Assembly: GCA_021826695.1 (NCBI GenBank)
Contig: JAKAYS010000005.1
Location: 1 to 48,894 of the forward strand
DNA: 48,894 nucleotides
Origin: Acidobacteriota bacterium
Lineage (GTDB): Bacteria > Acidobacteriota > Terriglobia > Terriglobales > Acidobacteriaceae
Direction: 5' to 3'
Shown here: piece by piece, positions 1 through 48,894 of the stretch
Layout: each line of letters opens with the position of its first letter
How positions within the stretch are numbered: the first letter of the stretch is position 1
Notes under the pieces: model-generated
The model's database searches: none
Seen by the model: only the letters and a program-made list of their open reading frames with translations
Told to the model about the DNA's origin: nothing
Position numbers and translations under genes: made by a program

Positions 1-240
1 ATGAAGGACAAGAATCGGCTGCTGGTCGAGCACGTCATGATGGTGAAGAAGACGGTCAAGCCGAACCCGCAGCGCAATATCAAGGGCGGCATCGCCGAGC
101 AGGAGAACCCGATTCACACTTCGAACGTGATGCTGGTGTGCGGCCATTGCGGTCCGGTGCGCGTCGGCTTCAAGTTCGAAGGCGATACCAAAGTTCGCGT
201 CTGCCGCAAGTGCGGCCAGACGCTGGCAACGAAAAAGTAG
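1..240 (+). CDS. rplX: 50S ribosomal protein L24 (uL24), 5'-truncated by window edge
   Basis: This is the C-terminal part of ribosomal protein L24, an early assembly protein of the large subunit. The visible 79 residues include the typical VKKTVKPNPQ and GGIAEQENPIHTSNVM segments. The N-terminal KOW region expected in a protein of about 105 residues is missing, so the ATG at base 1 is probably an internal methionine. The C-terminal part has two CxxC pairs (C47/C50 and C68/C71 in this fragment), which look like a zinc ribbon. It leads directly into rplE, as in most bacterial spc operons. Confidence 0.95.
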   Translation: MKDKNRLLVEHVMMVKKTVKPNPQRNIKGGIAEQENPIHTSNVMLVCGHCGPVRVGFKFEGDTKVRVCRKCGQTLATKK

Positions 241-344
241 GGATTGGCAGTCGTCATCACGCAACGGTAAACGGACCACATTGCAGCAAATCCAATCCGG
301 GACCGTGATGCAAATGGAAGTTGACGTTAAGGACAAAGCAGATT

Positions 345-893
345 ATGGCAGCCAGACTGAAAGACAAGTATCTGAAGGAAATCAAGCCGGCGCTCCAAAA
401 GGAGCTGGGTCTAAAGAACACCATGGCCGTGCCCCGGCTGGAGAAGATCGTCCTGAACATGGGACTGGGCGAGGCGACGCAGAACGTCAAGGTGATGGAC
501 CCGCTGATGACGGACCTGGGACTGATCACCGGACAAAAGCCGGTCGTGACCCGCGCCAAGAAATCCATTGCCGCATTCAAGGTGCGTGAAGGCATGCCCA
601 TCGGCGCCATGGTCACATTGCGCGGCGAGAAGATGTACGAATTTCTGGATCGATTGGTCTCTACCGCCCTGCCGCGTGTTCGCGACTTCAAGGGTGTTTC
701 GACCAAGAGTTTCGATGGACGCGGCAATTACACGCTTGGCATTCGCGACCAGTTGATTTTTCCTGAGATCGACTATTCACGCGTCGACAAGTTGAAGGGC
801 ATGAACGTCACCATCGTGACGACGGCCAAAGACGATCAGCATGCCCGGGCGTTGTTGAAGCACTTCGGCATCCCATTCCGGCAGACGGCCTAG
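345..893 (+). CDS. rplE: 50S ribosomal protein L5 (uL5)
   Basis: L5 is part of the central protuberance and binds 5S rRNA. The 182-residue protein shows the family segments [57 protein letters not shown] and [12 protein letters not shown] chose the ATG at 345 because it gives the normal start [12 protein letters not shown] and follows an AAGGA-like ribosome binding site at about 329-333. An in-frame TTG at 321 would add eight unlikely residues. The spacer after rplX is about 100 bases. The order rplX-rplE-rpsN is the conserved spc order. Confidence 0.97.
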
Positions 894-921
894 TTCAGGC
901 GAGAGGACGAGAGAAGAATCG

Positions 922-1107
922 ATGGCAACCACTGCAAAGAGAGTTAAAGACAAGCGCAAGCCAAAATTTTCATCGCGGCAGCATAACCGTTGCAATCTGT
1001 GCGGACGTCCGCGCGCGTTTCTGCGCAAGTTCGGCATTTGCCGCCTCTGTTTTCGGAGTCTGGCGCTCAAAGGTGAAATTCCCGGGGTCGTCAAGTCGTC
1101 CTGGTAA
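922..1107 (+). CDS. rpsN: 30S ribosomal protein S14, zinc-binding (type Z)
   Basis: S14 assembles into the head of the small subunit. At 61 residues this is the short zinc-binding form. It has C24xxC27 and C40xxC43, followed by the conserved [17 protein letters not shown] end. The long zinc-free form is about 100 residues. It lies 28 bases after rplE. A structured RNA segment separates it from rpsH. Confidence 0.97.
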
Positions 1108-1108
1108 G

Positions 1109-1215
1109 CGTTGTGGCTTCGGCCACGGCGAAAAAAGATTTTAAGCGGTCTGGATGGTTCGGGCCGTAAACAACATCCCCGCAGGTTCCCGCCACAGGCG
1201 GGCGAACGGGGGATG
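1109..1215 (+). promoter_or_regulatory. structured RNA segment between rpsN and rpsH
   Basis: Two hairpins fill this 119-base spacer. The first, 1109-1130, pairs CGTTGTGGC with GCCACGGCG (two G-U pairs) around a TTCG tetraloop and is followed by six A residues. The second has an inner stem CCCGCC-ACA-GGCGGG (1188-1202). An outer stem CATCCCCG (1174-1181) pairs with CGGGGGATG (1207-1215), with one extra G. The second ends at the rpsH ribosome binding site GAAGGAG (1215-1221). A translational control role is inferred from position only. It does not match a ribosomal-protein leader I can name. Confidence 0.5.
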
Positions 1216-1226
1216 AAGGAGATACG

Positions 1227-1625
1227 ATGAGTGTAAGCGATCCAGTATCCGATTTGTTGGCGCGCCTTCGCAACGCGATCCATTCGCGTCACGCGAAGCT
1301 CGATGTTCCCGCCTCGAAGTTAAAGATGGAAATTGCCCGGATTCTAAAGGAAGAGGGCTACATCAGCAACTACAAGGCGACGGAGGAGAACAGCAAGCGC
1401 TTCCTGCGGGTCTATTTGAAGTACGACACCAACAATCAGGCCGCCATTCGCGGTCTGGCGCGCGTGTCTCACCCTGGCTGCCGCGTGTATGTGCATCGCG
1501 ATGAGATCAAGCGGGTGCAGGGTGGTCTCGGCATCAGCATCATCACCACGCCGAAGGGTGTGATGACGGGCCGTCAGGCGCGCCGCGAAGGTGTGGGCGG
1601 GGAACTGCTGTGTGAAGTCTGGTAA
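1227..1625 (+). CDS. rpsH: 30S ribosomal protein S8 (uS8)
   Basis: S8 binds the central domain of 16S rRNA and in E. coli represses the spc operon. The 132-residue protein has the N-terminal [13 protein letters not shown] segment and the C-terminal [20 protein letters not shown] segment, which includes the RNA-binding residues. The ATG is preceded by GAAGGAG at 1215-1221. The gene follows an unusually structured spacer. Whether S8 acts on that spacer cannot be told from this sequence. Confidence 0.97.
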
Positions 1626-1739
1626 CAGTTTCTGGCGGCGATGCGAATTGCCGTGCATGGATTTGTAAAGATTGTTTGGCTGCAGTGGAACTCGCTCAAT
1701 GAGAGCGCGGGACTCGCAAGCCGTTAGAAAGAGATCGAG

Positions 1740-2279
1740 ATGTCACGAATTGGAAAACAGCCGATCCCGATGGCCAAGGGCGTCAAGTACAGCGTCCACG
1801 GCAACACCGTCATTGTGGAAGGCCCCAAAGGGAAGGTCGAGCAGCCTATTCCGGGCGGCCTGAGTTTTGTTGAGAAGGATGGCCACCTGCATGTTGAGCG
1901 CAAGGACGATTCGCAAGCCGCCATTCATGGCCTGACGCGCGCCCTGGTGGCGAATGCGGTCCACGGCGTGACGCAGGGCTGGACCAGGGATCTGGACATT
2001 GTTGGCATCGGTTATCGCGCGGAACTGAAAGGCAAGAACACGGTCGTCTTCACGCTGGGGTACTCGCACCCGATCGAATTTCCACTGCCGACTGGCATTA
2101 CCGCCGCGATTGACCCTAAGCAGACCCGAGTCACCATCAGCGGCATCGATCGCCAGAAGGTCGGCCAGGTTGCGGCGGACATGCGCTCGCTGCGCAAGCC
2201 GGACCCGTACAAGAACAAGGGCGTTCGCTATTCTGATGAGAAGTTGAAGAAGAAGGCCGGCAAGACAGGCGCGAAGTAA
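1740..2279 (+). CDS. rplF: 50S ribosomal protein L6 (uL6)
   Basis: L6 sits near the GTPase-associated centre of the large subunit. The 179-residue sequence starts [17 protein letters not shown]. It carries the two duplicated L6 folds and the C-terminal [20 protein letters not shown] signature, in which the KPDPYKGKG motif is normally found. It is 114 bases downstream of rpsH and 80 bases upstream of rplR. Nothing in its sequence is unusual. Confidence 0.97.
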
Positions 2280-2359
2280 TTGAAACCACTCTGGCTGCTA
2301 ATGGCCAGAAACCGAACGGGGATGCAGGGCGTCTCCGCTTTTAGGAAGGAAGTACATTT

Positions 2360-2716
2360 ATGATTTCGCAGCTTTTACGCAATAACAATCGTCAGCGCAT
2401 TCATGCGCGCATCCGCCGCAAGATGCAGGGAACCGCGGAGCGTCCGCGGCTGAATGTCTATCGTTCGCTGAACCAGATTTACACGCAGTTGATCGACGAC
2501 CAGTCAGGAACCACGCTAGTCGCGGCCTCCAGCGTGACGGCCAAGCTGAAGACCGGCGGCAACGTCGCCGCTGCCCGAGAAGTGGGCAAGCTGATCGCCG
2601 AGAAGGCCAGGGAAAAGGGAATCAAGAAAGTGGTCTTCGATCGCGGCGGATATCTCTACCACGGTCGCATCAAGGCGCTGGCCGATGCCGCGCGTGAAGC
2701 GGGACTGGATTTCTAA
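2360..2716 (+). CDS. rplR: 50S ribosomal protein L18 (uL18)
   Basis: L18 binds 5S rRNA together with L5 in the central protuberance. The 118-residue protein starts [20 protein letters not shown]. It has the family segments [20 protein letters not shown] and [20 protein letters not shown], and ends GLDF. An AGGAAGGAA ribosome binding site precedes the ATG. It lies between rplF and rpsE in the usual order. Confidence 0.97.
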
Positions 2717-2760
2717 AAGGGCACACAGACTGGAGACGGTCTGAAAGGAAAACGGACGGA

Positions 2761-3270
2761 ATGGCAATACTCAAGAAGAAGCTGGAAGCTGGGCAGTACA
2801 ACCTGAAGGACCAGGTCGTCTCCATCAACCGCGTGACGAAGGTGGTCAAGGGCGGGAAGAATATGTCCTTTGCAGCGCTGGTTGTGGTGGGCGACGCCTC
2901 TGCCGGGGTGGTCGGTTTCGGCTCCGGAAAAGCGAAGGAAGTTCCGCAGGCAATCCGCAAAGGCATTGAAGCGGCGAAGAAGCATCTGGTCCGCGTGAAC
3001 ATGACTACGACGACGATCCCGCATCAGGTGCTGGGACGTTTCGGGTCGGGCCATGTGCTGTTGAAGCCAGCGCCAGAGGGTACTGGAGTCATTGCAGGCG
3101 GCGCGGTGCGCGCCATCATGACTTCCGTTGGCATCCAAAACGTATTGACCAAGAGCCTGGGATCGGCGAACCCGCACAATGTGGTGCGCGCCACCTTCGA
3201 CGCTCTGGTGCAACTGCGCGACAAGCGCGATGTGGCTGCGCTGCGCGGCAAGCCCGTAGAGGAGTTGTAG
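2761..3270 (+). CDS. rpsE: 30S ribosomal protein S5 (uS5)
   Basis: S5 helps to maintain decoding accuracy and forms part of the mRNA entry channel. The 169-residue protein has the double-stranded-RNA-binding-like N-terminal domain ([19 protein letters not shown]). It also has the C-terminal domain with [20 protein letters not shown] and [17 protein letters not shown]. It is separated from rpmD by only two bases, so the two are probably translated together. Confidence 0.97.
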
Positions 3271-3272
3271 TC

Positions 3273-3467
3273 ATGGCGGAAAAAAATACATCGGCAAAAA
3301 TCAGGATTGAATATTACCGCTCCGCCATCTGCACCCCGGTCAAGCATAAGAGAGTTGTAAAGGGTCTCGGCTTCACGCGGTTGCAGCAGATTGTGGAGCG
3401 CGAAGATACTCCCTCGGTGCGCGGCATGGTCAAGGTGATTCCGCACCTGGTCCGCATTGTCGACTAA
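3273..3467 (+). CDS. rpmD: 50S ribosomal protein L30 (uL30)
   Basis: This is a small large-subunit protein of 64 residues. It has the L30 core KIRIEYYRSAICTPVKHKRV and the segment GLGFTRLQQIVEREDTPSVR, ending in MVKVIPHLVRIVD. It starts two bases after the rpsE stop. Bacteria normally have rplO next. Here a palindromic repeat at 3508-3548 is inserted in the 140-base spacer before rplO. Confidence 0.95.
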   Translation: MAEKNTSAKIRIEYYRSAICTPVKHKRVVKGLGFTRLQQIVEREDTPSVRGMVKVIPHLVRIVD

Positions 3468-3507
3468 GGGTAGTTTCGTGGCTTTGGTGTAAATAGATCG
3501 AAGTGGA

Positions 3508-3548
3508 GTCATTCTGAACGAAGGTCGCCGCGGCGACCTCAGAATGAC
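3508..3548. repeat. palindromic repeat inside the ribosomal operon (GTCATTCTGA family, short form)
   Basis: The outer arms GTCATTCTG (3508-3516) and CAGAATGAC (3540-3548) enclose a perfect inner palindrome AGGTCGCCG/CGGCGACCT (3522-3539). The arms match those of the repeats at 7294-7373 and 42187-42291, so this is one copy of a dispersed family. It would be transcribed as a long hairpin between rpmD and rplO. Confidence 0.85.
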
Positions 3549-3607
3549 GAACTTTGAAGATAGTTGCCATGCAAGAGAAGCTCTGCATGGTGAATTGAGG
3601 ACATTGA

Positions 3608-4054
3608 ATGATAAATTTATCCAATTTGAAAGCTCCCAAAAAAGCGAACTCGGGCAAGAAGCGGGTTGGGCGGGGCATGGGGTCAGGGATGGGAAAGACC
3701 TCGGCGCGCGGACACAAGGGCCAGCGTTCCCGATCTGGCTCCAGAATGATGCGAGGGTTCGAAGGTGGCCAGATGCCGCTGCACCGGCGCCTTCCGAAGC
3801 GCGGCTTCACGAACATCTTCCGTACCGAATATACCGTGTTGAATCTGGACCGTATCGCCGAAGTCGGCGAACATGAGCTGACCTACGAAAAGATGGTGGG
3901 ACTGGGCATGGTGCGGAAACGCAATGCGCTGGTCAAGGTGCTCGGGGTTGGCGATCTGACGGTGGCAGTTACAGTGCATGCGCATAAATTCTCCAGGACG
4001 GCGCAGGACAAGATTGAGAAGGCTGGCGGCAAGGCCATTCTCATCGGCGAGTAA
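3608..4054 (+). CDS. rplO: 50S ribosomal protein L15 (uL15)
   Basis: L15 is a late assembly protein of the large subunit. The 148-residue sequence starts MINLSNLKAPKKANSGKKRV. It contains the Gly-rich RGMGSGMGKTSARGHKGQ segment and GFEGGQMPLHRRLPKRGF, which together form the family signature. The C-terminal domain includes LVKVLGVGDLTVAVTVHAHKFS. A GAGGAC ribosome binding site lies upstream of the ATG. It is followed 41 bases later by secY. Confidence 0.97.
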   Translation: MINLSNLKAPKKANSGKKRVGRGMGSGMGKTSARGHKGQRSRSGSRMMRGFEGGQMPLHRRLPKRGFTNIFRTEYTVLNLDRIAEVGEHELTYEKMVGLGMVRKRNALVKVLGVGDLTVAVTVHAHKFSRTAQDKIEKAGGKAILIGE

Positions 4055-4095
4055 GACGCGACGAGTGGACCTCGTCGAGTAAGAGCAGGAGTACC

Positions 4096-5505
4096 ATGCT
4101 GGAAAAACTGGCCAACATTTTTCGTATCCCCGAGTTGCGCACGCGGGTCCTGTTCACACTGGGCATCCTCGCCATCTATCGGCTGGGCTCGCACATTCCC
4201 ACGCCTGGAATCAATACTCACCTGCTGGAGCAGTTTTTCCAACAGAACAGCGGCAGTTCCCTGGGATTGATTGACATGTTCAGCGGCGGCAACCTGCGTC
4301 GTCTGACTGTCTTTGCGCTGGGCATTATGCCGTACATCACCGCAGCCATTATTTTCGAGCTGCTGACTGTGGTGTATGAACCGCTGGCCCGTCTTCAAAA
4401 AGAAGGCGACATGGGCCGCAAAAAGATCACGCAATGGACGCGCTACATGACGGTGGTCCTGGCTGTCGTGCAGTCGTTTGCCATCGCGCTGACGCTGGTG
4501 CATGGCTCCGGCAGCGTTCCCTATGTGACCAATCCTGGCCCCGGCTTTGTACTGATGACCGTCCTTACGCTGACGACGGGCGCAACGTTTGTCATGTGGC
4601 TAGGCGAGCAGATTACCGACCGCGGCATCGGCGAGGGAATGAGTCTGCTGATCTTTGCCGGCATCGTCGTGGGCATCCCCAATGGTATTGCCGATCTTGC
4701 GGAAAAAGCGCGCACCCAGGCCTGGGGAGCATTTACCGTTCCCGCGCTGCTGCTGCTGGTCGGCGTCATGCTGGCTGTAGTTGCTTTCATCGTATTTGTG
4801 GAGCGCAGCGAGCGGCGGATTCCAGTGCAGTATGCCAAGCGCATTGTCGGGCGGCGCCTGATGGGTGGCCAGTCCACGCATTTGCCGTTGCGCGTGAATG
4901 CCGGCGGCGTGATGCCAGTCATCTTTGCGGCGTCGATTCTTTCGGCCCCACTCCTGCTTGCCCACGCGACCATTGGAGGGTTTTCCTTCCATGACAGCCA
5001 TTTCTTCGGCCCCATTTTCGATGCATTGAATGTGGGTGAGCCCTGGTATGAACTGCTGTACTGCGTGGCGATCATTTTCTTCGCGTACTTCTACATCTCG
5101 ATCATCTTCCGCCCCGACGACATTGCGGACAACATGCGCAAGTACGGCGGCTTTATTCCGGGTATCCGGCCCGGCAAGCGGACGGCGGATTTTGTCAACG
5201 ACATCCTGACGCGCATTACTCTGGTTGGCGCGCTTTACCTGATTGTCGTTTCCTTGATTCCGCAGTTCATGATCAGTGGCATCCATCTGAACCATCTCCC
5301 ACTGGTTGGCGGGTTTTTTGACAACCTGCCCACCTGGGTCACCAATGGTCTGGGGGTCAACTTTTATTTCGGTGGCACGTCCTTGCTGATCGTCGTCGGC
5401 GTTGCGATGGATACCATCAATAAAGTGGAGGCCCACCTGATCATGCGCCACTATGATGGCTTTTCGAACAAGAGTGGACGCATTCGCGGAAGGCGGTCGT
5501 GGTAG
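4096..5505 (+). CDS. secY: preprotein translocase subunit SecY
   Basis: SecY is the channel of the general secretion system in the inner membrane. The 469-residue protein has the expected ten hydrophobic segments. It shows the family motifs RVLFTLGILAIYRLGSHIPTPG near the N-terminus, the Gly-rich plug region GGNLRRLTVFALGIMPYITA, and RRIPVQYAKRIVGRR before the second half. The loop GFIPGIRPGKRTADF is also present. An AGGAG site precedes the ATG. The adk frame follows closely. Confidence 0.97.
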   Translation: MLEKLANIFRIPELRTRVLFTLGILAIYRLGSHIPTPGINTHLLEQFFQQNSGSSLGLIDMFSGGNLRRLTVFALGIMPYITAAIIFELLTVVYEPLARLQKEGDMGRKKITQWTRYMTVVLAVVQSFAIALTLVHGSGSVPYVTNPGPGFVLMTVLTLTTGATFVMWLGEQITDRGIGEGMSLLIFAGIVVGIPNGIADLAEKARTQAWGAFTVPALLLLVGVMLAVVAFIVFVERSERRIPVQYAKRIVGRRLMGGQSTHLPLRVNAGGVMPVIFAASILSAPLLLAHATIGGFSFHDSHFFGPIFDALNVGEPWYELLYCVAIIFFAYFYISIIFRPDDIADNMRKYGGFIPGIRPGKRTADFVNDILTRITLVGALYLIVVSLIPQFMISGIHLNHLPLVGGFFDNLPTWVTNGLGVNFYFGGTSLLIVVGVAMDTINKVEAHLIMRHYDGFSNKSGRIRGRRSW

Positions 5506-5552
5506 TGCCAGTGATGGAAATGCACACGGTCTGCAAAGCTGGCAGTCGCGGG

Positions 5553-6236
5553 ATGCTGACAAACCCTGGCCCAATCCTGCTGCTGGGAGCACCTGGCGCC
5601 GGAAAAGGCACGCAAGCTAAAATCCTGATGGCGGAATGGGCTGTCCCGCAGATTTCTACAGGAGATCTCCTTCGGGAGATGCGGAAAGATCCGGTGAAGA
5701 GCATCTCGCCGCTCGGACAACAGATTCGCCAGGTAATGGACGCGGGAAAGCTTGTTCCAGATGAGTTGGTGCAGGCGATAGTACTGGAGCGCCTTCAGCA
5801 GCCGGACACCGTTAAAGGTTATGTGCTGGACGGATTTCCTCGCACCCTGCCGCAGGCCGCATGGCTGGATGCGACCCTTGCGAGCGGGCCGAACACATTG
5901 CCGGTTGTTGCTGTCAGCATTCAGGTTAGCTATACTAATCTGTTACGTCGGGCCTCTGGCCGCCGCAATTGTCCTGTCTGCGCAAGAATTTACAATCTCT
6001 ACTTCCAGCCGCCTTTACAGGATACCGTCTGCGATGTGGATGGGACTCCGTTGGCACAGCGCGCCGACGATACGGAAGAGGTTTTTTCGGAGCGGATGCG
6101 GACCTACGACGTGTTGACGGCCCCTGTTGTGGCGCACTACCGAACGCAGGGCAGGTTTGCCGAGGTCGATGGGGAGTTGCCTGTCGGAGAAGTTACCCAG
6201 GCAGTCATCGACGCAATCGTGCGTCTGCGGAGTTAG
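5553..6236 (+). CDS. adk: adenylate kinase, zinc-LID form
   Basis: Adenylate kinase converts AMP plus ATP to two ADP. The P-loop GAPGAGKGTQ stands near the start, followed by ISTGDLLRE, DGFPRTLPQA in the AMP-binding region, and the LID domain. The LID carries CPVC and, 14 residues later, CDVD. This is the Cys-Cys-Cys-Asp zinc site known from the Bacillus enzyme. I chose the ATG at 5553 because it places the P-loop close to the N-terminus. In-frame GTG 5499 and ATG 5514 or 5520 are possible and would bring the gene up against or over the secY stop. No strong ribosome binding site settles the start. Confidence 0.93.
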   Translation: MLTNPGPILLLGAPGAGKGTQAKILMAEWAVPQISTGDLLREMRKDPVKSISPLGQQIRQVMDAGKLVPDELVQAIVLERLQQPDTVKGYVLDGFPRTLPQAAWLDATLASGPNTLPVVAVSIQVSYTNLLRRASGRRNCPVCARIYNLYFQPPLQDTVCDVDGTPLAQRADDTEEVFSERMRTYDVLTAPVVAHYRTQGRFAEVDGELPVGEVTQAVIDAIVRLRS

Positions 6237-6242
6237 TTCGCG

Positions 6243-6992
6243 ATGGCAATTGTCATTCGGACTGCCAAAGAGATTGCCAGGATGCGACGCAGCGGGATCG
6301 CATTGCGGGGTGTGCTGGATACGTTGCGCGCGAGTATCGCGCCCGGCATGACGACGATGGATTTGGAGGAGATTGCCGAGGCCAAAATTAAAGAGGCCGG
6401 AGCCATCTCCGCGTTCAAGGGGTACCACGATTTTCCATGTGTGTTGTGTACCTCGGTGAACAGTGAAGTGGTACATGGCATTCCGTCGGCCCAGCGCGTT
6501 TTGCGCGAAGGCGACATTGTGTCGATCGATTGCGGGTTGATCATCGACAAATACTATGCGGACTCGGCGATTACGTTGCCCGTCGGCAAGATAGCAGGAC
6601 AGGCGCAGCAGTTGCTGGAAGCGACGGAAAAGTCCTTGCAGGCTGCGATTGCGGTTGTACGGGCCGGAGCGACGCTCGGCGATGTGGGCGCGGCGGTGCA
6701 GGAAGTGGTGGAGTCCGCGGGTTTTAGCGTTGTGAGGGATTTTGTCGGACATGGCATCGGGACGGTGATGCATGAGGAGCCGCAGATCCCGAATTACGGG
6801 CGGCGAGGCCAGGGCATCAAGCTGCGCGAAGGCATGGTGCTGGCGATCGAGCCCATGGTCAACGCGGGGCAACATTCAGTTCGCGTGCTGGAAGATGGCT
6901 GGACGGCTGTGACGGTGGACGGCAGCCTGAGCGCGCATTTTGAACACACGATTGCGGTCATGGCAGAGGGTGCCGAGGTCCTGACCGCCTAG
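6243..6992 (+). CDS. map: methionine aminopeptidase type I
   Basis: This enzyme removes the initiator methionine from new proteins. The 249-residue sequence shows the five metal ligands of the pita-bread fold: D96 (SIDCG), D107 (YADSA), H170 (VGHGIG), E203 (AIEPM) and E234 (FEHTIAV). H79 in VVHGIPS is the conserved active-site histidine. There is no N-terminal zinc-finger extension, so this is the short bacterial type. The gene starts six bases after the adk stop and is followed by infA, as in many spc operons. Confidence 0.97.
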   Translation: MAIVIRTAKEIARMRRSGIALRGVLDTLRASIAPGMTTMDLEEIAEAKIKEAGAISAFKGYHDFPCVLCTSVNSEVVHGIPSAQRVLREGDIVSIDCGLIIDKYYADSAITLPVGKIAGQAQQLLEATEKSLQAAIAVVRAGATLGDVGAAVQEVVESAGFSVVRDFVGHGIGTVMHEEPQIPNYGRRGQGIKLREGMVLAIEPMVNAGQHSVRVLEDGWTAVTVDGSLSAHFEHTIAVMAEGAEVLTA

Positions 6993-7067
6993 CAGGTTGC
7001 ACCATGCCGGACAAGATTTTCGGAATGCAATGGTCCCGCGTGCAAGGGGCCAGGGTTGGAGTGGCGA

Positions 7068-7286
7068 TTGTCGAAAGAAGATGCGATTGAAGTGATGGCA
7101 ACGGTGGTTGAAACGTTGCCGAATGCCATGTTCCGTGTGGAGTTGGAAAACAAGCATCAGGTGCTGGCGCATGTCTCGGGAAAGATGCGAAAAAACTTTA
7201 TTCGCATTCTGCCCGGAGACAAAGTGGCGGTGGAACTTAGCCCCTACGATTTGAATCGTGGGCGCATCGTCTATCGCTACAAATAG
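7068..7286 (+). CDS. infA: translation initiation factor IF-1, probable TTG start
   Basis: IF-1 blocks the A site during initiation. The 72-residue protein is a single OB fold with [39 protein letters not shown] and [11 protein letters not shown]. The normal N-terminus MSKEDAIEV requires the TTG at 7068. This TTG has a GGAG at 7058-7061, six bases upstream. A second TTG at 7056 would add the atypical residues MEWR. No ATG or GTG fits the family start, so a rare start codon seems real. Confidence 0.93.
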
Positions 7287-7293
7287 CAAGCGC

Positions 7294-7373
7294 GTCATCC
7301 TGAGCGAAGCGAAGGATCTCGGTATTTTCGAGAAAAGCCAAATGCAGAGATTCTTCGCTTCGCTCAGAATGAC
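7294..7373. repeat. long inverted repeat between infA and rpmJ (VILSEAKDL-type)
   Basis: The left arm is 7294-7320 and the right arm 7347-7373. The two 27-base arms are complementary at 25 positions, with a 26-base loop. The left arm begins GTCATCCTGAGCGAAGCGAA; the right arm ends CTTCGCTCAGAATGAC. Translated, the left arm reads VILSEAKDL, a spurious peptide often annotated in acidobacterial genomes. It lies inside the operon and would form a strong RNA hairpin. Confidence 0.9.
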
Positions 7374-7446
7374 GAATATTGTTGGAACTTGCACCCCCTC
7401 ATCAAGAGTAGAGGGCTGCTTTAGAAACAGTAGAGAGAAGGAAGTA

Positions 7447-7560
7447 ATGAAGGTTCGTGCATCTGTAAAGAAGATTTGTGACAAATGCAAGGTCATTCAT
7501 CGCCGCGGAGTAGTGCGAGTGATCTGCGAAATTGCCAAGCACAAGCAGCGTCAGGGATAA
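7447..7560 (+). CDS. rpmJ: 50S ribosomal protein L36 (bL36), zinc-binding
   Basis: L36 is the smallest large-subunit protein. The 37-residue sequence [20 protein letters not shown] is of the zinc-binding type, with C11, C14, C27 and H32 as ligands. It ends KHKQRQG. An AAGGA site lies at the right distance from the ATG. The gene is separated from infA by the inverted repeat at 7294-7373. Confidence 0.97.
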
Positions 7561-7736
7561 GTCCCGTCCGCTGTGCGTGCCGGCGTTCGTCGGGCTAGTT
7601 AGCCGTAGAAAGGCTTGCGAAGAACCCGAACGGACTCCGACAACAGCCGTAGATGCAAGGTTTTTTGGAATGCATCGGTCGGCATAACCGCTTCGGCATG
7701 GTTTCACCAGCCGAGGCAAGTAAGAGAAGGACATTT

Positions 7737-8123
7737 ATGGCACGTATTGCTGGCGTCGATCTGCCGCGCAACAAACAGGCACGCATCGCGCTCACATACA
7801 TTTTTGGAATTGGCGACTCTCGTGCCGCCAGGATCCTGAAGGCGGCGGACGTCGATCCGTTCAAGAAACTTCAGGAACTGGGCGAGGACGAAGTCAATCG
7901 CATCCGTCAGGTGATTGAGAATGAAGGCCAGGTCGAAGGCGACCTGCGCAAAGACGTCTCCATGCACATCAAACGGCTGATTGAAATTCAAAGCTATCGT
8001 GGACTTCGGCATCGCAGAAACCTGCCGGTCCGCGGACAGCGCACCCATACCAATGCACGCACTCGCAAGGGCCCGCGCAAGGGAACAGTGACCAGCAAGA
8101 AGAAAGCGACGGCGAAGACCTAA
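7737..8123 (+). CDS. rpsM: 30S ribosomal protein S13 (uS13)
   Basis: S13 forms intersubunit bridges from the head of the small subunit. The 128-residue protein starts [20 protein letters not shown]. It has the helix-two-turn-helix region and the basic tail [18 protein letters not shown]. The ATG at 7737 follows GAGAAGGACATTT, a good ribosome binding site. The frame is open further upstream, but those residues do not resemble S13. The stop overlaps the rpsK start as TAATG, so translation is probably coupled. Confidence 0.97.
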
Positions 8124-8542
8124 TGGCAAAAGCACAAGCAGGCGCTGCCGGCAAGGCCGCCAAGAACAAGAAATTCAAGAAGCGCGAACGCAAGGTCGTG
8201 CCCTATGGAGTGGTGTACATTCAGGCCTCGTTCAACAACACCATCGTGACCATCACAGACGGACAGGGCAACACAATTTCCTGGAAGAGTTCCGGCTCGC
8301 TGGGCTTCCGCGGATCGCGCAAGGGCACTCCCTTTGCCGCGCAGCAGGCCGCGGTGAACGCCGCCAATCAGGCGCGCGAGCATGGCATGCGCTCGGTAGA
8401 CGTGCGGGTCAGTGGACCGGGTTCGGGCCGTGAATCTGCGATCCGCGCTCTGGCCTCGGCTGGCATTGACGTGCGTACCATTCGCGACGTCACGCCGGTG
8501 CCGCACAACGGCTGCCGTCCGCCAAAGCGCCGTCGCGTATAG
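8123..8542 (+). CDS. rpsK: 30S ribosomal protein S11 (uS11)
   Basis: S11 forms part of the platform near the E site. The 139-residue protein has an Ala/Lys-rich N-terminus, then [38 protein letters not shown] and the basic end [18 protein letters not shown]. It starts in the TAATG overlap with rpsM. A 182-base spacer follows before rpsD; no gene or clear promoter was recognised there. Confidence 0.97.
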
Positions 8543-8724
8543 CATTACGCCGTCGAGTCATGCATTGGCGTGGAAATTACGCGGTGCGTACTCCAAAAGC
8601 GTGTAAACTAAAAGACTGTGGCTGTAGCGGAGATCCTGCTGTGGCACTGTCAAAACTTATTGTGGGGACCGGGACGAAGGGCACATGCCTGTAAACCGGT
8701 CGGCCTCTGAACTCAGGAGATTTT

Positions 8725-9354
8725 GTGGCACGTTATACCGGACCTGTCTGCCGCCTTTGCCGTCGCGAAGGCACCAAGCTTTTTCTGAAAGGCCCCAAGT
8801 GTTTTTCCGACAAGTGCGCCATTGAGAAGCGGAATTTCGCTCCTGGCCAGCACGGCCGCGACCGCAAGGCAAAAATCGTTGGCTACGGCCTGCAACTGCG
8901 CGAAAAGCAGAAGGCCAAGCGTATGTACTTTACGCTGGAAAGCCAGTTCCGCTCCTATTATGAGAAAGCGAACAGCGCGCCGGGTGTTACTGGCGAGTTG
9001 CTGCTGCAACAACTGGAGCGTCGTCTGGACAGCGTTGCCTACCGCCTGGGTTTCGCCATTTCTCGCCGTCAGGCGCGGCAAATTGTTCGCCATGGCCACG
9101 TGGAAGTGAATGGCCGCAAGGTGAATATTCCTTCGTATCAAGTCAGCGTTGGAGACGAAATCCGCGTCCGCGAAGGCAGCAAGGCCCTGCCAGTATTTGA
9201 GGTCGCGCGCGATTACAGCGGACAGGGTTCCTCTCCGCAATGGTTGACGATCGACCGCAATGCGATGAGCGGCAAGGTCCTTTCGTTGCCGAAGCGAGAA
9301 GACATTCAGTTGCCGGTGAACGAGCAACTGATCGTCGAACTGTACAGCAAGTAA
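8725..9354 (+). CDS. rpsD: 30S ribosomal protein S4 (uS4), zinc-binding form
   Basis: S4 starts assembly of the 16S 5' domain. The 209-residue protein begins at GTG 8725, with GGAGA at 8716-8720. The N-terminal domain keeps four cysteines, C9, C12, C26 and C31, the zinc form. The S4 RNA-binding domain is at about residues 99-160 ([32 protein letters not shown]). The C-terminus ends QLIVELYSK. The last codons are partly repeated just after the stop: 9337-9350 and 9357-9370 differ at one position. Confidence 0.97.
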
Positions 9355-9532
9355 GGGAACTGTATAGCAAAGCTGGCAGACTGCAACAAGCTCTCAAAGT
9401 CCGCAGTGGTGGCGCAAGCTTCAACTGCGGCAGATGCGCCGCGAAAGCGGTAAATAATTCAACCCAGGAGAACATGCGCGGCCGTTGCAGAATGCTTCGC
9501 GACGTTCGCTGCGCAAGTCAGGCGATCAAATT

Positions 9533-10636
9533 ATGTTATGGCGTGGATTTCAAAAACCGAAACGTCTTTCCGTAGAGATGGAGACGTTGACCGAAAAATA
9601 CGGCAAGTTCAGCGCGCAGCCATTTGAACGTGGCTTCGGCACAACCATTGGCAACGCTCTGCGGCGCGTGCTGTTGTCTTCCGTCGAAGGCGCAGCTGTT
9701 ACCGCAGTGCACATTGAAGGCGTATTGCACGAGTTTCAGTCGATTCCCGGCGTTGTCGAAGACGCGACGGACATCATTTTGAACCTGAAGCAGGTCCCCT
9801 TTAAGCTGAATGGCGAAGGCCCGAAGGCCATTTATTTGCGCGCGGACAAGCCCGGCATTGTCACCTCCGGCATGATTGAAGCAGACAGCGACGTCGATAT
9901 TCTGGATAAGGATGTGTACATCGCGACCGTCAGCGAGGGTGGCAAACTGGAGATGGAAATGCGTCTCAAGCGTGGGCGCAGCTACATCTCCGCCGACAAG
10001 AATTTCGATTCGGATCTCGGCATCGGTTTTATTCCCGTCGATTCTGTCCATTCGCCGGTCCGCAAGGTAAATTACACGGTGGAAGCAGCGCGCCTGGGAC
10101 AGATCACCGATTATGACAAGCTGACGCTGGAAGTCTGGACCAATGGTTCTGTGCTTCCGGTCGATGCTGTCGGTCTGGCAGCCAAGCTGCTGAAAGACCA
10201 CATGAGCATCTTCATCAACTTTGAAGAAGAACTGGAAGCCGAAGCCGCGGCTGGCGCTCATGAGCCGCTGATTCAAAATGAAAACCTGAACCGCTCCGTG
10301 GAAGAGCTGGAGCTTTCTGTCCGCAGCTACAACTGCCTGAAGAACGCCGGTATCCAGACCATTGGAGAACTGATCCAGAAAACTGAAGCCGAAATGCTGA
10401 AGACCAAGAATTTCGGTCGCAAGTCTCTGAATGAGATAAAAGAAATGCTGGCGCAGATGGGCCTTTCCCTTGGGATGCGCATCGACGAGAGCGGCAACCC
10501 GGTACCGGGACCGACCAGCATTCTGCCTGCTGCCATACTCAGCAGCATGGGTCACCGCGACGACGATGACGATGAGGATGATGAGGACTTCGAGGCCGAT
10601 GTTCTCGCGCCGCAGGAAGAGCCGGAGAACTTCTAA
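9533..10636 (+). CDS. rpoA: DNA-directed RNA polymerase alpha subunit with acidic tail
   Basis: RpoA forms the dimer on which RNA polymerase assembles. The 367-residue protein has the N-terminal domain ([37 protein letters not shown]) and the alpha-CTD at about residues 255-320. The CTD includes the helix-hairpin-helix region [19 protein letters not shown] and [20 protein letters not shown]. The ATG at 9533 gives [18 protein letters not shown]-type extensions upstream do not match the family. After the CTD comes a 28-residue tail that is mostly Asp and Glu (residues 340-367). It follows rpsD and precedes rplQ, as usual. Confidence 0.96.
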
Positions 10637-10645
10637 CGTAATGGC

Positions 10646-10678
10646 AGCGCAAGGCCTCTCTATCAGGGGCCTTGCGCT
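10646..10678 (+). terminator. hairpin between rpoA and rplQ, no T-tract
   Basis: AGCGCAAGGCC (10646-10656) pairs perfectly with GGCCTTGCGCT (10668-10678) around an 11-base loop. No run of T follows, so an intrinsic terminator of the usual kind is not shown. It may instead weaken read-through or protect the rpoA message end. Confidence 0.5.
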
Positions 10679-10718
10679 GTATCAACGCCGTATAGATTGA
10701 GATAAAGAGAGATTCGTC

Positions 10719-11195
10719 ATGCGTCATCGCAAAGCAGGATACAAACTCGGACGGAACACCAGCCATCGGCGCGCCATGCTGCGCAACCTGGTGACCTCCA
10801 TCATTCTTGAGGACCGCGTCGAGACCACCATCACGAAGGCCAAGGCCGCGCGTCCCCACGTAGAAAAACTGATCACTCTGGGCAAGCGGGGCGACCTGCA
10901 CGCAAGGCGTCAGGCCCTGGCATATTTGCAGACACGCGAAGCTGTCTCCCGCTTGTTCGAGACGGTCGCGCCTCGTTACGGAGATCGCAATGGCGGCTAC
11001 CTCCGCATTGTGCGGAGCGGCTTTCAAAAAGGCGACGGCGCGGAAAAAGCGTTCGTCGAAATGCTGGGTGTTGAAAAGTTGCTCGAAGAAAAGCGCGAGA
11101 AGCGCGCTGAGGCCCGCGCCAAGCGCCGCGAGACCATCGACAAAGCGATGGCGGAGCAGGACGAGCAAGGCCCACCAAGCGACCCAGCCAAGTAG
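10719..11195 (+). CDS. rplQ: 50S ribosomal protein L17 (bL17)
   Basis: L17 binds near the exit tunnel. The 158-residue protein has the family start MRHRKAGYKLGRNTSHRRAM and the segments RNLVTSIILEDRVETTITKA and RNGGYLRIVRSGFQKGDGAE. The core L17 is about 120 residues. This one has a charged C-terminal extension of about 40 residues rich in Lys, Arg, Glu and Ala. It ends the cluster and is followed by a strong hairpin. Confidence 0.97.
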   Translation: MRHRKAGYKLGRNTSHRRAMLRNLVTSIILEDRVETTITKAKAARPHVEKLITLGKRGDLHARRQALAYLQTREAVSRLFETVAPRYGDRNGGYLRIVRSGFQKGDGAEKAFVEMLGVEKLLEEKREKRAEARAKRRETIDKAMAEQDEQGPPSDPAK

Positions 11196-11214
11196 AAGTT
11201 TTTATATCGGTATT

Positions 11215-11249
11215 ACAAGGCGGCGCGAAGCTACTTCGTGCCGCCTTGT
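11215..11249. terminator. strong hairpin after rplQ, between convergent genes
   Basis: ACAAGGCGGCGCGAAG (11215-11230) pairs with CTTCGTGCCGCCTTGT (11234-11249) around a CTA loop. The 16-pair stem contains one G-T pair. It lies between the converging rplQ and gltX. No T-tract follows on the + strand. Its position argues for transcription termination or 3'-end protection. Confidence 0.6.
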
Positions 11250-11353
11250 TGCGTGTCTGCTGCTTCGATTGGTTCGTAGCAGGCTCACTGTCTCGCCACA
11301 GTCACAAACAAAGTCTTTCGGATTCGAGCAGCATCGGCATTTCCAATCCCGCC

Positions 11354-12823
11354 TTACAAAGCTATTGCCTGCTTGCCTGCCTGAAGGCGATGCACAACCC
11401 GCTGCTGGCCCAGGCAAACCATGACGGTGAATAAGCTGGGGGCCACGCTTTGGCCGGTAAGCAGGACGCGCGCGCCATTGATCAGAGCACCTGCCTTGAC
11501 GCCCTTCTCCGCGGCAAAATCGCGCAGGAGTTGTTCGGTCCGCGGCTCGTCGAAGACCTCGAGACTGGCGTAGCGTTGACCCAGTTCCGCCAGATGATCG
11601 ACCACAGCGGGGTTGCTGAGGAATTTCTGGAGAGCTGCGGGGTCCACCTCAAACTTGTCACCGAAGTAGGCGAGAAACGTGGAGCTGAAATCCTTCAGAC
11701 TGCGGGCGCGTTGCTGTAAGAGTGGGATCGTTGCAAGGATTTCATCGCGGCTGCGCGTGGGCTTGTAATTCGCCTGCCGCCACTCTTCTTCAATCAAAGG
11801 AAGCAGGCGCGCGGGATCGTAGGCGCGAATATACTCCGTGTTGTACCAGGCGAGTTTATCGTTGTTGAAGACGGCGTTGGAGTGCGCGATGCCGTCGAGG
11901 GAAAACATCCGGACCAACTCATCGGTCGAGAACAGCTCGCGGTCCGGGCCATCGGCTTGTTTTGCCAATTCGCCGGGACTCCAGCCAAGCAGCGCCAGGA
12001 AATTGCGGAATGCTTCTGGAACAATCCCCATGTCCTTGTACGACATCACGCTGGTGGCCCCGTGACGCTTCGAGAGCCGTGTTTTGTCCGGCCCAAGAAT
12101 CAGCGGTACATGGGCAAAGATGGGCAGCGGAGCACCCAGCGCCTGATATTGCAGGACCTGTTTAGGCGTGTTCGAGAGGTGGTCCGCTCCACGAATGATG
12201 TGCGTCATGCGCATGTCGAGGTCATCCGCCACCACGCTGAGGTGATAGGTGGGAATGCCGTCGGAGCGCAGCAGGACAAAATCTTCCAACTCCGCGTTGG
12301 CGAATTCCATGCGCCCGAATACGGCATCGTCGAAGGCAGTCACTCCGTCGCGCGGAACCATGAAGCGAACCGCTGCGGTCTCTCCTTGCGAGATACGCTG
12401 CGTTGCCTCGGCTGCCTCGATTGTCCGGCAGCGGCCATCGTAGCGAGGAGTTTTGCCAGCCTCGGCGGCGGTGGCGCGGCGCAATTCCAACTCCTCGCGG
12501 GTGCAAAAGCAATGGTAGGCGTGGCCGCTCTCCAGCAGCTTATGTACGGTCGCAGTGTAGAGCGGCAGGCGCTGCGATTGATAAAAAGGACCTTCGTCCC
12601 AATCGATCCCGAGCCAGCGAAGGCCGTCGAGAATGCCGTTGACCATTTCTTCCGAGGAGCGCTCAAAATCTGTGTCCTCAATGCGTAGGACGAATGTGCC
12701 GCCAGTATGACGCGCAAACAGCCAACTGAAAAGTGCCGTGCGCGCGCCGCCAACATGCAGGTAGCCGGTGGGCGAGGGGGCAAATCGTACTCGTGTGTCG
12801 TGGAGAGCGGTGTTCATTGGCAT
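11354..12823 (-). CDS. gltX: glutamyl-tRNA synthetase
   Basis: This class I synthetase charges tRNA-Glu, and in many bacteria also tRNA-Gln. The HIGH-type motif lies in RFAPSPTGYLHVGGARTAL and the KMSKS-type motif is RLSKRH within DKTRLSKRHGATS. FVLRIEDTD and GIDWDEGP are also family segments. The protein is about 489 residues, a normal length. I chose the ATG at 12823; a TTG at 12832 and an ATG at 12817 are alternatives. It converges on the ribosomal cluster and stands alone. Confidence 0.95.
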   Translation of the reverse strand: MPMNTALHDTRVRFAPSPTGYLHVGGARTALFSWLFARHTGGTFVLRIEDTDFERSSEEMVNGILDGLRWLGIDWDEGPFYQSQRLPLYTATVHKLLESGHAYHCFCTREELELRRATAAEAGKTPRYDGRCRTIEAAEATQRISQGETAAVRFMVPRDGVTAFDDAVFGRMEFANAELEDFVLLRSDGIPTYHLSVVADDLDMRMTHIIRGADHLSNTPKQVLQYQALGAPLPIFAHVPLILGPDKTRLSKRHGATSVMSYKDMGIVPEAFRNFLALLGWSPGELAKQADGPDRELFSTDELVRMFSLDGIAHSNAVFNNDKLAWYNTEYIRAYDPARLLPLIEEEWRQANYKPTRSRDEILATIPLLQQRARSLKDFSSTFLAYFGDKFEVDPAALQKFLSNPAVVDHLAELGQRYASLEVFDEPRTEQLLRDFAAEKGVKAGALINGARVLLTGQSVAPSLFTVMVCLGQQRVVHRLQAGKQAIAL

Positions 12824-12884
12824 AGGCGTCAATCTCTTATCCTAAACGGTATGCGCCAGGAACATGGAATCTACAGGCAAGGAA

Positions 12885-12910
12885 AAAGCCTCGGTACTCG
12901 CCGAGGCTTT
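12885..12910 (-). terminator. intrinsic terminator after the outer-membrane barrel gene
   Basis: AAAGCCTCGG (12885-12894) and CCGAGGCTTT (12901-12910) form a perfect 10-base stem with a 6-base loop. On the - strand the stem is followed by a T5 run (AAAAA at 12883-12887 on the + strand), 32 bases downstream of the stop at 12942. The + strand side also has CTTTT, so it may act in both directions. Confidence 0.85.
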
Positions 12911-12941
12911 CTTTTGATTGATTAAGTAAGGACGTTTCAGC

Positions 12942-13490
12942 TCAGAAGACCCTGAACGAGACACCAGCCGAGTAGACCCATGGAGAAAGCCCGTAGGGTG
13001 GGAAGTCCCAGTGCTGATATTCAAAATCCCCAGGACGAAGGGTCCAGCGGTCGTTGATATGAACGTCCAGACCGCCGCCAACTGCATAGGTCGTATAGTC
13101 ATACACTGTTTTGGAAATGAACGCCGGGTAGTGGAAACGGCTTCCACCGGCGAGGGCCTTAACATAAGGCTCCCAACGGCGACCGATCGTATAAGTGACG
13201 CGAGGGCCACCAAGGAAGTTCTGCTCAAACAGCCCGTTTTTCGTGTTGAAATCGAGGAAACGAGCTTCCCCTTCGACACCCACTCCAACGCTTCGCCAGA
13301 CGCGATAGTCTAAGTCGGCGAAAGCTCCCGGTCCGTATGCATGGAATTGGCCGTAATCCGTTTGCCCGTAAGAGAAATAGCCTCCCACGGAGATACTTGC
13401 AAGTTTCGGGGTAGCTGGCGCCACCGCCTGGGCATGCAGGAAAATTGGGAAGAGCAGGAATAGAAAGCCACCTAAAAATTTTTTACCCAC
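12942..13490 (-). CDS. small exported outer-membrane beta-barrel protein
   Basis: The 182-residue protein begins with a signal peptide (MGKKFLGGFLFLLFPIFLHA, cleavage after HAQA or nearby). Alternating hydrophobic strands typical of an eight-strand OmpA/OmpX-type barrel follow. The C-terminus, VSFRVF, ends in Phe as outer-membrane barrels do. The start is GTG at 13490 with a strong GGGGAGG site about ten bases upstream. It is the last gene of a likely operon with the M48-like and TonB-like genes and is closed by the terminator at 12885-12910. Function is unknown beyond membrane localisation. Confidence 0.75.
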   Translation of the reverse strand: MGKKFLGGFLFLLFPIFLHAQAVAPATPKLASISVGGYFSYGQTDYGQFHAYGPGAFADLDYRVWRSVGVGVEGEARFLDFNTKNGLFEQNFLGGPRVTYTIGRRWEPYVKALAGGSRFHYPAFISKTVYDYTTYAVGGGLDVHINDRWTLRPGDFEYQHWDFPPYGLSPWVYSAGVSFRVF

Positions 13491-13572
13491 TGTAAAAACC
13501 TCCCCTTATTGAGAGAATCTGAGTGTCCAGGGGCAAATGGTCGTAGACATCTGCCCTCGGTTTGGAGTCGAG

Positions 13573-15342
13573 CTAGTGTGCGGACCCTTGCGAGTCTCCA
13601 GTGTTGGATGTACCGTTGCCCGGGGAGGCTGCTCCGGTAGATGCAGGAATTGTTATAGCATCGCCGAAATGACGGAGCCGAAAGAAGATAGGAGTCAACT
13701 CCAGAGGCATCTTGTCACTGGGACTAAGGACGACCACTGGCTTTGAATTCATCTGATCGACGGAGTCATCCCAGGAATTTACTCGGAGATGGCTACCGAG
13801 CGGCAAAGCAGCTATCTGTCTTAAGTTATCCATGTTAAGTTTTGGAGCCTTGGCGACCAATCCGCTCAGCCACACTTGATCGTTCGTAGACGAGGTGAAG
13901 AGGGAATCGCCGAGCTGGGGCTGCATAAGTGACGGGAGTGTCTTGGCCCGCGCCTCTACCATCCTGAAATATAACCCAGCATTGCTCAACTTGTCCTTAT
14001 AGGGCGAGTTGGTCAAGAAATCCAGTGCTTTCCTGGCGGCGACCTGATTCTCCGCATCGCTATGACGCAGAGGAACACGACGGATCGTCGCCTGATCGGC
14101 AAACATCAGGTTATCGGGAAAGGCAAATTCTGTGTCCACTTTATGGCCCAATACCAAGTGGGCCAGTTGGAATGCTAGCACGGATGCCAAATCCTCCTCA
14201 TACGGGAGAGTGTCGATCAAGCCCTTGCTGAGCACGATTGTGTTGCCGATGGTAAGCGACTCCAAAGGGGTAGTAAGAAGTACGCGGCAGTGAACTGGTT
14301 CGGGCAGGGAAATATTATTGGTTACGATCAGGTTGTTCGTGACCTGTTCGAGCACTTTATCGAAGTTGCTGGGTGCCGCCAGAAGCCCGGCCTGGAACAG
14401 GCGGTCAAGAATGTTCGATTCCGCTTGCTGCGTCCACATGCGCGAGGCTTGCAGTGGACTCACGTCCTGGGCGCTCTCGCTGTTGTCTTTGACAGCATCG
14501 ATCTTCACAGTTTCATTGTCGCTGTTGGAAGCAGGGATACGCAGGGAATATCCCCAGATCCAGGTCTGTGCACGGAAAAAGTTCGCCTCATCCGGGACCT
14601 TTCCCGGCCCATGTTCTTCCGCGTACACGGCAGTCGGGAGCCAGAGGCCCGGTTGTACATTGGTGCGCCAACTGTCAAAGTGGTAATACACGTGACGACC
14701 GTTCCTGCTGGTGTAGGTGCCACTGAAGCGGACGATATTGCCACCAGTGTCCTCGATCCAGACGCGGCCAATGAAACGTCCGGGACCCGATCCTGGCTTG
14801 GGACTGACATCGAAGAGGTATGTGCGGATGTCGCCGAGAAATTCGCGACGGACGAACCGGAAGTTGTAATGCTGACGGTCGAAATGGTTCGCGTCCAGCA
14901 ATAACATCTGAACGAAGCCCTGGGCAACATATTCGATCTTGAAGGCCTTGGTTAGCCCGTTGACGAACATGACCGAACCTTTGTACATCTTTTTCTTGGT
15001 TGCAGCTTCCTGGTAGCGGTTGTCCTCGATCACACGACCGAAATCGACGCGCCCGAGAAAATAGTGGTCATCGAGTGGCACGGCGCTGAGTTGTGTGTCC
15101 GGTTTGAAATCCTGAATGTAGGTTTCAACGACCGGCGCGCGCTGCTGCAGCGCCACCAATACACCCTTTTCATGCATCGAAGCCTGATCGATCAACCGCA
15201 CCATTTCCGGTGTTAGCTTGGCTTGGGGATTGGAAGACTTTCTATGCCTGGCCGAGGCGGGGAGAGCAATGGACACCAACAGCAGGAAGGCCAAGCCTCT
15301 GTTGCGTCTAGAGTTCAGGGTAAGGTTCGCAAGTCGCATCAT
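13573..15342 (-). CDS. exported M48-peptidase-like protein with degenerate catalytic motif
   Basis: The 589-residue protein has a signal peptide (cleavage near ASA, residue 31). A long N-terminal region of about 300 residues looks like a beta-rich outer-membrane-associated domain (VWIEDTGGNIVRFSGTY, WLPTAVYAEEHG). An M48-like domain follows. In the place of the metal-binding HExxH it reads F391-Q-L-A-H395, then LVLGHK. Thus the first His and the catalytic Glu are lost; H395 and H400 remain. The segment DAENQVAARKALDFL resembles the third-ligand region. It starts 44 bases after the TonB-like gene, on the same strand. A catalytic peptidase role is unlikely; a structural or chaperone role is inferred. 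Confidence 0.75.
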   Translation of the reverse strand: MMRLANLTLNSRRNRGLAFLLLVSIALPASARHRKSSNPQAKLTPEMVRLIDQASMHEKGVLVALQQRAPVVETYIQDFKPDTQLSAVPLDDHYFLGRVDFGRVIEDNRYQEAATKKKMYKGSVMFVNGLTKAFKIEYVAQGFVQMLLLDANHFDRQHYNFRFVRREFLGDIRTYLFDVSPKPGSGPGRFIGRVWIEDTGGNIVRFSGTYTSRNGRHVYYHFDSWRTNVQPGLWLPTAVYAEEHGPGKVPDEANFFRAQTWIWGYSLRIPASNSDNETVKIDAVKDNSESAQDVSPLQASRMWTQQAESNILDRLFQAGLLAAPSNFDKVLEQVTNNLIVTNNISLPEPVHCRVLLTTPLESLTIGNTIVLSKGLIDTLPYEEDLASVLAFQLAHLVLGHKVDTEFAFPDNLMFADQATIRRVPLRHSDAENQVAARKALDFLTNSPYKDKLSNAGLYFRMVEARAKTLPSLMQPQLGDSLFTSSTNDQVWLSGLVAKAPKLNMDNLRQIAALPLGSHLRVNSWDDSVDQMNSKPVVVLSPSDKMPLELTPIFFRLRHFGDAITIPASTGAASPGNGTSNTGDSQGSAH

Positions 15343-15386
15343 TGTGTTCCTTATATTACTTAAGTTTTTGGTTTATCTATACACAA

Positions 15387-16547
15387 TTACGCTAGCTGGA
15401 AATCAATCCGATAATATGTGGTAATGTCGACGGGTTTCCCGTCTCGAGTTGCTGGTTTAAATTGTGTCTGTTCAGCAGCCCGGATGGCTTGTTGATCCAA
15501 CCCGTGACCAAGACCCTGCACCACGCGAAGTACATGCACGCGTCCATCTGCGGAAAAGCGTACTTCCAGCACGACTTCTCCTTGTATTTTCAACTGTTTA
15601 GCTTCTGCAGTGTACTGTGGTCTTGGATGTGAAATTACCTGTACAGTGGTTTCGTTGTTGGTCTTGGCCACCATCACCTTAGGAGCACTGGTTGCCACAG
15701 CATTGTCACGAAACGCACCCTGCTTTACCGTCCCATGCGGGCCGCCATTGCCCTTGCCGCCAGCTATCCCGTCAGAGAACCCGACGGATGCGACCTTGCC
15801 ACGTCCGCCACCTCCAGGAACGCCGTGCGCATAGCCGGAGCCGAAGTCAACCCCACCGACCTTGCCCTTACGAGCAGATCCGGAGCCAGATGAGTCTCCC
15901 ACGGCACTTTGAAAGCTGCCATATGCCGCGATTGTAGCGGGACGGCTTGCACTTGGATTGGCATGTACGCCCATAGGATCGCCAAAACCGCCTGTTTTAG
16001 TGGATGTCTTGCCCATATTATTGGCGACAACTGTAGGAATGTTTGTATGAAACGTTCCTACCTTGGGTTGTGGGGGCAGCGCCACATTGTCTGGACGATA
16101 AGGCGGCAGCACCGGAGCCCGCAAGTTGTTCATGCGAACACGGGCCAACTTGGGCTGTGTCTCTGTAGGCGCGCGCCTGTACATGATTTTTGGAGCAATC
16201 CGGTTCAACAAGTCGGGCGTAGGAGGTATAACAGGGACGCGCGGTCGAATAATTGGACGCGGAGTTTTTACCGGAGTGATGGGCAATAAGAGTTGTGTCG
16301 CTTCCAGTTGATGTTGTACAACCTGATTCTTCACCATAATGAGCGACAAAACAAACATAAGCGCGATCACAGACACGTTGATGATCAGACTTACTGTGAA
16401 AGCTTTGTTACGGCCTTCCGGTTCAGGAAGCAAGCCGAAAGTCGCGGTCTCCCTGCTGGAAGTACGACGCCCAGGAATTTCAGAGCGACGGGGTGGGGGG
16501 CCGGATTCTGATCGTGAGAGATGATCTTTAGTCGCAAAGCTGGTCAT
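15387..16547 (-). CDS. TonB-family energy transducer-like protein
   Basis: The 386-residue protein has a cytoplasmic Arg/Pro-rich N-terminus and one membrane segment at about residues 49-72. A Pro-rich then Gly/Ser-rich periplasmic linker follows, and then a C-terminal TonB domain (about 308-386). That domain contains HPRPQYTAEAKQLKIQGEVV, FSADGRVHVLRVVQGLGHGL and AAEQTQFKPATRDGKPVD. TonB proteins couple the ExbB/ExbD proton motor to outer-membrane receptors. No exbB or exbD is near. It heads a likely three-gene operon with the M48-like and barrel genes. Confidence 0.85.
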   Translation of the reverse strand: MTSFATKDHLSRSESGPPPRRSEIPGRRTSSRETATFGLLPEPEGRNKAFTVSLIINVSVIALMFVLSLIMVKNQVVQHQLEATQLLLPITPVKTPRPIIRPRVPVIPPTPDLLNRIAPKIMYRRAPTETQPKLARVRMNNLRAPVLPPYRPDNVALPPQPKVGTFHTNIPTVVANNMGKTSTKTGGFGDPMGVHANPSASRPATIAAYGSFQSAVGDSSGSGSARKGKVGGVDFGSGYAHGVPGGGGRGKVASVGFSDGIAGGKGNGGPHGTVKQGAFRDNAVATSAPKVMVAKTNNETTVQVISHPRPQYTAEAKQLKIQGEVVLEVRFSADGRVHVLRVVQGLGHGLDQQAIRAAEQTQFKPATRDGKPVDITTYYRIDFQLA

Positions 16548-17147
16548 GACTGCTTTTACCTCGGGGCCGATTCAACTGATGACAGCTCCAATCAATGCTG
16601 TTGAAACCTTCTCCCCTAAATCTGAAATGCTAAGGGCAGATGCTACGAACAAGCTTGCTAAGAGCTGTGCTGTAATCCTAAAGTTGGATCGTTTTCTTTA
16701 ACAGCGTTTCACCCAAAATGTTGCTGACAGAAAAATCAAAATAAAATCAGAACAGCATTTTGAGCGGTTACTTCGTTTAGATGCCACTCGCCCTGCACGA
16801 GTATGTTTTTTTGCAAGGTTTAAACTATATTCTCCATTCTCCGTATGTTGCCAGGACTGCTCGTTTTACTAATGTTCAAGAGCATCGAGCCTCGACTGAA
16901 TACCAATTGGATGACTATGTTTGCCACTGAGTATGCCACAACTTACTGGATTTGGAATGAATTTCCTTCAAAGAAGGCAAGAAATCCTTCGAGTTGACTC
17001 CTGATGGTCTGCATTTTCATTCTTTAAACCTGCCCGAAAACAGTAAAATATGGTTTCAAAAGATGCCATTTCTGGCTACATTCGGCCAGTAATTCAACAT
17101 TTTCATCGATCAAACGACAGGCCACCAAAAAGAAGGAGATGGTCCCT
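16548..17147. other. 600-base AT-richer intergenic region, no gene seen
   Basis: This spacer separates the diverging TonB-like gene and galE and must hold both promoters. I found no convincing reading frame, RNA gene or long repeat. A TTGACT at 16994-16999 could be a -35 box for galE, but the -10 is poor. A weak hairpin ACTCG/CGAGT (16786-16802) is followed by T7. The galE ribosome binding site AAGGAG lies at 17133-17138. Confidence 0.5.
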
Positions 17148-18137
17148 TTGAATGTTCTCGTTACCGGCGGTGCCGGATACATAGGCGGCACGGTTGCTAT
17201 GCTGCTTCAGGAAGCTGGACATCATGTTGTCATTTACGACAATCTTATCCATTCGCAACGTTCCGCACTGCCAGCAGGCCCGTTCTTCGTTGAAGGCGAT
17301 GTCCGCGACCAGACCAAATTGGAAGCAACCTTGCAAGGCCAGAAAATTGAGGCAGTCCTCCACTTTGCCGCGCTGATTGAGGCCGGCGAAAGTATGCAAG
17401 AACCTATTGTGTATTTTAACAATAATACGGCATCGACGCTCGGACTTTTTCAGGCAATGCAGTCCGCAGGCGTGCGGAAATTGGTATTTTCCTCGACAGC
17501 CGCAGTCTATGGAGAGCCGGAAATCACGCCAATCCAAGAAGATGCGGATCTATGCCCCACCAATCCTTATGGGGAATCGAAGCTGCTGGTGGAACAGATA
17601 CTCCCCTGGCTCCATCGCATCCACGGTCTCCGATATGCCAGTCTGCGCTACTTCAACGTGGCGGGAGCCATGGCTGGCCGAGGAGAGGCCCACGAGCCGG
17701 AGTCGCATCTGATTCCGCTGATTCTCGATGTAGCTCTGGGGCGCAAGAAGAACATTCGCATTTACGGGACAGACTATCCCACGCCCGATGGAACCTGCAT
17801 CCGCGACTATATCCACGTGCGCGATCTTGCAGACGCTCACCTGATGGCGTTGGCTGCGCTTGACCAGCCGGGTCGTCCGGGACGCATGATTTACAACCTG
17901 GGCAACGGCCGTGGGTTCTCCGTGCGTGAAGTGGTGGAGTCGGCGCGGCGGGTGACTGGCCACGCCATTCCTGTTGAAGAAGTTCCGCGCCGCCCGGGCG
18001 ACCCCGCGGTACTGGTCGCCAGTTCCGAAAAGATTCAGAGAGAACTGGGTTGGAAACCTCGTTACACAAATCTGGATGAGATTATTGCGAGCGCCTGGGA
18101 ATGGCACCAGCAGCGCTACCCGCTTGCTACCCCATGA
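17148..18137 (+). CDS. galE: UDP-glucose 4-epimerase
   Basis: GalE interconverts UDP-glucose and UDP-galactose for polysaccharide synthesis. The 329-residue protein has the NAD-binding GGAGYIGG at the N-terminus, the FSSTAAVYGEPE segment, and the catalytic YGESK (Tyr141, Lys145). The motifs VRDLADAHLMAL and NLGNGRGFSVREV are also present. The AAGGAG directly touches the ATG at 17139, leaving no spacer. The TTG at 17148 has a nine-base spacer and gives the family start MNVLVTGG, so I prefer it. It stands alone between its own promoter region and the VWA gene. Confidence 0.93.
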   Translation: MNVLVTGGAGYIGGTVAMLLQEAGHHVVIYDNLIHSQRSALPAGPFFVEGDVRDQTKLEATLQGQKIEAVLHFAALIEAGESMQEPIVYFNNNTASTLGLFQAMQSAGVRKLVFSSTAAVYGEPEITPIQEDADLCPTNPYGESKLLVEQILPWLHRIHGLRYASLRYFNVAGAMAGRGEAHEPESHLIPLILDVALGRKKNIRIYGTDYPTPDGTCIRDYIHVRDLADAHLMALAALDQPGRPGRMIYNLGNGRGFSVREVVESARRVTGHAIPVEEVPRRPGDPAVLVASSEKIQRELGWKPRYTNLDEIIASAWEWHQQRYPLATP

Positions 18138-18145
18138 AAATAAAG

Positions 18146-18175
18146 TTGACCCTTCCCGCTTACTCTGGAGATAAA
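18146..18175 (+). promoter_or_regulatory. possible sigma-70 promoter for the VWA gene
   Basis: TTGACC (18146-18151) is followed after 18 bases by GATAAA (18170-18175). The -35 box matches the consensus at five of six bases and the -10 at four of six. It lies just after the galE stop and about 100 bases before the start of the VWA gene. Inference only. Confidence 0.4.
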
Positions 18176-18187
18176 AGATTATCTAAT

Positions 18188-18213
18188 AAGCGGTACATGT
18201 AAGCGGTACATGC
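18188..18213. repeat. 13-base tandem direct repeat upstream of the VWA gene
   Basis: AAGCGGTACATGT (18188-18200) is followed at once by AAGCGGTACATGC (18201-18213). It would lie in the leader of the VWA message if the promoter at 18146-18175 is used. It could be a two-site operator or a chance duplication. Confidence 0.7.
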
Positions 18214-18278
18214 AGTGGATGCGCCCGTTGCGCGCTGTTGGACTGCATGGCAAGAGCAAGCAGATCGGGGTGGGAAAC

Positions 18279-19235
18279 ATGACGATGCATCGCGTGGTAT
18301 GTGCGGTTCTTTTTGCAGGAATGTGCGTGGCAACATCACCAGCGATCGCACAGGAAAGTCCTGTTACGGAATTGGAAGCCCCACCGACGGCGCAACTGGT
18401 GATTACCGCAAAAGCGAAAGGAAGAGTCAAAGGGTCCCGTGAGTTGCCTAAGATCCAGCAGGACGATCTCGAGGTGCGTTTGAAGGGCCATCCAGCAAAG
18501 ATTTTCGACTGGGTGCCGCTGCAGGGGCCGAATGCCGCCATGCAACTCGTAATTCTGATCGACGATTCCGTGCGGTCGTATTTCGCGCTGCAGATTCCAT
18601 CTCTCAAGAAATTTATTATGGCGCTGCCTTCTTCCACTGAGGTCGCCGTCGGCTATATGGACAACGGGCGTGTGGACTTTGCGCAAACCATGACTGCCGA
18701 TCATGCTTTGGCCGCAAAATCTCTGCGGCTACCCAATGAGATTCCAGGAATCAGCGGCAGCCCCTACTTTGCACTGTCGGATTTGGCGAAGCACTGGCCG
18801 TCCAAGGCGGCGACCGCCCGCCGTGTGGTGTTCATGGTGTCGAATGGTGAGGACCCGTATTACCGGGGCTCCGATCTCCAGGACCCCTACGTGGCGGCGG
18901 CCATCTCAGACTCGCAAAAGGCGGGACTGCTGGTGTATGCGATTTATTTCCGCGTCCAAGGTTATGGCGGCTCCAACAGCATCGGCGCCCTTTACGGACA
19001 AAGTTATCTACTGGAAGTCGCCGACGCCACTGGAGGAGAACTGTACACGGAAGCGATGTCGAGCCCGGTGTCCTTCGACCCATTCCTCAAGCAATTCAAG
19101 ACCTCGTTGGACCATCAATACCTGCTGGCGGTCGCTGCGAACGGTTCAGGTCTTCAGCAGGTCAAGGTGAAATCGAAAGTGCCAGGCGTCAAGCTGGCCG
19201 CACCGTCGGAAGTGAACGTAGGCCCGCGATTGTGA
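18279..19235 (+). CDS. exported von Willebrand factor A-domain protein (acidobacterial VWFA-related type)
   Basis: The 318-residue protein has a signal peptide of about 24 residues (cleavage AIA-QE). A small N-terminal domain follows (QQDDLEVRLKGHPAKIFDWV), then a VWA domain at about residues 88-285 (LVILIDDSVRSYFALQIPSL, RRVVFMVSNGEDPYYRG, DATGGELYTEA). The metal site reads D95-D-S97-V-R99 instead of DxSxS, so the MIDAS is incomplete. Many such exported VWA proteins are known in Acidobacteria, without a defined role. I chose the ATG at 18279 because the signal peptide begins there; the frame is open upstream to 18210. Confidence 0.8.
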   Translation: MTMHRVVCAVLFAGMCVATSPAIAQESPVTELEAPPTAQLVITAKAKGRVKGSRELPKIQQDDLEVRLKGHPAKIFDWVPLQGPNAAMQLVILIDDSVRSYFALQIPSLKKFIMALPSSTEVAVGYMDNGRVDFAQTMTADHALAAKSLRLPNEIPGISGSPYFALSDLAKHWPSKAATARRVVFMVSNGEDPYYRGSDLQDPYVAAAISDSQKAGLLVYAIYFRVQGYGGSNSIGALYGQSYLLEVADATGGELYTEAMSSPVSFDPFLKQFKTSLDHQYLLAVAANGSGLQQVKVKSKVPGVKLAAPSEVNVGPRL

Positions 19236-19256
19236 CTTGCCCCGCGCGGCCAAAAG

Positions 19257-20519
19257 TCAGCGCGCCGCCCATCCCAACGCCAGCACAGCCAATAACAGCG
19301 CGGGCGGCATCACCACCAGGCCCACACGCAAAAAATGCCAGCCGGTGATCTCAATTTTTTCGCGACGGACTGCGATGAGCCACAGGATTGTCGCCAGTGA
19401 CCCCGTCACGGAAAGATTGGGGCCAAGATTGATGCCCAGCAAAACCGCGGCGTGCATGGCGAGTGAACTGTGTGCGGCACTGACTGCGCCCGCTCCGATC
19501 AGTCCCATGGGTAGATTATTTATCGCGTTGGCCATCACTCCAAAACTGAGCGCGACGGCGCTTAAACCGACAACGGGTGATGAGTGCGCGGCGGTCTCCA
19601 GTCCATGCACAGAAAAAGCAAGCGCCCCTGCGTTCTTCAGCGCCTCGACCAATACGAAAAGTCCAGCGACAAGTGGTAAAACGCCCCAGGATATGGCCCG
19701 CAGCGCGTTGAACATCACGCGCATTTGCCTGCCAGCGACGAACAGCATCGCGAGCAGACCGGCTGCGAAAGTCGCGGGGCCGATGGGTCCGCCCATCGCC
19801 GACGTGACCAGCAGCGCTCCTGCGGCCAGTACTACTCCCAGCGCGGCCCGCCGACCCATGGGGCTGAGGGCCGCTGGTGGAGTTCCATTCTGCATGGGTG
19901 GGTGTAAGTCGCGACGACTATGCCAGAAGAGCACTGCAAAGGTGGCAAGGATCGCAACCACAGCGGGCAGGAAGAACAGATGCAGCCATTGGCCCAGAGA
20001 GGGTAAATGGCCATCGAAGACGACCAGGTTGGCAGGGTTCGAGATTGGCAGCACAAAGCTGGCGGTGTTGGCGACGAACGCGCACGCAAACAAGTAGGGC
20101 AGCGGAGAAGTCTTGGTGCGGCGCACGACCGCCAGGACGGCGGGAGTCAGCAGCACGGCTGTCGCGTCATTCGAAAGCAGCGCCGTGACCACAATTCCGA
20201 TGCTGTAGACCAGAATGAAGAGACGGACCTGCGAGCCTTTGGAGTGCTCCATCGCCACCGCTGCCAGCCAGTCGAAGACGCCATGCTGCCGCGCCAGCTC
20301 CGCCAGCAGCATCATGCCTGCAAGAAAAAGATAGACACTCGTACCGGCCCGCACCGCGGCCCACGCCTGGCCGGGAGCCAGCAGGCGAAAAACAACCAGC
20401 AGCACGGCCCCCGCCACGGCCCAGACCGACTCCGGAATTTGCCGGGGTCGCCACAGGATCAGCACGAAGACCGCGATGCAGAGCACCCAGGTTGCGATTT
20501 GTGTCAAATGCATTGTCAT
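19257..20519 (-). CDS. ArsB/NhaD-type ion transporter (arsenite-permease-like)
   Basis: The 420-residue protein is almost wholly hydrophobic, with about eleven or twelve membrane segments. It shows the ion-transporter signatures SNDATAVLLTPAVLAV, PISNPANLVVFDG, ANAINNLPMGLIG and GPNLSVTGSLATILWL. These match the ArsB / citrate-type superfamily, whose members export arsenite or carry anions. No arsR, arsC or arsA is next to it, so arsenite as substrate is only a guess. It converges on the VWA gene, with 21 bases between, and diverges from the dehydrogenase cluster. Confidence 0.8.
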   Translation of the reverse strand: MTMHLTQIATWVLCIAVFVLILWRPRQIPESVWAVAGAVLLVVFRLLAPGQAWAAVRAGTSVYLFLAGMMLLAELARQHGVFDWLAAVAMEHSKGSQVRLFILVYSIGIVVTALLSNDATAVLLTPAVLAVVRRTKTSPLPYLFACAFVANTASFVLPISNPANLVVFDGHLPSLGQWLHLFFLPAVVAILATFAVLFWHSRRDLHPPMQNGTPPAALSPMGRRAALGVVLAAGALLVTSAMGGPIGPATFAAGLLAMLFVAGRQMRVMFNALRAISWGVLPLVAGLFVLVEALKNAGALAFSVHGLETAAHSSPVVGLSAVALSFGVMANAINNLPMGLIGAGAVSAAHSSLAMHAAVLLGINLGPNLSVTGSLATILWLIAVRREKIEITGWHFLRVGLVVMPPALLLAVLALGWAAR

Positions 20520-20624
20520 GAAATTTTGATTGTCGCAGATGCGCGCACAATCCTGGAATGGACGTCCTTCGTGTGTCCACCATGGCGGTCAGTAATCATT
20601 TACTATGGCTTGGTTGGAGGACCC

Positions 20625-21668
20625 ATGCAAGCCATGCTGCTGAACGAGTATCGCAAGCTCCAGATGACCGACATTGCCGTGCCGGAACCTGCGCCGGACG
20701 AGGTGCTGATTCGCGTCGCGGCTTGCGGCATCTGCGGCAGCGATGTGCATGGCTACGACGGCTCGACGGGACGGCGCATTCCTCCGCTCGTTATGGGACA
20801 TGAGGCGTCGGGCGTCATTGCAGCGGTGGGCGCGGCGGCTGGCGAGTACGTCGCTGGCGAGCGGGTCACGTTCGACTCGACCATCTCCTGCGGAGCGTGC
20901 GGCTTTTGTAAAACAGGCGCAATCAATCTCTGCGACAATCGCCAGGTGCTGGGCGTTTCCTGTGGAGACTACCGTCGCAACGGGGCGTTCGCGGAATACG
21001 TTGCGGTGCCCGCGCGCATTGTGTATCGCTTGCCAGACACGCTGGGTTTCGCCGAAGCGTCCATGATTGAAGCGGTCTCCGTCGCGCTGCACGCAGTGCG
21101 GCTGACCGCGCCCGAGCCGGGAAGCACGGCGCTGGTAGTTGGCGCGGGAATGATCGGCCTTTTAATCTTGCAATCGCTGCGCGTGGCAGGTTGCAAAAAC
21201 ATCCTCGTTACGGATTTAGACGCTAGTCGGCTGGAACTGGCGACGCAGCTTGGCGCCAGTGCAGTGTTGCTTGCAGGCAAGGAAGATATCTCTGCGCGGG
21301 TCCGGCGCATGACAGGCGGTCGCGGCGCGGACGTGGTGCTCGAAGCAGTAGGCAGCGCGCCTACGGTGCGCCTGGCGATCGACGCTGCTCGCAAAGGCGC
21401 AATGGTCACGCTGGTCGGTAATGTTGCGCCGGAAGTCCCCCTGCCTTTGCAGAGCGTCGTATCGCGACAGATTCGCCTGCAAGGGTCGTGCGCGTCGGCG
21501 GGGGAATATCCGGAGGCCATCGCGCTGATGGCGAGCAAAGCCATCGATGTTACGCCGATGCTCTCAGCGGTCGCTCCTCTGTCCGAAGGGCCGCGCTGGT
21601 TTGAGCGGCTCTATGCGCGCGAAGCCAACCTGATGAAAGTGGTCCTGACGCCGGAGCCGAGCGCATGA
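20625..21668 (+). CDS. zinc-dependent alcohol dehydrogenase, polyol/idonate-dehydrogenase-like
   Basis: The 347-residue enzyme belongs to the medium-chain family. The catalytic zinc ligands are C37 (GICGSDVHG), H59 and E60 (MGHEASG). The structural zinc site is C89, C92, C95 and C103. The NAD-binding segment is ALVVGAGMIGLLIL. Family members oxidise polyols, L-threonine or L-idonate; the exact substrate cannot be told. The ATG at 20625 follows GGAGG with a four-base spacer. Its stop overlaps the next start by four bases (ATGA), so the two are made together. The pairing resembles idnD-idnO. Confidence 0.88.
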   Translation: MQAMLLNEYRKLQMTDIAVPEPAPDEVLIRVAACGICGSDVHGYDGSTGRRIPPLVMGHEASGVIAAVGAAAGEYVAGERVTFDSTISCGACGFCKTGAINLCDNRQVLGVSCGDYRRNGAFAEYVAVPARIVYRLPDTLGFAEASMIEAVSVALHAVRLTAPEPGSTALVVGAGMIGLLILQSLRVAGCKNILVTDLDASRLELATQLGASAVLLAGKEDISARVRRMTGGRGADVVLEAVGSAPTVRLAIDAARKGAMVTLVGNVAPEVPLPLQSVVSRQIRLQGSCASAGEYPEAIALMASKAIDVTPMLSAVAPLSEGPRWFERLYAREANLMKVVLTPEPSA

Positions 21669-22483
21669 AGGATGCGTCGGCAACTCCGCGCATGTTCGAT
21701 CTCAGTGGTCGCGTCGCGCTTGTAACTGGAGCGAGTCGAGGCCTGGGGCAGTATTTTGCCCGCGCATTGGCCCGTCAGGGAGCGGACCTGATTTTGACCA
21801 GCCGCAAGCGGGAAGACCTCTTCCCGTTTCAGCAGGAGATGCTCGCGCTCGGACGGCAAGCCATTGCGCTGGATCTCGACGTGCGCGAGGAGACAAGCAT
21901 CGCGCAGATGGCCGAGCAGGCACACGCAGCTTTCGGGACCATCGACATTTTGGTGAACAACGCAGGCTGCAATGTGCGGAAGCCTGCGCTGGATGTTAGC
22001 TGGCAGGACTGGAACCAGGTGCTGGACACGAACCTGCGCGGCAGCTTTTTCGTGGCGCAGGCGATTGCGCGCAAGATGGTCCCGCGCGGCTATGGCCGCA
22101 TCGTGAATATCGGTTCAGTGACAAGCGTGTTCGGCTACGCTGGCCTCGCGCCATACACCGCGAGCCGAGGAGGGATTCGCCAGTTGACCATGAGCCTCGC
22201 CGACGAGTGGGGTAGGCATGGCATCACGGTGAACTGTTTGGCGCCGGGATGGTTCCAGACCAAACAAAATCAGGTGCTCTACGAAGACAAGGAATGGGTC
22301 GAGTATCTGCGCGAACGCATTCCGCTGAAACGACCCGGCGCGCCAAACGATCTCGATGGCGCGATTGTGTTTCTCGCGTCGGAAGAGAGCCGCTACATTA
22401 CCGGGCAGACTTTGTTGGTGGACGGCGGCATTTCCACCGGAGCAATGCGGGCGCTGCCATCGCCGAAAGAAAAGCAAGGATGA
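21665..22483 (+). CDS. short-chain dehydrogenase (gluconate 5-dehydrogenase-like), catalytic Lys replaced by Arg
   Basis: The 272-residue protein has the SDR nucleotide motif TGASRGLG (21-28), NNAG (98-101), N123, and a Ser region IGSVTS (149-154). The tetrad motif is Y164-T-A-S-R168 where YxxxK is expected; the codons are tac acc gcg agc cga. The C-terminal FLASEESRYITGQTLLVDGG is typical of the gluconate/3-oxoacyl group. It is translationally coupled to the Zn-dehydrogenase. An arginine at the catalytic lysine position may reduce or alter activity. The natural substrate is unknown. Confidence 0.88.
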   Translation: MKDASATPRMFDLSGRVALVTGASRGLGQYFARALARQGADLILTSRKREDLFPFQQEMLALGRQAIALDLDVREETSIAQMAEQAHAAFGTIDILVNNAGCNVRKPALDVSWQDWNQVLDTNLRGSFFVAQAIARKMVPRGYGRIVNIGSVTSVFGYAGLAPYTASRGGIRQLTMSLADEWGRHGITVNCLAPGWFQTKQNQVLYEDKEWVEYLRERIPLKRPGAPNDLDGAIVFLASEESRYITGQTLLVDGGISTGAMRALPSPKEKQG

Positions 22484-22520
22484 TTTGCGAATAAAAAACT
22501 GCGTTCCACAAGGGGTAAGC

Positions 22521-23615
22521 ATGTACCGAACGATGAGGCGTACTTTTACGACATGCGTGGCAACAGGATTTTGCGTGCTTCTGGGTGTTCTTGCGATGAC
22601 TCCTGCGCATGCCGCAGACGCGAAACTCCGAAAACATGCCGTCTCCCTCGCCAAGCCTCTGATGGTCTATTTGATGGACGTCGAGGGTGGCCAGTCAACG
22701 CTGTTTGTCACGCCATCGCATCAGTCGTTGCTGGTGGACACAGGCTGGCCGGACCATAACGGGCGCGACGCGGACCGCATTGCGGCCGTGGTGAAGCAGG
22801 CAGGTCTCGACCACATCGACTATGTCTTGATTACGCATTTTCACCAGGACCATGTCGGCGGCGTGCCGAACCTTGCGCAGCGCATTCGCATTGGGACTTA
22901 CATCGATCATGGAATGAATCGCGAGCCCAGCGATGCACCTACGCAGCAGGGCTGGGAGCAGTATCAGACGGTGCTGGCGCACTCTCACGCGCAGCGCATT
23001 CTGGCGAAGCCCGGCGAAACCGTTCCGCTGGCAGGATTGACGACGACCATCGTGAGCGCCGACGGCAATTTGATCGGCGCGCCACTGCCCGGCGCAGGCC
23101 AGCCCAATCCTTACTGCAAGACTTCTCCCACGCGCCCGGCGGACCATACGGAGAATGCCCGCTCGGTCGGTATCGTAATGCAATATGGAAAGCTGCGCCT
23201 GGTGGACCTTGGCGACCTGACGTGGGACAAGGAAATGCAGTTGATGTGCCCGGTGAACAAGCTCGGCAAGATGGATGTGTACATCGTCTCGCACCACGGC
23301 TGGGACAAGAGCGGCAGTCCGGCGTTTGTCGACGCCATCGCGCCGCGCGTCGCCATCATGGACAACGGCGAAACCAAAGGCGGCTCCCCTTCGACGTGGG
23401 CCATCATCGAAAAATCTCCGCGCCTGAAAAATCTGTGGCAACTGCATTACTCCGCGGAAGGTGGCGCGCAACATAACGTGGCCGACGTATATATTGCGAA
23501 CCTGAAAGGCGGCGCGGACGGCAACTACATTCGTCTGTCCGCATATCCGGACGGCAAGGTTGTAGTGTTCAATTCGCGCACTCAGCAGAGCAAGACGTAT
23601 CCCGCCGCGCAATAA
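22521..23615 (+). CDS. exported metallo-beta-lactamase-fold hydrolase (ComEC-like MBL domain)
   Basis: The 364-residue protein has a signal peptide of about 31 residues (cleavage AHA-AD). An MBL fold follows, with LLVDTGWPDHNG and the metal motif TH106-F-H108-Q-D110-H111-VGG. Later ligand regions are LVDLGDLTWD and VYIVSHHGWDKSG. This arrangement is like the MBL part of ComEC, but there are no membrane domains. Such periplasmic proteins are common in Acidobacteria and their substrate is not known. The ATG at 22521 is preceded by AAGGGG. It lies 37 bases after the SDR gene, on the same strand. Confidence 0.85.
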   Translation: MYRTMRRTFTTCVATGFCVLLGVLAMTPAHAADAKLRKHAVSLAKPLMVYLMDVEGGQSTLFVTPSHQSLLVDTGWPDHNGRDADRIAAVVKQAGLDHIDYVLITHFHQDHVGGVPNLAQRIRIGTYIDHGMNREPSDAPTQQGWEQYQTVLAHSHAQRILAKPGETVPLAGLTTTIVSADGNLIGAPLPGAGQPNPYCKTSPTRPADHTENARSVGIVMQYGKLRLVDLGDLTWDKEMQLMCPVNKLGKMDVYIVSHHGWDKSGSPAFVDAIAPRVAIMDNGETKGGSPSTWAIIEKSPRLKNLWQLHYSAEGGAQHNVADVYIANLKGGADGNYIRLSAYPDGKVVVFNSRTQQSKTYPAAQ

Positions 23616-23636
23616 ATTTGCAGGGACAATGCTACG

Positions 23637-24074
23637 ATGGACGCCGACCAGGTCCGCGAATTTCTTTTGAAGCTGCCGGATGTTGAAGAGACGATGCAGT
23701 GGGGAGCGAACCTTGTCTTCTGGGTAGGTGACAAAGCCATCGGCGGCAAAATGTTCGCGCTGGTGGATCTCGACGAAGCTGGTGGCCCAGTGCTTTCTTT
23801 CCACGCCGGGCCGGAGCGATACGCCGAGCTGCTGGAAAATGAAGGCGTCATTCCTGCTCCCTACATGGCGCGGATTTACTGGGTGGCCCTGGAGCGATGG
23901 GATGCGCTGCGTCGGCAGGAGTTGCTGGAACTGCTTTCGCGCGCGCGCGAGCTTGTCTACGAAAAATTACCGAAACGCACGAAAGATGTGCTGGCGATGC
24001 CGCCGACGGCGCGTAAAAAACTGATCGTTGCGAGAAGAAAATTGCTGGCGAAAAAGAAAGCTGCTGCTGATTGA
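23637..24074 (+). CDS. MmcQ/YjbR family protein
   Basis: The 145-residue protein starts MDADQVREFLLKLPDVEETM. It has WGANLVFWVGDKAIGGKMFAL and FHAGPERYAELLENEGVIPA, then WVALERWDALRRQELLELL, and a Lys/Arg/Ala-rich tail. These match the MmcQ/YjbR family, which has a CyaY-like fold and is often called DNA-binding. No precise role is established. The ATG lies 21 bases after the MBL stop, suggesting co-transcription. It is followed by a repeat element and a convergent transporter gene. Confidence 0.85.
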   Translation: MDADQVREFLLKLPDVEETMQWGANLVFWVGDKAIGGKMFALVDLDEAGGPVLSFHAGPERYAELLENEGVIPAPYMARIYWVALERWDALRRQELLELLSRARELVYEKLPKRTKDVLAMPPTARKKLIVARRKLLAKKKAAAD

Positions 24075-24102
24075 TGGTTAGTGAGGTCGGATGTTAAAAA
24101 GA

Positions 24103-24213
24103 GTCGTTCTGAACGGAGGTCGCCCCTCCGCGGCGGGCAGGCGCGGCGACGAGTGAAGAATCCAGAGAAAGTTTGCTTGACAAGCGCCGCCAGCACCCTC
24201 TGGATTCTTCGGT
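24103..24213. repeat. dispersed palindromic repeat, long form
   Basis: The element starts GTCGTTCTGAACGG and contains GAAGAATCCAGAG (24155-24167), which pairs perfectly with CTCTGGATTCTTC (24198-24210). The start is like the 3508 and 42187 repeats. The core GAAGAATCCAGAGAAAGTTT is nearly the same as at 42238-42257. It lies between the convergent MmcQ and MFS genes. Confidence 0.8.
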
Positions 24214-24217
24214 GCGC

Positions 24218-25585
24218 TCATAAGGACTCACCACCAGCCTCCGGTAAATCGATGCGCTCAATTTTTCCCAGCAACACAACATAGCTCAGAATTCCGATCA
24301 ACAGAAAAAATCCCGCCAATGCGAATGCCGGGCCGTAGGAGTGGCTCCACTTGATCAGATAGCCAGTAAAGATGGGCGCGGAGATCGCAGCGAACTGGCT
24401 GCCGAAGTTCATAATGCCGCCGACGCGCCCGGTACTACTGGGGGCGACCAGAATGCCGGGCAAAGACCAGCCTACTGGTGCCGCTGCGGACAGGCCGCCG
24501 ATGCCTACTGAGAGCGCCAGCAGTGACAGAATCGGGTTTTGCGTCAAGGCCGGTCCCACTACGCCCAGGCCACAGACCATGCCGACCAGCAGAACGCGCT
24601 GGCGCACACGTCCTGCGTCATGTCCGCGGCGGATCAGCGCATCCAACCAGCCAGCTACAGCGAGCTCGACAATGCCGGCAAAAAACCAGGGGATGCTTGC
24701 CGCCCAGACGGCATGGGTCGGACTCAGATGCAGACCTCTGGCCGCGTAGCTGGGCAGCCATGTCAGAAACAGATAAAAGCTGTAGTTGTAGGTGGCGAAG
24801 CCAATTGTTAACCCTATAATTTTGCGCTGACGGACCAGCCATCCCATCGTCGTCGTCGAGTCGTGGGTCGAAGTGTTTTCCACTTTGCGGTCCTGCTCGA
24901 TATAGGCGCGTTCACTCGCGGAGAGGTGCGGGTCATCTGCGGGATTGCGATAGATAGTCGCGAAGAGGACGAAGTAAATCAGGCTCAACACGCCGGTGGA
25001 GGCGAAGCTGATACGCCAGCCGAAGTGCAGCAACAGCAAGCCAACAAATGGAATGCCGAGCGCCGGGCTGAACTTGGCCGCGGAGTCGAAAAATGCGGTG
25101 GGCAGGCTGCGCTCGTGCTCTGGGAACCAATAGCCAATGGCCTTGGCGTTCATCGGAAAGATAGATGCCTCGCCCACGCCCAGCAACAGGCGCGAGCTGA
25201 AAAGGCTGATGAGGCCCGTGGCGGCGGCGGTGGCGAAAGAGGCGACCGTCCACAGAAAGGTGCTGACCACGCCGACACGTCGCAAACCCAGCCGGTCGAG
25301 CAGCACCCCAGCCGGGAGCTGGAGCATTGCGTAGGTCCAACTGTAGGCGCCTAGCAGATAGCCGAAGGAAACGGTGGTCAGGCCAAAGGCATCATGCAGC
25401 GTTTGCTGGCCCACGGAGATGTTCACGCGATCCATGTAGCTGATCAATACCCCAAGGCCCAGGAGCCAGGGGATGCGCCATCGACGGCGGCCATGTGCTG
25501 GAGGGTTTGAAAAGTCAGTGATAGTTATGTTCCTTTTGTCTTGCAAGCGTCCGTTTTCCGGCTCGCTTACATTTGGATTTTGCAA
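24218..25585 (-). CDS. MFS transporter, anion:cation symporter type
   Basis: The 455-residue protein has twelve expected membrane segments. Family motifs are ISYMDRVNISVGQQTL near segment 1, DRLGLRRVGVVST in the first loop, and RLLLGVGEASIFPMNAKAIG. These fit the ACS group, which includes hexuronate, glucarate and phthalate carriers. Sugar-acid uptake would suit the nearby idonate-type dehydrogenases, but this is inferred. The start is uncertain: the TTG at 25585 is the first available codon and has no clear ribosome binding site. It converges on the dehydrogenase cluster. Confidence 0.85.
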   Translation of the reverse strand: MQNPNVSEPENGRLQDKRNITITDFSNPPAHGRRRWRIPWLLGLGVLISYMDRVNISVGQQTLHDAFGLTTVSFGYLLGAYSWTYAMLQLPAGVLLDRLGLRRVGVVSTFLWTVASFATAAATGLISLFSSRLLLGVGEASIFPMNAKAIGYWFPEHERSLPTAFFDSAAKFSPALGIPFVGLLLLHFGWRISFASTGVLSLIYFVLFATIYRNPADDPHLSASERAYIEQDRKVENTSTHDSTTTMGWLVRQRKIIGLTIGFATYNYSFYLFLTWLPSYAARGLHLSPTHAVWAASIPWFFAGIVELAVAGWLDALIRRGHDAGRVRQRVLLVGMVCGLGVVGPALTQNPILSLLALSVGIGGLSAAAPVGWSLPGILVAPSSTGRVGGIMNFGSQFAAISAPIFTGYLIKWSHSYGPAFALAGFFLLIGILSYVVLLGKIERIDLPEAGGESL

Positions 25586-25725
25586 TCATTTGCCAGGGTC
25601 TATAACGGTTCCCGCTTGCATGGGAGTGGAAAATTCGTGATACTGGAAGTCATGGCTTTTCGCGCCTGCGTCAGCGCAGTGCTCATTCGTTTTGCCTCTT
25701 GCTCCAAAGAAAGGACTATACACCT

Positions 25726-25983
25726 GTGTTGATGATTCGCCTGTCGCGCGTAGGCGCACGCAAGAAGCCCTACTATCGCGTCGTTGTTATTGAGAAAGAC
25801 CGCGCCCGTGATGGACGCTCCCTGGAAGTGGTGGGGACCTACAATCCGCGTACCAATCCTGCGACGGTGGATTTGAAGCAAGAACGCGTGGACTACTGGA
25901 CCAGCAAGGGAGCGCAGCTTTCCGACAGAGTGCATAAGCTTGTGGCGAATGTGGCCGCGAAGGCCGCTGCACAGGCCGTCTAA
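25726..25983 (+). CDS. rpsP: 30S ribosomal protein S16 (bS16)
   Basis: S16 is needed early in 30S assembly. The sequence IRLSRVGARKKPYYRVVVIE, then GRSLEVVGTYNPRTNP and KQERVDYWTSKGAQLSDRVH, is diagnostic. The AAGGA at 25711-25715 lies ten bases from GTG 25726 and sixteen from ATG 25732, so I favour the GTG start (85 residues). The ATG start would give 83. It begins the rpsP-khpA-rimM-trmD-rplS locus; the usual upstream ffh is replaced here by an MFS gene. Confidence 0.95.
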   Translation: MLMIRLSRVGARKKPYYRVVVIEKDRARDGRSLEVVGTYNPRTNPATVDLKQERVDYWTSKGAQLSDRVHKLVANVAAKAAAQAV

Positions 25984-26036
25984 AGCGTCTTTACTGCTAA
26001 TTCCATTCCATGAGTTGAATAAAAATGAGTTTTTTT

Positions 26037-26060
26037 TGAGCGTGGCTGAGGCCACGCTCA
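26037..26060. terminator. probable terminator after rpsP
   Basis: TGAGCGTGGC (26037-26046) pairs perfectly with GCCACGCTCA (26051-26060) around a TGAG loop. It is preceded by T8 (the - strand A-tract) and followed by TTCCTTTT. The + strand T-rich flank suggests partial or full termination of rpsP. Confidence 0.7.
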
Positions 26061-26204
26061 TTCCTTTTGGTGTCTAAAGCTCTGAAGGGCTTGTTGTTCT
26101 TCGCTTAGCCCGCCCGACAGATACAGGGAGCTTGGATCGCCAATTGTCCTTCATGAAAAGGGAAGGTAACTTAACTAGTTACTAGTGGGTAAACTACAAA
26201 AGAG

Positions 26205-26233
26205 GCGACAGTTTCCACGCTTTCAGGTATAAA
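26205..26233 (+). promoter_or_regulatory. probable sigma-70 promoter for khpA-rimM-trmD
   Basis: GCGACA (26205-26210) and TATAAA (26228-26233) are separated by 17 bases. They match the -35 and -10 consensus at four and five of six bases. It lies after the rpsP terminator and 47 bases before the khpA start, so khpA, rimM and trmD can be expressed apart from rpsP. Confidence 0.5.
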
Positions 26234-26279
26234 ACAACAAGTATTTTCAGGCTTTTAATTCTTTTTGTTGGGGACCAGC

Positions 26280-26573
26280 ATGTCAGAAAATGCTACGGAG
26301 CCGTCTGCTGTTGAATTGATCGCCGAAATCGCGCGCGCACTCGTGGACAAACCAGAAGAAGTCACTGTACAGACTGCGTCCCACGATGCGGCAACGGTCC
26401 TGCGCTTGCGAGTGGACCCCACGGATGTGGGCAAAGTGATTGGGAAGCAGGGGCGGACCGCTCGCTCTCTGCGGACCATTCTTGGTGCGGTCAGTGTCAA
26501 GCTGCATCATCGTTACACTCTGGAAATTGTGGAAGAACACAAGGCGGACCCTACGCCGGGGCACGCAGGGTAA
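26280..26573 (+). CDS. khpA: KH-domain RNA-binding protein KhpA
   Basis: This is a single KH domain protein of 97 residues. The RNA-binding GxxG loop is in GKVIGKQGRTARSLRTIL. The N-terminal ELIAEIARALVDKPEEVTV is typical of the family, which acts with KhpB in some Gram-positive bacteria. The ATG at 26280 follows GGGGA at 26269-26273. Its place between rpsP and rimM is widely conserved. Confidence 0.93.
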   Translation: MSENATEPSAVELIAEIARALVDKPEEVTVQTASHDAATVLRLRVDPTDVGKVIGKQGRTARSLRTILGAVSVKLHHRYTLEIVEEHKADPTPGHAG

Positions 26574-26656
26574 ATTTCTCTACGTCGAGCATCCCTGCGT
26601 ATTTCTCCCGGCGATCATCCCTGCGTCGCGCATGAAACACATGAAACAATAGACCT

Positions 26657-27286
26657 GTGACAGATGCGGAATCATGGGTCAGCGTGGCGCGTGTGCTTCG
26701 TCCGCAAGGACGCCGCGGTGAGGTCCTTGCCGAGATACTGACAGACTTTCCTGAGCGATTTACACAGATGCGAGAGGCTTTCCTTCGCCGCAACAACTCC
26801 CTTGCTCCCACTCCCATCTTCATCGAAGAGGCCTGGCTGCATAAAGGCCGGGTAGTGCTGAAACTGGCGAAGGTCGATTCCATATCGGACGCGGAGCTAT
26901 TGCGCGGGGCGGAAGTTGTGATTCCCATGGAAGCGCGAATGCGCCTCGAAGAGGATGCGGCTTACATCAGCGAATTGATCGGCTGTGAGTTGATCGATCT
27001 GAACCAGCCTGACCGGGCGGTGGTGGGTATTGTCCGCGATGTAATGCAGCAGGAGAAGACGGCAGACCTGCTGGTCGTGACTGGCAGCGACGGTACGGAG
27101 CATTGGATTCCATTTGTCAAGGCGTATCTGGAGAGGATCGATCTGCCGGGCCGTCGGCTGGAAATGCATTTACCGGTTGGGCTGCTGGAAGTAAATGCGC
27201 CGTTGAGCGACGAAGAACGGCAGGAGCAGCAAAACGAAGCCGAAGCAGCGCTGCTCGAAAATTCTGAGGAAGATTCCCTACAATAG
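26657..27286 (+). CDS. rimM: ribosome maturation factor RimM
   Basis: RimM helps mature the head of the 30S subunit. The 209-residue protein has the N-terminal [19 protein letters not shown] and the PRC-barrel part [31 protein letters not shown] and [11 protein letters not shown]. It ends with a Glu/Gln-rich extension of about 25 residues. The start is GTG at 26657. It precedes trmD by eight bases. Confidence 0.93.
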
Positions 27287-27294
27287 CGACGGCC

Positions 27295-28104
27295 ATGCAA
27301 TTCGATATCATCACCATATTCCCGCAATTTTTTGAAGGCCCTTTCAGCTTCGGCGTGCTGGGCCGGGCGCTGGAAGAGGGGCGCGTGCGGGTTGGCGTCC
27401 ATAATCTCCGCGAGTTCACCACGGACCGTCACCAGACCGTGGATGATCGTCCCTTCGGCGGCGGGGAAGGCATGGTGATGAAGCCGGAGCCGCTGTTTCG
27501 CGCGGTGGAATCTTTGGGCATCGCCGAAAAAGCTGAGCGCGACACCGCTCGCGAACGGGTCATCCTGCTTTCCGCGCAAGGCAGGCCGTTTACCCAGGCG
27601 ATGGCGCGGGATATTGCGAAGCTGGAGCGCGTGGTCTTGCTCTGCGGACGCTATGAGGGCGTCGATGAACGCGTGAACGATCTGCTGGCGGACACGGAAC
27701 TTTCCATTGGCGACTATGTGATCTCCGGCGGCGAGTTGGCGGCGGCTGTGATCGTGGACGCTGTCACCCGTCTTCTGCCCGGCGTGCTGGGCAATGAAGA
27801 TTCCGCCCGCTACGAAAGCTTTGCCGCGGAAGAAAAAATAGATCTGGATGCAAGCGAAAAGACGCCGCGCTCCACCTGCGATTCTGGCGGCCTGCTCGAT
27901 TATCCGCATTACACGCGACCCTCGGAGTTTCGCGGACTCGCCGTACCTGCCGTGCTAAGTTCCGGCAATCATGAGGAAATTCGCCGCTGGCGTAGGCGGC
28001 AATCGCTCGAGAAAACGCTGCGCAATCGCCCGGAACTGCTGCTTGACTCGACGCTGTCGGAGGACGACCGGCGGGTGTTGCAACGTCTCCAAGCTGATAA
28101 GTAG
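27295..28104 (+). CDS. trmD: tRNA (guanine-N1)-methyltransferase
   Basis: TrmD methylates G37 of tRNAs that read codons starting with C, preventing frameshifts. The 269-residue SPOUT enzyme shows [47 protein letters not shown] and the knot segment [13 protein letters not shown]. The C-terminal part [20 protein letters not shown] matches the family. It is tightly linked to rimM. The usual next gene rplS is separated by about 800 bases of repeats and a transposase remnant. Confidence 0.96.
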
Positions 28105-28146
28105 TCCGGTCCGGATGATGGCTCCCGCTCTGGTCCAAGGAGGTTT

Positions 28147-28182
28147 CCCCACTCAAGCCAAACTACGGCTTGAATTGATGGG
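28147..28182. repeat. REP-like hairpin 1 (TCAAGCC type)
   Basis: TCAAGCC (28153-28159) pairs with GGCTTGA (28167-28173) around AAACTAC; the element is flanked by CCCCAC and GATGGG. It is close to the exact reverse complement of the element at 28245-28275, so the pair forms a larger inverted arrangement as in BIMEs. Confidence 0.85.
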
Positions 28183-28244
28183 ATAAGGACGAAGGCTTCT
28201 ACGATGGTCGAGTAGTTTGTGGTTGAGGACCATGAGCCGGGTGC

Positions 28245-28275
28245 CCCATTCAAGCCGTAGTTTGGCTTGAGTGGG
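28245..28275. repeat. REP-like hairpin 2 (TCAAGCC type, inverted copy)
   Basis: TCAAGCC (28250-28256) pairs with GGCTTGA (28264-28270) around GTAGTTT. This is the reverse complement of the loop AAACTAC in the 28147 element. It is the second half of an inverted pair with that copy. Confidence 0.85.
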
Positions 28276-28316
28276 AAGAGGAAGGTCGCGGGTGGCCCAC
28301 ATCTCCCCTGGACTGT

Positions 28317-28622
28317 TCAACACGAGGGTGCCCCACATCTCGATTCTGAGATGTGGGAGTTGGCAGTCCGGTCAAGCTTCAAGGCCTGCAGCGCATTCGC
28401 CAGCGCCGCTCTCTTCGGTTCGCTTAGCAATAAATGTACATGCTCCGGCATCACCACGTAGCCGCTTACGAAGAAGTCGTACCGCACCCGCAGCGTCTCC
28501 AACGAACGTTCGAAAATCTCTCTCGCCGCGGACGATCCAAGATGCTGGTGGTGTCGATAACAACTGAACGTGACAAAATGAAGATCACCGGAATTTTGAT
28601 AGCGGACGAGGGAATGGGACAT
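28317..28622 (-). pseudogene. truncated REP-associated tyrosine transposase (RAYT)
   Basis: The 101-residue frame starts at ATG 28622 (a GTG at 28640 is an alternative). It matches the N-terminal half of Y1/RAYT proteins: LHFVTFSCYRHHQ, REIFERSLETLRVRYDFFV, then the metal motif VVMPEH61-V-H63-LLLSEP. The end that should carry the catalytic tyrosine is missing. The last codons (HISESRC onward) are coded by the REP-like hairpin at 28332-28357, so the gene is cut at that hairpin. It is flanked on both sides by hairpins, as RAYTs are by their REPs. It is most likely dead. Confidence 0.85.
28332..28357. repeat. REP-like hairpin 3 (CCCACATCTC type), at the cut end of the RAYT
   Basis: CCCACATCTC (28332-28341) pairs perfectly with GAGATGTGGG (28348-28357) around GATTCT. 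A further half copy, CCCACATCTCC, lies at 28296-28306. It is one of two related 10-base-stem hairpins that bracket the RAYT remnant. Confidence 0.9.
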
Positions 28623-28635
28623 GAAACATCTTAAT

Positions 28636-28661
28636 CCCACGTCTCAAACGCGAGACGTGGG
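28636..28661. repeat. REP-like hairpin 4 (CCCACGTCTC type), at the start of the RAYT
   Basis: CCCACGTCTC (28636-28645) pairs perfectly with GAGACGTGGG (28652-28661) around a six-base loop AAACGC. It has the same size and layout as the hairpin at 28332-28357, differing by one compensated base pair in the stem. Confidence 0.9.
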
Positions 28662-28720
28662 GCACCCGCGTGCGCTTCTCTCAGACCTGGGCCACCCGGC
28701 GGATGGCTTCCTGAGGTTTC

Positions 28721-28750
28721 CCCACTCAAGCCAAAAGAAGGCTTGAATGG
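28721..28750. repeat. REP-like hairpin 5 (TCAAGCC type)
   Basis: TCAAGCC (28726-28732) pairs with GGCTTGA (28740-28746) around AAAAGAA, preceded by CCCCAC and followed by ATGGG. It is the third copy of the type at 28147 and 28245. Confidence 0.85.
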
Positions 28751-28913
28751 GCCACCAGCCAAGCCCCGTTCAGGGTCAACTGAGACTCGGCCGCCGAATC
28801 GCCTGCACCCACAAAACGGTGGATTCCGTGTAAACTGATGTTTTGGCCCTTGCTTCGATTTCAGGGCACCAATCTTTCCTGGTACAACTTCATACAAGAA
28901 TAGGGAACTATTT

Positions 28914-29261
28914 ATGTCGATTCATCCTGTCATGCAGCGACTGGCTGCCAAGCTTCAGCGTACCGATCTCCCCGATTTCGGCCCCGGCGATACCGTCCGT
29001 GTCCAGGTCAAGATCAAAGAAGGCGACAAGGAACGCGTACAGGCCTTTGAAGGCATCGTGATCTCGCGCAAGAACGGCGCGGAAGGCAGCTATACCGTCC
29101 GTAAGATGAGCTTCGGTCAGGGCGTCGAGCGCATCTTTCCGCTGCACTGCAAAGTCGTGGAGAAGGTGGAGAAGATCCGTTCCGCCCGCGTCCGCCGCTC
29201 CAAGCTTTTTTATCTGCGCGCATTGCGTGGCAAGGCCGCTCGTCTGCGCGAAGCCGACTAG
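28914..29261 (+). CDS. rplS: 50S ribosomal protein L19 (bL19)
   Basis: L19 contacts both subunits. The 115-residue protein shows [33 protein letters not shown] and [20 protein letters not shown], ending [20 protein letters not shown], all typical. The start ATG at 28914 lies a little after a AGGGAAC-type site. It is cut off from trmD by the REP/RAYT region and has its own terminator. A TAAACT at 28830-28835 could be part of a promoter, but no good -35 was seen. Confidence 0.97.
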
Positions 29262-29304
29262 TTTCCAGTTCGTCGCAATTCCAATTCCTTACGTCCCAAT
29301 TACA

Positions 29305-29339
29305 AAAGGCCGTACTTCCAATTCCGGGATACGGCCTTT
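29305..29339 (+). terminator. probable terminator after rplS
   Basis: AAAGGCCGTA (29305-29314) pairs perfectly with TACGGCCTTT (29330-29339) around a 15-base loop, 43 bases after the rplS stop. The T-run after the stem is short (TTTCTG). It may also serve the convergent gene ending at 29409. Confidence 0.65.
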
Positions 29340-29408
29340 CTGTTCGCGCGCTACCTACCGCCGGATGCCCCACCCTTCGCGCAACGGCATCGCTGCGTTG
29401 ACAGGAAC

Positions 29409-30401
29409 TTAAGGTATCTGAGGCAAAATAGCGATTTTTTCAGCTTTGAGCTGGAAGGTGAGCGCAAGCGCGACGGTATCGTCTGACAGTCGTATGCTTC
29501 GGTTGTAATACGACGAAATCTGGAAATGTCTTGCCGGGGGTGAGTTGAGCGAAACGGTAACGCCGTTGTCTTCAGCACTGCTGTTGGAGACGAAGAGCGG
29601 CAGCTTTTTTCTGACGATCACATTCGTATAGAGCTTTTGGTGGCCGATCGGCAGTTGTTCGTACGCATCTCCATCCAAGATCCAGCTCAGTGGTAAGTTG
29701 AGCGCGCTGCCTGCTTGAAAGTAGGCCAACTCGCCGAGCGTATCGTAGTTGCGCAGCACCCTCCGGTTTACCAGGTCGCTGTTGTCGCCAATGCCAAGTT
29801 GCAGATCGGGCGTAAAGCGTTTGATCGAGGTCTCGAAGTCGTTCGTGATTTCGTATGTCACGCGTCCAGTACTGAGTCCGTAGTTTTTGTCCCCGGTAGG
29901 CGCGTTGAAAGCTGCGGTTGGGGTGTAGTTGAGCCAGCCTGGCGAGAATTGCGCATGGCCGGCGATCGTGGTGTCCCCCAGCTCTCCGTATAGCGTGCTC
30001 AGACGATTGTTCGCGCTTTGAAGCGGGTTGTTGATGGGGAGGATTGGCTTGTTTGGGTTGTACTTGAATCCATTGCGGAAAAAATAAATGGGAATCGTTG
30101 CGTCTGTGCTGAAGATGCGATTGAATCGATACGAAATGGCCGGTTGAGTGAAGGCTGCCCATCCCAGTTGCGAGTCGTGCATGCCGCTGAATGCGACAGA
30201 AGCATTGAAGCCGCGCTGCGGCAGCTCAGGACCATCCAGCGCCACCAGATCTTCCGCCACGTTGAACGATGTATCGGAGTCGTTGGAGGGCAGCGAAGCG
30301 GGTGGGCTTGTCTGGCCTGCCACTGGGATCCAACTAACGCCCAGCAACAGAAATATAAAAATCGCCAAGCAGAAATCAAATTTCAATCTCATCCACGACA
30401 C
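29409..30401 (-). CDS. exported outer-membrane beta-barrel protein (transporter-like)
   Basis: The 330-residue protein has a signal peptide (hydrophobic FCLAIFIFLLLGVSWIPVAGQ near the start). A Ser/Pro-rich stretch and then alternating strands follow, through the end (VALALTFQLKAEKIAILPQIP). Segments such as FTQPAISYRFNRIFSTDATI, FNAPTGDKNYG and GDNSDLVNRRVLRNYDTLGE resemble outer-membrane transporter or MetA-like barrels. Function is not known. The GTG at 30401 or the ATG at 30392 starts it. It is inserted on the opposite strand between rplS and rnhB, which are usually adjacent. Confidence 0.7.
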   Translation of the reverse strand: MSWMRLKFDFCLAIFIFLLLGVSWIPVAGQTSPPASLPSNDSDTSFNVAEDLVALDGPELPQRGFNASVAFSGMHDSQLGWAAFTQPAISYRFNRIFSTDATIPIYFFRNGFKYNPNKPILPINNPLQSANNRLSTLYGELGDTTIAGHAQFSPGWLNYTPTAAFNAPTGDKNYGLSTGRVTYEITNDFETSIKRFTPDLQLGIGDNSDLVNRRVLRNYDTLGELAYFQAGSALNLPLSWILDGDAYEQLPIGHQKLYTNVIVRKKLPLFVSNSSAEDNGVTVSLNSPPARHFQISSYYNRSIRLSDDTVALALTFQLKAEKIAILPQIP

Positions 30402-30648
30402 CCCAGCACAACTTTAAGAGTCCCAGAAAGATGCGCCCATGGGCAAGAGAGAAAATGTGGGGGAACCATCGATGGTAATGGTGTAAACGGAAGTTGCATT
30501 CACGCTAAAGGGATGTGTCTCAGGTCCTCAAGCACCGCTCCGATAGAAACTCCCATACCGTTACTGGTCCGGTCCTTGAAGTATTGCATTCGGGTGGGAG
30601 AAAATTGGTCCATTCCAATAGGGCGGATCGATATAAACTCAGGGTGCC

Positions 30649-31350
30649 ATGCAGACGACTCCGCGCAATTCCTTAAACGTTGAAAAGACTGTCTCGAAGC
30701 AAACGGAAAAGATGCGGCGGTTGCGCGCCCTGGTCTGTAGCGACAGGCACGAACGTTCAGCGCGCAAACAGGGAGCCACCGCCATTGCGGGCGTGGATGA
30801 AGTGGGTCGCGGAGCGTTGTTTGGGCCAGTCGTGGCCGCCGCCGTGATTCTGCCTGCACGCGCGCGCATTCCAGGAGTGCGCGACTCCAAACAATTGCCC
30901 GCGGAGGAACGCGAACGGCTCGATGCGATCATTCGCAGCATGGCGGTCGCGGTCGCCATTGGATTTGCGGATGCGGCAACGATAGACGCCATCAATATCC
31001 GCCGCGCCTCGCACCAGGCCATGCTGTCTGCCATTGCGCAGCTTTCCCCGCAACCGGACTTTCTTCTGATCGACGCCGAGCGGCTCGATACACCGTGCCT
31101 GCAAAAAGGAATCGTCTATGGCGACTCGATCAGCATCTCCATCGCCGCCGCATCGATCGTCGCCAAAGTCTACCGGGATGCATGGATGCGAGCGTACCAC
31201 CAAGAGTATCCGCACTACGGACTGGCTTCGCACAAAGGCTATGGCACGGAAGAACATCTGCGCGCGCTAGAGGAGCACGGCCCATGCCCGCTGCATCGAA
31301 CGACATTTGCGCCAGTGAGAAGGGTGATGGAGTTGCGGGGGAAGGGCTAA
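30649..31350 (+). CDS. rnhB: ribonuclease HII
   Basis: RNase HII removes ribonucleotides from DNA and RNA primers. The 233-residue enzyme has GVD50-E51-VGRGALFGP, then DSKQL, LLID142AE, and AKVYRD177. These supply the four acidic metal ligands. An N-terminal extension of about 45 residues precedes the core. ATG 30649 is used. Its stop overlaps the msrQ stop on the opposite strand by two bases (31348-31349). Confidence 0.95.
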   Translation: MQTTPRNSLNVEKTVSKQTEKMRRLRALVCSDRHERSARKQGATAIAGVDEVGRGALFGPVVAAAVILPARARIPGVRDSKQLPAEERERLDAIIRSMAVAVAIGFADAATIDAINIRRASHQAMLSAIAQLSPQPDFLLIDAERLDTPCLQKGIVYGDSISISIAAASIVAKVYRDAWMRAYHQEYPHYGLASHKGYGTEEHLRALEEHGPCPLHRTTFAPVRRVMELRGKG

Positions 31351-31970
31351 ACTGCAACGGCGACTTTTCTTCTGCGCGCGGCATCCATCGCAGTCCAAAC
31401 CATGCGCGCCAGCAGCAGAACCGCCAGCACCACCGTTACCTTCCAGGGCGTGCGCACGCCGGTCTTTACGATCCACCAGTAATGGATGACACCGGCAATG
31501 GCCGCGAAGTAGGCCAGACGATGCAGCATCAGCCAGCGCTTGCCGCCCAGTTTGCGAATCGACCATGCGGTGGAGGTTGCCGCCAGAGGCAGCATCAGCG
31601 TCCAGCCGAGCATTCCCATAGTGATGAATGGCCGCTTGCCGATGTCATGCAGCATGATATGGACGTCGAAGTTCGAGTACAGCCAGATCCATGTGAACAG
31701 GTGTAGCGTGCAGTAGAAAAAGGCGAACAGCCCCAACATTCTGCGGAAGCGGATGAGCCATGCCAGATGCTTGCTGAGGCGGCGCACCGGCGTGATGGCG
31801 AGTGAGATCAGCAGCAAATACAGCGTGCAAAATCCGGTGGTGTGCGTGATGGTGGCGACCGGATCCGGCCCCAGCGCATTGGTGAATCCGCGATATACCA
31901 ACAGGCCCAATGGGACAAGGCACGCCGGAAACACCACGAATTTGAGCGCAACGAGAAAACGCCTGGGCAT
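31347..31970 (-). CDS. msrQ: MsrQ, heme subunit of periplasmic methionine sulfoxide reductase
   Basis: MsrQ is the inner-membrane heme protein that passes electrons to MsrP. The 207-residue sequence has six hydrophobic segments. Conserved histidines occur in TITHTTGFCTLYLL, FYCTLHLFTWIWL and LMLHRLAYFAAIAGVIHYWW. RRMLGLFAFFYCTLH is a YedZ signature. It starts five bases after the msrP stop, so the two form an operon. Confidence 0.93.
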   Translation of the reverse strand: MPRRFLVALKFVVFPACLVPLGLLVYRGFTNALGPDPVATITHTTGFCTLYLLLISLAITPVRRLSKHLAWLIRFRRMLGLFAFFYCTLHLFTWIWLYSNFDVHIMLHDIGKRPFITMGMLGWTLMLPLAATSTAWSIRKLGGKRWLMLHRLAYFAAIAGVIHYWWIVKTGVRTPWKVTVVLAVLLLARMVWTAMDAARRRKVAVAV

Positions 31971-31975
31971 GTGGT

Positions 31976-32947
31976 CTAAAAGTTCTTGCGAAGGTCCATT
32001 CCTTGATACAGGGAAGCCACCTGGTCGCCATAGCCGTTGAACATCAGCGTAGGCTGCCGCGCTTTCCAGAACGGCGCGCCGATCACTCGTTCATATTTCT
32101 GGCTCCAGCGCGGATGGTCCACATTTGGGTTCACGTTGGAGTAGAAGCCATACTCGTTCGGAGCGGACTCATTCCACGTGGTGCGCGGCTGGTCCTTCAC
32201 AAAACGCACCTCGACAATGGACTTCGCCGACTTGAAACCGTACTTCCATGGCAGCACCACGCGCACCGGAGCGCCGTCCTGCTTGGGCAGCGGCTGGCCG
32301 TAGAGTCCAAAAGTGAGCAGCGTCAGCGGGTTCATGGCTTCATCCATGCGCAGGCCCTCGGAGTAGGGCCAATGCAGATCGACGGACTTGATCCACGGCT
32401 CTTCTTTCGGATTGTCGAGCGACAGGAACTGCACATAACGCGCGTTGCTGAGCGGCTCGCAGGCCTTGATGAATTCAGACAGCGAGTACCCAGCCCACGG
32501 AATCACCATGCTCCATGCTTCCACGCAACGATGCCGGTAGACGCGCTCTTCCATGGGACGGAGCTTCATCAGCGCGTCGATGTCGAAGGTCTTTTTTTGT
32601 TTTACCAGGCCATCCACTTTGATGCTCCACGGGCTGGTTTGCAGGCGCCATGCGTTGCGTGCCGGATCGCTCTTTTCTGTGCCGAACTCGTAAAAATTGT
32701 TGTACGTGGTGATGTCCTGAAAGGAAGTCGGCGTCACGCCGGTCGTCGAGTATTTACTGGGAATGGTCGTCAGTTTGGTGTCCGCCTGCACCGCCTGTTG
32801 CGGAGAGGCAATGTTACTCAGTCGCTCCGCGCCCAGAGCCGCGGCACCCAGAGCGGCAGCCCCGGCCATGAACTTGCGGCGATCCATGTAGTCGGCCTGA
32901 GCAGTGATCTCAGAGGATGGAATGTCTGACGGTTTGCGAATCAACAT
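31976..32947 (-). CDS. msrP: MsrP, Tat-exported molybdopterin methionine sulfoxide reductase
   Basis: MsrP repairs oxidised methionine in periplasmic proteins. The 323-residue protein has a twin-arginine signal ([20 protein letters not shown], Arg23-Arg24). Its Moco region is YRHRC141[10 protein letters not shown], with C141 as the molybdenum ligand. [20 protein letters not shown] and the end [20 protein letters not shown] match YedY. I chose ATG 32947 because AGGAG lies upstream; the frame is open to 32983. It is followed closely by msrQ. Confidence 0.94.
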
Positions 32948-33073
32948 GGTTGCAACTCCTACATTTATTAAACAGGCGAACACGCCGATTTGTCCTGCTT
33001 ATAGATAGAACGTATCTCAGGCCACTTGTGGATGATGAAAACTGCAAACCAGCTATCTCTTTGAGGTGGCGGC

Positions 33074-34237
33074 TCAGGGAAGTGGCTTGTACCAGTTGTG
33101 AAAAAAGCGCATAAGCGGGCGTTCCAGCGCTAGATAACAAACGACACCGACCAGCGTACACACCAAGATACAGAGCAGGATGCCGACATCTCCGCCCCAA
33201 TGGCGGACATAGCGCCAGAAATGTTCCACCATGCTGCGCGCCGGGTTGGTGCAAAGGTAAATGGAATAGGAAGCATCGCCGAGAAATACCAGCAGGCGCG
33301 CAGGCCGGGACTGCATGGCCGGACTCCACAGCACAGCGCCAAGAACGAGCAATGCGGATGGCACTCCCCAAAGCCCGACACGCTGCCAACTGCTGAGGCC
33401 GTTCAGGACCATCCCTTCGAGGTTGATCGTGCCGTATCCGGTGAACAAGGTTGCCACGAGCGCCGCTGTTCCCATGACTGTTAACCAGAGTCCAACTGTG
33501 CGACTCGCAGGGGTAGGATTTTTGTTGGAGTGGGTATATATATGACCGATGACGCAGCCGAAGAGAAACTCCAGCAGGATGGGGTTTGCCCAGATGATGA
33601 GCATTGGATAATGCAGGCCGACCAGAGATCCCAGAGCGACTATCGCGCTTAAAAAGATAATCGTGTTCCGCACCAGATGACGTGGCTGGATCGCCATCCA
33701 TGCTGCCAGAACATAATAAAAGTACATCTCGAAAACAAGGCTCCAGCCCAGCGACAGAATTGGCGAAGCGGCGGGATAGCTCGACGATGGGAGCAGCCAC
33801 GCTGTCGAGAGCCAGGAAACGCTATTCCACAAAATGGGATGGTTGCCCAGTTGGGCCGTGAGAATGATGACCAACGTCAAAATCCAATACAGCGGAAAGA
33901 TGCGTGTGAAGCGACGCGAAAGAAATGTCCCGGCGGAGTGTTGATTTTTCTCTACAGCTCGCGTCGCGACCAGCGAGACGATGAAGCCGCTGATAACGAA
34001 AAAAATATCCAGCCCGCTTGCTCCGAAGCCTGCAAGATGAAAGAAGCCAGCCTGCCGCGTGGGAGCAAACGTGGCCGCAGCGTCGATCGAATGCGTCCAT
34101 ACCACCAACAGCGCGGCCACCGCGCGCAGCCCCTGCACCACATTCAGCTTTCCATGAGGAAGAGGCGGTGCATTGGATTCAGATTGCTCCGATACTGTCG
34201 TGAAATTCTGTACCGCGGGCATGATGTCCAGGTCCAC
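33074..34237 (-). CDS. membrane acyltransferase, acyltransferase-3 family
   Basis: The 387-residue protein has about ten hydrophobic segments. The family start is LNVVQGLRAVAALLVVWTHS, where the Arg and His are characteristic, followed by GLDIFFVISGFIVSLVAT and RRFTRIFPLYWIL. Such enzymes O-acylate surface sugars or lipids; the acceptor is unknown. GTG 34237 or ATG 34222 starts it. It lies upstream of msrP on the same strand, with 126 bases between. Confidence 0.88.
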   Translation of the reverse strand: MDLDIMPAVQNFTTVSEQSESNAPPLPHGKLNVVQGLRAVAALLVVWTHSIDAAATFAPTRQAGFFHLAGFGASGLDIFFVISGFIVSLVATRAVEKNQHSAGTFLSRRFTRIFPLYWILTLVIILTAQLGNHPILWNSVSWLSTAWLLPSSSYPAASPILSLGWSLVFEMYFYYVLAAWMAIQPRHLVRNTIIFLSAIVALGSLVGLHYPMLIIWANPILLEFLFGCVIGHIYTHSNKNPTPASRTVGLWLTVMGTAALVATLFTGYGTINLEGMVLNGLSSWQRVGLWGVPSALLVLGAVLWSPAMQSRPARLLVFLGDASYSIYLCTNPARSMVEHFWRYVRHWGGDVGILLCILVCTLVGVVCYLALERPLMRFFHNWYKPLP

Positions 34238-34271
34238 TCTTGAGATCGTTGCTGCTCGTCAAATAGCTTAT

Positions 34272-34817
34272 TTAGCTGGCGAACAGCCGTTCCTGCTCGG
34301 CGGTGTCCAACTTGCGCCGGGTGCTGGGATGGATGACCGCGACGATTTCTAGCGACTGCAGGGCGGTTCGCGGAACAAAAATTCTCTGCGTGTTGGACCG
34401 CATGTCCGGTGGCGCGAACTGGACCCCTTCCGGCTCCAGCAGAGAAACGTCGTTGCTGGCCAGCCCTTCCAATTCCTCTCCATCGCGCAGGCGCATACGC
34501 AGCCATAATCCCGCAGTACGTGGGCGCGAGCTGAAACTGCGTCGCAGCAGCCGTTCTGGGTCGGTCGCGTCGCCAGTCAGAAATTCTCGCACAAAGCACA
34601 CCATCTTGACTTCCTCCAGCGCCATGGCGAGCACCTTGCCGGTCATGTCCAGCAGTTCCAGCTTGCCGTGGTGGGCGAAGCCCTGCGGATCGACGTAGCC
34701 GGACTGCCAGTCGCGGCTGAACTTGCGGACGATCACTTTTTTTCGACTTGAAACCGAAACTCCCACACCATGCTCCCGACTTTTGCGCGAAACTCTGGCC
34801 CCGAAACCTGGCCCCAT
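34272..34817 (-). CDS. unrecognised conserved-type protein with PilZ-like strand pattern
   Basis: The 181-residue protein is mainly beta and charged. Segments are KKVIVRKFSRDWQSGYVDPQ, GKLELLDMTGKVLAMALEEV and KMVCFVREFL, then LWLRMRLRDGEELEGLASND and IFVPRTALQSLEIVAVIHP. Similar proteins are found in Acidobacteria without known function; I believe this is the DUF6982 type, from memory. No clear PilZ motif (RxxxR / DxSxxG) is present. ATG 34817 is used, but a GTG at 34766 preceded by GGGAG gives a start closer to the conserved part. Confidence 0.6.
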   Translation of the reverse strand: MGPGFGARVSRKSREHGVGVSVSSRKKVIVRKFSRDWQSGYVDPQGFAHHGKLELLDMTGKVLAMALEEVKMVCFVREFLTGDATDPERLLRRSFSSRPRTAGLWLRMRLRDGEELEGLASNDVSLLEPEGVQFAPPDMRSNTQRIFVPRTALQSLEIVAVIHPSTRRKLDTAEQERLFAS

Positions 34818-35002
34818 AACTTAGCAGGGATTGTCGCATGAAGCGCAACCGGCGCAGCGTAAATTGTGCAACTGAATGGAAAAATACCCTTCAGTGTGGT
34901 ATTGTAGAACATTGTGTGTGCGACGAAGTCGCTTACATCTAATTGAAAGTAATGGCTTTAGCGGCGCGAACATTATGCTGCTGGCCGAGGCGAAAACTGG
35001 GC

Positions 35003-37042
35003 ATGCCCGATTATATCCAACTGCTCGAATCCAAACTTTCTCCCAATCAAAAACAAGCATTGAACGCCATGACCGATGTGGCGCGGGCGCGGGGTATCAC
35101 GGTCTTTCTGACCGGCGGGGCGGTCCGAGATATTGTCAGTGGCGCTTCCGTGCGGGACCTGGACATCACCGTACAGGCCAACCCGCTCAAGTTTAAGAAA
35201 GATTTAGAAAAGGCGGGCTTCGCCATCACCGGCGAGCATGAGCCGTCACAGACGGTCTACCTGCGATTCGACAAGCAGGCGCGTGTGGAAATCTCAGCAA
35301 GCCGCACAGAAAATTTTCCCAAGCCGGCGCGACCGGAGTACAAGCCCGCGGGAATCCTGGAAGATTTGCGTCGGCGCGACTTTACCGCGAATGCGATGGC
35401 GTTGTCGCTGAATGAAGGCTCCTGGGGGCTGATGCTCGATCCGCTGAATGGCATGGCGGACATTTCCTCGCGGCAACTGCGGCTGGTCGGCAATTATGGT
35501 TTTCTTGAAGATCCTGTCCGCATGGTCCGCGCCACGCGTCTGATCTCCCGCACCGGTTGGGAGATGGAAGAGCGCACGAAAGCGCGTTACGACAACGCGA
35601 AATCGGAAGGCGTCATCAGCGCCATTACCGCCGTGCAGCGCGGCTACGAGCTGGAGGAAATTGCGTATGAAGAAGAGCCTCTACAGGTAATGAAAGCGCT
35701 GGAGACAGAAGGCTGGATGGAACATCTGTCCCCCGCCTGGAACAGCCGTTCTGTCGACGCGCAGGGACTGGAGCGGCTGCATGAGCGTCTGGTGCAACTG
35801 CTGATGGCCGGTTTGCACCCCGATCCATCGGCGGCGCAATTTCGTTTGCTGACGGCCAAGCTTTCGTCGAGCCACCTTGCGGCGCTGAAGCGTCTGTTCG
35901 TGCGGAGCGATCTATTGAAGCAGGCACAGGCGCTGGACGAGGACGCGAAAAAGATACTGCAACAGATCAGCGCCAAAGATGCGGCCAAGCCTTCGCAGTT
36001 GTGGAAGCTGCTGCACAGCGCCAAGCAGGATGCCGTGCTGTGGCTCTTCTTTACTGGCAAGGGAGTGACCATACAGAATCGGTTTGAGAATTTCTTTACC
36101 AAATGGCCGGAAGCGCGCCAGAAAATCCCCAACGCCATTTTGCAGGACATGCGCATTTTGCCGGATGTTGAAGGCTACGCCGAGTTGCTCGACAAGTTGA
36201 CGTTTGCATTTATGGATGGTGAACTGCCGAATGAAGAGGCGATCCGTAAGTTTGCAGAACCGTACTCACCCCCTGCGCCGCCTCCGCCGGTAATTGTTCG
36301 CCGTGCCCGCGCCGTGAAGCGTGTGGTCGATCCGAAGGGAAAGGCCAAAGGGAAAAAGGCCGCGAAGAAAGCTGAGGAAGCAGCGGAAGAAATCAGCCTG
36401 GCAGCGGAAGCGAACGGTGTTGCCCCAGGGCCAGTTGCGGAACTGGCGGCAGCGTCGCCGACAGCAAAAGCAGCGGGTGGGAAAGGCGCCTCAGCGAAGA
36501 CGGTCGTGGCCGAACCGCTAGCCGCGAAGTCTGTCTCGAAAGCCCCGACCAAGGTCGCGGAAAAGCCCGGCGCATCGAAGCAGGTTGCGAAGGCGGAAGC
36601 CCTGCCAGCAAAGGCCGCCGCGCCGGAGAAGAAGAAGCCGGAGAGCAGTAAATTAGCTGCCGGAAAGCCAGTCGCCAAGGGAGCTTCAGGAGCGAAGAAC
36701 GGCAGCAAATCTACAACAGTCATCAAGACTGCGAAAGTCACGAAGAAAGCAAATGGAGCGGTCAAATCCGGCGCCAAGGCGAGCCACACAGAGGCAACTT
36801 CAAGGACGAAAAAGCCTGCGAAATCCTCTGCGAGGACGCATGTATCGGCCAAGCCCGCCCATAAGGCTGTGACGAGGAAGACATCTGCTTTCTCTGCAAA
36901 AAAGGTGGGAAAGCACGCGGTAAAACCGGCGGCGAAAAAAGCTACCGCTCCGTCCCGCAAGAAGTCCTCGACCAAACCGGTCATGAAATCCAAGGGAAAA
37001 GCCTCGGCAAAGACGTCGGGGAAGAAGAAGTCTGGCCGCTAG
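35003..37042 (+). CDS. cca: CCA-adding / poly(A) polymerase family nucleotidyltransferase with basic C-terminal tail
   Basis: The family adds CCA to tRNA ends or A-tails to RNA; which one cannot be decided here. The nucleotidyltransferase core has FLTGGAVRDIVSG, then R51-D52-L-D54 as metal ligands, and the head motif LRRRDFTANAMAL (about 122-134). An RNA-binding helical region (DPVRMVRATRLISRTGWEME) follows. From residue 422 to 679 the protein is a low-complexity tail rich in Lys, Ala, Ser and Pro, resembling histone H1 or AlgP. The usual family length is about 400-450, so the tail adds about 258 residues. ATG 35003 gives a plausible family start. Confidence 0.88.
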   Translation: MPDYIQLLESKLSPNQKQALNAMTDVARARGITVFLTGGAVRDIVSGASVRDLDITVQANPLKFKKDLEKAGFAITGEHEPSQTVYLRFDKQARVEISASRTENFPKPARPEYKPAGILEDLRRRDFTANAMALSLNEGSWGLMLDPLNGMADISSRQLRLVGNYGFLEDPVRMVRATRLISRTGWEMEERTKARYDNAKSEGVISAITAVQRGYELEEIAYEEEPLQVMKALETEGWMEHLSPAWNSRSVDAQGLERLHERLVQLLMAGLHPDPSAAQFRLLTAKLSSSHLAALKRLFVRSDLLKQAQALDEDAKKILQQISAKDAAKPSQLWKLLHSAKQDAVLWLFFTGKGVTIQNRFENFFTKWPEARQKIPNAILQDMRILPDVEGYAELLDKLTFAFMDGELPNEEAIRKFAEPYSPPAPPPPVIVRRARAVKRVVDPKGKAKGKKAAKKAEEAAEEISLAAEANGVAPGPVAELAAASPTAKAAGGKGASAKTVVAEPLAAKSVSKAPTKVAEKPGASKQVAKAEALPAKAAAPEKKKPESSKLAAGKPVAKGASGAKNGSKSTTVIKTAKVTKKANGAVKSGAKASHTEATSRTKKPAKSSARTHVSAKPAHKAVTRKTSAFSAKKVGKHAVKPAAKKATAPSRKKSSTKPVMKSKGKASAKTSGKKKSGR

Positions 37043-37119
37043 CGTAAACTCGCGTTTCAGAAGTTAGGATGGGGCAGACTTATTCCCGATCCGATACAAA
37101 CCGCAGGCATTGAAAAGTC

Positions 37120-38466
37120 TTAATCTCCGCCACCATCTGCCATCACGCTGATGACTTCCGGCGGGAGGATGCCAAGTTCCCGGTAAACGGGTCGAATGTG
37201 CAGGCGAATGTTTGGCAGTTGGGTGCTGAACCATATCGCGCCAGCGATGCAGAAACTTCCGCTAATGATAATGGTCGCCGGAGCACCCAGCAGATGCGCC
37301 AATCCACCAGCCAGCAGGCTGCCAAAGGGAGCCATCCCAACAAAGGCCATTGTGTAGTAACTCAGCACGCGGCCACGCTTGTCTTCTGGAACGACGGTTT
37401 GAATAATGGTGTTGCTGGCCGCTATCCCCTGCATAAAGCCGAAGCCCGTAATGGTCATCAGTGCCAGAGACAAGGGCAGCCAGCGCGACATTCCAAAGGT
37501 AATCAATCCCCCTCCAAAGATGGCGGCGGAAAAGGCAATCATGCGGCCAAGTCCCAGAACTGACTTGCGAAATGCAAGTGAAATGGCGGAGGCCAGCGCG
37601 CCGATTCCGACGGCCCCCATAAGAAAGCCGAGTGTGTGCGGTCCGCCATGCAGAATTTTCGCGGCGAAGATCGGCATCAGCACAGTGAAGGGCATCCCCA
37701 TCAGGCTGATGACGGCGAACAGCAGCAGGATGGTGCGGACCGGCGCGAATCGCGAGACATACTCCCAGCCTTCCTTCAACTGCTCGATCATGGGAACGAC
37801 CTTTCGCTCCATGCCGGAGACCTTCAGTCGCATCATCATCAGGGAGATAATGACGGCAATGTAGCTGATGCCGTCGATAAGAAAGCAGTAGCCTTCTCCG
37901 AAGCCCGCGATGACCATGCCCGCCAGCGACGGTCCCACCAGTCGCGCCATATTGACCATGGAAGAGTTGAGTGCAATGGCGTTGCCGAGATCGTTACGGT
38001 CCTCGATCATCTCCACCATGAATGCCTGTCGGCCCGGCATGTCGAAGGCATTGATCATTCCCTGGAGGACGCTGAGCCAGAGAATTTCCGTGACGGTGAT
38101 TCGGTGGCTCAAAGTAAGCGCGGCCAGCGCGAGAGACTGTATCATGGCCAGCGCCTGCGTTACGACCAGAACATGCCGGCGATTCAGCCGGTCCACCCAT
38201 ACGCCAGCGAAGGGCGCGAGCAGAAACGTTGGGATCTGCCCGGCGAAGCCGACGACGCCCAGCAGCCACGCCGAACCGGTAAGCCGGTAGACAAGCCAAC
38301 TGGTGGCAAGCCGCGTCATCCACGTGCCGATGAGCGATATGCTTTGGCCGCCGAAGAACAGGCGGAAGTTGCGATGGCGCAGCGCGCGCCCAGCGTGCGA
38401 CAGCCCGCTCTTTACAGATGTTTGGCTGGTGGAGGAATTCACACTGGAAGAATCGACTTTGTTCAC
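37120..38466 (-). CDS. MFS transporter, EntS / MFS_3 type
   Basis: The 448-residue protein has twelve membrane segments after a short polar N-terminus. Motifs are RNFRLFFGGQSISLIGTWM, LAPFAGVWVDRLNRRHVLVV and MINAFDMPGRQAFMVEMI. A later one is VVPEDKRGRVLSYYTMAFVG. These match the EntS-like exporter group, which includes siderophore and macrolide efflux. Substrate is unknown; no biosynthetic genes are near. GTG 38466 is the first start; its ribosome binding site is poor. It converges on cca and diverges from dnaE. Confidence 0.88.
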   Translation of the reverse strand: MNKVDSSSVNSSTSQTSVKSGLSHAGRALRHRNFRLFFGGQSISLIGTWMTRLATSWLVYRLTGSAWLLGVVGFAGQIPTFLLAPFAGVWVDRLNRRHVLVVTQALAMIQSLALAALTLSHRITVTEILWLSVLQGMINAFDMPGRQAFMVEMIEDRNDLGNAIALNSSMVNMARLVGPSLAGMVIAGFGEGYCFLIDGISYIAVIISLMMMRLKVSGMERKVVPMIEQLKEGWEYVSRFAPVRTILLLFAVISLMGMPFTVLMPIFAAKILHGGPHTLGFLMGAVGIGALASAISLAFRKSVLGLGRMIAFSAAIFGGGLITFGMSRWLPLSLALMTITGFGFMQGIAASNTIIQTVVPEDKRGRVLSYYTMAFVGMAPFGSLLAGGLAHLLGAPATIIISGSFCIAGAIWFSTQLPNIRLHIRPVYRELGILPPEVISVMADGGGD

Positions 38467-38624
38467 GGAGGATTGCCAGGTTCGCTGTCATTATTTTAGA
38501 TGTCTTCGCATTCGCATCGACGCGTGGCGGAAAGTTTCGCCCCGGATTTCCTCAGCCTGTGCGTCTTCCGTTCCGCATCGTCCGCGTTTCTTCGCCCACG
38601 CCGACTAGAATCGAAGCAGAGATC

Positions 38625-41600
38625 ATGGCTGAATTTACCCATTTACATCTACACACAGACTACTCGCTGCTCGATGGGGCCTGCGACGTAGAAAAGCTGG
38701 TGAAGCACGTCAAGGGCATGGGCCAGAAGGCCGTTGCGATGACGGACCATGGCAACATTTATGGCGCGGTGCAGTTCTTCGACGCCGCGAAACAGCACGA
38801 CATCAATCCCATCCTGGGCTGTGAACTGTACATCTGCCAGAAGGAAGACCATCGCGCCGATCCGCAGGGCGACCAATATCATCACTTGCTGGTGATTGCG
38901 GAAAACGATGAAGGCTATCGCAATCTGGTGCGCATTACCTCTGAGGCATCGCTGCACGGTTTCTATCGCAAGCCGCGCGTCAGCAAAAAATTTCTCGCCG
39001 AACACTCCAAAGGGCTGATTGGATTTTCCGGCTGCCTGGCGGGCGAGTTGTGCGGCCATCTGATGAAGGACAACTACGACGCGGCACGCGCGACGGCCAA
39101 GCAGTATGAAGATATTTTCGGTCGTGGCAATTTTTTTCTGGAGATCCAGGACCAGGGGCTTGAACTGGAAAAGAAAATACACGCCGACCTGTTTCGCCTG
39201 GAAAAAGACCTCGACATTCCGCTGATCGCCACCAACGACAGCCACTACATCGGCCATGACGATCATCATGCGCACGACGTTCTGCTGTGCGTGCAGACGG
39301 GCAGCACCATCCATGATGAAAAACGTTTTCGTTTCGACGGCGACCAGTTCTATGTAAAGTCCGCGGAGGAAATGCTCAGCGTCTTCTCGCAAACGCCGGA
39401 GGTGGTGGCGCGCACCATGCAGTTTGCCGAGCGCTGCCACGTCAAGCTGAACAAGATTGAGAATCCCTTCCCGCAGTTCGATGTGCCGCCGGGCTTTACC
39501 ATCGACAGCTATTTTGAGAAGATTTGCCGCGAGGGATTTCGTCGCCGTCTCGATACTTCTGTGCAACATCTGCGCGACAGCGGCCTGCTGCGCCACACGA
39601 CGGAAGAGTATGAGCAGCGCCTGCAGCGAGAGATCGACTGCATCCAGCAGATGAAGTTTTCCGGATACTTCCTGATCGTGTGGGACTTTATCCGCTACGC
39701 GAAGGAGCAGGACATTCCGGTGGGGCCGGGGCGCGGTTCGGCGGCAGGCTCGCTGGTCTCCTACGCGATGGGGATTACGGATGTCGATCCATTGCAGGGG
39801 GAGCTGCTGTTCGAGCGGTTCCTGAATCCCGAACGCGTGTCGCTGCCGGACATCGACATCGATTTCTGCATGAACCGGCGCGGAGAAGTGATCGACTACG
39901 TCACGCGCAAATATGGCCGCGAACAGGTCGCGCAGATCATCACCTTCAACACCATGGCGGCGAAGGCGGCGATCAAGGATGTTGGACGCGCGCTCGCCAT
40001 GCCGTATGGCGAGGTCGATAAAATCGCCAAGCTGATCCCCGCCACCATCGGCATGACCATCGACGACGCGCTGAAGGAATCCGAGCCGCTCCAGCAGGTG
40101 TATGAAAACGATCCGCAGATTCGCGAGCTGATCGACATTGCGCGCAAGCTGGAAGGGCTGGCGCGCGGCGCGGGCGTTCATGCCGCCGGAGTGGTGATTG
40201 CGCCCGAGCCGTTGACCAACCTGGTGCCGTTGAGCCGCAACAAGAACGACGAAATTGTCACCGCGTACGACATGAAGGCGATTGAAAAAATCGGCCTTCT
40301 AAAAATGGATTTTCTCGGCCTGACGGCCTTGACGGTGATACATGAGGCGTTGCGGCTGGTCCGCGTCAATCATGGTGTCGAGGTCGATATGGAGACCATC
40401 GCGCTCGATGACAAGCGGACCTTCGAGCAGGTGTTTCATCGCGCGTTGACATCCGGCGTGTTCCAGTTTGAATCGACCGGGATGCGCGATGTTTTGCGCC
40501 GTTACAAGCCGGAGTCGATTGCCGACCTGACCGCGTTGAACGCGCTCTACCGCCCCGGACCGATGGCGATGATCGACGACTTCATCGAGCGCAAGTGGGG
40601 CCGGAAACAGGTCCTGTACGAACTGCCGGAGATGGAAGCGATCCTGAAAGAAACGCTCGGCATCATGGTGTATCAGGAACAGGTGATGCAGATTGCCAAC
40701 GCGATTGGCGGATATTCACTGGGAGAAGCCGACCTGCTGCGCCGCGCGATGGGCAAAAAAGATCCCGTGGAGATGGCCAGGCAGCGGAACCGTTTTGTGC
40801 AGGGAGCGCTCGATAAAAAATTTCCGCAGAAGACCGTCGAACACATCTTCGATCTGATGGAGAAGTTTGCCGGATACGGCTTCAACAAATCGCACTCGGC
40901 GGCCTACGCGTTGCTGGCCTATCACACGGCCTATTTGAAAACGCACTACGCGAAGGAATTTATGGCGGCCCTGCTGACGTCTGAAGTCAGCAAGCCGGAC
41001 AACGTCGTCAAGTACATCAAGGAGTGCCGCGAGATGGGCATCGCGGTCGAGCCGCCGGACGTGCGTTCGAGCGATGCGGATTTTACGCCGCATGGAGAGG
41101 CGATCCGCTTCGGACTTTCGGGCGTGAAAAATGTTGGCCGCAACGCCATCGATTCCATTGTGCAGGCGCGCGGCGCGGTTAAACAGGAAGGCTCGGCCTT
41201 CACCTCCTTCTGGGATTTTTGTGAGCGCATCGATCTCCGAGTCATGAACAAGCGCGTCCTGGAATCGCTGATCAAGAGCGGCGCGCTCGATTGCTTTGGC
41301 CCCCGCGCCGCGCTGATCGCCGCGATCGACAAGGCAATCGAGCGGGCGCAGAAATCGCAGCGCGATACGGCGGCGGGCCAGCATGGGTTGTTCGGCTTGT
41401 TCAACGACGCTCCAGCCGCTGGGATGAAAGCGCATCAGGAACCTTTGCCGAGCGTGCCGGACTGGGACGAGTCGCAGCGGCTGCAAAATGAAAAGGACGT
41501 GCTCGGCTTTTATGTCTCCGGCCATCCGCTGGGCAAGTATGCGGAGAAATTGCGCAATCTTCCCGGAGTGGTGGACACGCAGACTGCGCTCGAGATGACG

Positions 41601-42140
41601 CCGGTGGCCAACACGGGCCGTCGCGATGCGCAGAATGAAACAGAAATTTCCATCGCCGGGATACTGATGGGCGTGCGTGTGGCAAAGTCGCGCAAGGGCG
41701 ACCTGTACGCGCAGGCGGCGCTGGAAGATTTGACTGGCAAGATCGAGCTGATTTGTTTTCCTGAAGCGTATAAGAAGCTCGCGGAAAAGTTGAAGATCGA
41801 TGTGCCGGTGCTGGTGCGCGGCGTGCTGCGCGGGGAAGAAGATTCTGCGCCGAAGCTGGCCATTTCGAACATCACGGCGCTGGAGGACGTGAAGATCAAG
41901 TTGCCGTCGAGCATGCGGATTCGCATTGCGCTGGACCGATCGAGCGAAGCGGCGCTGACGCAATTGCACGCGATGATCGTGGCCACGCCGGGGCCGGGGA
42001 AAATCCTGCTGGACTTTGAGCAGAAGGATGAGTTTCTCGTCGTGCTGGAGCCGGAAGGACTGTCCGTGGCTGCCGACAAAGGATTCGTTGAGCGAGTGGA
42101 AGAATTGATGGGTCACGGCGCGGTGCGGGTGATCGAGTAG
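38625..42140 (+). CDS. dnaE: DNA polymerase III alpha subunit
   Basis: DnaE is the replicative polymerase. The 1171-residue protein has an N-terminal PHP domain (HLHLHTDYSLLDG, then TDHGN at 40-44). The polymerase palm has PGRGSAAGSLVSYAMGITDV and PD409-I-D411-IDF as catalytic residues. A tandem HhH region and a C-terminal OB fold (SIAGILMGVRVAKSRKGDLY, LEDLTGKIELICFPEAYKKL) are also present. The length fits the family. ATG 38625 with AGAGA upstream gives the normal start MAEFTHLHLHTDYS. Confidence 0.96.
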   Translation: MAEFTHLHLHTDYSLLDGACDVEKLVKHVKGMGQKAVAMTDHGNIYGAVQFFDAAKQHDINPILGCELYICQKEDHRADPQGDQYHHLLVIAENDEGYRNLVRITSEASLHGFYRKPRVSKKFLAEHSKGLIGFSGCLAGELCGHLMKDNYDAARATAKQYEDIFGRGNFFLEIQDQGLELEKKIHADLFRLEKDLDIPLIATNDSHYIGHDDHHAHDVLLCVQTGSTIHDEKRFRFDGDQFYVKSAEEMLSVFSQTPEVVARTMQFAERCHVKLNKIENPFPQFDVPPGFTIDSYFEKICREGFRRRLDTSVQHLRDSGLLRHTTEEYEQRLQREIDCIQQMKFSGYFLIVWDFIRYAKEQDIPVGPGRGSAAGSLVSYAMGITDVDPLQGELLFERFLNPERVSLPDIDIDFCMNRRGEVIDYVTRKYGREQVAQIITFNTMAAKAAIKDVGRALAMPYGEVDKIAKLIPATIGMTIDDALKESEPLQQVYENDPQIRELIDIARKLEGLARGAGVHAAGVVIAPEPLTNLVPLSRNKNDEIVTAYDMKAIEKIGLLKMDFLGLTALTVIHEALRLVRVNHGVEVDMETIALDDKRTFEQVFHRALTSGVFQFESTGMRDVLRRYKPESIADLTALNALYRPGPMAMIDDFIERKWGRKQVLYELPEMEAILKETLGIMVYQEQVMQIANAIGGYSLGEADLLRRAMGKKDPVEMARQRNRFVQGALDKKFPQKTVEHIFDLMEKFAGYGFNKSHSAAYALLAYHTAYLKTHYAKEFMAALLTSEVSKPDNVVKYIKECREMGIAVEPPDVRSSDADFTPHGEAIRFGLSGVKNVGRNAIDSIVQARGAVKQEGSAFTSFWDFCERIDLRVMNKRVLESLIKSGALDCFGPRAALIAAIDKAIERAQKSQRDTAAGQHGLFGLFNDAPAAGMKAHQEPLPSVPDWDESQRLQNEKDVLGFYVSGHPLGKYAEKLRNLPGVVDTQTALEMTPVANTGRRDAQNETEISIAGILMGVRVAKSRKGDLYAQAALEDLTGKIELICFPEAYKKLAEKLKIDVPVLVRGVLRGEEDSAPKLAISNITALEDVKIKLPSSMRIRIALDRSSEAALTQLHAMIVATPGPGKILLDFEQKDEFLVVLEPEGLSVAADKGFVERVEELMGHGAVRVIE

Positions 42141-42186
42141 ACGCGCAAATCCCATCTCATAGTTAGAGTAGTCAGATCTTAGAAGA

Positions 42187-42291
42187 GTCATTCTGAACCC
42201 TTCGGCTTCGCTCAGGGTAAACTCCGCGTAGTGGAGTGAAGAATCCAGAGAATATTTGCTTGGGTTGTGAAGCTATCACCCTCAGAATGAC
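42187..42291. repeat. dispersed palindromic repeat, long form
   Basis: GTCATTCTGA (42187-42196) is the exact inverse of TCAGAATGAC (42282-42291). Inside lies GAAGAATCCAGAGAATATTT, almost the same as the core of the 24103-24213 element. It sits between the convergent dnaE and the small gene ending at 42344. Confidence 0.88.
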
Positions 42292-42343
42292 AGACCTTAT
42301 TGTTAATTGTGAATTGCAGTATCTTTGAAATTCCGGCTCTGCA

Positions 42344-42583
42344 TCAATCATCCTGCGGTTCGGTGCGACGTTTTTGAACTTTGCCTGTGACGGTCTGGAC
42401 GCAGCGGTCCGACACGCGTACCGGGTTGGAGCATTTGCCCGCTGCCGCTCGGGTAAAAGATCGGTAGAGTTTGCTGACATCCACCTTGCCCTTGTGCAGC
42501 TCGCGCTCCACGGCCGCGTGCATGGCCGACAGCAGCTCCTCCCGTAATTCATTCAGCACTTTGTCAATGTAGATGTACGGCAT
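42344..42583 (-). CDS. small unrecognised protein with two conserved-looking cysteines
   Basis: The 79-residue protein has an amphipathic first half (YIDKVLNELREELLSAMHAA, VERELHKGKVDVSKLYRSF). A second part, AAAGKCSNPVRVSDRCVQTV, has two cysteines. I do not recognise a named family. ATG 42583 follows AGGGTGG; an in-frame TTG at 42637 would overlap the upstream gene by four bases and add eighteen residues. It lies just downstream of the peroxiredoxin-like gene and probably shares its message. Confidence 0.65.
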   Translation of the reverse strand: MPYIYIDKVLNELREELLSAMHAAVERELHKGKVDVSKLYRSFTRAAAGKCSNPVRVSDRCVQTVTGKVQKRRTEPQDD

Positions 42584-42633
42584 CGCCACCCTATGGTCAT
42601 TCTCAACGGAAAGCCTGTATTGAGCAATGCAGT

Positions 42634-43182
42634 TCAACGAATCAGGTACAGATAGTCCGGCTCGTCCGCGATGGTGCGATAGCGGAAGGTCCGGATGATC
42701 CGGCGTTCCCTGAGAAAGAAAACGCCGGGCATCTGGTGGCCGTCTTCCTTGATCGTGCCGATTCCGTAGTTGCGAATGGCACTCTTTATCCAGCGCTTCC
42801 AGTTGGAGGGAACGAGAAAGTGCGACAGGGGATGTTTTCTCGGAAGATGAAAGAGCGGCTGCGCGTACAAAGACCCGTCTGGATTGCTGACCCGCTCCAC
42901 ATCCGAAAGCTTGTAGTAATCGAAGTAGGGCTTTGCCCGCTCCGGAGTGCCGAGATGCACAAAGACGGGTTGGGTTCCGCTAGAAAGTATCTTCGGGCGG
43001 AGCTTCGACACTTGATCCAGAGTTTCTCGACAAAAGGAGCAGCCAAAGTGGCGCAGGAAGATCAGAAGGACCGGCGATTCATCCAATAGTTCCAGCAGCG
43101 TCCGACCGGACTCTGTCTGGAACTCCTGTAGTACTGCCGCAAGCTCTGCATCTTCTGTCGGAGTTGTTGGTGTTGGCGGCAT
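42634..43182 (-). CDS. thioredoxin-fold AhpC/TSA-like (peroxiredoxin-like) protein
   Basis: The 182-residue protein has a thioredoxin-like redox motif LRHFGC48SFC51RETLDQ, then PVFVHLGTPERAKPYFDYYK and DGHQMPGVFFLRERRIIRTF. The pattern fits the AhpC/TSA antioxidant-like family (PRXL2 type) rather than a classic 2-Cys peroxiredoxin. The role is likely thiol-disulfide or peroxide handling; the partner is unknown. ATG at 43182. It lies 24 bases downstream of pyrF on the same strand. Confidence 0.78.
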   Translation of the reverse strand: MPPTPTTPTEDAELAAVLQEFQTESGRTLLELLDESPVLLIFLRHFGCSFCRETLDQVSKLRPKILSSGTQPVFVHLGTPERAKPYFDYYKLSDVERVSNPDGSLYAQPLFHLPRKHPLSHFLVPSNWKRWIKSAIRNYGIGTIKEDGHQMPGVFFLRERRIIRTFRYRTIADEPDYLYLIR

Positions 43183-43206
43183 TGTCTATCCTCAGGGTCC
43201 TGACTA

Positions 43207-43989
43207 TCAGCCTACACTTCTGCGGGTTTCGTCTACAGCGCTCGCGATTTCTTTCAGGATTGCTTCCGCTGCCTGCGCAGGGTTGGAAGCCTTTGTGATC
43301 GGCCTGCCGACTACAAGAGCATTGGCTCCGGCACGGATGGCATCGGCGGGAGTTGAGATTCGCTTTTGATCGCCCACTTCGGAGCCTACCGGACGGATGC
43401 CGGGAATGACCAACTGCATGGCCGGGCCAAGCTCCTGGCGCAGCACGCGGATTTCTTCCGCCGAACAGACCAGGCCATCGATTCCGCTATTCCGCGCCAT
43501 GCGGGCAAGTCGAAGCACCTGGTCCGCCGGAGAGGCATCGACTCCAATGGCAGCAAGCTGCGCCGCGTCCATGCTGGTCAAGACCGTGACGGCCAGCAGG
43601 CGCGGGGAGTTGGCTTGGGCTGCGGCAGCTTCAGCGGCGGCTGCGAGCATGGCTGGACCGCCTGCGGCATGGACCGTCAGTAACGATGCGCCCATGGAAG
43701 ACGCAGAACGGACGGCTCCGGCGACAGTGTTGGGAATGTCGTGGAATTTCAAATCGAGAAATACGGAGAAGCCTTGCGATGCGAGTTCTTCGACGATAGC
43801 GGCGCCCGCTACCAGATACAGTTCCAGACCCACCTTGACCCAACGACAGATGCCGCCGAGTTGCCGGGCCAGCTCTCGGGCCTGCGCGGCCGTGGGTACA
43901 TCGAGCGCCACGATCAGGCGGTCTTTTGGCGAACGGGCCGCTGGATTGCGAGACGGGTCGGAGTTTTGAGAGGCGAGAGAATGGGGCAT
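43207..43989 (-). CDS. pyrF: orotidine 5'-phosphate decarboxylase
   Basis: PyrF makes UMP from OMP, the last step of pyrimidine synthesis. The 260-residue TIM barrel has LIVALDVPTAAQA, the catalytic D79-L-K81-F-H-D84 (FLDLKFHDIPNTV) and VIPGIRPVGSEVGDQKRIST near the phosphate site. The end ANALVVGRPITKASNPAQAA is also diagnostic. It has a polar N-terminal extension of about 22 residues. No other pyr genes are near. Confidence 0.95.
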   Translation of the reverse strand: MPHSLASQNSDPSRNPAARSPKDRLIVALDVPTAAQARELARQLGGICRWVKVGLELYLVAGAAIVEELASQGFSVFLDLKFHDIPNTVAGAVRSASSMGASLLTVHAAGGPAMLAAAAEAAAAQANSPRLLAVTVLTSMDAAQLAAIGVDASPADQVLRLARMARNSGIDGLVCSAEEIRVLRQELGPAMQLVIPGIRPVGSEVGDQKRISTPADAIRAGANALVVGRPITKASNPAQAAEAILKEIASAVDETRRSVG

Positions 43990-44019
43990 CCAGATGATTC
44001 TAGAGGAATGGATGCCCTT

Positions 44020-44637
44020 TTAGTTGACGGGGTCCGTCGGCGCAGCTTCGGCGGCTTCCTCACGGGCAACGCGCAGTTTTTGCAGGCGGGCCATTTCGAC
44101 TGCCTGCGGCATATCGATCACATCGAGACGCACACGAGTTACACCTCGGGACCTCATCCGGAGCATATGCGCCGCTTCCGACGAAAGATCGACGATGCGG
44201 GTTTCCGGAACGGGGCCACGGTCATTGACCCGCACCACAATCCATTTGCGGGTCCGCAGGTTGGTGACTTTGACCCAGGTGTTCAGCGGCAGGGAACGGT
44301 GGGCACAGGTCAGGTCGTTCATGTTGAATGTTTCCCCGTTGGCCGTTTCCCTGCCCTGGAACTGTGCTCCGTACCAGGACGCCAGGCCAATCTGGTGCCA
44401 TCCGTGCTGTTTTTCCGGGGACACCGGGGCCGGGGCTACGGAATTTCCCATAGGTGTGAGTAAATGCTGGGCCGGGGTTGGGTTCTCGGAAACAACGGAG
44501 GACACTGGGTGGTCGGCTTGCACACTGGTCAAACTTAATGTGAGACCTAGAAATAGACCCACTGCGATGGAGACGACGCGACGGACAACCGAAGTGGCGT
44601 GGACATTCAAACTCGTATTTTCGCTAAGAATTCTCAT
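44020..44637 (-). CDS. rlpA: RlpA-type septal/peptidoglycan lytic protein (DPBB domain)
   Basis: RlpA proteins cut bare glycan strands at the septum. The 205-residue protein has a signal peptide to about residue 41. Then comes a DPBB domain (about 83-172) with GLASWYGAQFQGRETANGE, LTCAHRSLPLNTWVKVTNL and VRVND139RGP, in which D139 is the conserved acid, and RIVDLSSEAAHML. It lacks a SPOR domain. The ATG follows AGAGGTG. A good sigma-70 promoter lies right upstream at 44654-44682. Confidence 0.92.
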   Translation of the reverse strand: MRILSENTSLNVHATSVVRRVVSIAVGLFLGLTLSLTSVQADHPVSSVVSENPTPAQHLLTPMGNSVAPAPVSPEKQHGWHQIGLASWYGAQFQGRETANGETFNMNDLTCAHRSLPLNTWVKVTNLRTRKWIVVRVNDRGPVPETRIVDLSSEAAHMLRMRSRGVTRVRLDVIDMPQAVEMARLQKLRVAREEAAEAAPTDPVN

Positions 44638-44653
44638 GACTGGAACACCTCTA

Positions 44654-44682
44654 AGTTTACCGGTCTACAACCGCTAAGTCAA
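44654..44682 (-). promoter_or_regulatory. sigma-70 promoter of rlpA
   Basis: On the - strand TTGACT (44682-44677) is followed after exactly 17 bases by TAAACT (44659-44654). The predicted transcript start is about ten bases before the rlpA ATG at 44637, so the leader would be very short, with the AGAGGTG site near its end. Confidence 0.7.
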
Positions 44683-44703
44683 AGAAAAAAATAGGCTTAG
44701 CGG
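44671..44703. promoter_or_regulatory. inverted repeat overlapping the rlpA -35 box
   Basis: CCGCTAAG (44671-44678) and CTTAGCGG (44696-44703) are perfect 8-base inverted arms with a 17-base spacer rich in A. The left arm overlaps the -35 box by two bases and lies in the spacer of the rlpA promoter. It could be a binding site for a dimeric regulator of rlpA or of the divergent thiD. Confidence 0.5.
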
Positions 44704-44904
44704 AGATTTTGCTTGCAATTTCCTGCTTTCTGTGGTACTTATGAGACGGAGTTAATGTACTTTCATTCCTGACCCATCGGTCGTCCATCCGTGCCCGCAT
44801 CCAGACAAAAAGTAGCTCCTGAAGGCGTACTGACGAGTGCAAGGCATAAAGACGGAAAACGAAAATCTGGACAAGATACTTATAAGCATGTAGTCGGCCA
44901 ATCT

Positions 44905-45768
44905 GTGTCGTCTACGAATCGGCTTGCTCCTATCCAAGCCGTCCGACCGATCATTCTCTCTATCGCTGGCTTCGATCCCTCCGGAGGAGCCGGGATCCTT
45001 GCCGATCTGAAGACCTTTGCCGCGATGGGGGTCTATGGCATGGCCTGCATCACTTCGCTGACCATTCAGTCCACGCAAGGTGTGCGCCGGGTCGAGGGGG
45101 TAGACGCCAGCACCGTCATTGAGACGCTGGATTGCCTGGCATCGGATGCCTGCTTTTCTTCTATAAAGGTAGGAATGCTGGGAACGGGCGAGGTGGCGGC
45201 GGCCGTGGCTGACTGGTTGGCAGGCCAGAAAGACGTGCCCGTGGTGCTGGATCCTGTGCTTAAGTCCAGCTCTGGCAAGGACTTACTGGATGTGCGTGGA
45301 CGCGACATTCTGCTGGAGCGATTGCTGGCCCGGGCTGACTGGATTACGCCCAATCTGGCGGAACTGGCTGATTTGGCTGGCCATTCCTACCCCCGGACGG
45401 CTGCGGAAACCGAGGAAGCCGCCCGGCAATTGCAACAAATGGCTGGGCAACAGGGCAATTCCGTCTTGAAGATTGTAGTCACCGGGGGGCATGCGGAGAT
45501 CCCGGACGACCTGTTGCTGACGAACGACGACCTTCGCTGGTTACCCGGCGAACGGATTCAGACGACCTCGACGCATGGCACTGGCTGCACGTTTTCTTCG
45601 GCACTGGCAGTGCGGGTGGCGCTGGGGGATGACCCTTGCAAAGCGGTGCAGGCAGCCAAGGATTATGTGACGGGAGCACTGCGCCGCGCTTATCCTGTAG
45701 GTCGAGGAAACGGGCCGCTGGATCATTTCTGGAAGAATTCTAAGGGCGAAACAGAAACAATCGGTTAA
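44905..45768 (+). CDS. thiD: hydroxymethylpyrimidine / phosphomethylpyrimidine kinase
   Basis: ThiD phosphorylates HMP and HMP-P in thiamine synthesis. The ribokinase-like fold has ILSIAGFDPSGGAGILADLK at the N-terminus, VPVVLDPVLKSSSG, and the anion hole TTSTHGTGCTFSSALAV. The GTG at 44905 gives 287 residues, about the family length. The frame is open to GTG 44791, which would add 38 residues of atypical sequence. No strong ribosome binding site settles it. No other thi gene is near. Confidence 0.9.
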   Translation: MSSTNRLAPIQAVRPIILSIAGFDPSGGAGILADLKTFAAMGVYGMACITSLTIQSTQGVRRVEGVDASTVIETLDCLASDACFSSIKVGMLGTGEVAAAVADWLAGQKDVPVVLDPVLKSSSGKDLLDVRGRDILLERLLARADWITPNLAELADLAGHSYPRTAAETEEAARQLQQMAGQQGNSVLKIVVTGGHAEIPDDLLLTNDDLRWLPGERIQTTSTHGTGCTFSSALAVRVALGDDPCKAVQAAKDYVTGALRRAYPVGRGNGPLDHFWKNSKGETETIG

Positions 45769-45817
45769 AAGTGTCGTTGGGCCCAGGTTTCTCCCACGAA
45801 CCGGAAAGGCGCATCCT

Positions 45818-47044
45818 TTGATCGCGGAATTTCGAGAAGATTTCAACCGGCGTTTTGACCCTAAGCTCTACCAGCAACTGCTGGAGCGCATGGAGCGCGA
45901 GACGCGCGCGCAGGTCAGCTTCAGGATTTCGGAGACGCCCTGTTTTTTCCCTGCTTCGCTGCTCTCCGCCATGGCCACAGCGGGGGCGGAGTTGGCCCAT
46001 CAGCTTGTCGACAGCCCCGAATACATGCGTCGCTCAGACGCCGCTGTTCCAGAGCGTTACCGCGTGGCTGCGGAATCGAAACATCCGAATTTTATGACGG
46101 TGGACTTTGGCCTGGTGCGGGAAGCCGACGGAACACTTGCTCCCAAGCTGGTGGAATTGCAGGCATTTCCGTCCATTTATGGACACCAGGCTGTGCTGTC
46201 CCGCGCCATCCACGAGACTTTTGCGCTCGACGGGCGGCTGCAATGGTTCCTCTCCGGGCTGGACGAAGAAAGTTACTGGAAGCTGTTGCGGCAGGTGGTC
46301 GTTGGCAAGCATGATCCCGAGCAGGTGGTTTTGACCGAAATTGAGCCGGAGGAGCAGAAGACGCTATCGGATTTCCATGTGATGGAGGATCGGCTGGGGA
46401 TTGCGACGGTGGATATTACTAAGGTCGTGCAGCAAGGGAGCCGACTGTTTTATCGGCGCAAGGGATTGGCCGGCTCCCGTTCGCACCTTGTTCCCATCCA
46501 GCGAATTTACAATCGCGCCATCGTCGATGAGATGGTGCGCAAGAAGATCCATTTGCCCTTCGATTATTGCGGCGCTCTGGATGTGGAGTGGGCGGGACAT
46601 CCCAATTGGTACTTCCGCATCAGCAAATTTTCAATTCCGTGGCTTGACCATCCTACGGTGCCGAAGGCCGTGTTTTTGAGCGACTGGTATGCGGGGATTG
46701 GACGGGATCGACTGCCGGAAGACCGGAGCCGCTGGATTTTGAAACCGCTCTACTCCTTTGCCGGAAAGGGAATTCTGTTTGGACCGACGCAGCAGGACCT
46801 GGACGCGATACCCTCGGCGGCCCGAGAACAATATCTGTTGCAGGAACGGGTAAACTTCGCTTCTGTCATTGAGACACCCTTTGGCCCCACGCAGGCGGAG
46901 GTCCGGATTCTCTACGTTTGGCCCGATCGGGAAGAGCTTGTCCCGGTCCTGACTTTGGCGCGGATGGGTCGTGGGGAAATGATGGGCGTAGACCACAATC
47001 GGAACCAGGAATGGGTAGGCAGCACGGCAACTTATTTCCTGTGA
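45818..47044 (+). CDS. unrecognised protein with ATP-grasp-like features
   Basis: The 408-residue protein starts at TTG 45818, preceded by AAAGG at a good distance. The C-terminal half looks ATP-grasp-like: RWILK309PLYSFAGKGI (lysine plus Gly/Ser loop), YLLQERV (342-343), AEVRILYVW (361-363) and VDHNRNQEWVGSTATY. These may be the nucleotide- and metal-binding elements. The N-terminal part has LVELQAFPSIYGHQAVLSRA. I do not know a named family. It lies 50 bases after thiD. Confidence 0.6.
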   Translation: MIAEFREDFNRRFDPKLYQQLLERMERETRAQVSFRISETPCFFPASLLSAMATAGAELAHQLVDSPEYMRRSDAAVPERYRVAAESKHPNFMTVDFGLVREADGTLAPKLVELQAFPSIYGHQAVLSRAIHETFALDGRLQWFLSGLDEESYWKLLRQVVVGKHDPEQVVLTEIEPEEQKTLSDFHVMEDRLGIATVDITKVVQQGSRLFYRRKGLAGSRSHLVPIQRIYNRAIVDEMVRKKIHLPFDYCGALDVEWAGHPNWYFRISKFSIPWLDHPTVPKAVFLSDWYAGIGRDRLPEDRSRWILKPLYSFAGKGILFGPTQQDLDAIPSAAREQYLLQERVNFASVIETPFGPTQAEVRILYVWPDREELVPVLTLARMGRGEMMGVDHNRNQEWVGSTATYFL

Positions 47045-47122
47045 TCGCGTTAGTACACGAAAAGTCACTGTTCCAAAGCTACTAAACCAGTGTATGCTCG
47101 GATGGCATAAGCAATCGTATCG

Positions 47123-47521
47123 ATGACTGAGGATGGAGATGTGTCAACCCTGAAGCCCAAAAACGGATTTACGCCCGGACCGGTATCGGCTGAGACGGGT
47201 GATGCATCCAAGTCCTTGATGGAGCTGCGAGCGTCTGTTCGCTTTCCAGTGCGGATGCATGTAAAGGTCCAGACCGAGAACGGAAGACGGGAAGACGCCG
47301 AGACGATAAATGTTTCTGCCAGCGGCGTTTTACTTGCATTTTCCCGTGCTCTGGATGAAGGCTCTACCATAGAAGTCGAGATGGTCATGCCTTCCAAGGC
47401 GATGGGTACCCCGCAAGATGTTGTAGTCCATTGCCATGGGCGCGTGATACGCTCCTATAGGAAAAGCCCCACGCAAGTGGAGATAGCAACCGTGATCGAT
47501 AATTATCGGATGATTTCCTGA
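47123..47521 (+). CDS. PilZ-domain protein (c-di-GMP receptor candidate)
   Basis: The 132-residue protein has the PilZ signature: R36-A-S-V-R40 (RxxxR) and N63-V-S65-A-S-G68 (D/NxSxxG), separated by about 22 residues. These bind c-di-GMP in known PilZ proteins. It ends with HGRVIRSYRKSPTQVEIATV. The N-terminal 30 residues are polar and probably disordered. It lies six bases upstream of a NarL-type regulator, which suggests that they are made together. Confidence 0.9.
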   Translation: MTEDGDVSTLKPKNGFTPGPVSAETGDASKSLMELRASVRFPVRMHVKVQTENGRREDAETINVSASGVLLAFSRALDEGSTIEVEMVMPSKAMGTPQDVVVHCHGRVIRSYRKSPTQVEIATVIDNYRMIS

Positions 47522-47527
47522 GGCTCT

Positions 47528-48349
47528 ATGCCTTCTACTTCTGCTTCTGCTGACGCAACGAACAAGAATTCTGGTCCTGACAAGAGGCTGGATCGAAGTT
47601 CGGAACAAAATTCGCTGACTCCGCCCGAAGAAACCTCGGGAATCCGTCTTATATTGGCGGACTCCCAGGCCATTTACCGGGTGGGCATTCGCAAGGTCTT
47701 CGCGGTCGAAGACGATATGCGCGTGGTGGCGCAGGCAGAGAACTATGTCGGCCTGCTGGCTGCCATGGAACGTTTCCCTTCCGACATCGTGTTACTGGAC
47801 GGAGGCATGATCGCCTCGATTCCAGAAGCGATTCCAGACATGCTTCGGCGCGCTCCCCAGGCAAAACTCATTGTTCAGGTGAGTGAAAACAGCGAAAGTT
47901 TCATTGTCGACCTTTACCGGCGTGGTGTTCGCGGGGTCATTTCCCGGTCCATCTCCCCGGATCTGCTGATTCGCTGTATCCGCAAGATCGCGGAGGGGGA
48001 GACGTGGATCGACAATCAGTCGGTCAGTTGGGTCATTGAGGCCTATCGCGCCCAGGCGAGTACGCTGACCAACCCACGACTCCAGCCAAGGCTGTCGCCC
48101 AAAGAGCTTTCGATCATTGGGTGTGTGACACAGGGCATGAGGAACAAGGAAATTGCGTACAAGATCGGCACCACGGAGCAGGTCGTAAAAAATTATTTGC
48201 GGAAGATTTACGACAAACTCGGTGTGTCGGACCGCCTGGAACTGGCGCTCTACTGCCTGCACCATCAGTTGTTGAAGCAGCCGCCGGTCAATGCTGTATC
48301 CGGGAGGTCCCCCGTGCAGGAAATCAATGTCGGCCGCATTCGCCCCTAA
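47528..48349 (+). CDS. orphan NarL/LuxR-type response regulator
   Basis: The 273-residue protein has a polar N-terminal extension of about 38 residues, a receiver domain (about 39-155) and a LuxR-type helix-turn-helix (about 189-246, LSPKELSIIGCVTQGMRNKE). In the receiver D45 and D91 (DIVLLD) are present. The usual acid pair is reduced to A-D-S, and the conserved beta-5 lysine is R140 (GVISRSISP). No histidine kinase is near. It is probably coupled with the PilZ gene and could respond without normal phosphorylation. Confidence 0.9.
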   Translation: MPSTSASADATNKNSGPDKRLDRSSEQNSLTPPEETSGIRLILADSQAIYRVGIRKVFAVEDDMRVVAQAENYVGLLAAMERFPSDIVLLDGGMIASIPEAIPDMLRRAPQAKLIVQVSENSESFIVDLYRRGVRGVISRSISPDLLIRCIRKIAEGETWIDNQSVSWVIEAYRAQASTLTNPRLQPRLSPKELSIIGCVTQGMRNKEIAYKIGTTEQVVKNYLRKIYDKLGVSDRLELALYCLHHQLLKQPPVNAVSGRSPVQEINVGRIRP

Positions 48350-48359
48350 AGTTTCATTT

Positions 48360-48878
48360 TCACGCCGTTCCTGAGCATCGCGCCCGCTCCAGCAATGCAA
48401 CCAGTGTTTTCAGGTCTTCTTTCGCCATATGTGCAAGCAAACTTTTTACTTTGTTTGCGACCACACGATCGAGTTCTTTTAGCCGGATCAGGCCTTCTGG
48501 CGTAATCCGCGTGACGACAACGCGGCGGTCCTTGTTGTCGCGCTCCCGGCGGACAAGCCCCTGCCGTTCCATACGGCCCAACAGTCGCGTAATGTCCGGA
48601 TCGTGGCTGATAAGCCGCTCACTTATCTCGGAACACGTCAGCCCTTGCTTGCCCGCGCCGCGCAAAATACGCAGCGAGTTGTATTGTGTTTCGGTGATGC
48701 CATAAGGTTTCATCTGGACGCGCAAGGCATGTTGCAATTGGTCTGCCGTGCGCACTAGGTTCAGGAATGCTTCTTCCCGCAGGTCAGAAAATGGCTGGGT
48801 TTGACGCAGTTCTTTTTGCAGGCGTCCGGCGGTCGAGGCAGGTCGTTTTGTGGTTGAGGCGGTCATGTTTGCAATCAT
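48360..48878 (-). CDS. MarR-family transcriptional regulator
   Basis: The 172-residue protein has a winged helix with YNSLRILRGAGKQGLTCSEI, ERLISHDPDITRLLGRMERQ and GLVRRERDNKDRRVVVTRIT, the MarR signature. MarR proteins repress efflux or stress genes and release DNA on binding a ligand. The divergent target may lie past the window edge. ATG 48878 or ATG 48866 starts it. It converges on the response regulator, with ten bases between stops. Confidence 0.92.
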   Translation of the reverse strand: MIANMTASTTKRPASTAGRLQKELRQTQPFSDLREEAFLNLVRTADQLQHALRVQMKPYGITETQYNSLRILRGAGKQGLTCSEISERLISHDPDITRLLGRMERQGLVRRERDNKDRRVVVTRITPEGLIRLKELDRVVANKVKSLLAHMAKEDLKTLVALLERARCSGTA

Positions 48879-48894
48879 TGCCGGTAGATCGGAA

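Follow-up and report, generated by a model that had tools for sequence, protein, structure and literature searches.

tRNA nucleotidyltransferases are commonly regarded as indispensable catalysts that can hardly vary. The closest known relatives of the protein studied here are the A-adding enzyme of Aquifex and the CCA-adding enzyme of Thermotoga (PDB 1vfg, 4wby, 3h37 and 5hc9), which share with it a four-domain fold (residues 1-422 of our protein), motif A and the RRD and EDxxR motifs. Among the bacterial enzymes, the deletion of a loop between the motif A region and RRD marks the CC-adding type, and the B/A Arg-x-Glu pair has been tied to the positioning of tRNA-CC for A addition (PMC7014341). 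The protein described in this work differs from the Aquifex and Thermotoga type in that it is devoid of the N-terminal half found in the NF041569 model and in relatives of about 880 residues from other Acidobacteriota, its family adds a long Lys-rich tail, and several lineages of this family have altered catalytic residues.

Tails of this kind have been described in other proteins. The Lys-rich C-terminal repeats of Streptomyces topoisomerase I (TopA) stabilise the enzyme on DNA and confer processivity (PMC7398561), and snoRNP enzymes are concentrated at nascent rRNA by disordered Lys-rich arms (PMC11528048). The actinobacterial topoisomerase I resembles the present case as a nucleic-acid enzyme with a Lys-rich, histone-H1-like C-terminal extension; however, it is a DNA enzyme of unrelated fold, and its tail has been shown to serve the catalytic cycle (PMC7398561). 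The KKE/D domains of the eukaryotic snoRNPs are also disordered Lys-rich arms of proteins acting on structured RNA, with the mixture of acidic and basic residues that is found in one clade here, but they are eukaryotic and nucleolar and show no homology (PMC11528048). A literature search, made mostly among papers available without subscription, returned no account of the family, nor of tailed or inactive tRNA nucleotidyltransferases, which is weak evidence of novelty.

This report covers the gene found in a stretch of 48,894 nucleotides from an Acidobacteriaceae genome (contig JAKAYS010000005.1), hereafter the window, together with its homologues in the class Terriglobia.

The gene and its enzyme core

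According to the list of open reading frames, a forward open frame of 699 codons (34943-37042, +) holds one gene. Its coding sequence was set at 35003-37042 (+), from the ATG at 35003 (MPDYIQLLES...), a start common to the homologues, to the TAG stop at 37040-37042, and encodes 679 amino acids. The initial annotation named the product a CCA-type nucleotidyltransferase, which is right as to the fold. Residues 1-421 (35003-36265, +) make up a complete class II tRNA nucleotidyltransferase with head, neck, body and tail domains: the head belongs to PF01743 (E 2.7e-22; 79.9 bits against a curated cut-off of 23), the CCA-adding enzyme of T. maritima (PDB 3h37) matches residues 28-414 (E 8.6e-32) and the Aquifex A-adding enzyme also matches residues 1-421. 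The AlphaFold2 model has pLDDT values of about 90-97 per ten-residue block across most of residues 11-430, and its residues 1-422 superpose on 3h38 with a Z score of 24.3 over 403 aligned residues, which recovers the four-domain fold; the large rmsd of this comparison (16.5) presumably reflects domain movement.

All the catalytic elements can be recognised in the alignments. Motif A (LTGGAVRDIVSGASVRDLDIT; 35108-35170, +) has an intact DxD (D52 and D54); the third carboxylate E96, the B/A residues R101 and E103, the flexible-loop stretch and RRD (residues 124-126) are present at 35288-35380 (+), and motif D, EDPVR (residues 169-173; 35507-35521, +), is intact as well. With this set complete, the window protein looks catalytically intact. 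The loop measures 22 residues from R101 to RRD, a length that differs by no more than one residue from that of the A-adding enzyme of Aquifex, and the deletion that is the hallmark of bacterial CC-adding enzymes was looked for in the window protein and not found. The plain reading of the window gene is that its product is probably active in A or CCA addition and bears an arm for holding RNA.

Two observations leave room for A, CCA or poly(A) as the product of the window enzyme. Firstly, none of the NCBIfam models for A-adding enzymes, CCA-adding enzymes and PcnB assigns the protein at its curated cut-off. The A-adding model NF041569 gives 103.9 bits against a cut-off of 1440 bits that applies to the whole 880-residue protein, with a match restricted to profile positions 453-867, and the poly(A) polymerase PcnB model (TIGR01942) gives 68.4 bits against 305.65. 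Secondly, the genome holds another class II nucleotidyltransferase, of the HD type, whose motifs are intact and whose loop has its full length. This second enzyme, located outside the window (G000:C114:2446-3159, L001), has the PolyA_pol head domain like the window protein, but differs from it by its HD domain, the absence of a tail and an identity of only about 29%. In each of the 24 genomes examined the HD-type paralogue has an intact motif A, EDxxR and HD motifs, and a Lys-rich tail is absent from the HD-type nucleotidyltransferase of these genomes. On the simplest reading, CCA ends can come from the HD-type enzyme, and L001 is probably the main CCA-adding enzyme of its genome.

Anatomy and maintenance of the tail

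The codon of residue 422 begins at 36266, which leaves a tail of exactly 258 residues before the stop. The initial annotation had described this segment as a Lys/Ala/Ser/Pro-rich, disordered, histone-H1-like tail, and composition, coordinates and structure prediction bear it out. The tail contains 21% K, 23% A, 10% S and 9% P, with 5% D+E and 4% hydrophobic residues (FILMWYC), and its net charge is about +50. The pLDDT falls below 50 for nearly all of residues 445-679, hence disorder is predicted, and both features are those of the basic Lys/Ala-rich extensions of the histone-H1-like or Lys-repeat kind. The nucleic-acid binding that the initial annotation expected of such a tail would fit this picture.

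Two parts can be distinguished in the extension. The Pro-rich junction (residues 422-436, SPPAPPPPVIVRRAR; 36266-36310, +) is its sole strongly conserved sequence, and in 36 aligned proteins it follows the pattern (Y/F/H)SPPAPPPPVxx(R/K)RxR, where P423, P424 and P426 are invariant and P427, P428 and R434 are each conserved in at least 90%. The remainder (residues 437-679; 36311-37039, +) is the Lys/Ala/Ser/Pro-rich disordered tail, of which the composition rather than the sequence is conserved. As the Lys-rich part starts only after the known fold is complete (3h38 aligns to residues 1-422), it neither replaces nor interrupts the enzyme. On the opposite strand, an open frame of 272 codons (36175-36993, -) mirrors the Lys/Ala codons of the tail; it is most likely a by-product of this codon usage and was not counted as a gene.

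The tail was looked for in 80 named loci, which their title or similarity places in Acidobacteriaceae or elsewhere in Terriglobales. In all 77 closed homologues from these loci the core is followed by 91-313 further residues (median 217), with a median charge of +23, so the absence from close relatives that the initial annotation had considered does not apply. Every closed genome of the same family has the tail, which is short but basic in one of them (G304), and wherever the Pro junction is present the final 60 residues are basic (at least +0.18 charge per residue). Tail identity is 38-63% where that of the core is 83-91%, and the composition is kept despite this divergence. Between congeners, dN/dS is 0.20-0.37 in the tail, which indicates purifying selection there, and 0.03-0.12 in the core. 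These figures are rough given the uncertain tail alignments and a number of synonymous distances close to saturation. Unconstrained drift simulated at the observed synonymous distance yields about nine stops and 3% Lys. Conservation, dN/dS and this simulation reject read-through or a chance open frame, and by these comparative criteria the tail is translated and maintained. An origin by DNA tandem repeat or slippage was likewise rejected, given that no array was found.

Lys-rich tails are not a genome-wide fashion either. In a background sample of 1.1 Mb, made up of the window and 53 pieces of 20 kb from one complete genome of the same family, the criterion for Lys/Ala low complexity was passed by three of 987 open reading frames, two of them family members and the third a pseudouridine synthase, and the tail used as query against the window's own genome recovered only itself, with no second copy. 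This synthase (L112:633-1556), named RsuA/RluB-like from its sequence, has a shorter Lys-rich C-terminal end and is, besides the family itself, the sample's one tailed protein.

Distribution and origin

The gene is present in 178 of 200 genomes of the class Terriglobia, many of the records being metagenome assemblies. Long arms are typically found in the window's family. Proteins of families f6 and f8 stop close to where the fold does, those of f5, f7 and others carry basic ends of variable length, and over the wider class the tail ranges from nearly nothing to more than 300 residues; judged by this range, the protein can be retained without a long arm. Outside the class, Acidobacteriota have related enzymes of either about 440-540 residues or about 880 with an extra N-terminal half, and none of the A-adding-type enzymes examined there carries a Lys-rich tail. 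The tail is therefore a lineage-specific addition rather than a feature of the enzyme family at large. A phage origin was rejected, as the match of phage tRNA nucleotidyltransferases, with an identity of about 30%, extends over only around half of the core.

The A-adding-type enzyme of other Acidobacteriota (loci L193-L205) often has about 880 residues, with a long N-terminal half that bears a DHH motif in several of them and is missing in Terriglobia. The records of loci L129 and L147 bear the names Rhodanobacteraceae and Verrucomicrobia, which are probably wrong, since their versions of the gene are typical of Acidobacteriaceae and group within them.

Catalytic residues across the tailed family

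The active site is far from uniform among the 133 aligned members. The DxD and the third carboxylate are as in the window protein in 86; in another 26 the acidic residues are swapped, most of them reading ExE or DxE together with D at position 96 and GG changed to GD in motif A, often accompanied by EDxxR changed to xxxxL; and 21 have a non-acidic residue at one of the three positions. The enzymes with exchanged acidic residues (ExE/D or DxE/D) may not be fully dead and may retain activity. The strongest changes concern family f2, where RTLDF, RVLDF, RHLDF, ILSLDF, RFLHF or RLLNF stands in place of RDLDI, D52 is replaced by T, V, H, S, F or L, E96 by Arg, and RRD by RRG. By these residues, the f2 members (L037-L041, L044, L045, L049-L053 and L055) are apparent pseudo-nucleotidyltransferases. 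In the f2 pairs tested the core is under purifying selection.

A quick tree with some long branches, built without these columns, requires three or more separate alterations of DxD, each of them imposed by branches with support. The core dN/dS of the DxD-altered lineages is 0.05-0.14, a sign of strong purifying selection, therefore these genes are not decaying. A fourth lineage, that of Granulicella, Edaphobacter and Terriglobus, mostly keeps DxD and has lost the B/A Arg-x-Glu pair. In members of this type (L118, L119, L122, L126, L129 and others) the pair beside the flexible loop is replaced, for example ARTE by TLSV, and in L140, L142 and L145 the third carboxylate is missing in addition.

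Most DxD-altered members keep the arm or a basic end, and some have only short or Arg-rich ends. Their median tail is longer than that of the remaining members (255 against 192 residues). One large clade has an acidic block inserted between the junction and the basic end, with a median of -0.38 charge per residue there in the DxD-altered members that bear the junction, and the whole tail is net negative in three members of the named set. In the clade with this core-proximal acidic block and net-negative tails, the arm may have another partner. It is also in this clade that the exchanged catalytic residues are still mostly acidic.

The neighbouring DUF6982 gene

Upstream and divergent from the nucleotidyltransferase gene lies a gene (34272-34817, -) for a DUF6982 protein (PF22478, E 2.9e-47) with two small beta-barrels. 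It occupies this position in 71 of the 80 named loci, and it is also found near the nucleotidyltransferase gene in other families of the class. Its model consists of two five-stranded barrels with a weak resemblance to tandem Tudor/Sm-like folds (best E 2e-3), and some members of the class have either gene alone. Given this weak fold match and imperfect co-occurrence, DUF6982 was rejected as a partner of known function, and it is no more than a candidate partner of the tailed nucleotidyltransferase.

What the tail may do

We propose, with about an even chance of being right, that the tail is an electrostatic RNA-holding arm without sequence specificity, attached to the tRNA-binding end of the fold and useful independently of nucleotide addition. 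The body and tail domains of the fold would dock on the acceptor/T-psi-C half of a tRNA-like RNA, the Pro-rich Arg-Arg junction would space the Lys-rich arm off the folded body, and the arm would grip the surrounding RNA and keep the protein at RNA-rich sites. Two tested cases of Lys-rich arms, on Streptomyces TopA (PMC7398561) and on the snoRNP enzymes (PMC11528048), speak for such a role. The analyses show the anatomy, the predicted disorder, the conservation, the selection and the repeated change of the active site; RNA as the ligand, this docking geometry and the independence from catalysis are what we infer. The last element follows from the fact that the arm is kept where catalytic residues are lost or altered and the motifs of the HD-type paralogue are intact: an arm that outlives the active site would not be merely a helper of nucleotide addition. 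The window's own genus has an intact active site, and the enzyme that bears the arm there is probably still able to add A or CCA.

The initial annotation had suggested that the tail serves an RNA 3'-end enzyme, by raising RNA affinity or acting in polyadenylation, and this part of it is weakened by the persistence of the tail where the catalytic residues are gone or changed. A catalytic aid, by which the attached enzyme would add A, CCA or poly(A) with higher affinity or processivity, as the Lys repeats allow in Streptomyces topoisomerase I, agrees with the complete motifs of the window enzyme and has a tested precedent in TopA (PMC7398561), albeit on DNA. Nevertheless, the altered-DxD members keep the tail, often in a longer form, and the f6 relatives with intact DxD have no long tail, which makes this explanation unlikely.

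The strong conservation of the Pro junction, the best conserved part of the extension, might instead point to a docking site within a condensate or protein-protein element, in which the patterning of acidic and basic blocks, side by side in one clade, would drive self-association or bind an acidic partner. The snoRNP Lys-rich domains do self-associate (PMC11528048); however, the conserved neighbour DUF6982 is no more than a candidate partner, and we consider the proposal improbable. Much the same holds for a tether to DNA or the nucleoid, in the manner of histone H1, HupB and other Lys/Ala-rich bacterial DNA-binding tails. RNA and DNA are indistinguishable as ligands from the composition of the tail, which is like that of such histone-H1-like tails and gives DNA no preference over RNA, but the folded part is an RNA-end enzyme and a DNA-binding domain is absent, so this tether is a slightly poorer candidate still. 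Finally, a functionless low-complexity sequence drifting under a weak solubility constraint would account for the poor conservation of the tail relative to the core, but it is very improbable, as composition, basic end and junction are kept family-wide, the tail dN/dS is well under 1, and drift would add stops and lose Lys.

Going beyond the RNA-holding arm itself, we tentatively suggest, as a possibility that we hold with less than even confidence, that the family is being repurposed from a tRNA-end polymerase into a non-catalytic RNA-binding pseudo-nucleotidyltransferase with a Lys-rich arm, such as an RNA chaperone or a retention or surveillance factor. Catalysis would have been lost several times, with CCA addition left to the HD-type paralogue alone, and the window gene would represent a lineage whose active site is still intact.

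Implications

As a practical caution, the second PolyA_pol gene of Acidobacteriota should not be labelled as CCA-adding or A-adding by similarity alone. If the tailed family has been repurposed, it would offer a clean system for testing what disordered Lys-rich arms do on bacterial RNA enzymes. If true, nature would here have run an experiment in the conversion of an RNA polymerase into an RNA-binding protein, with a family of a major soil phylum in which the tRNA-binding fold and a long Lys-rich arm are retained and the catalytic residues repeatedly change or disappear.
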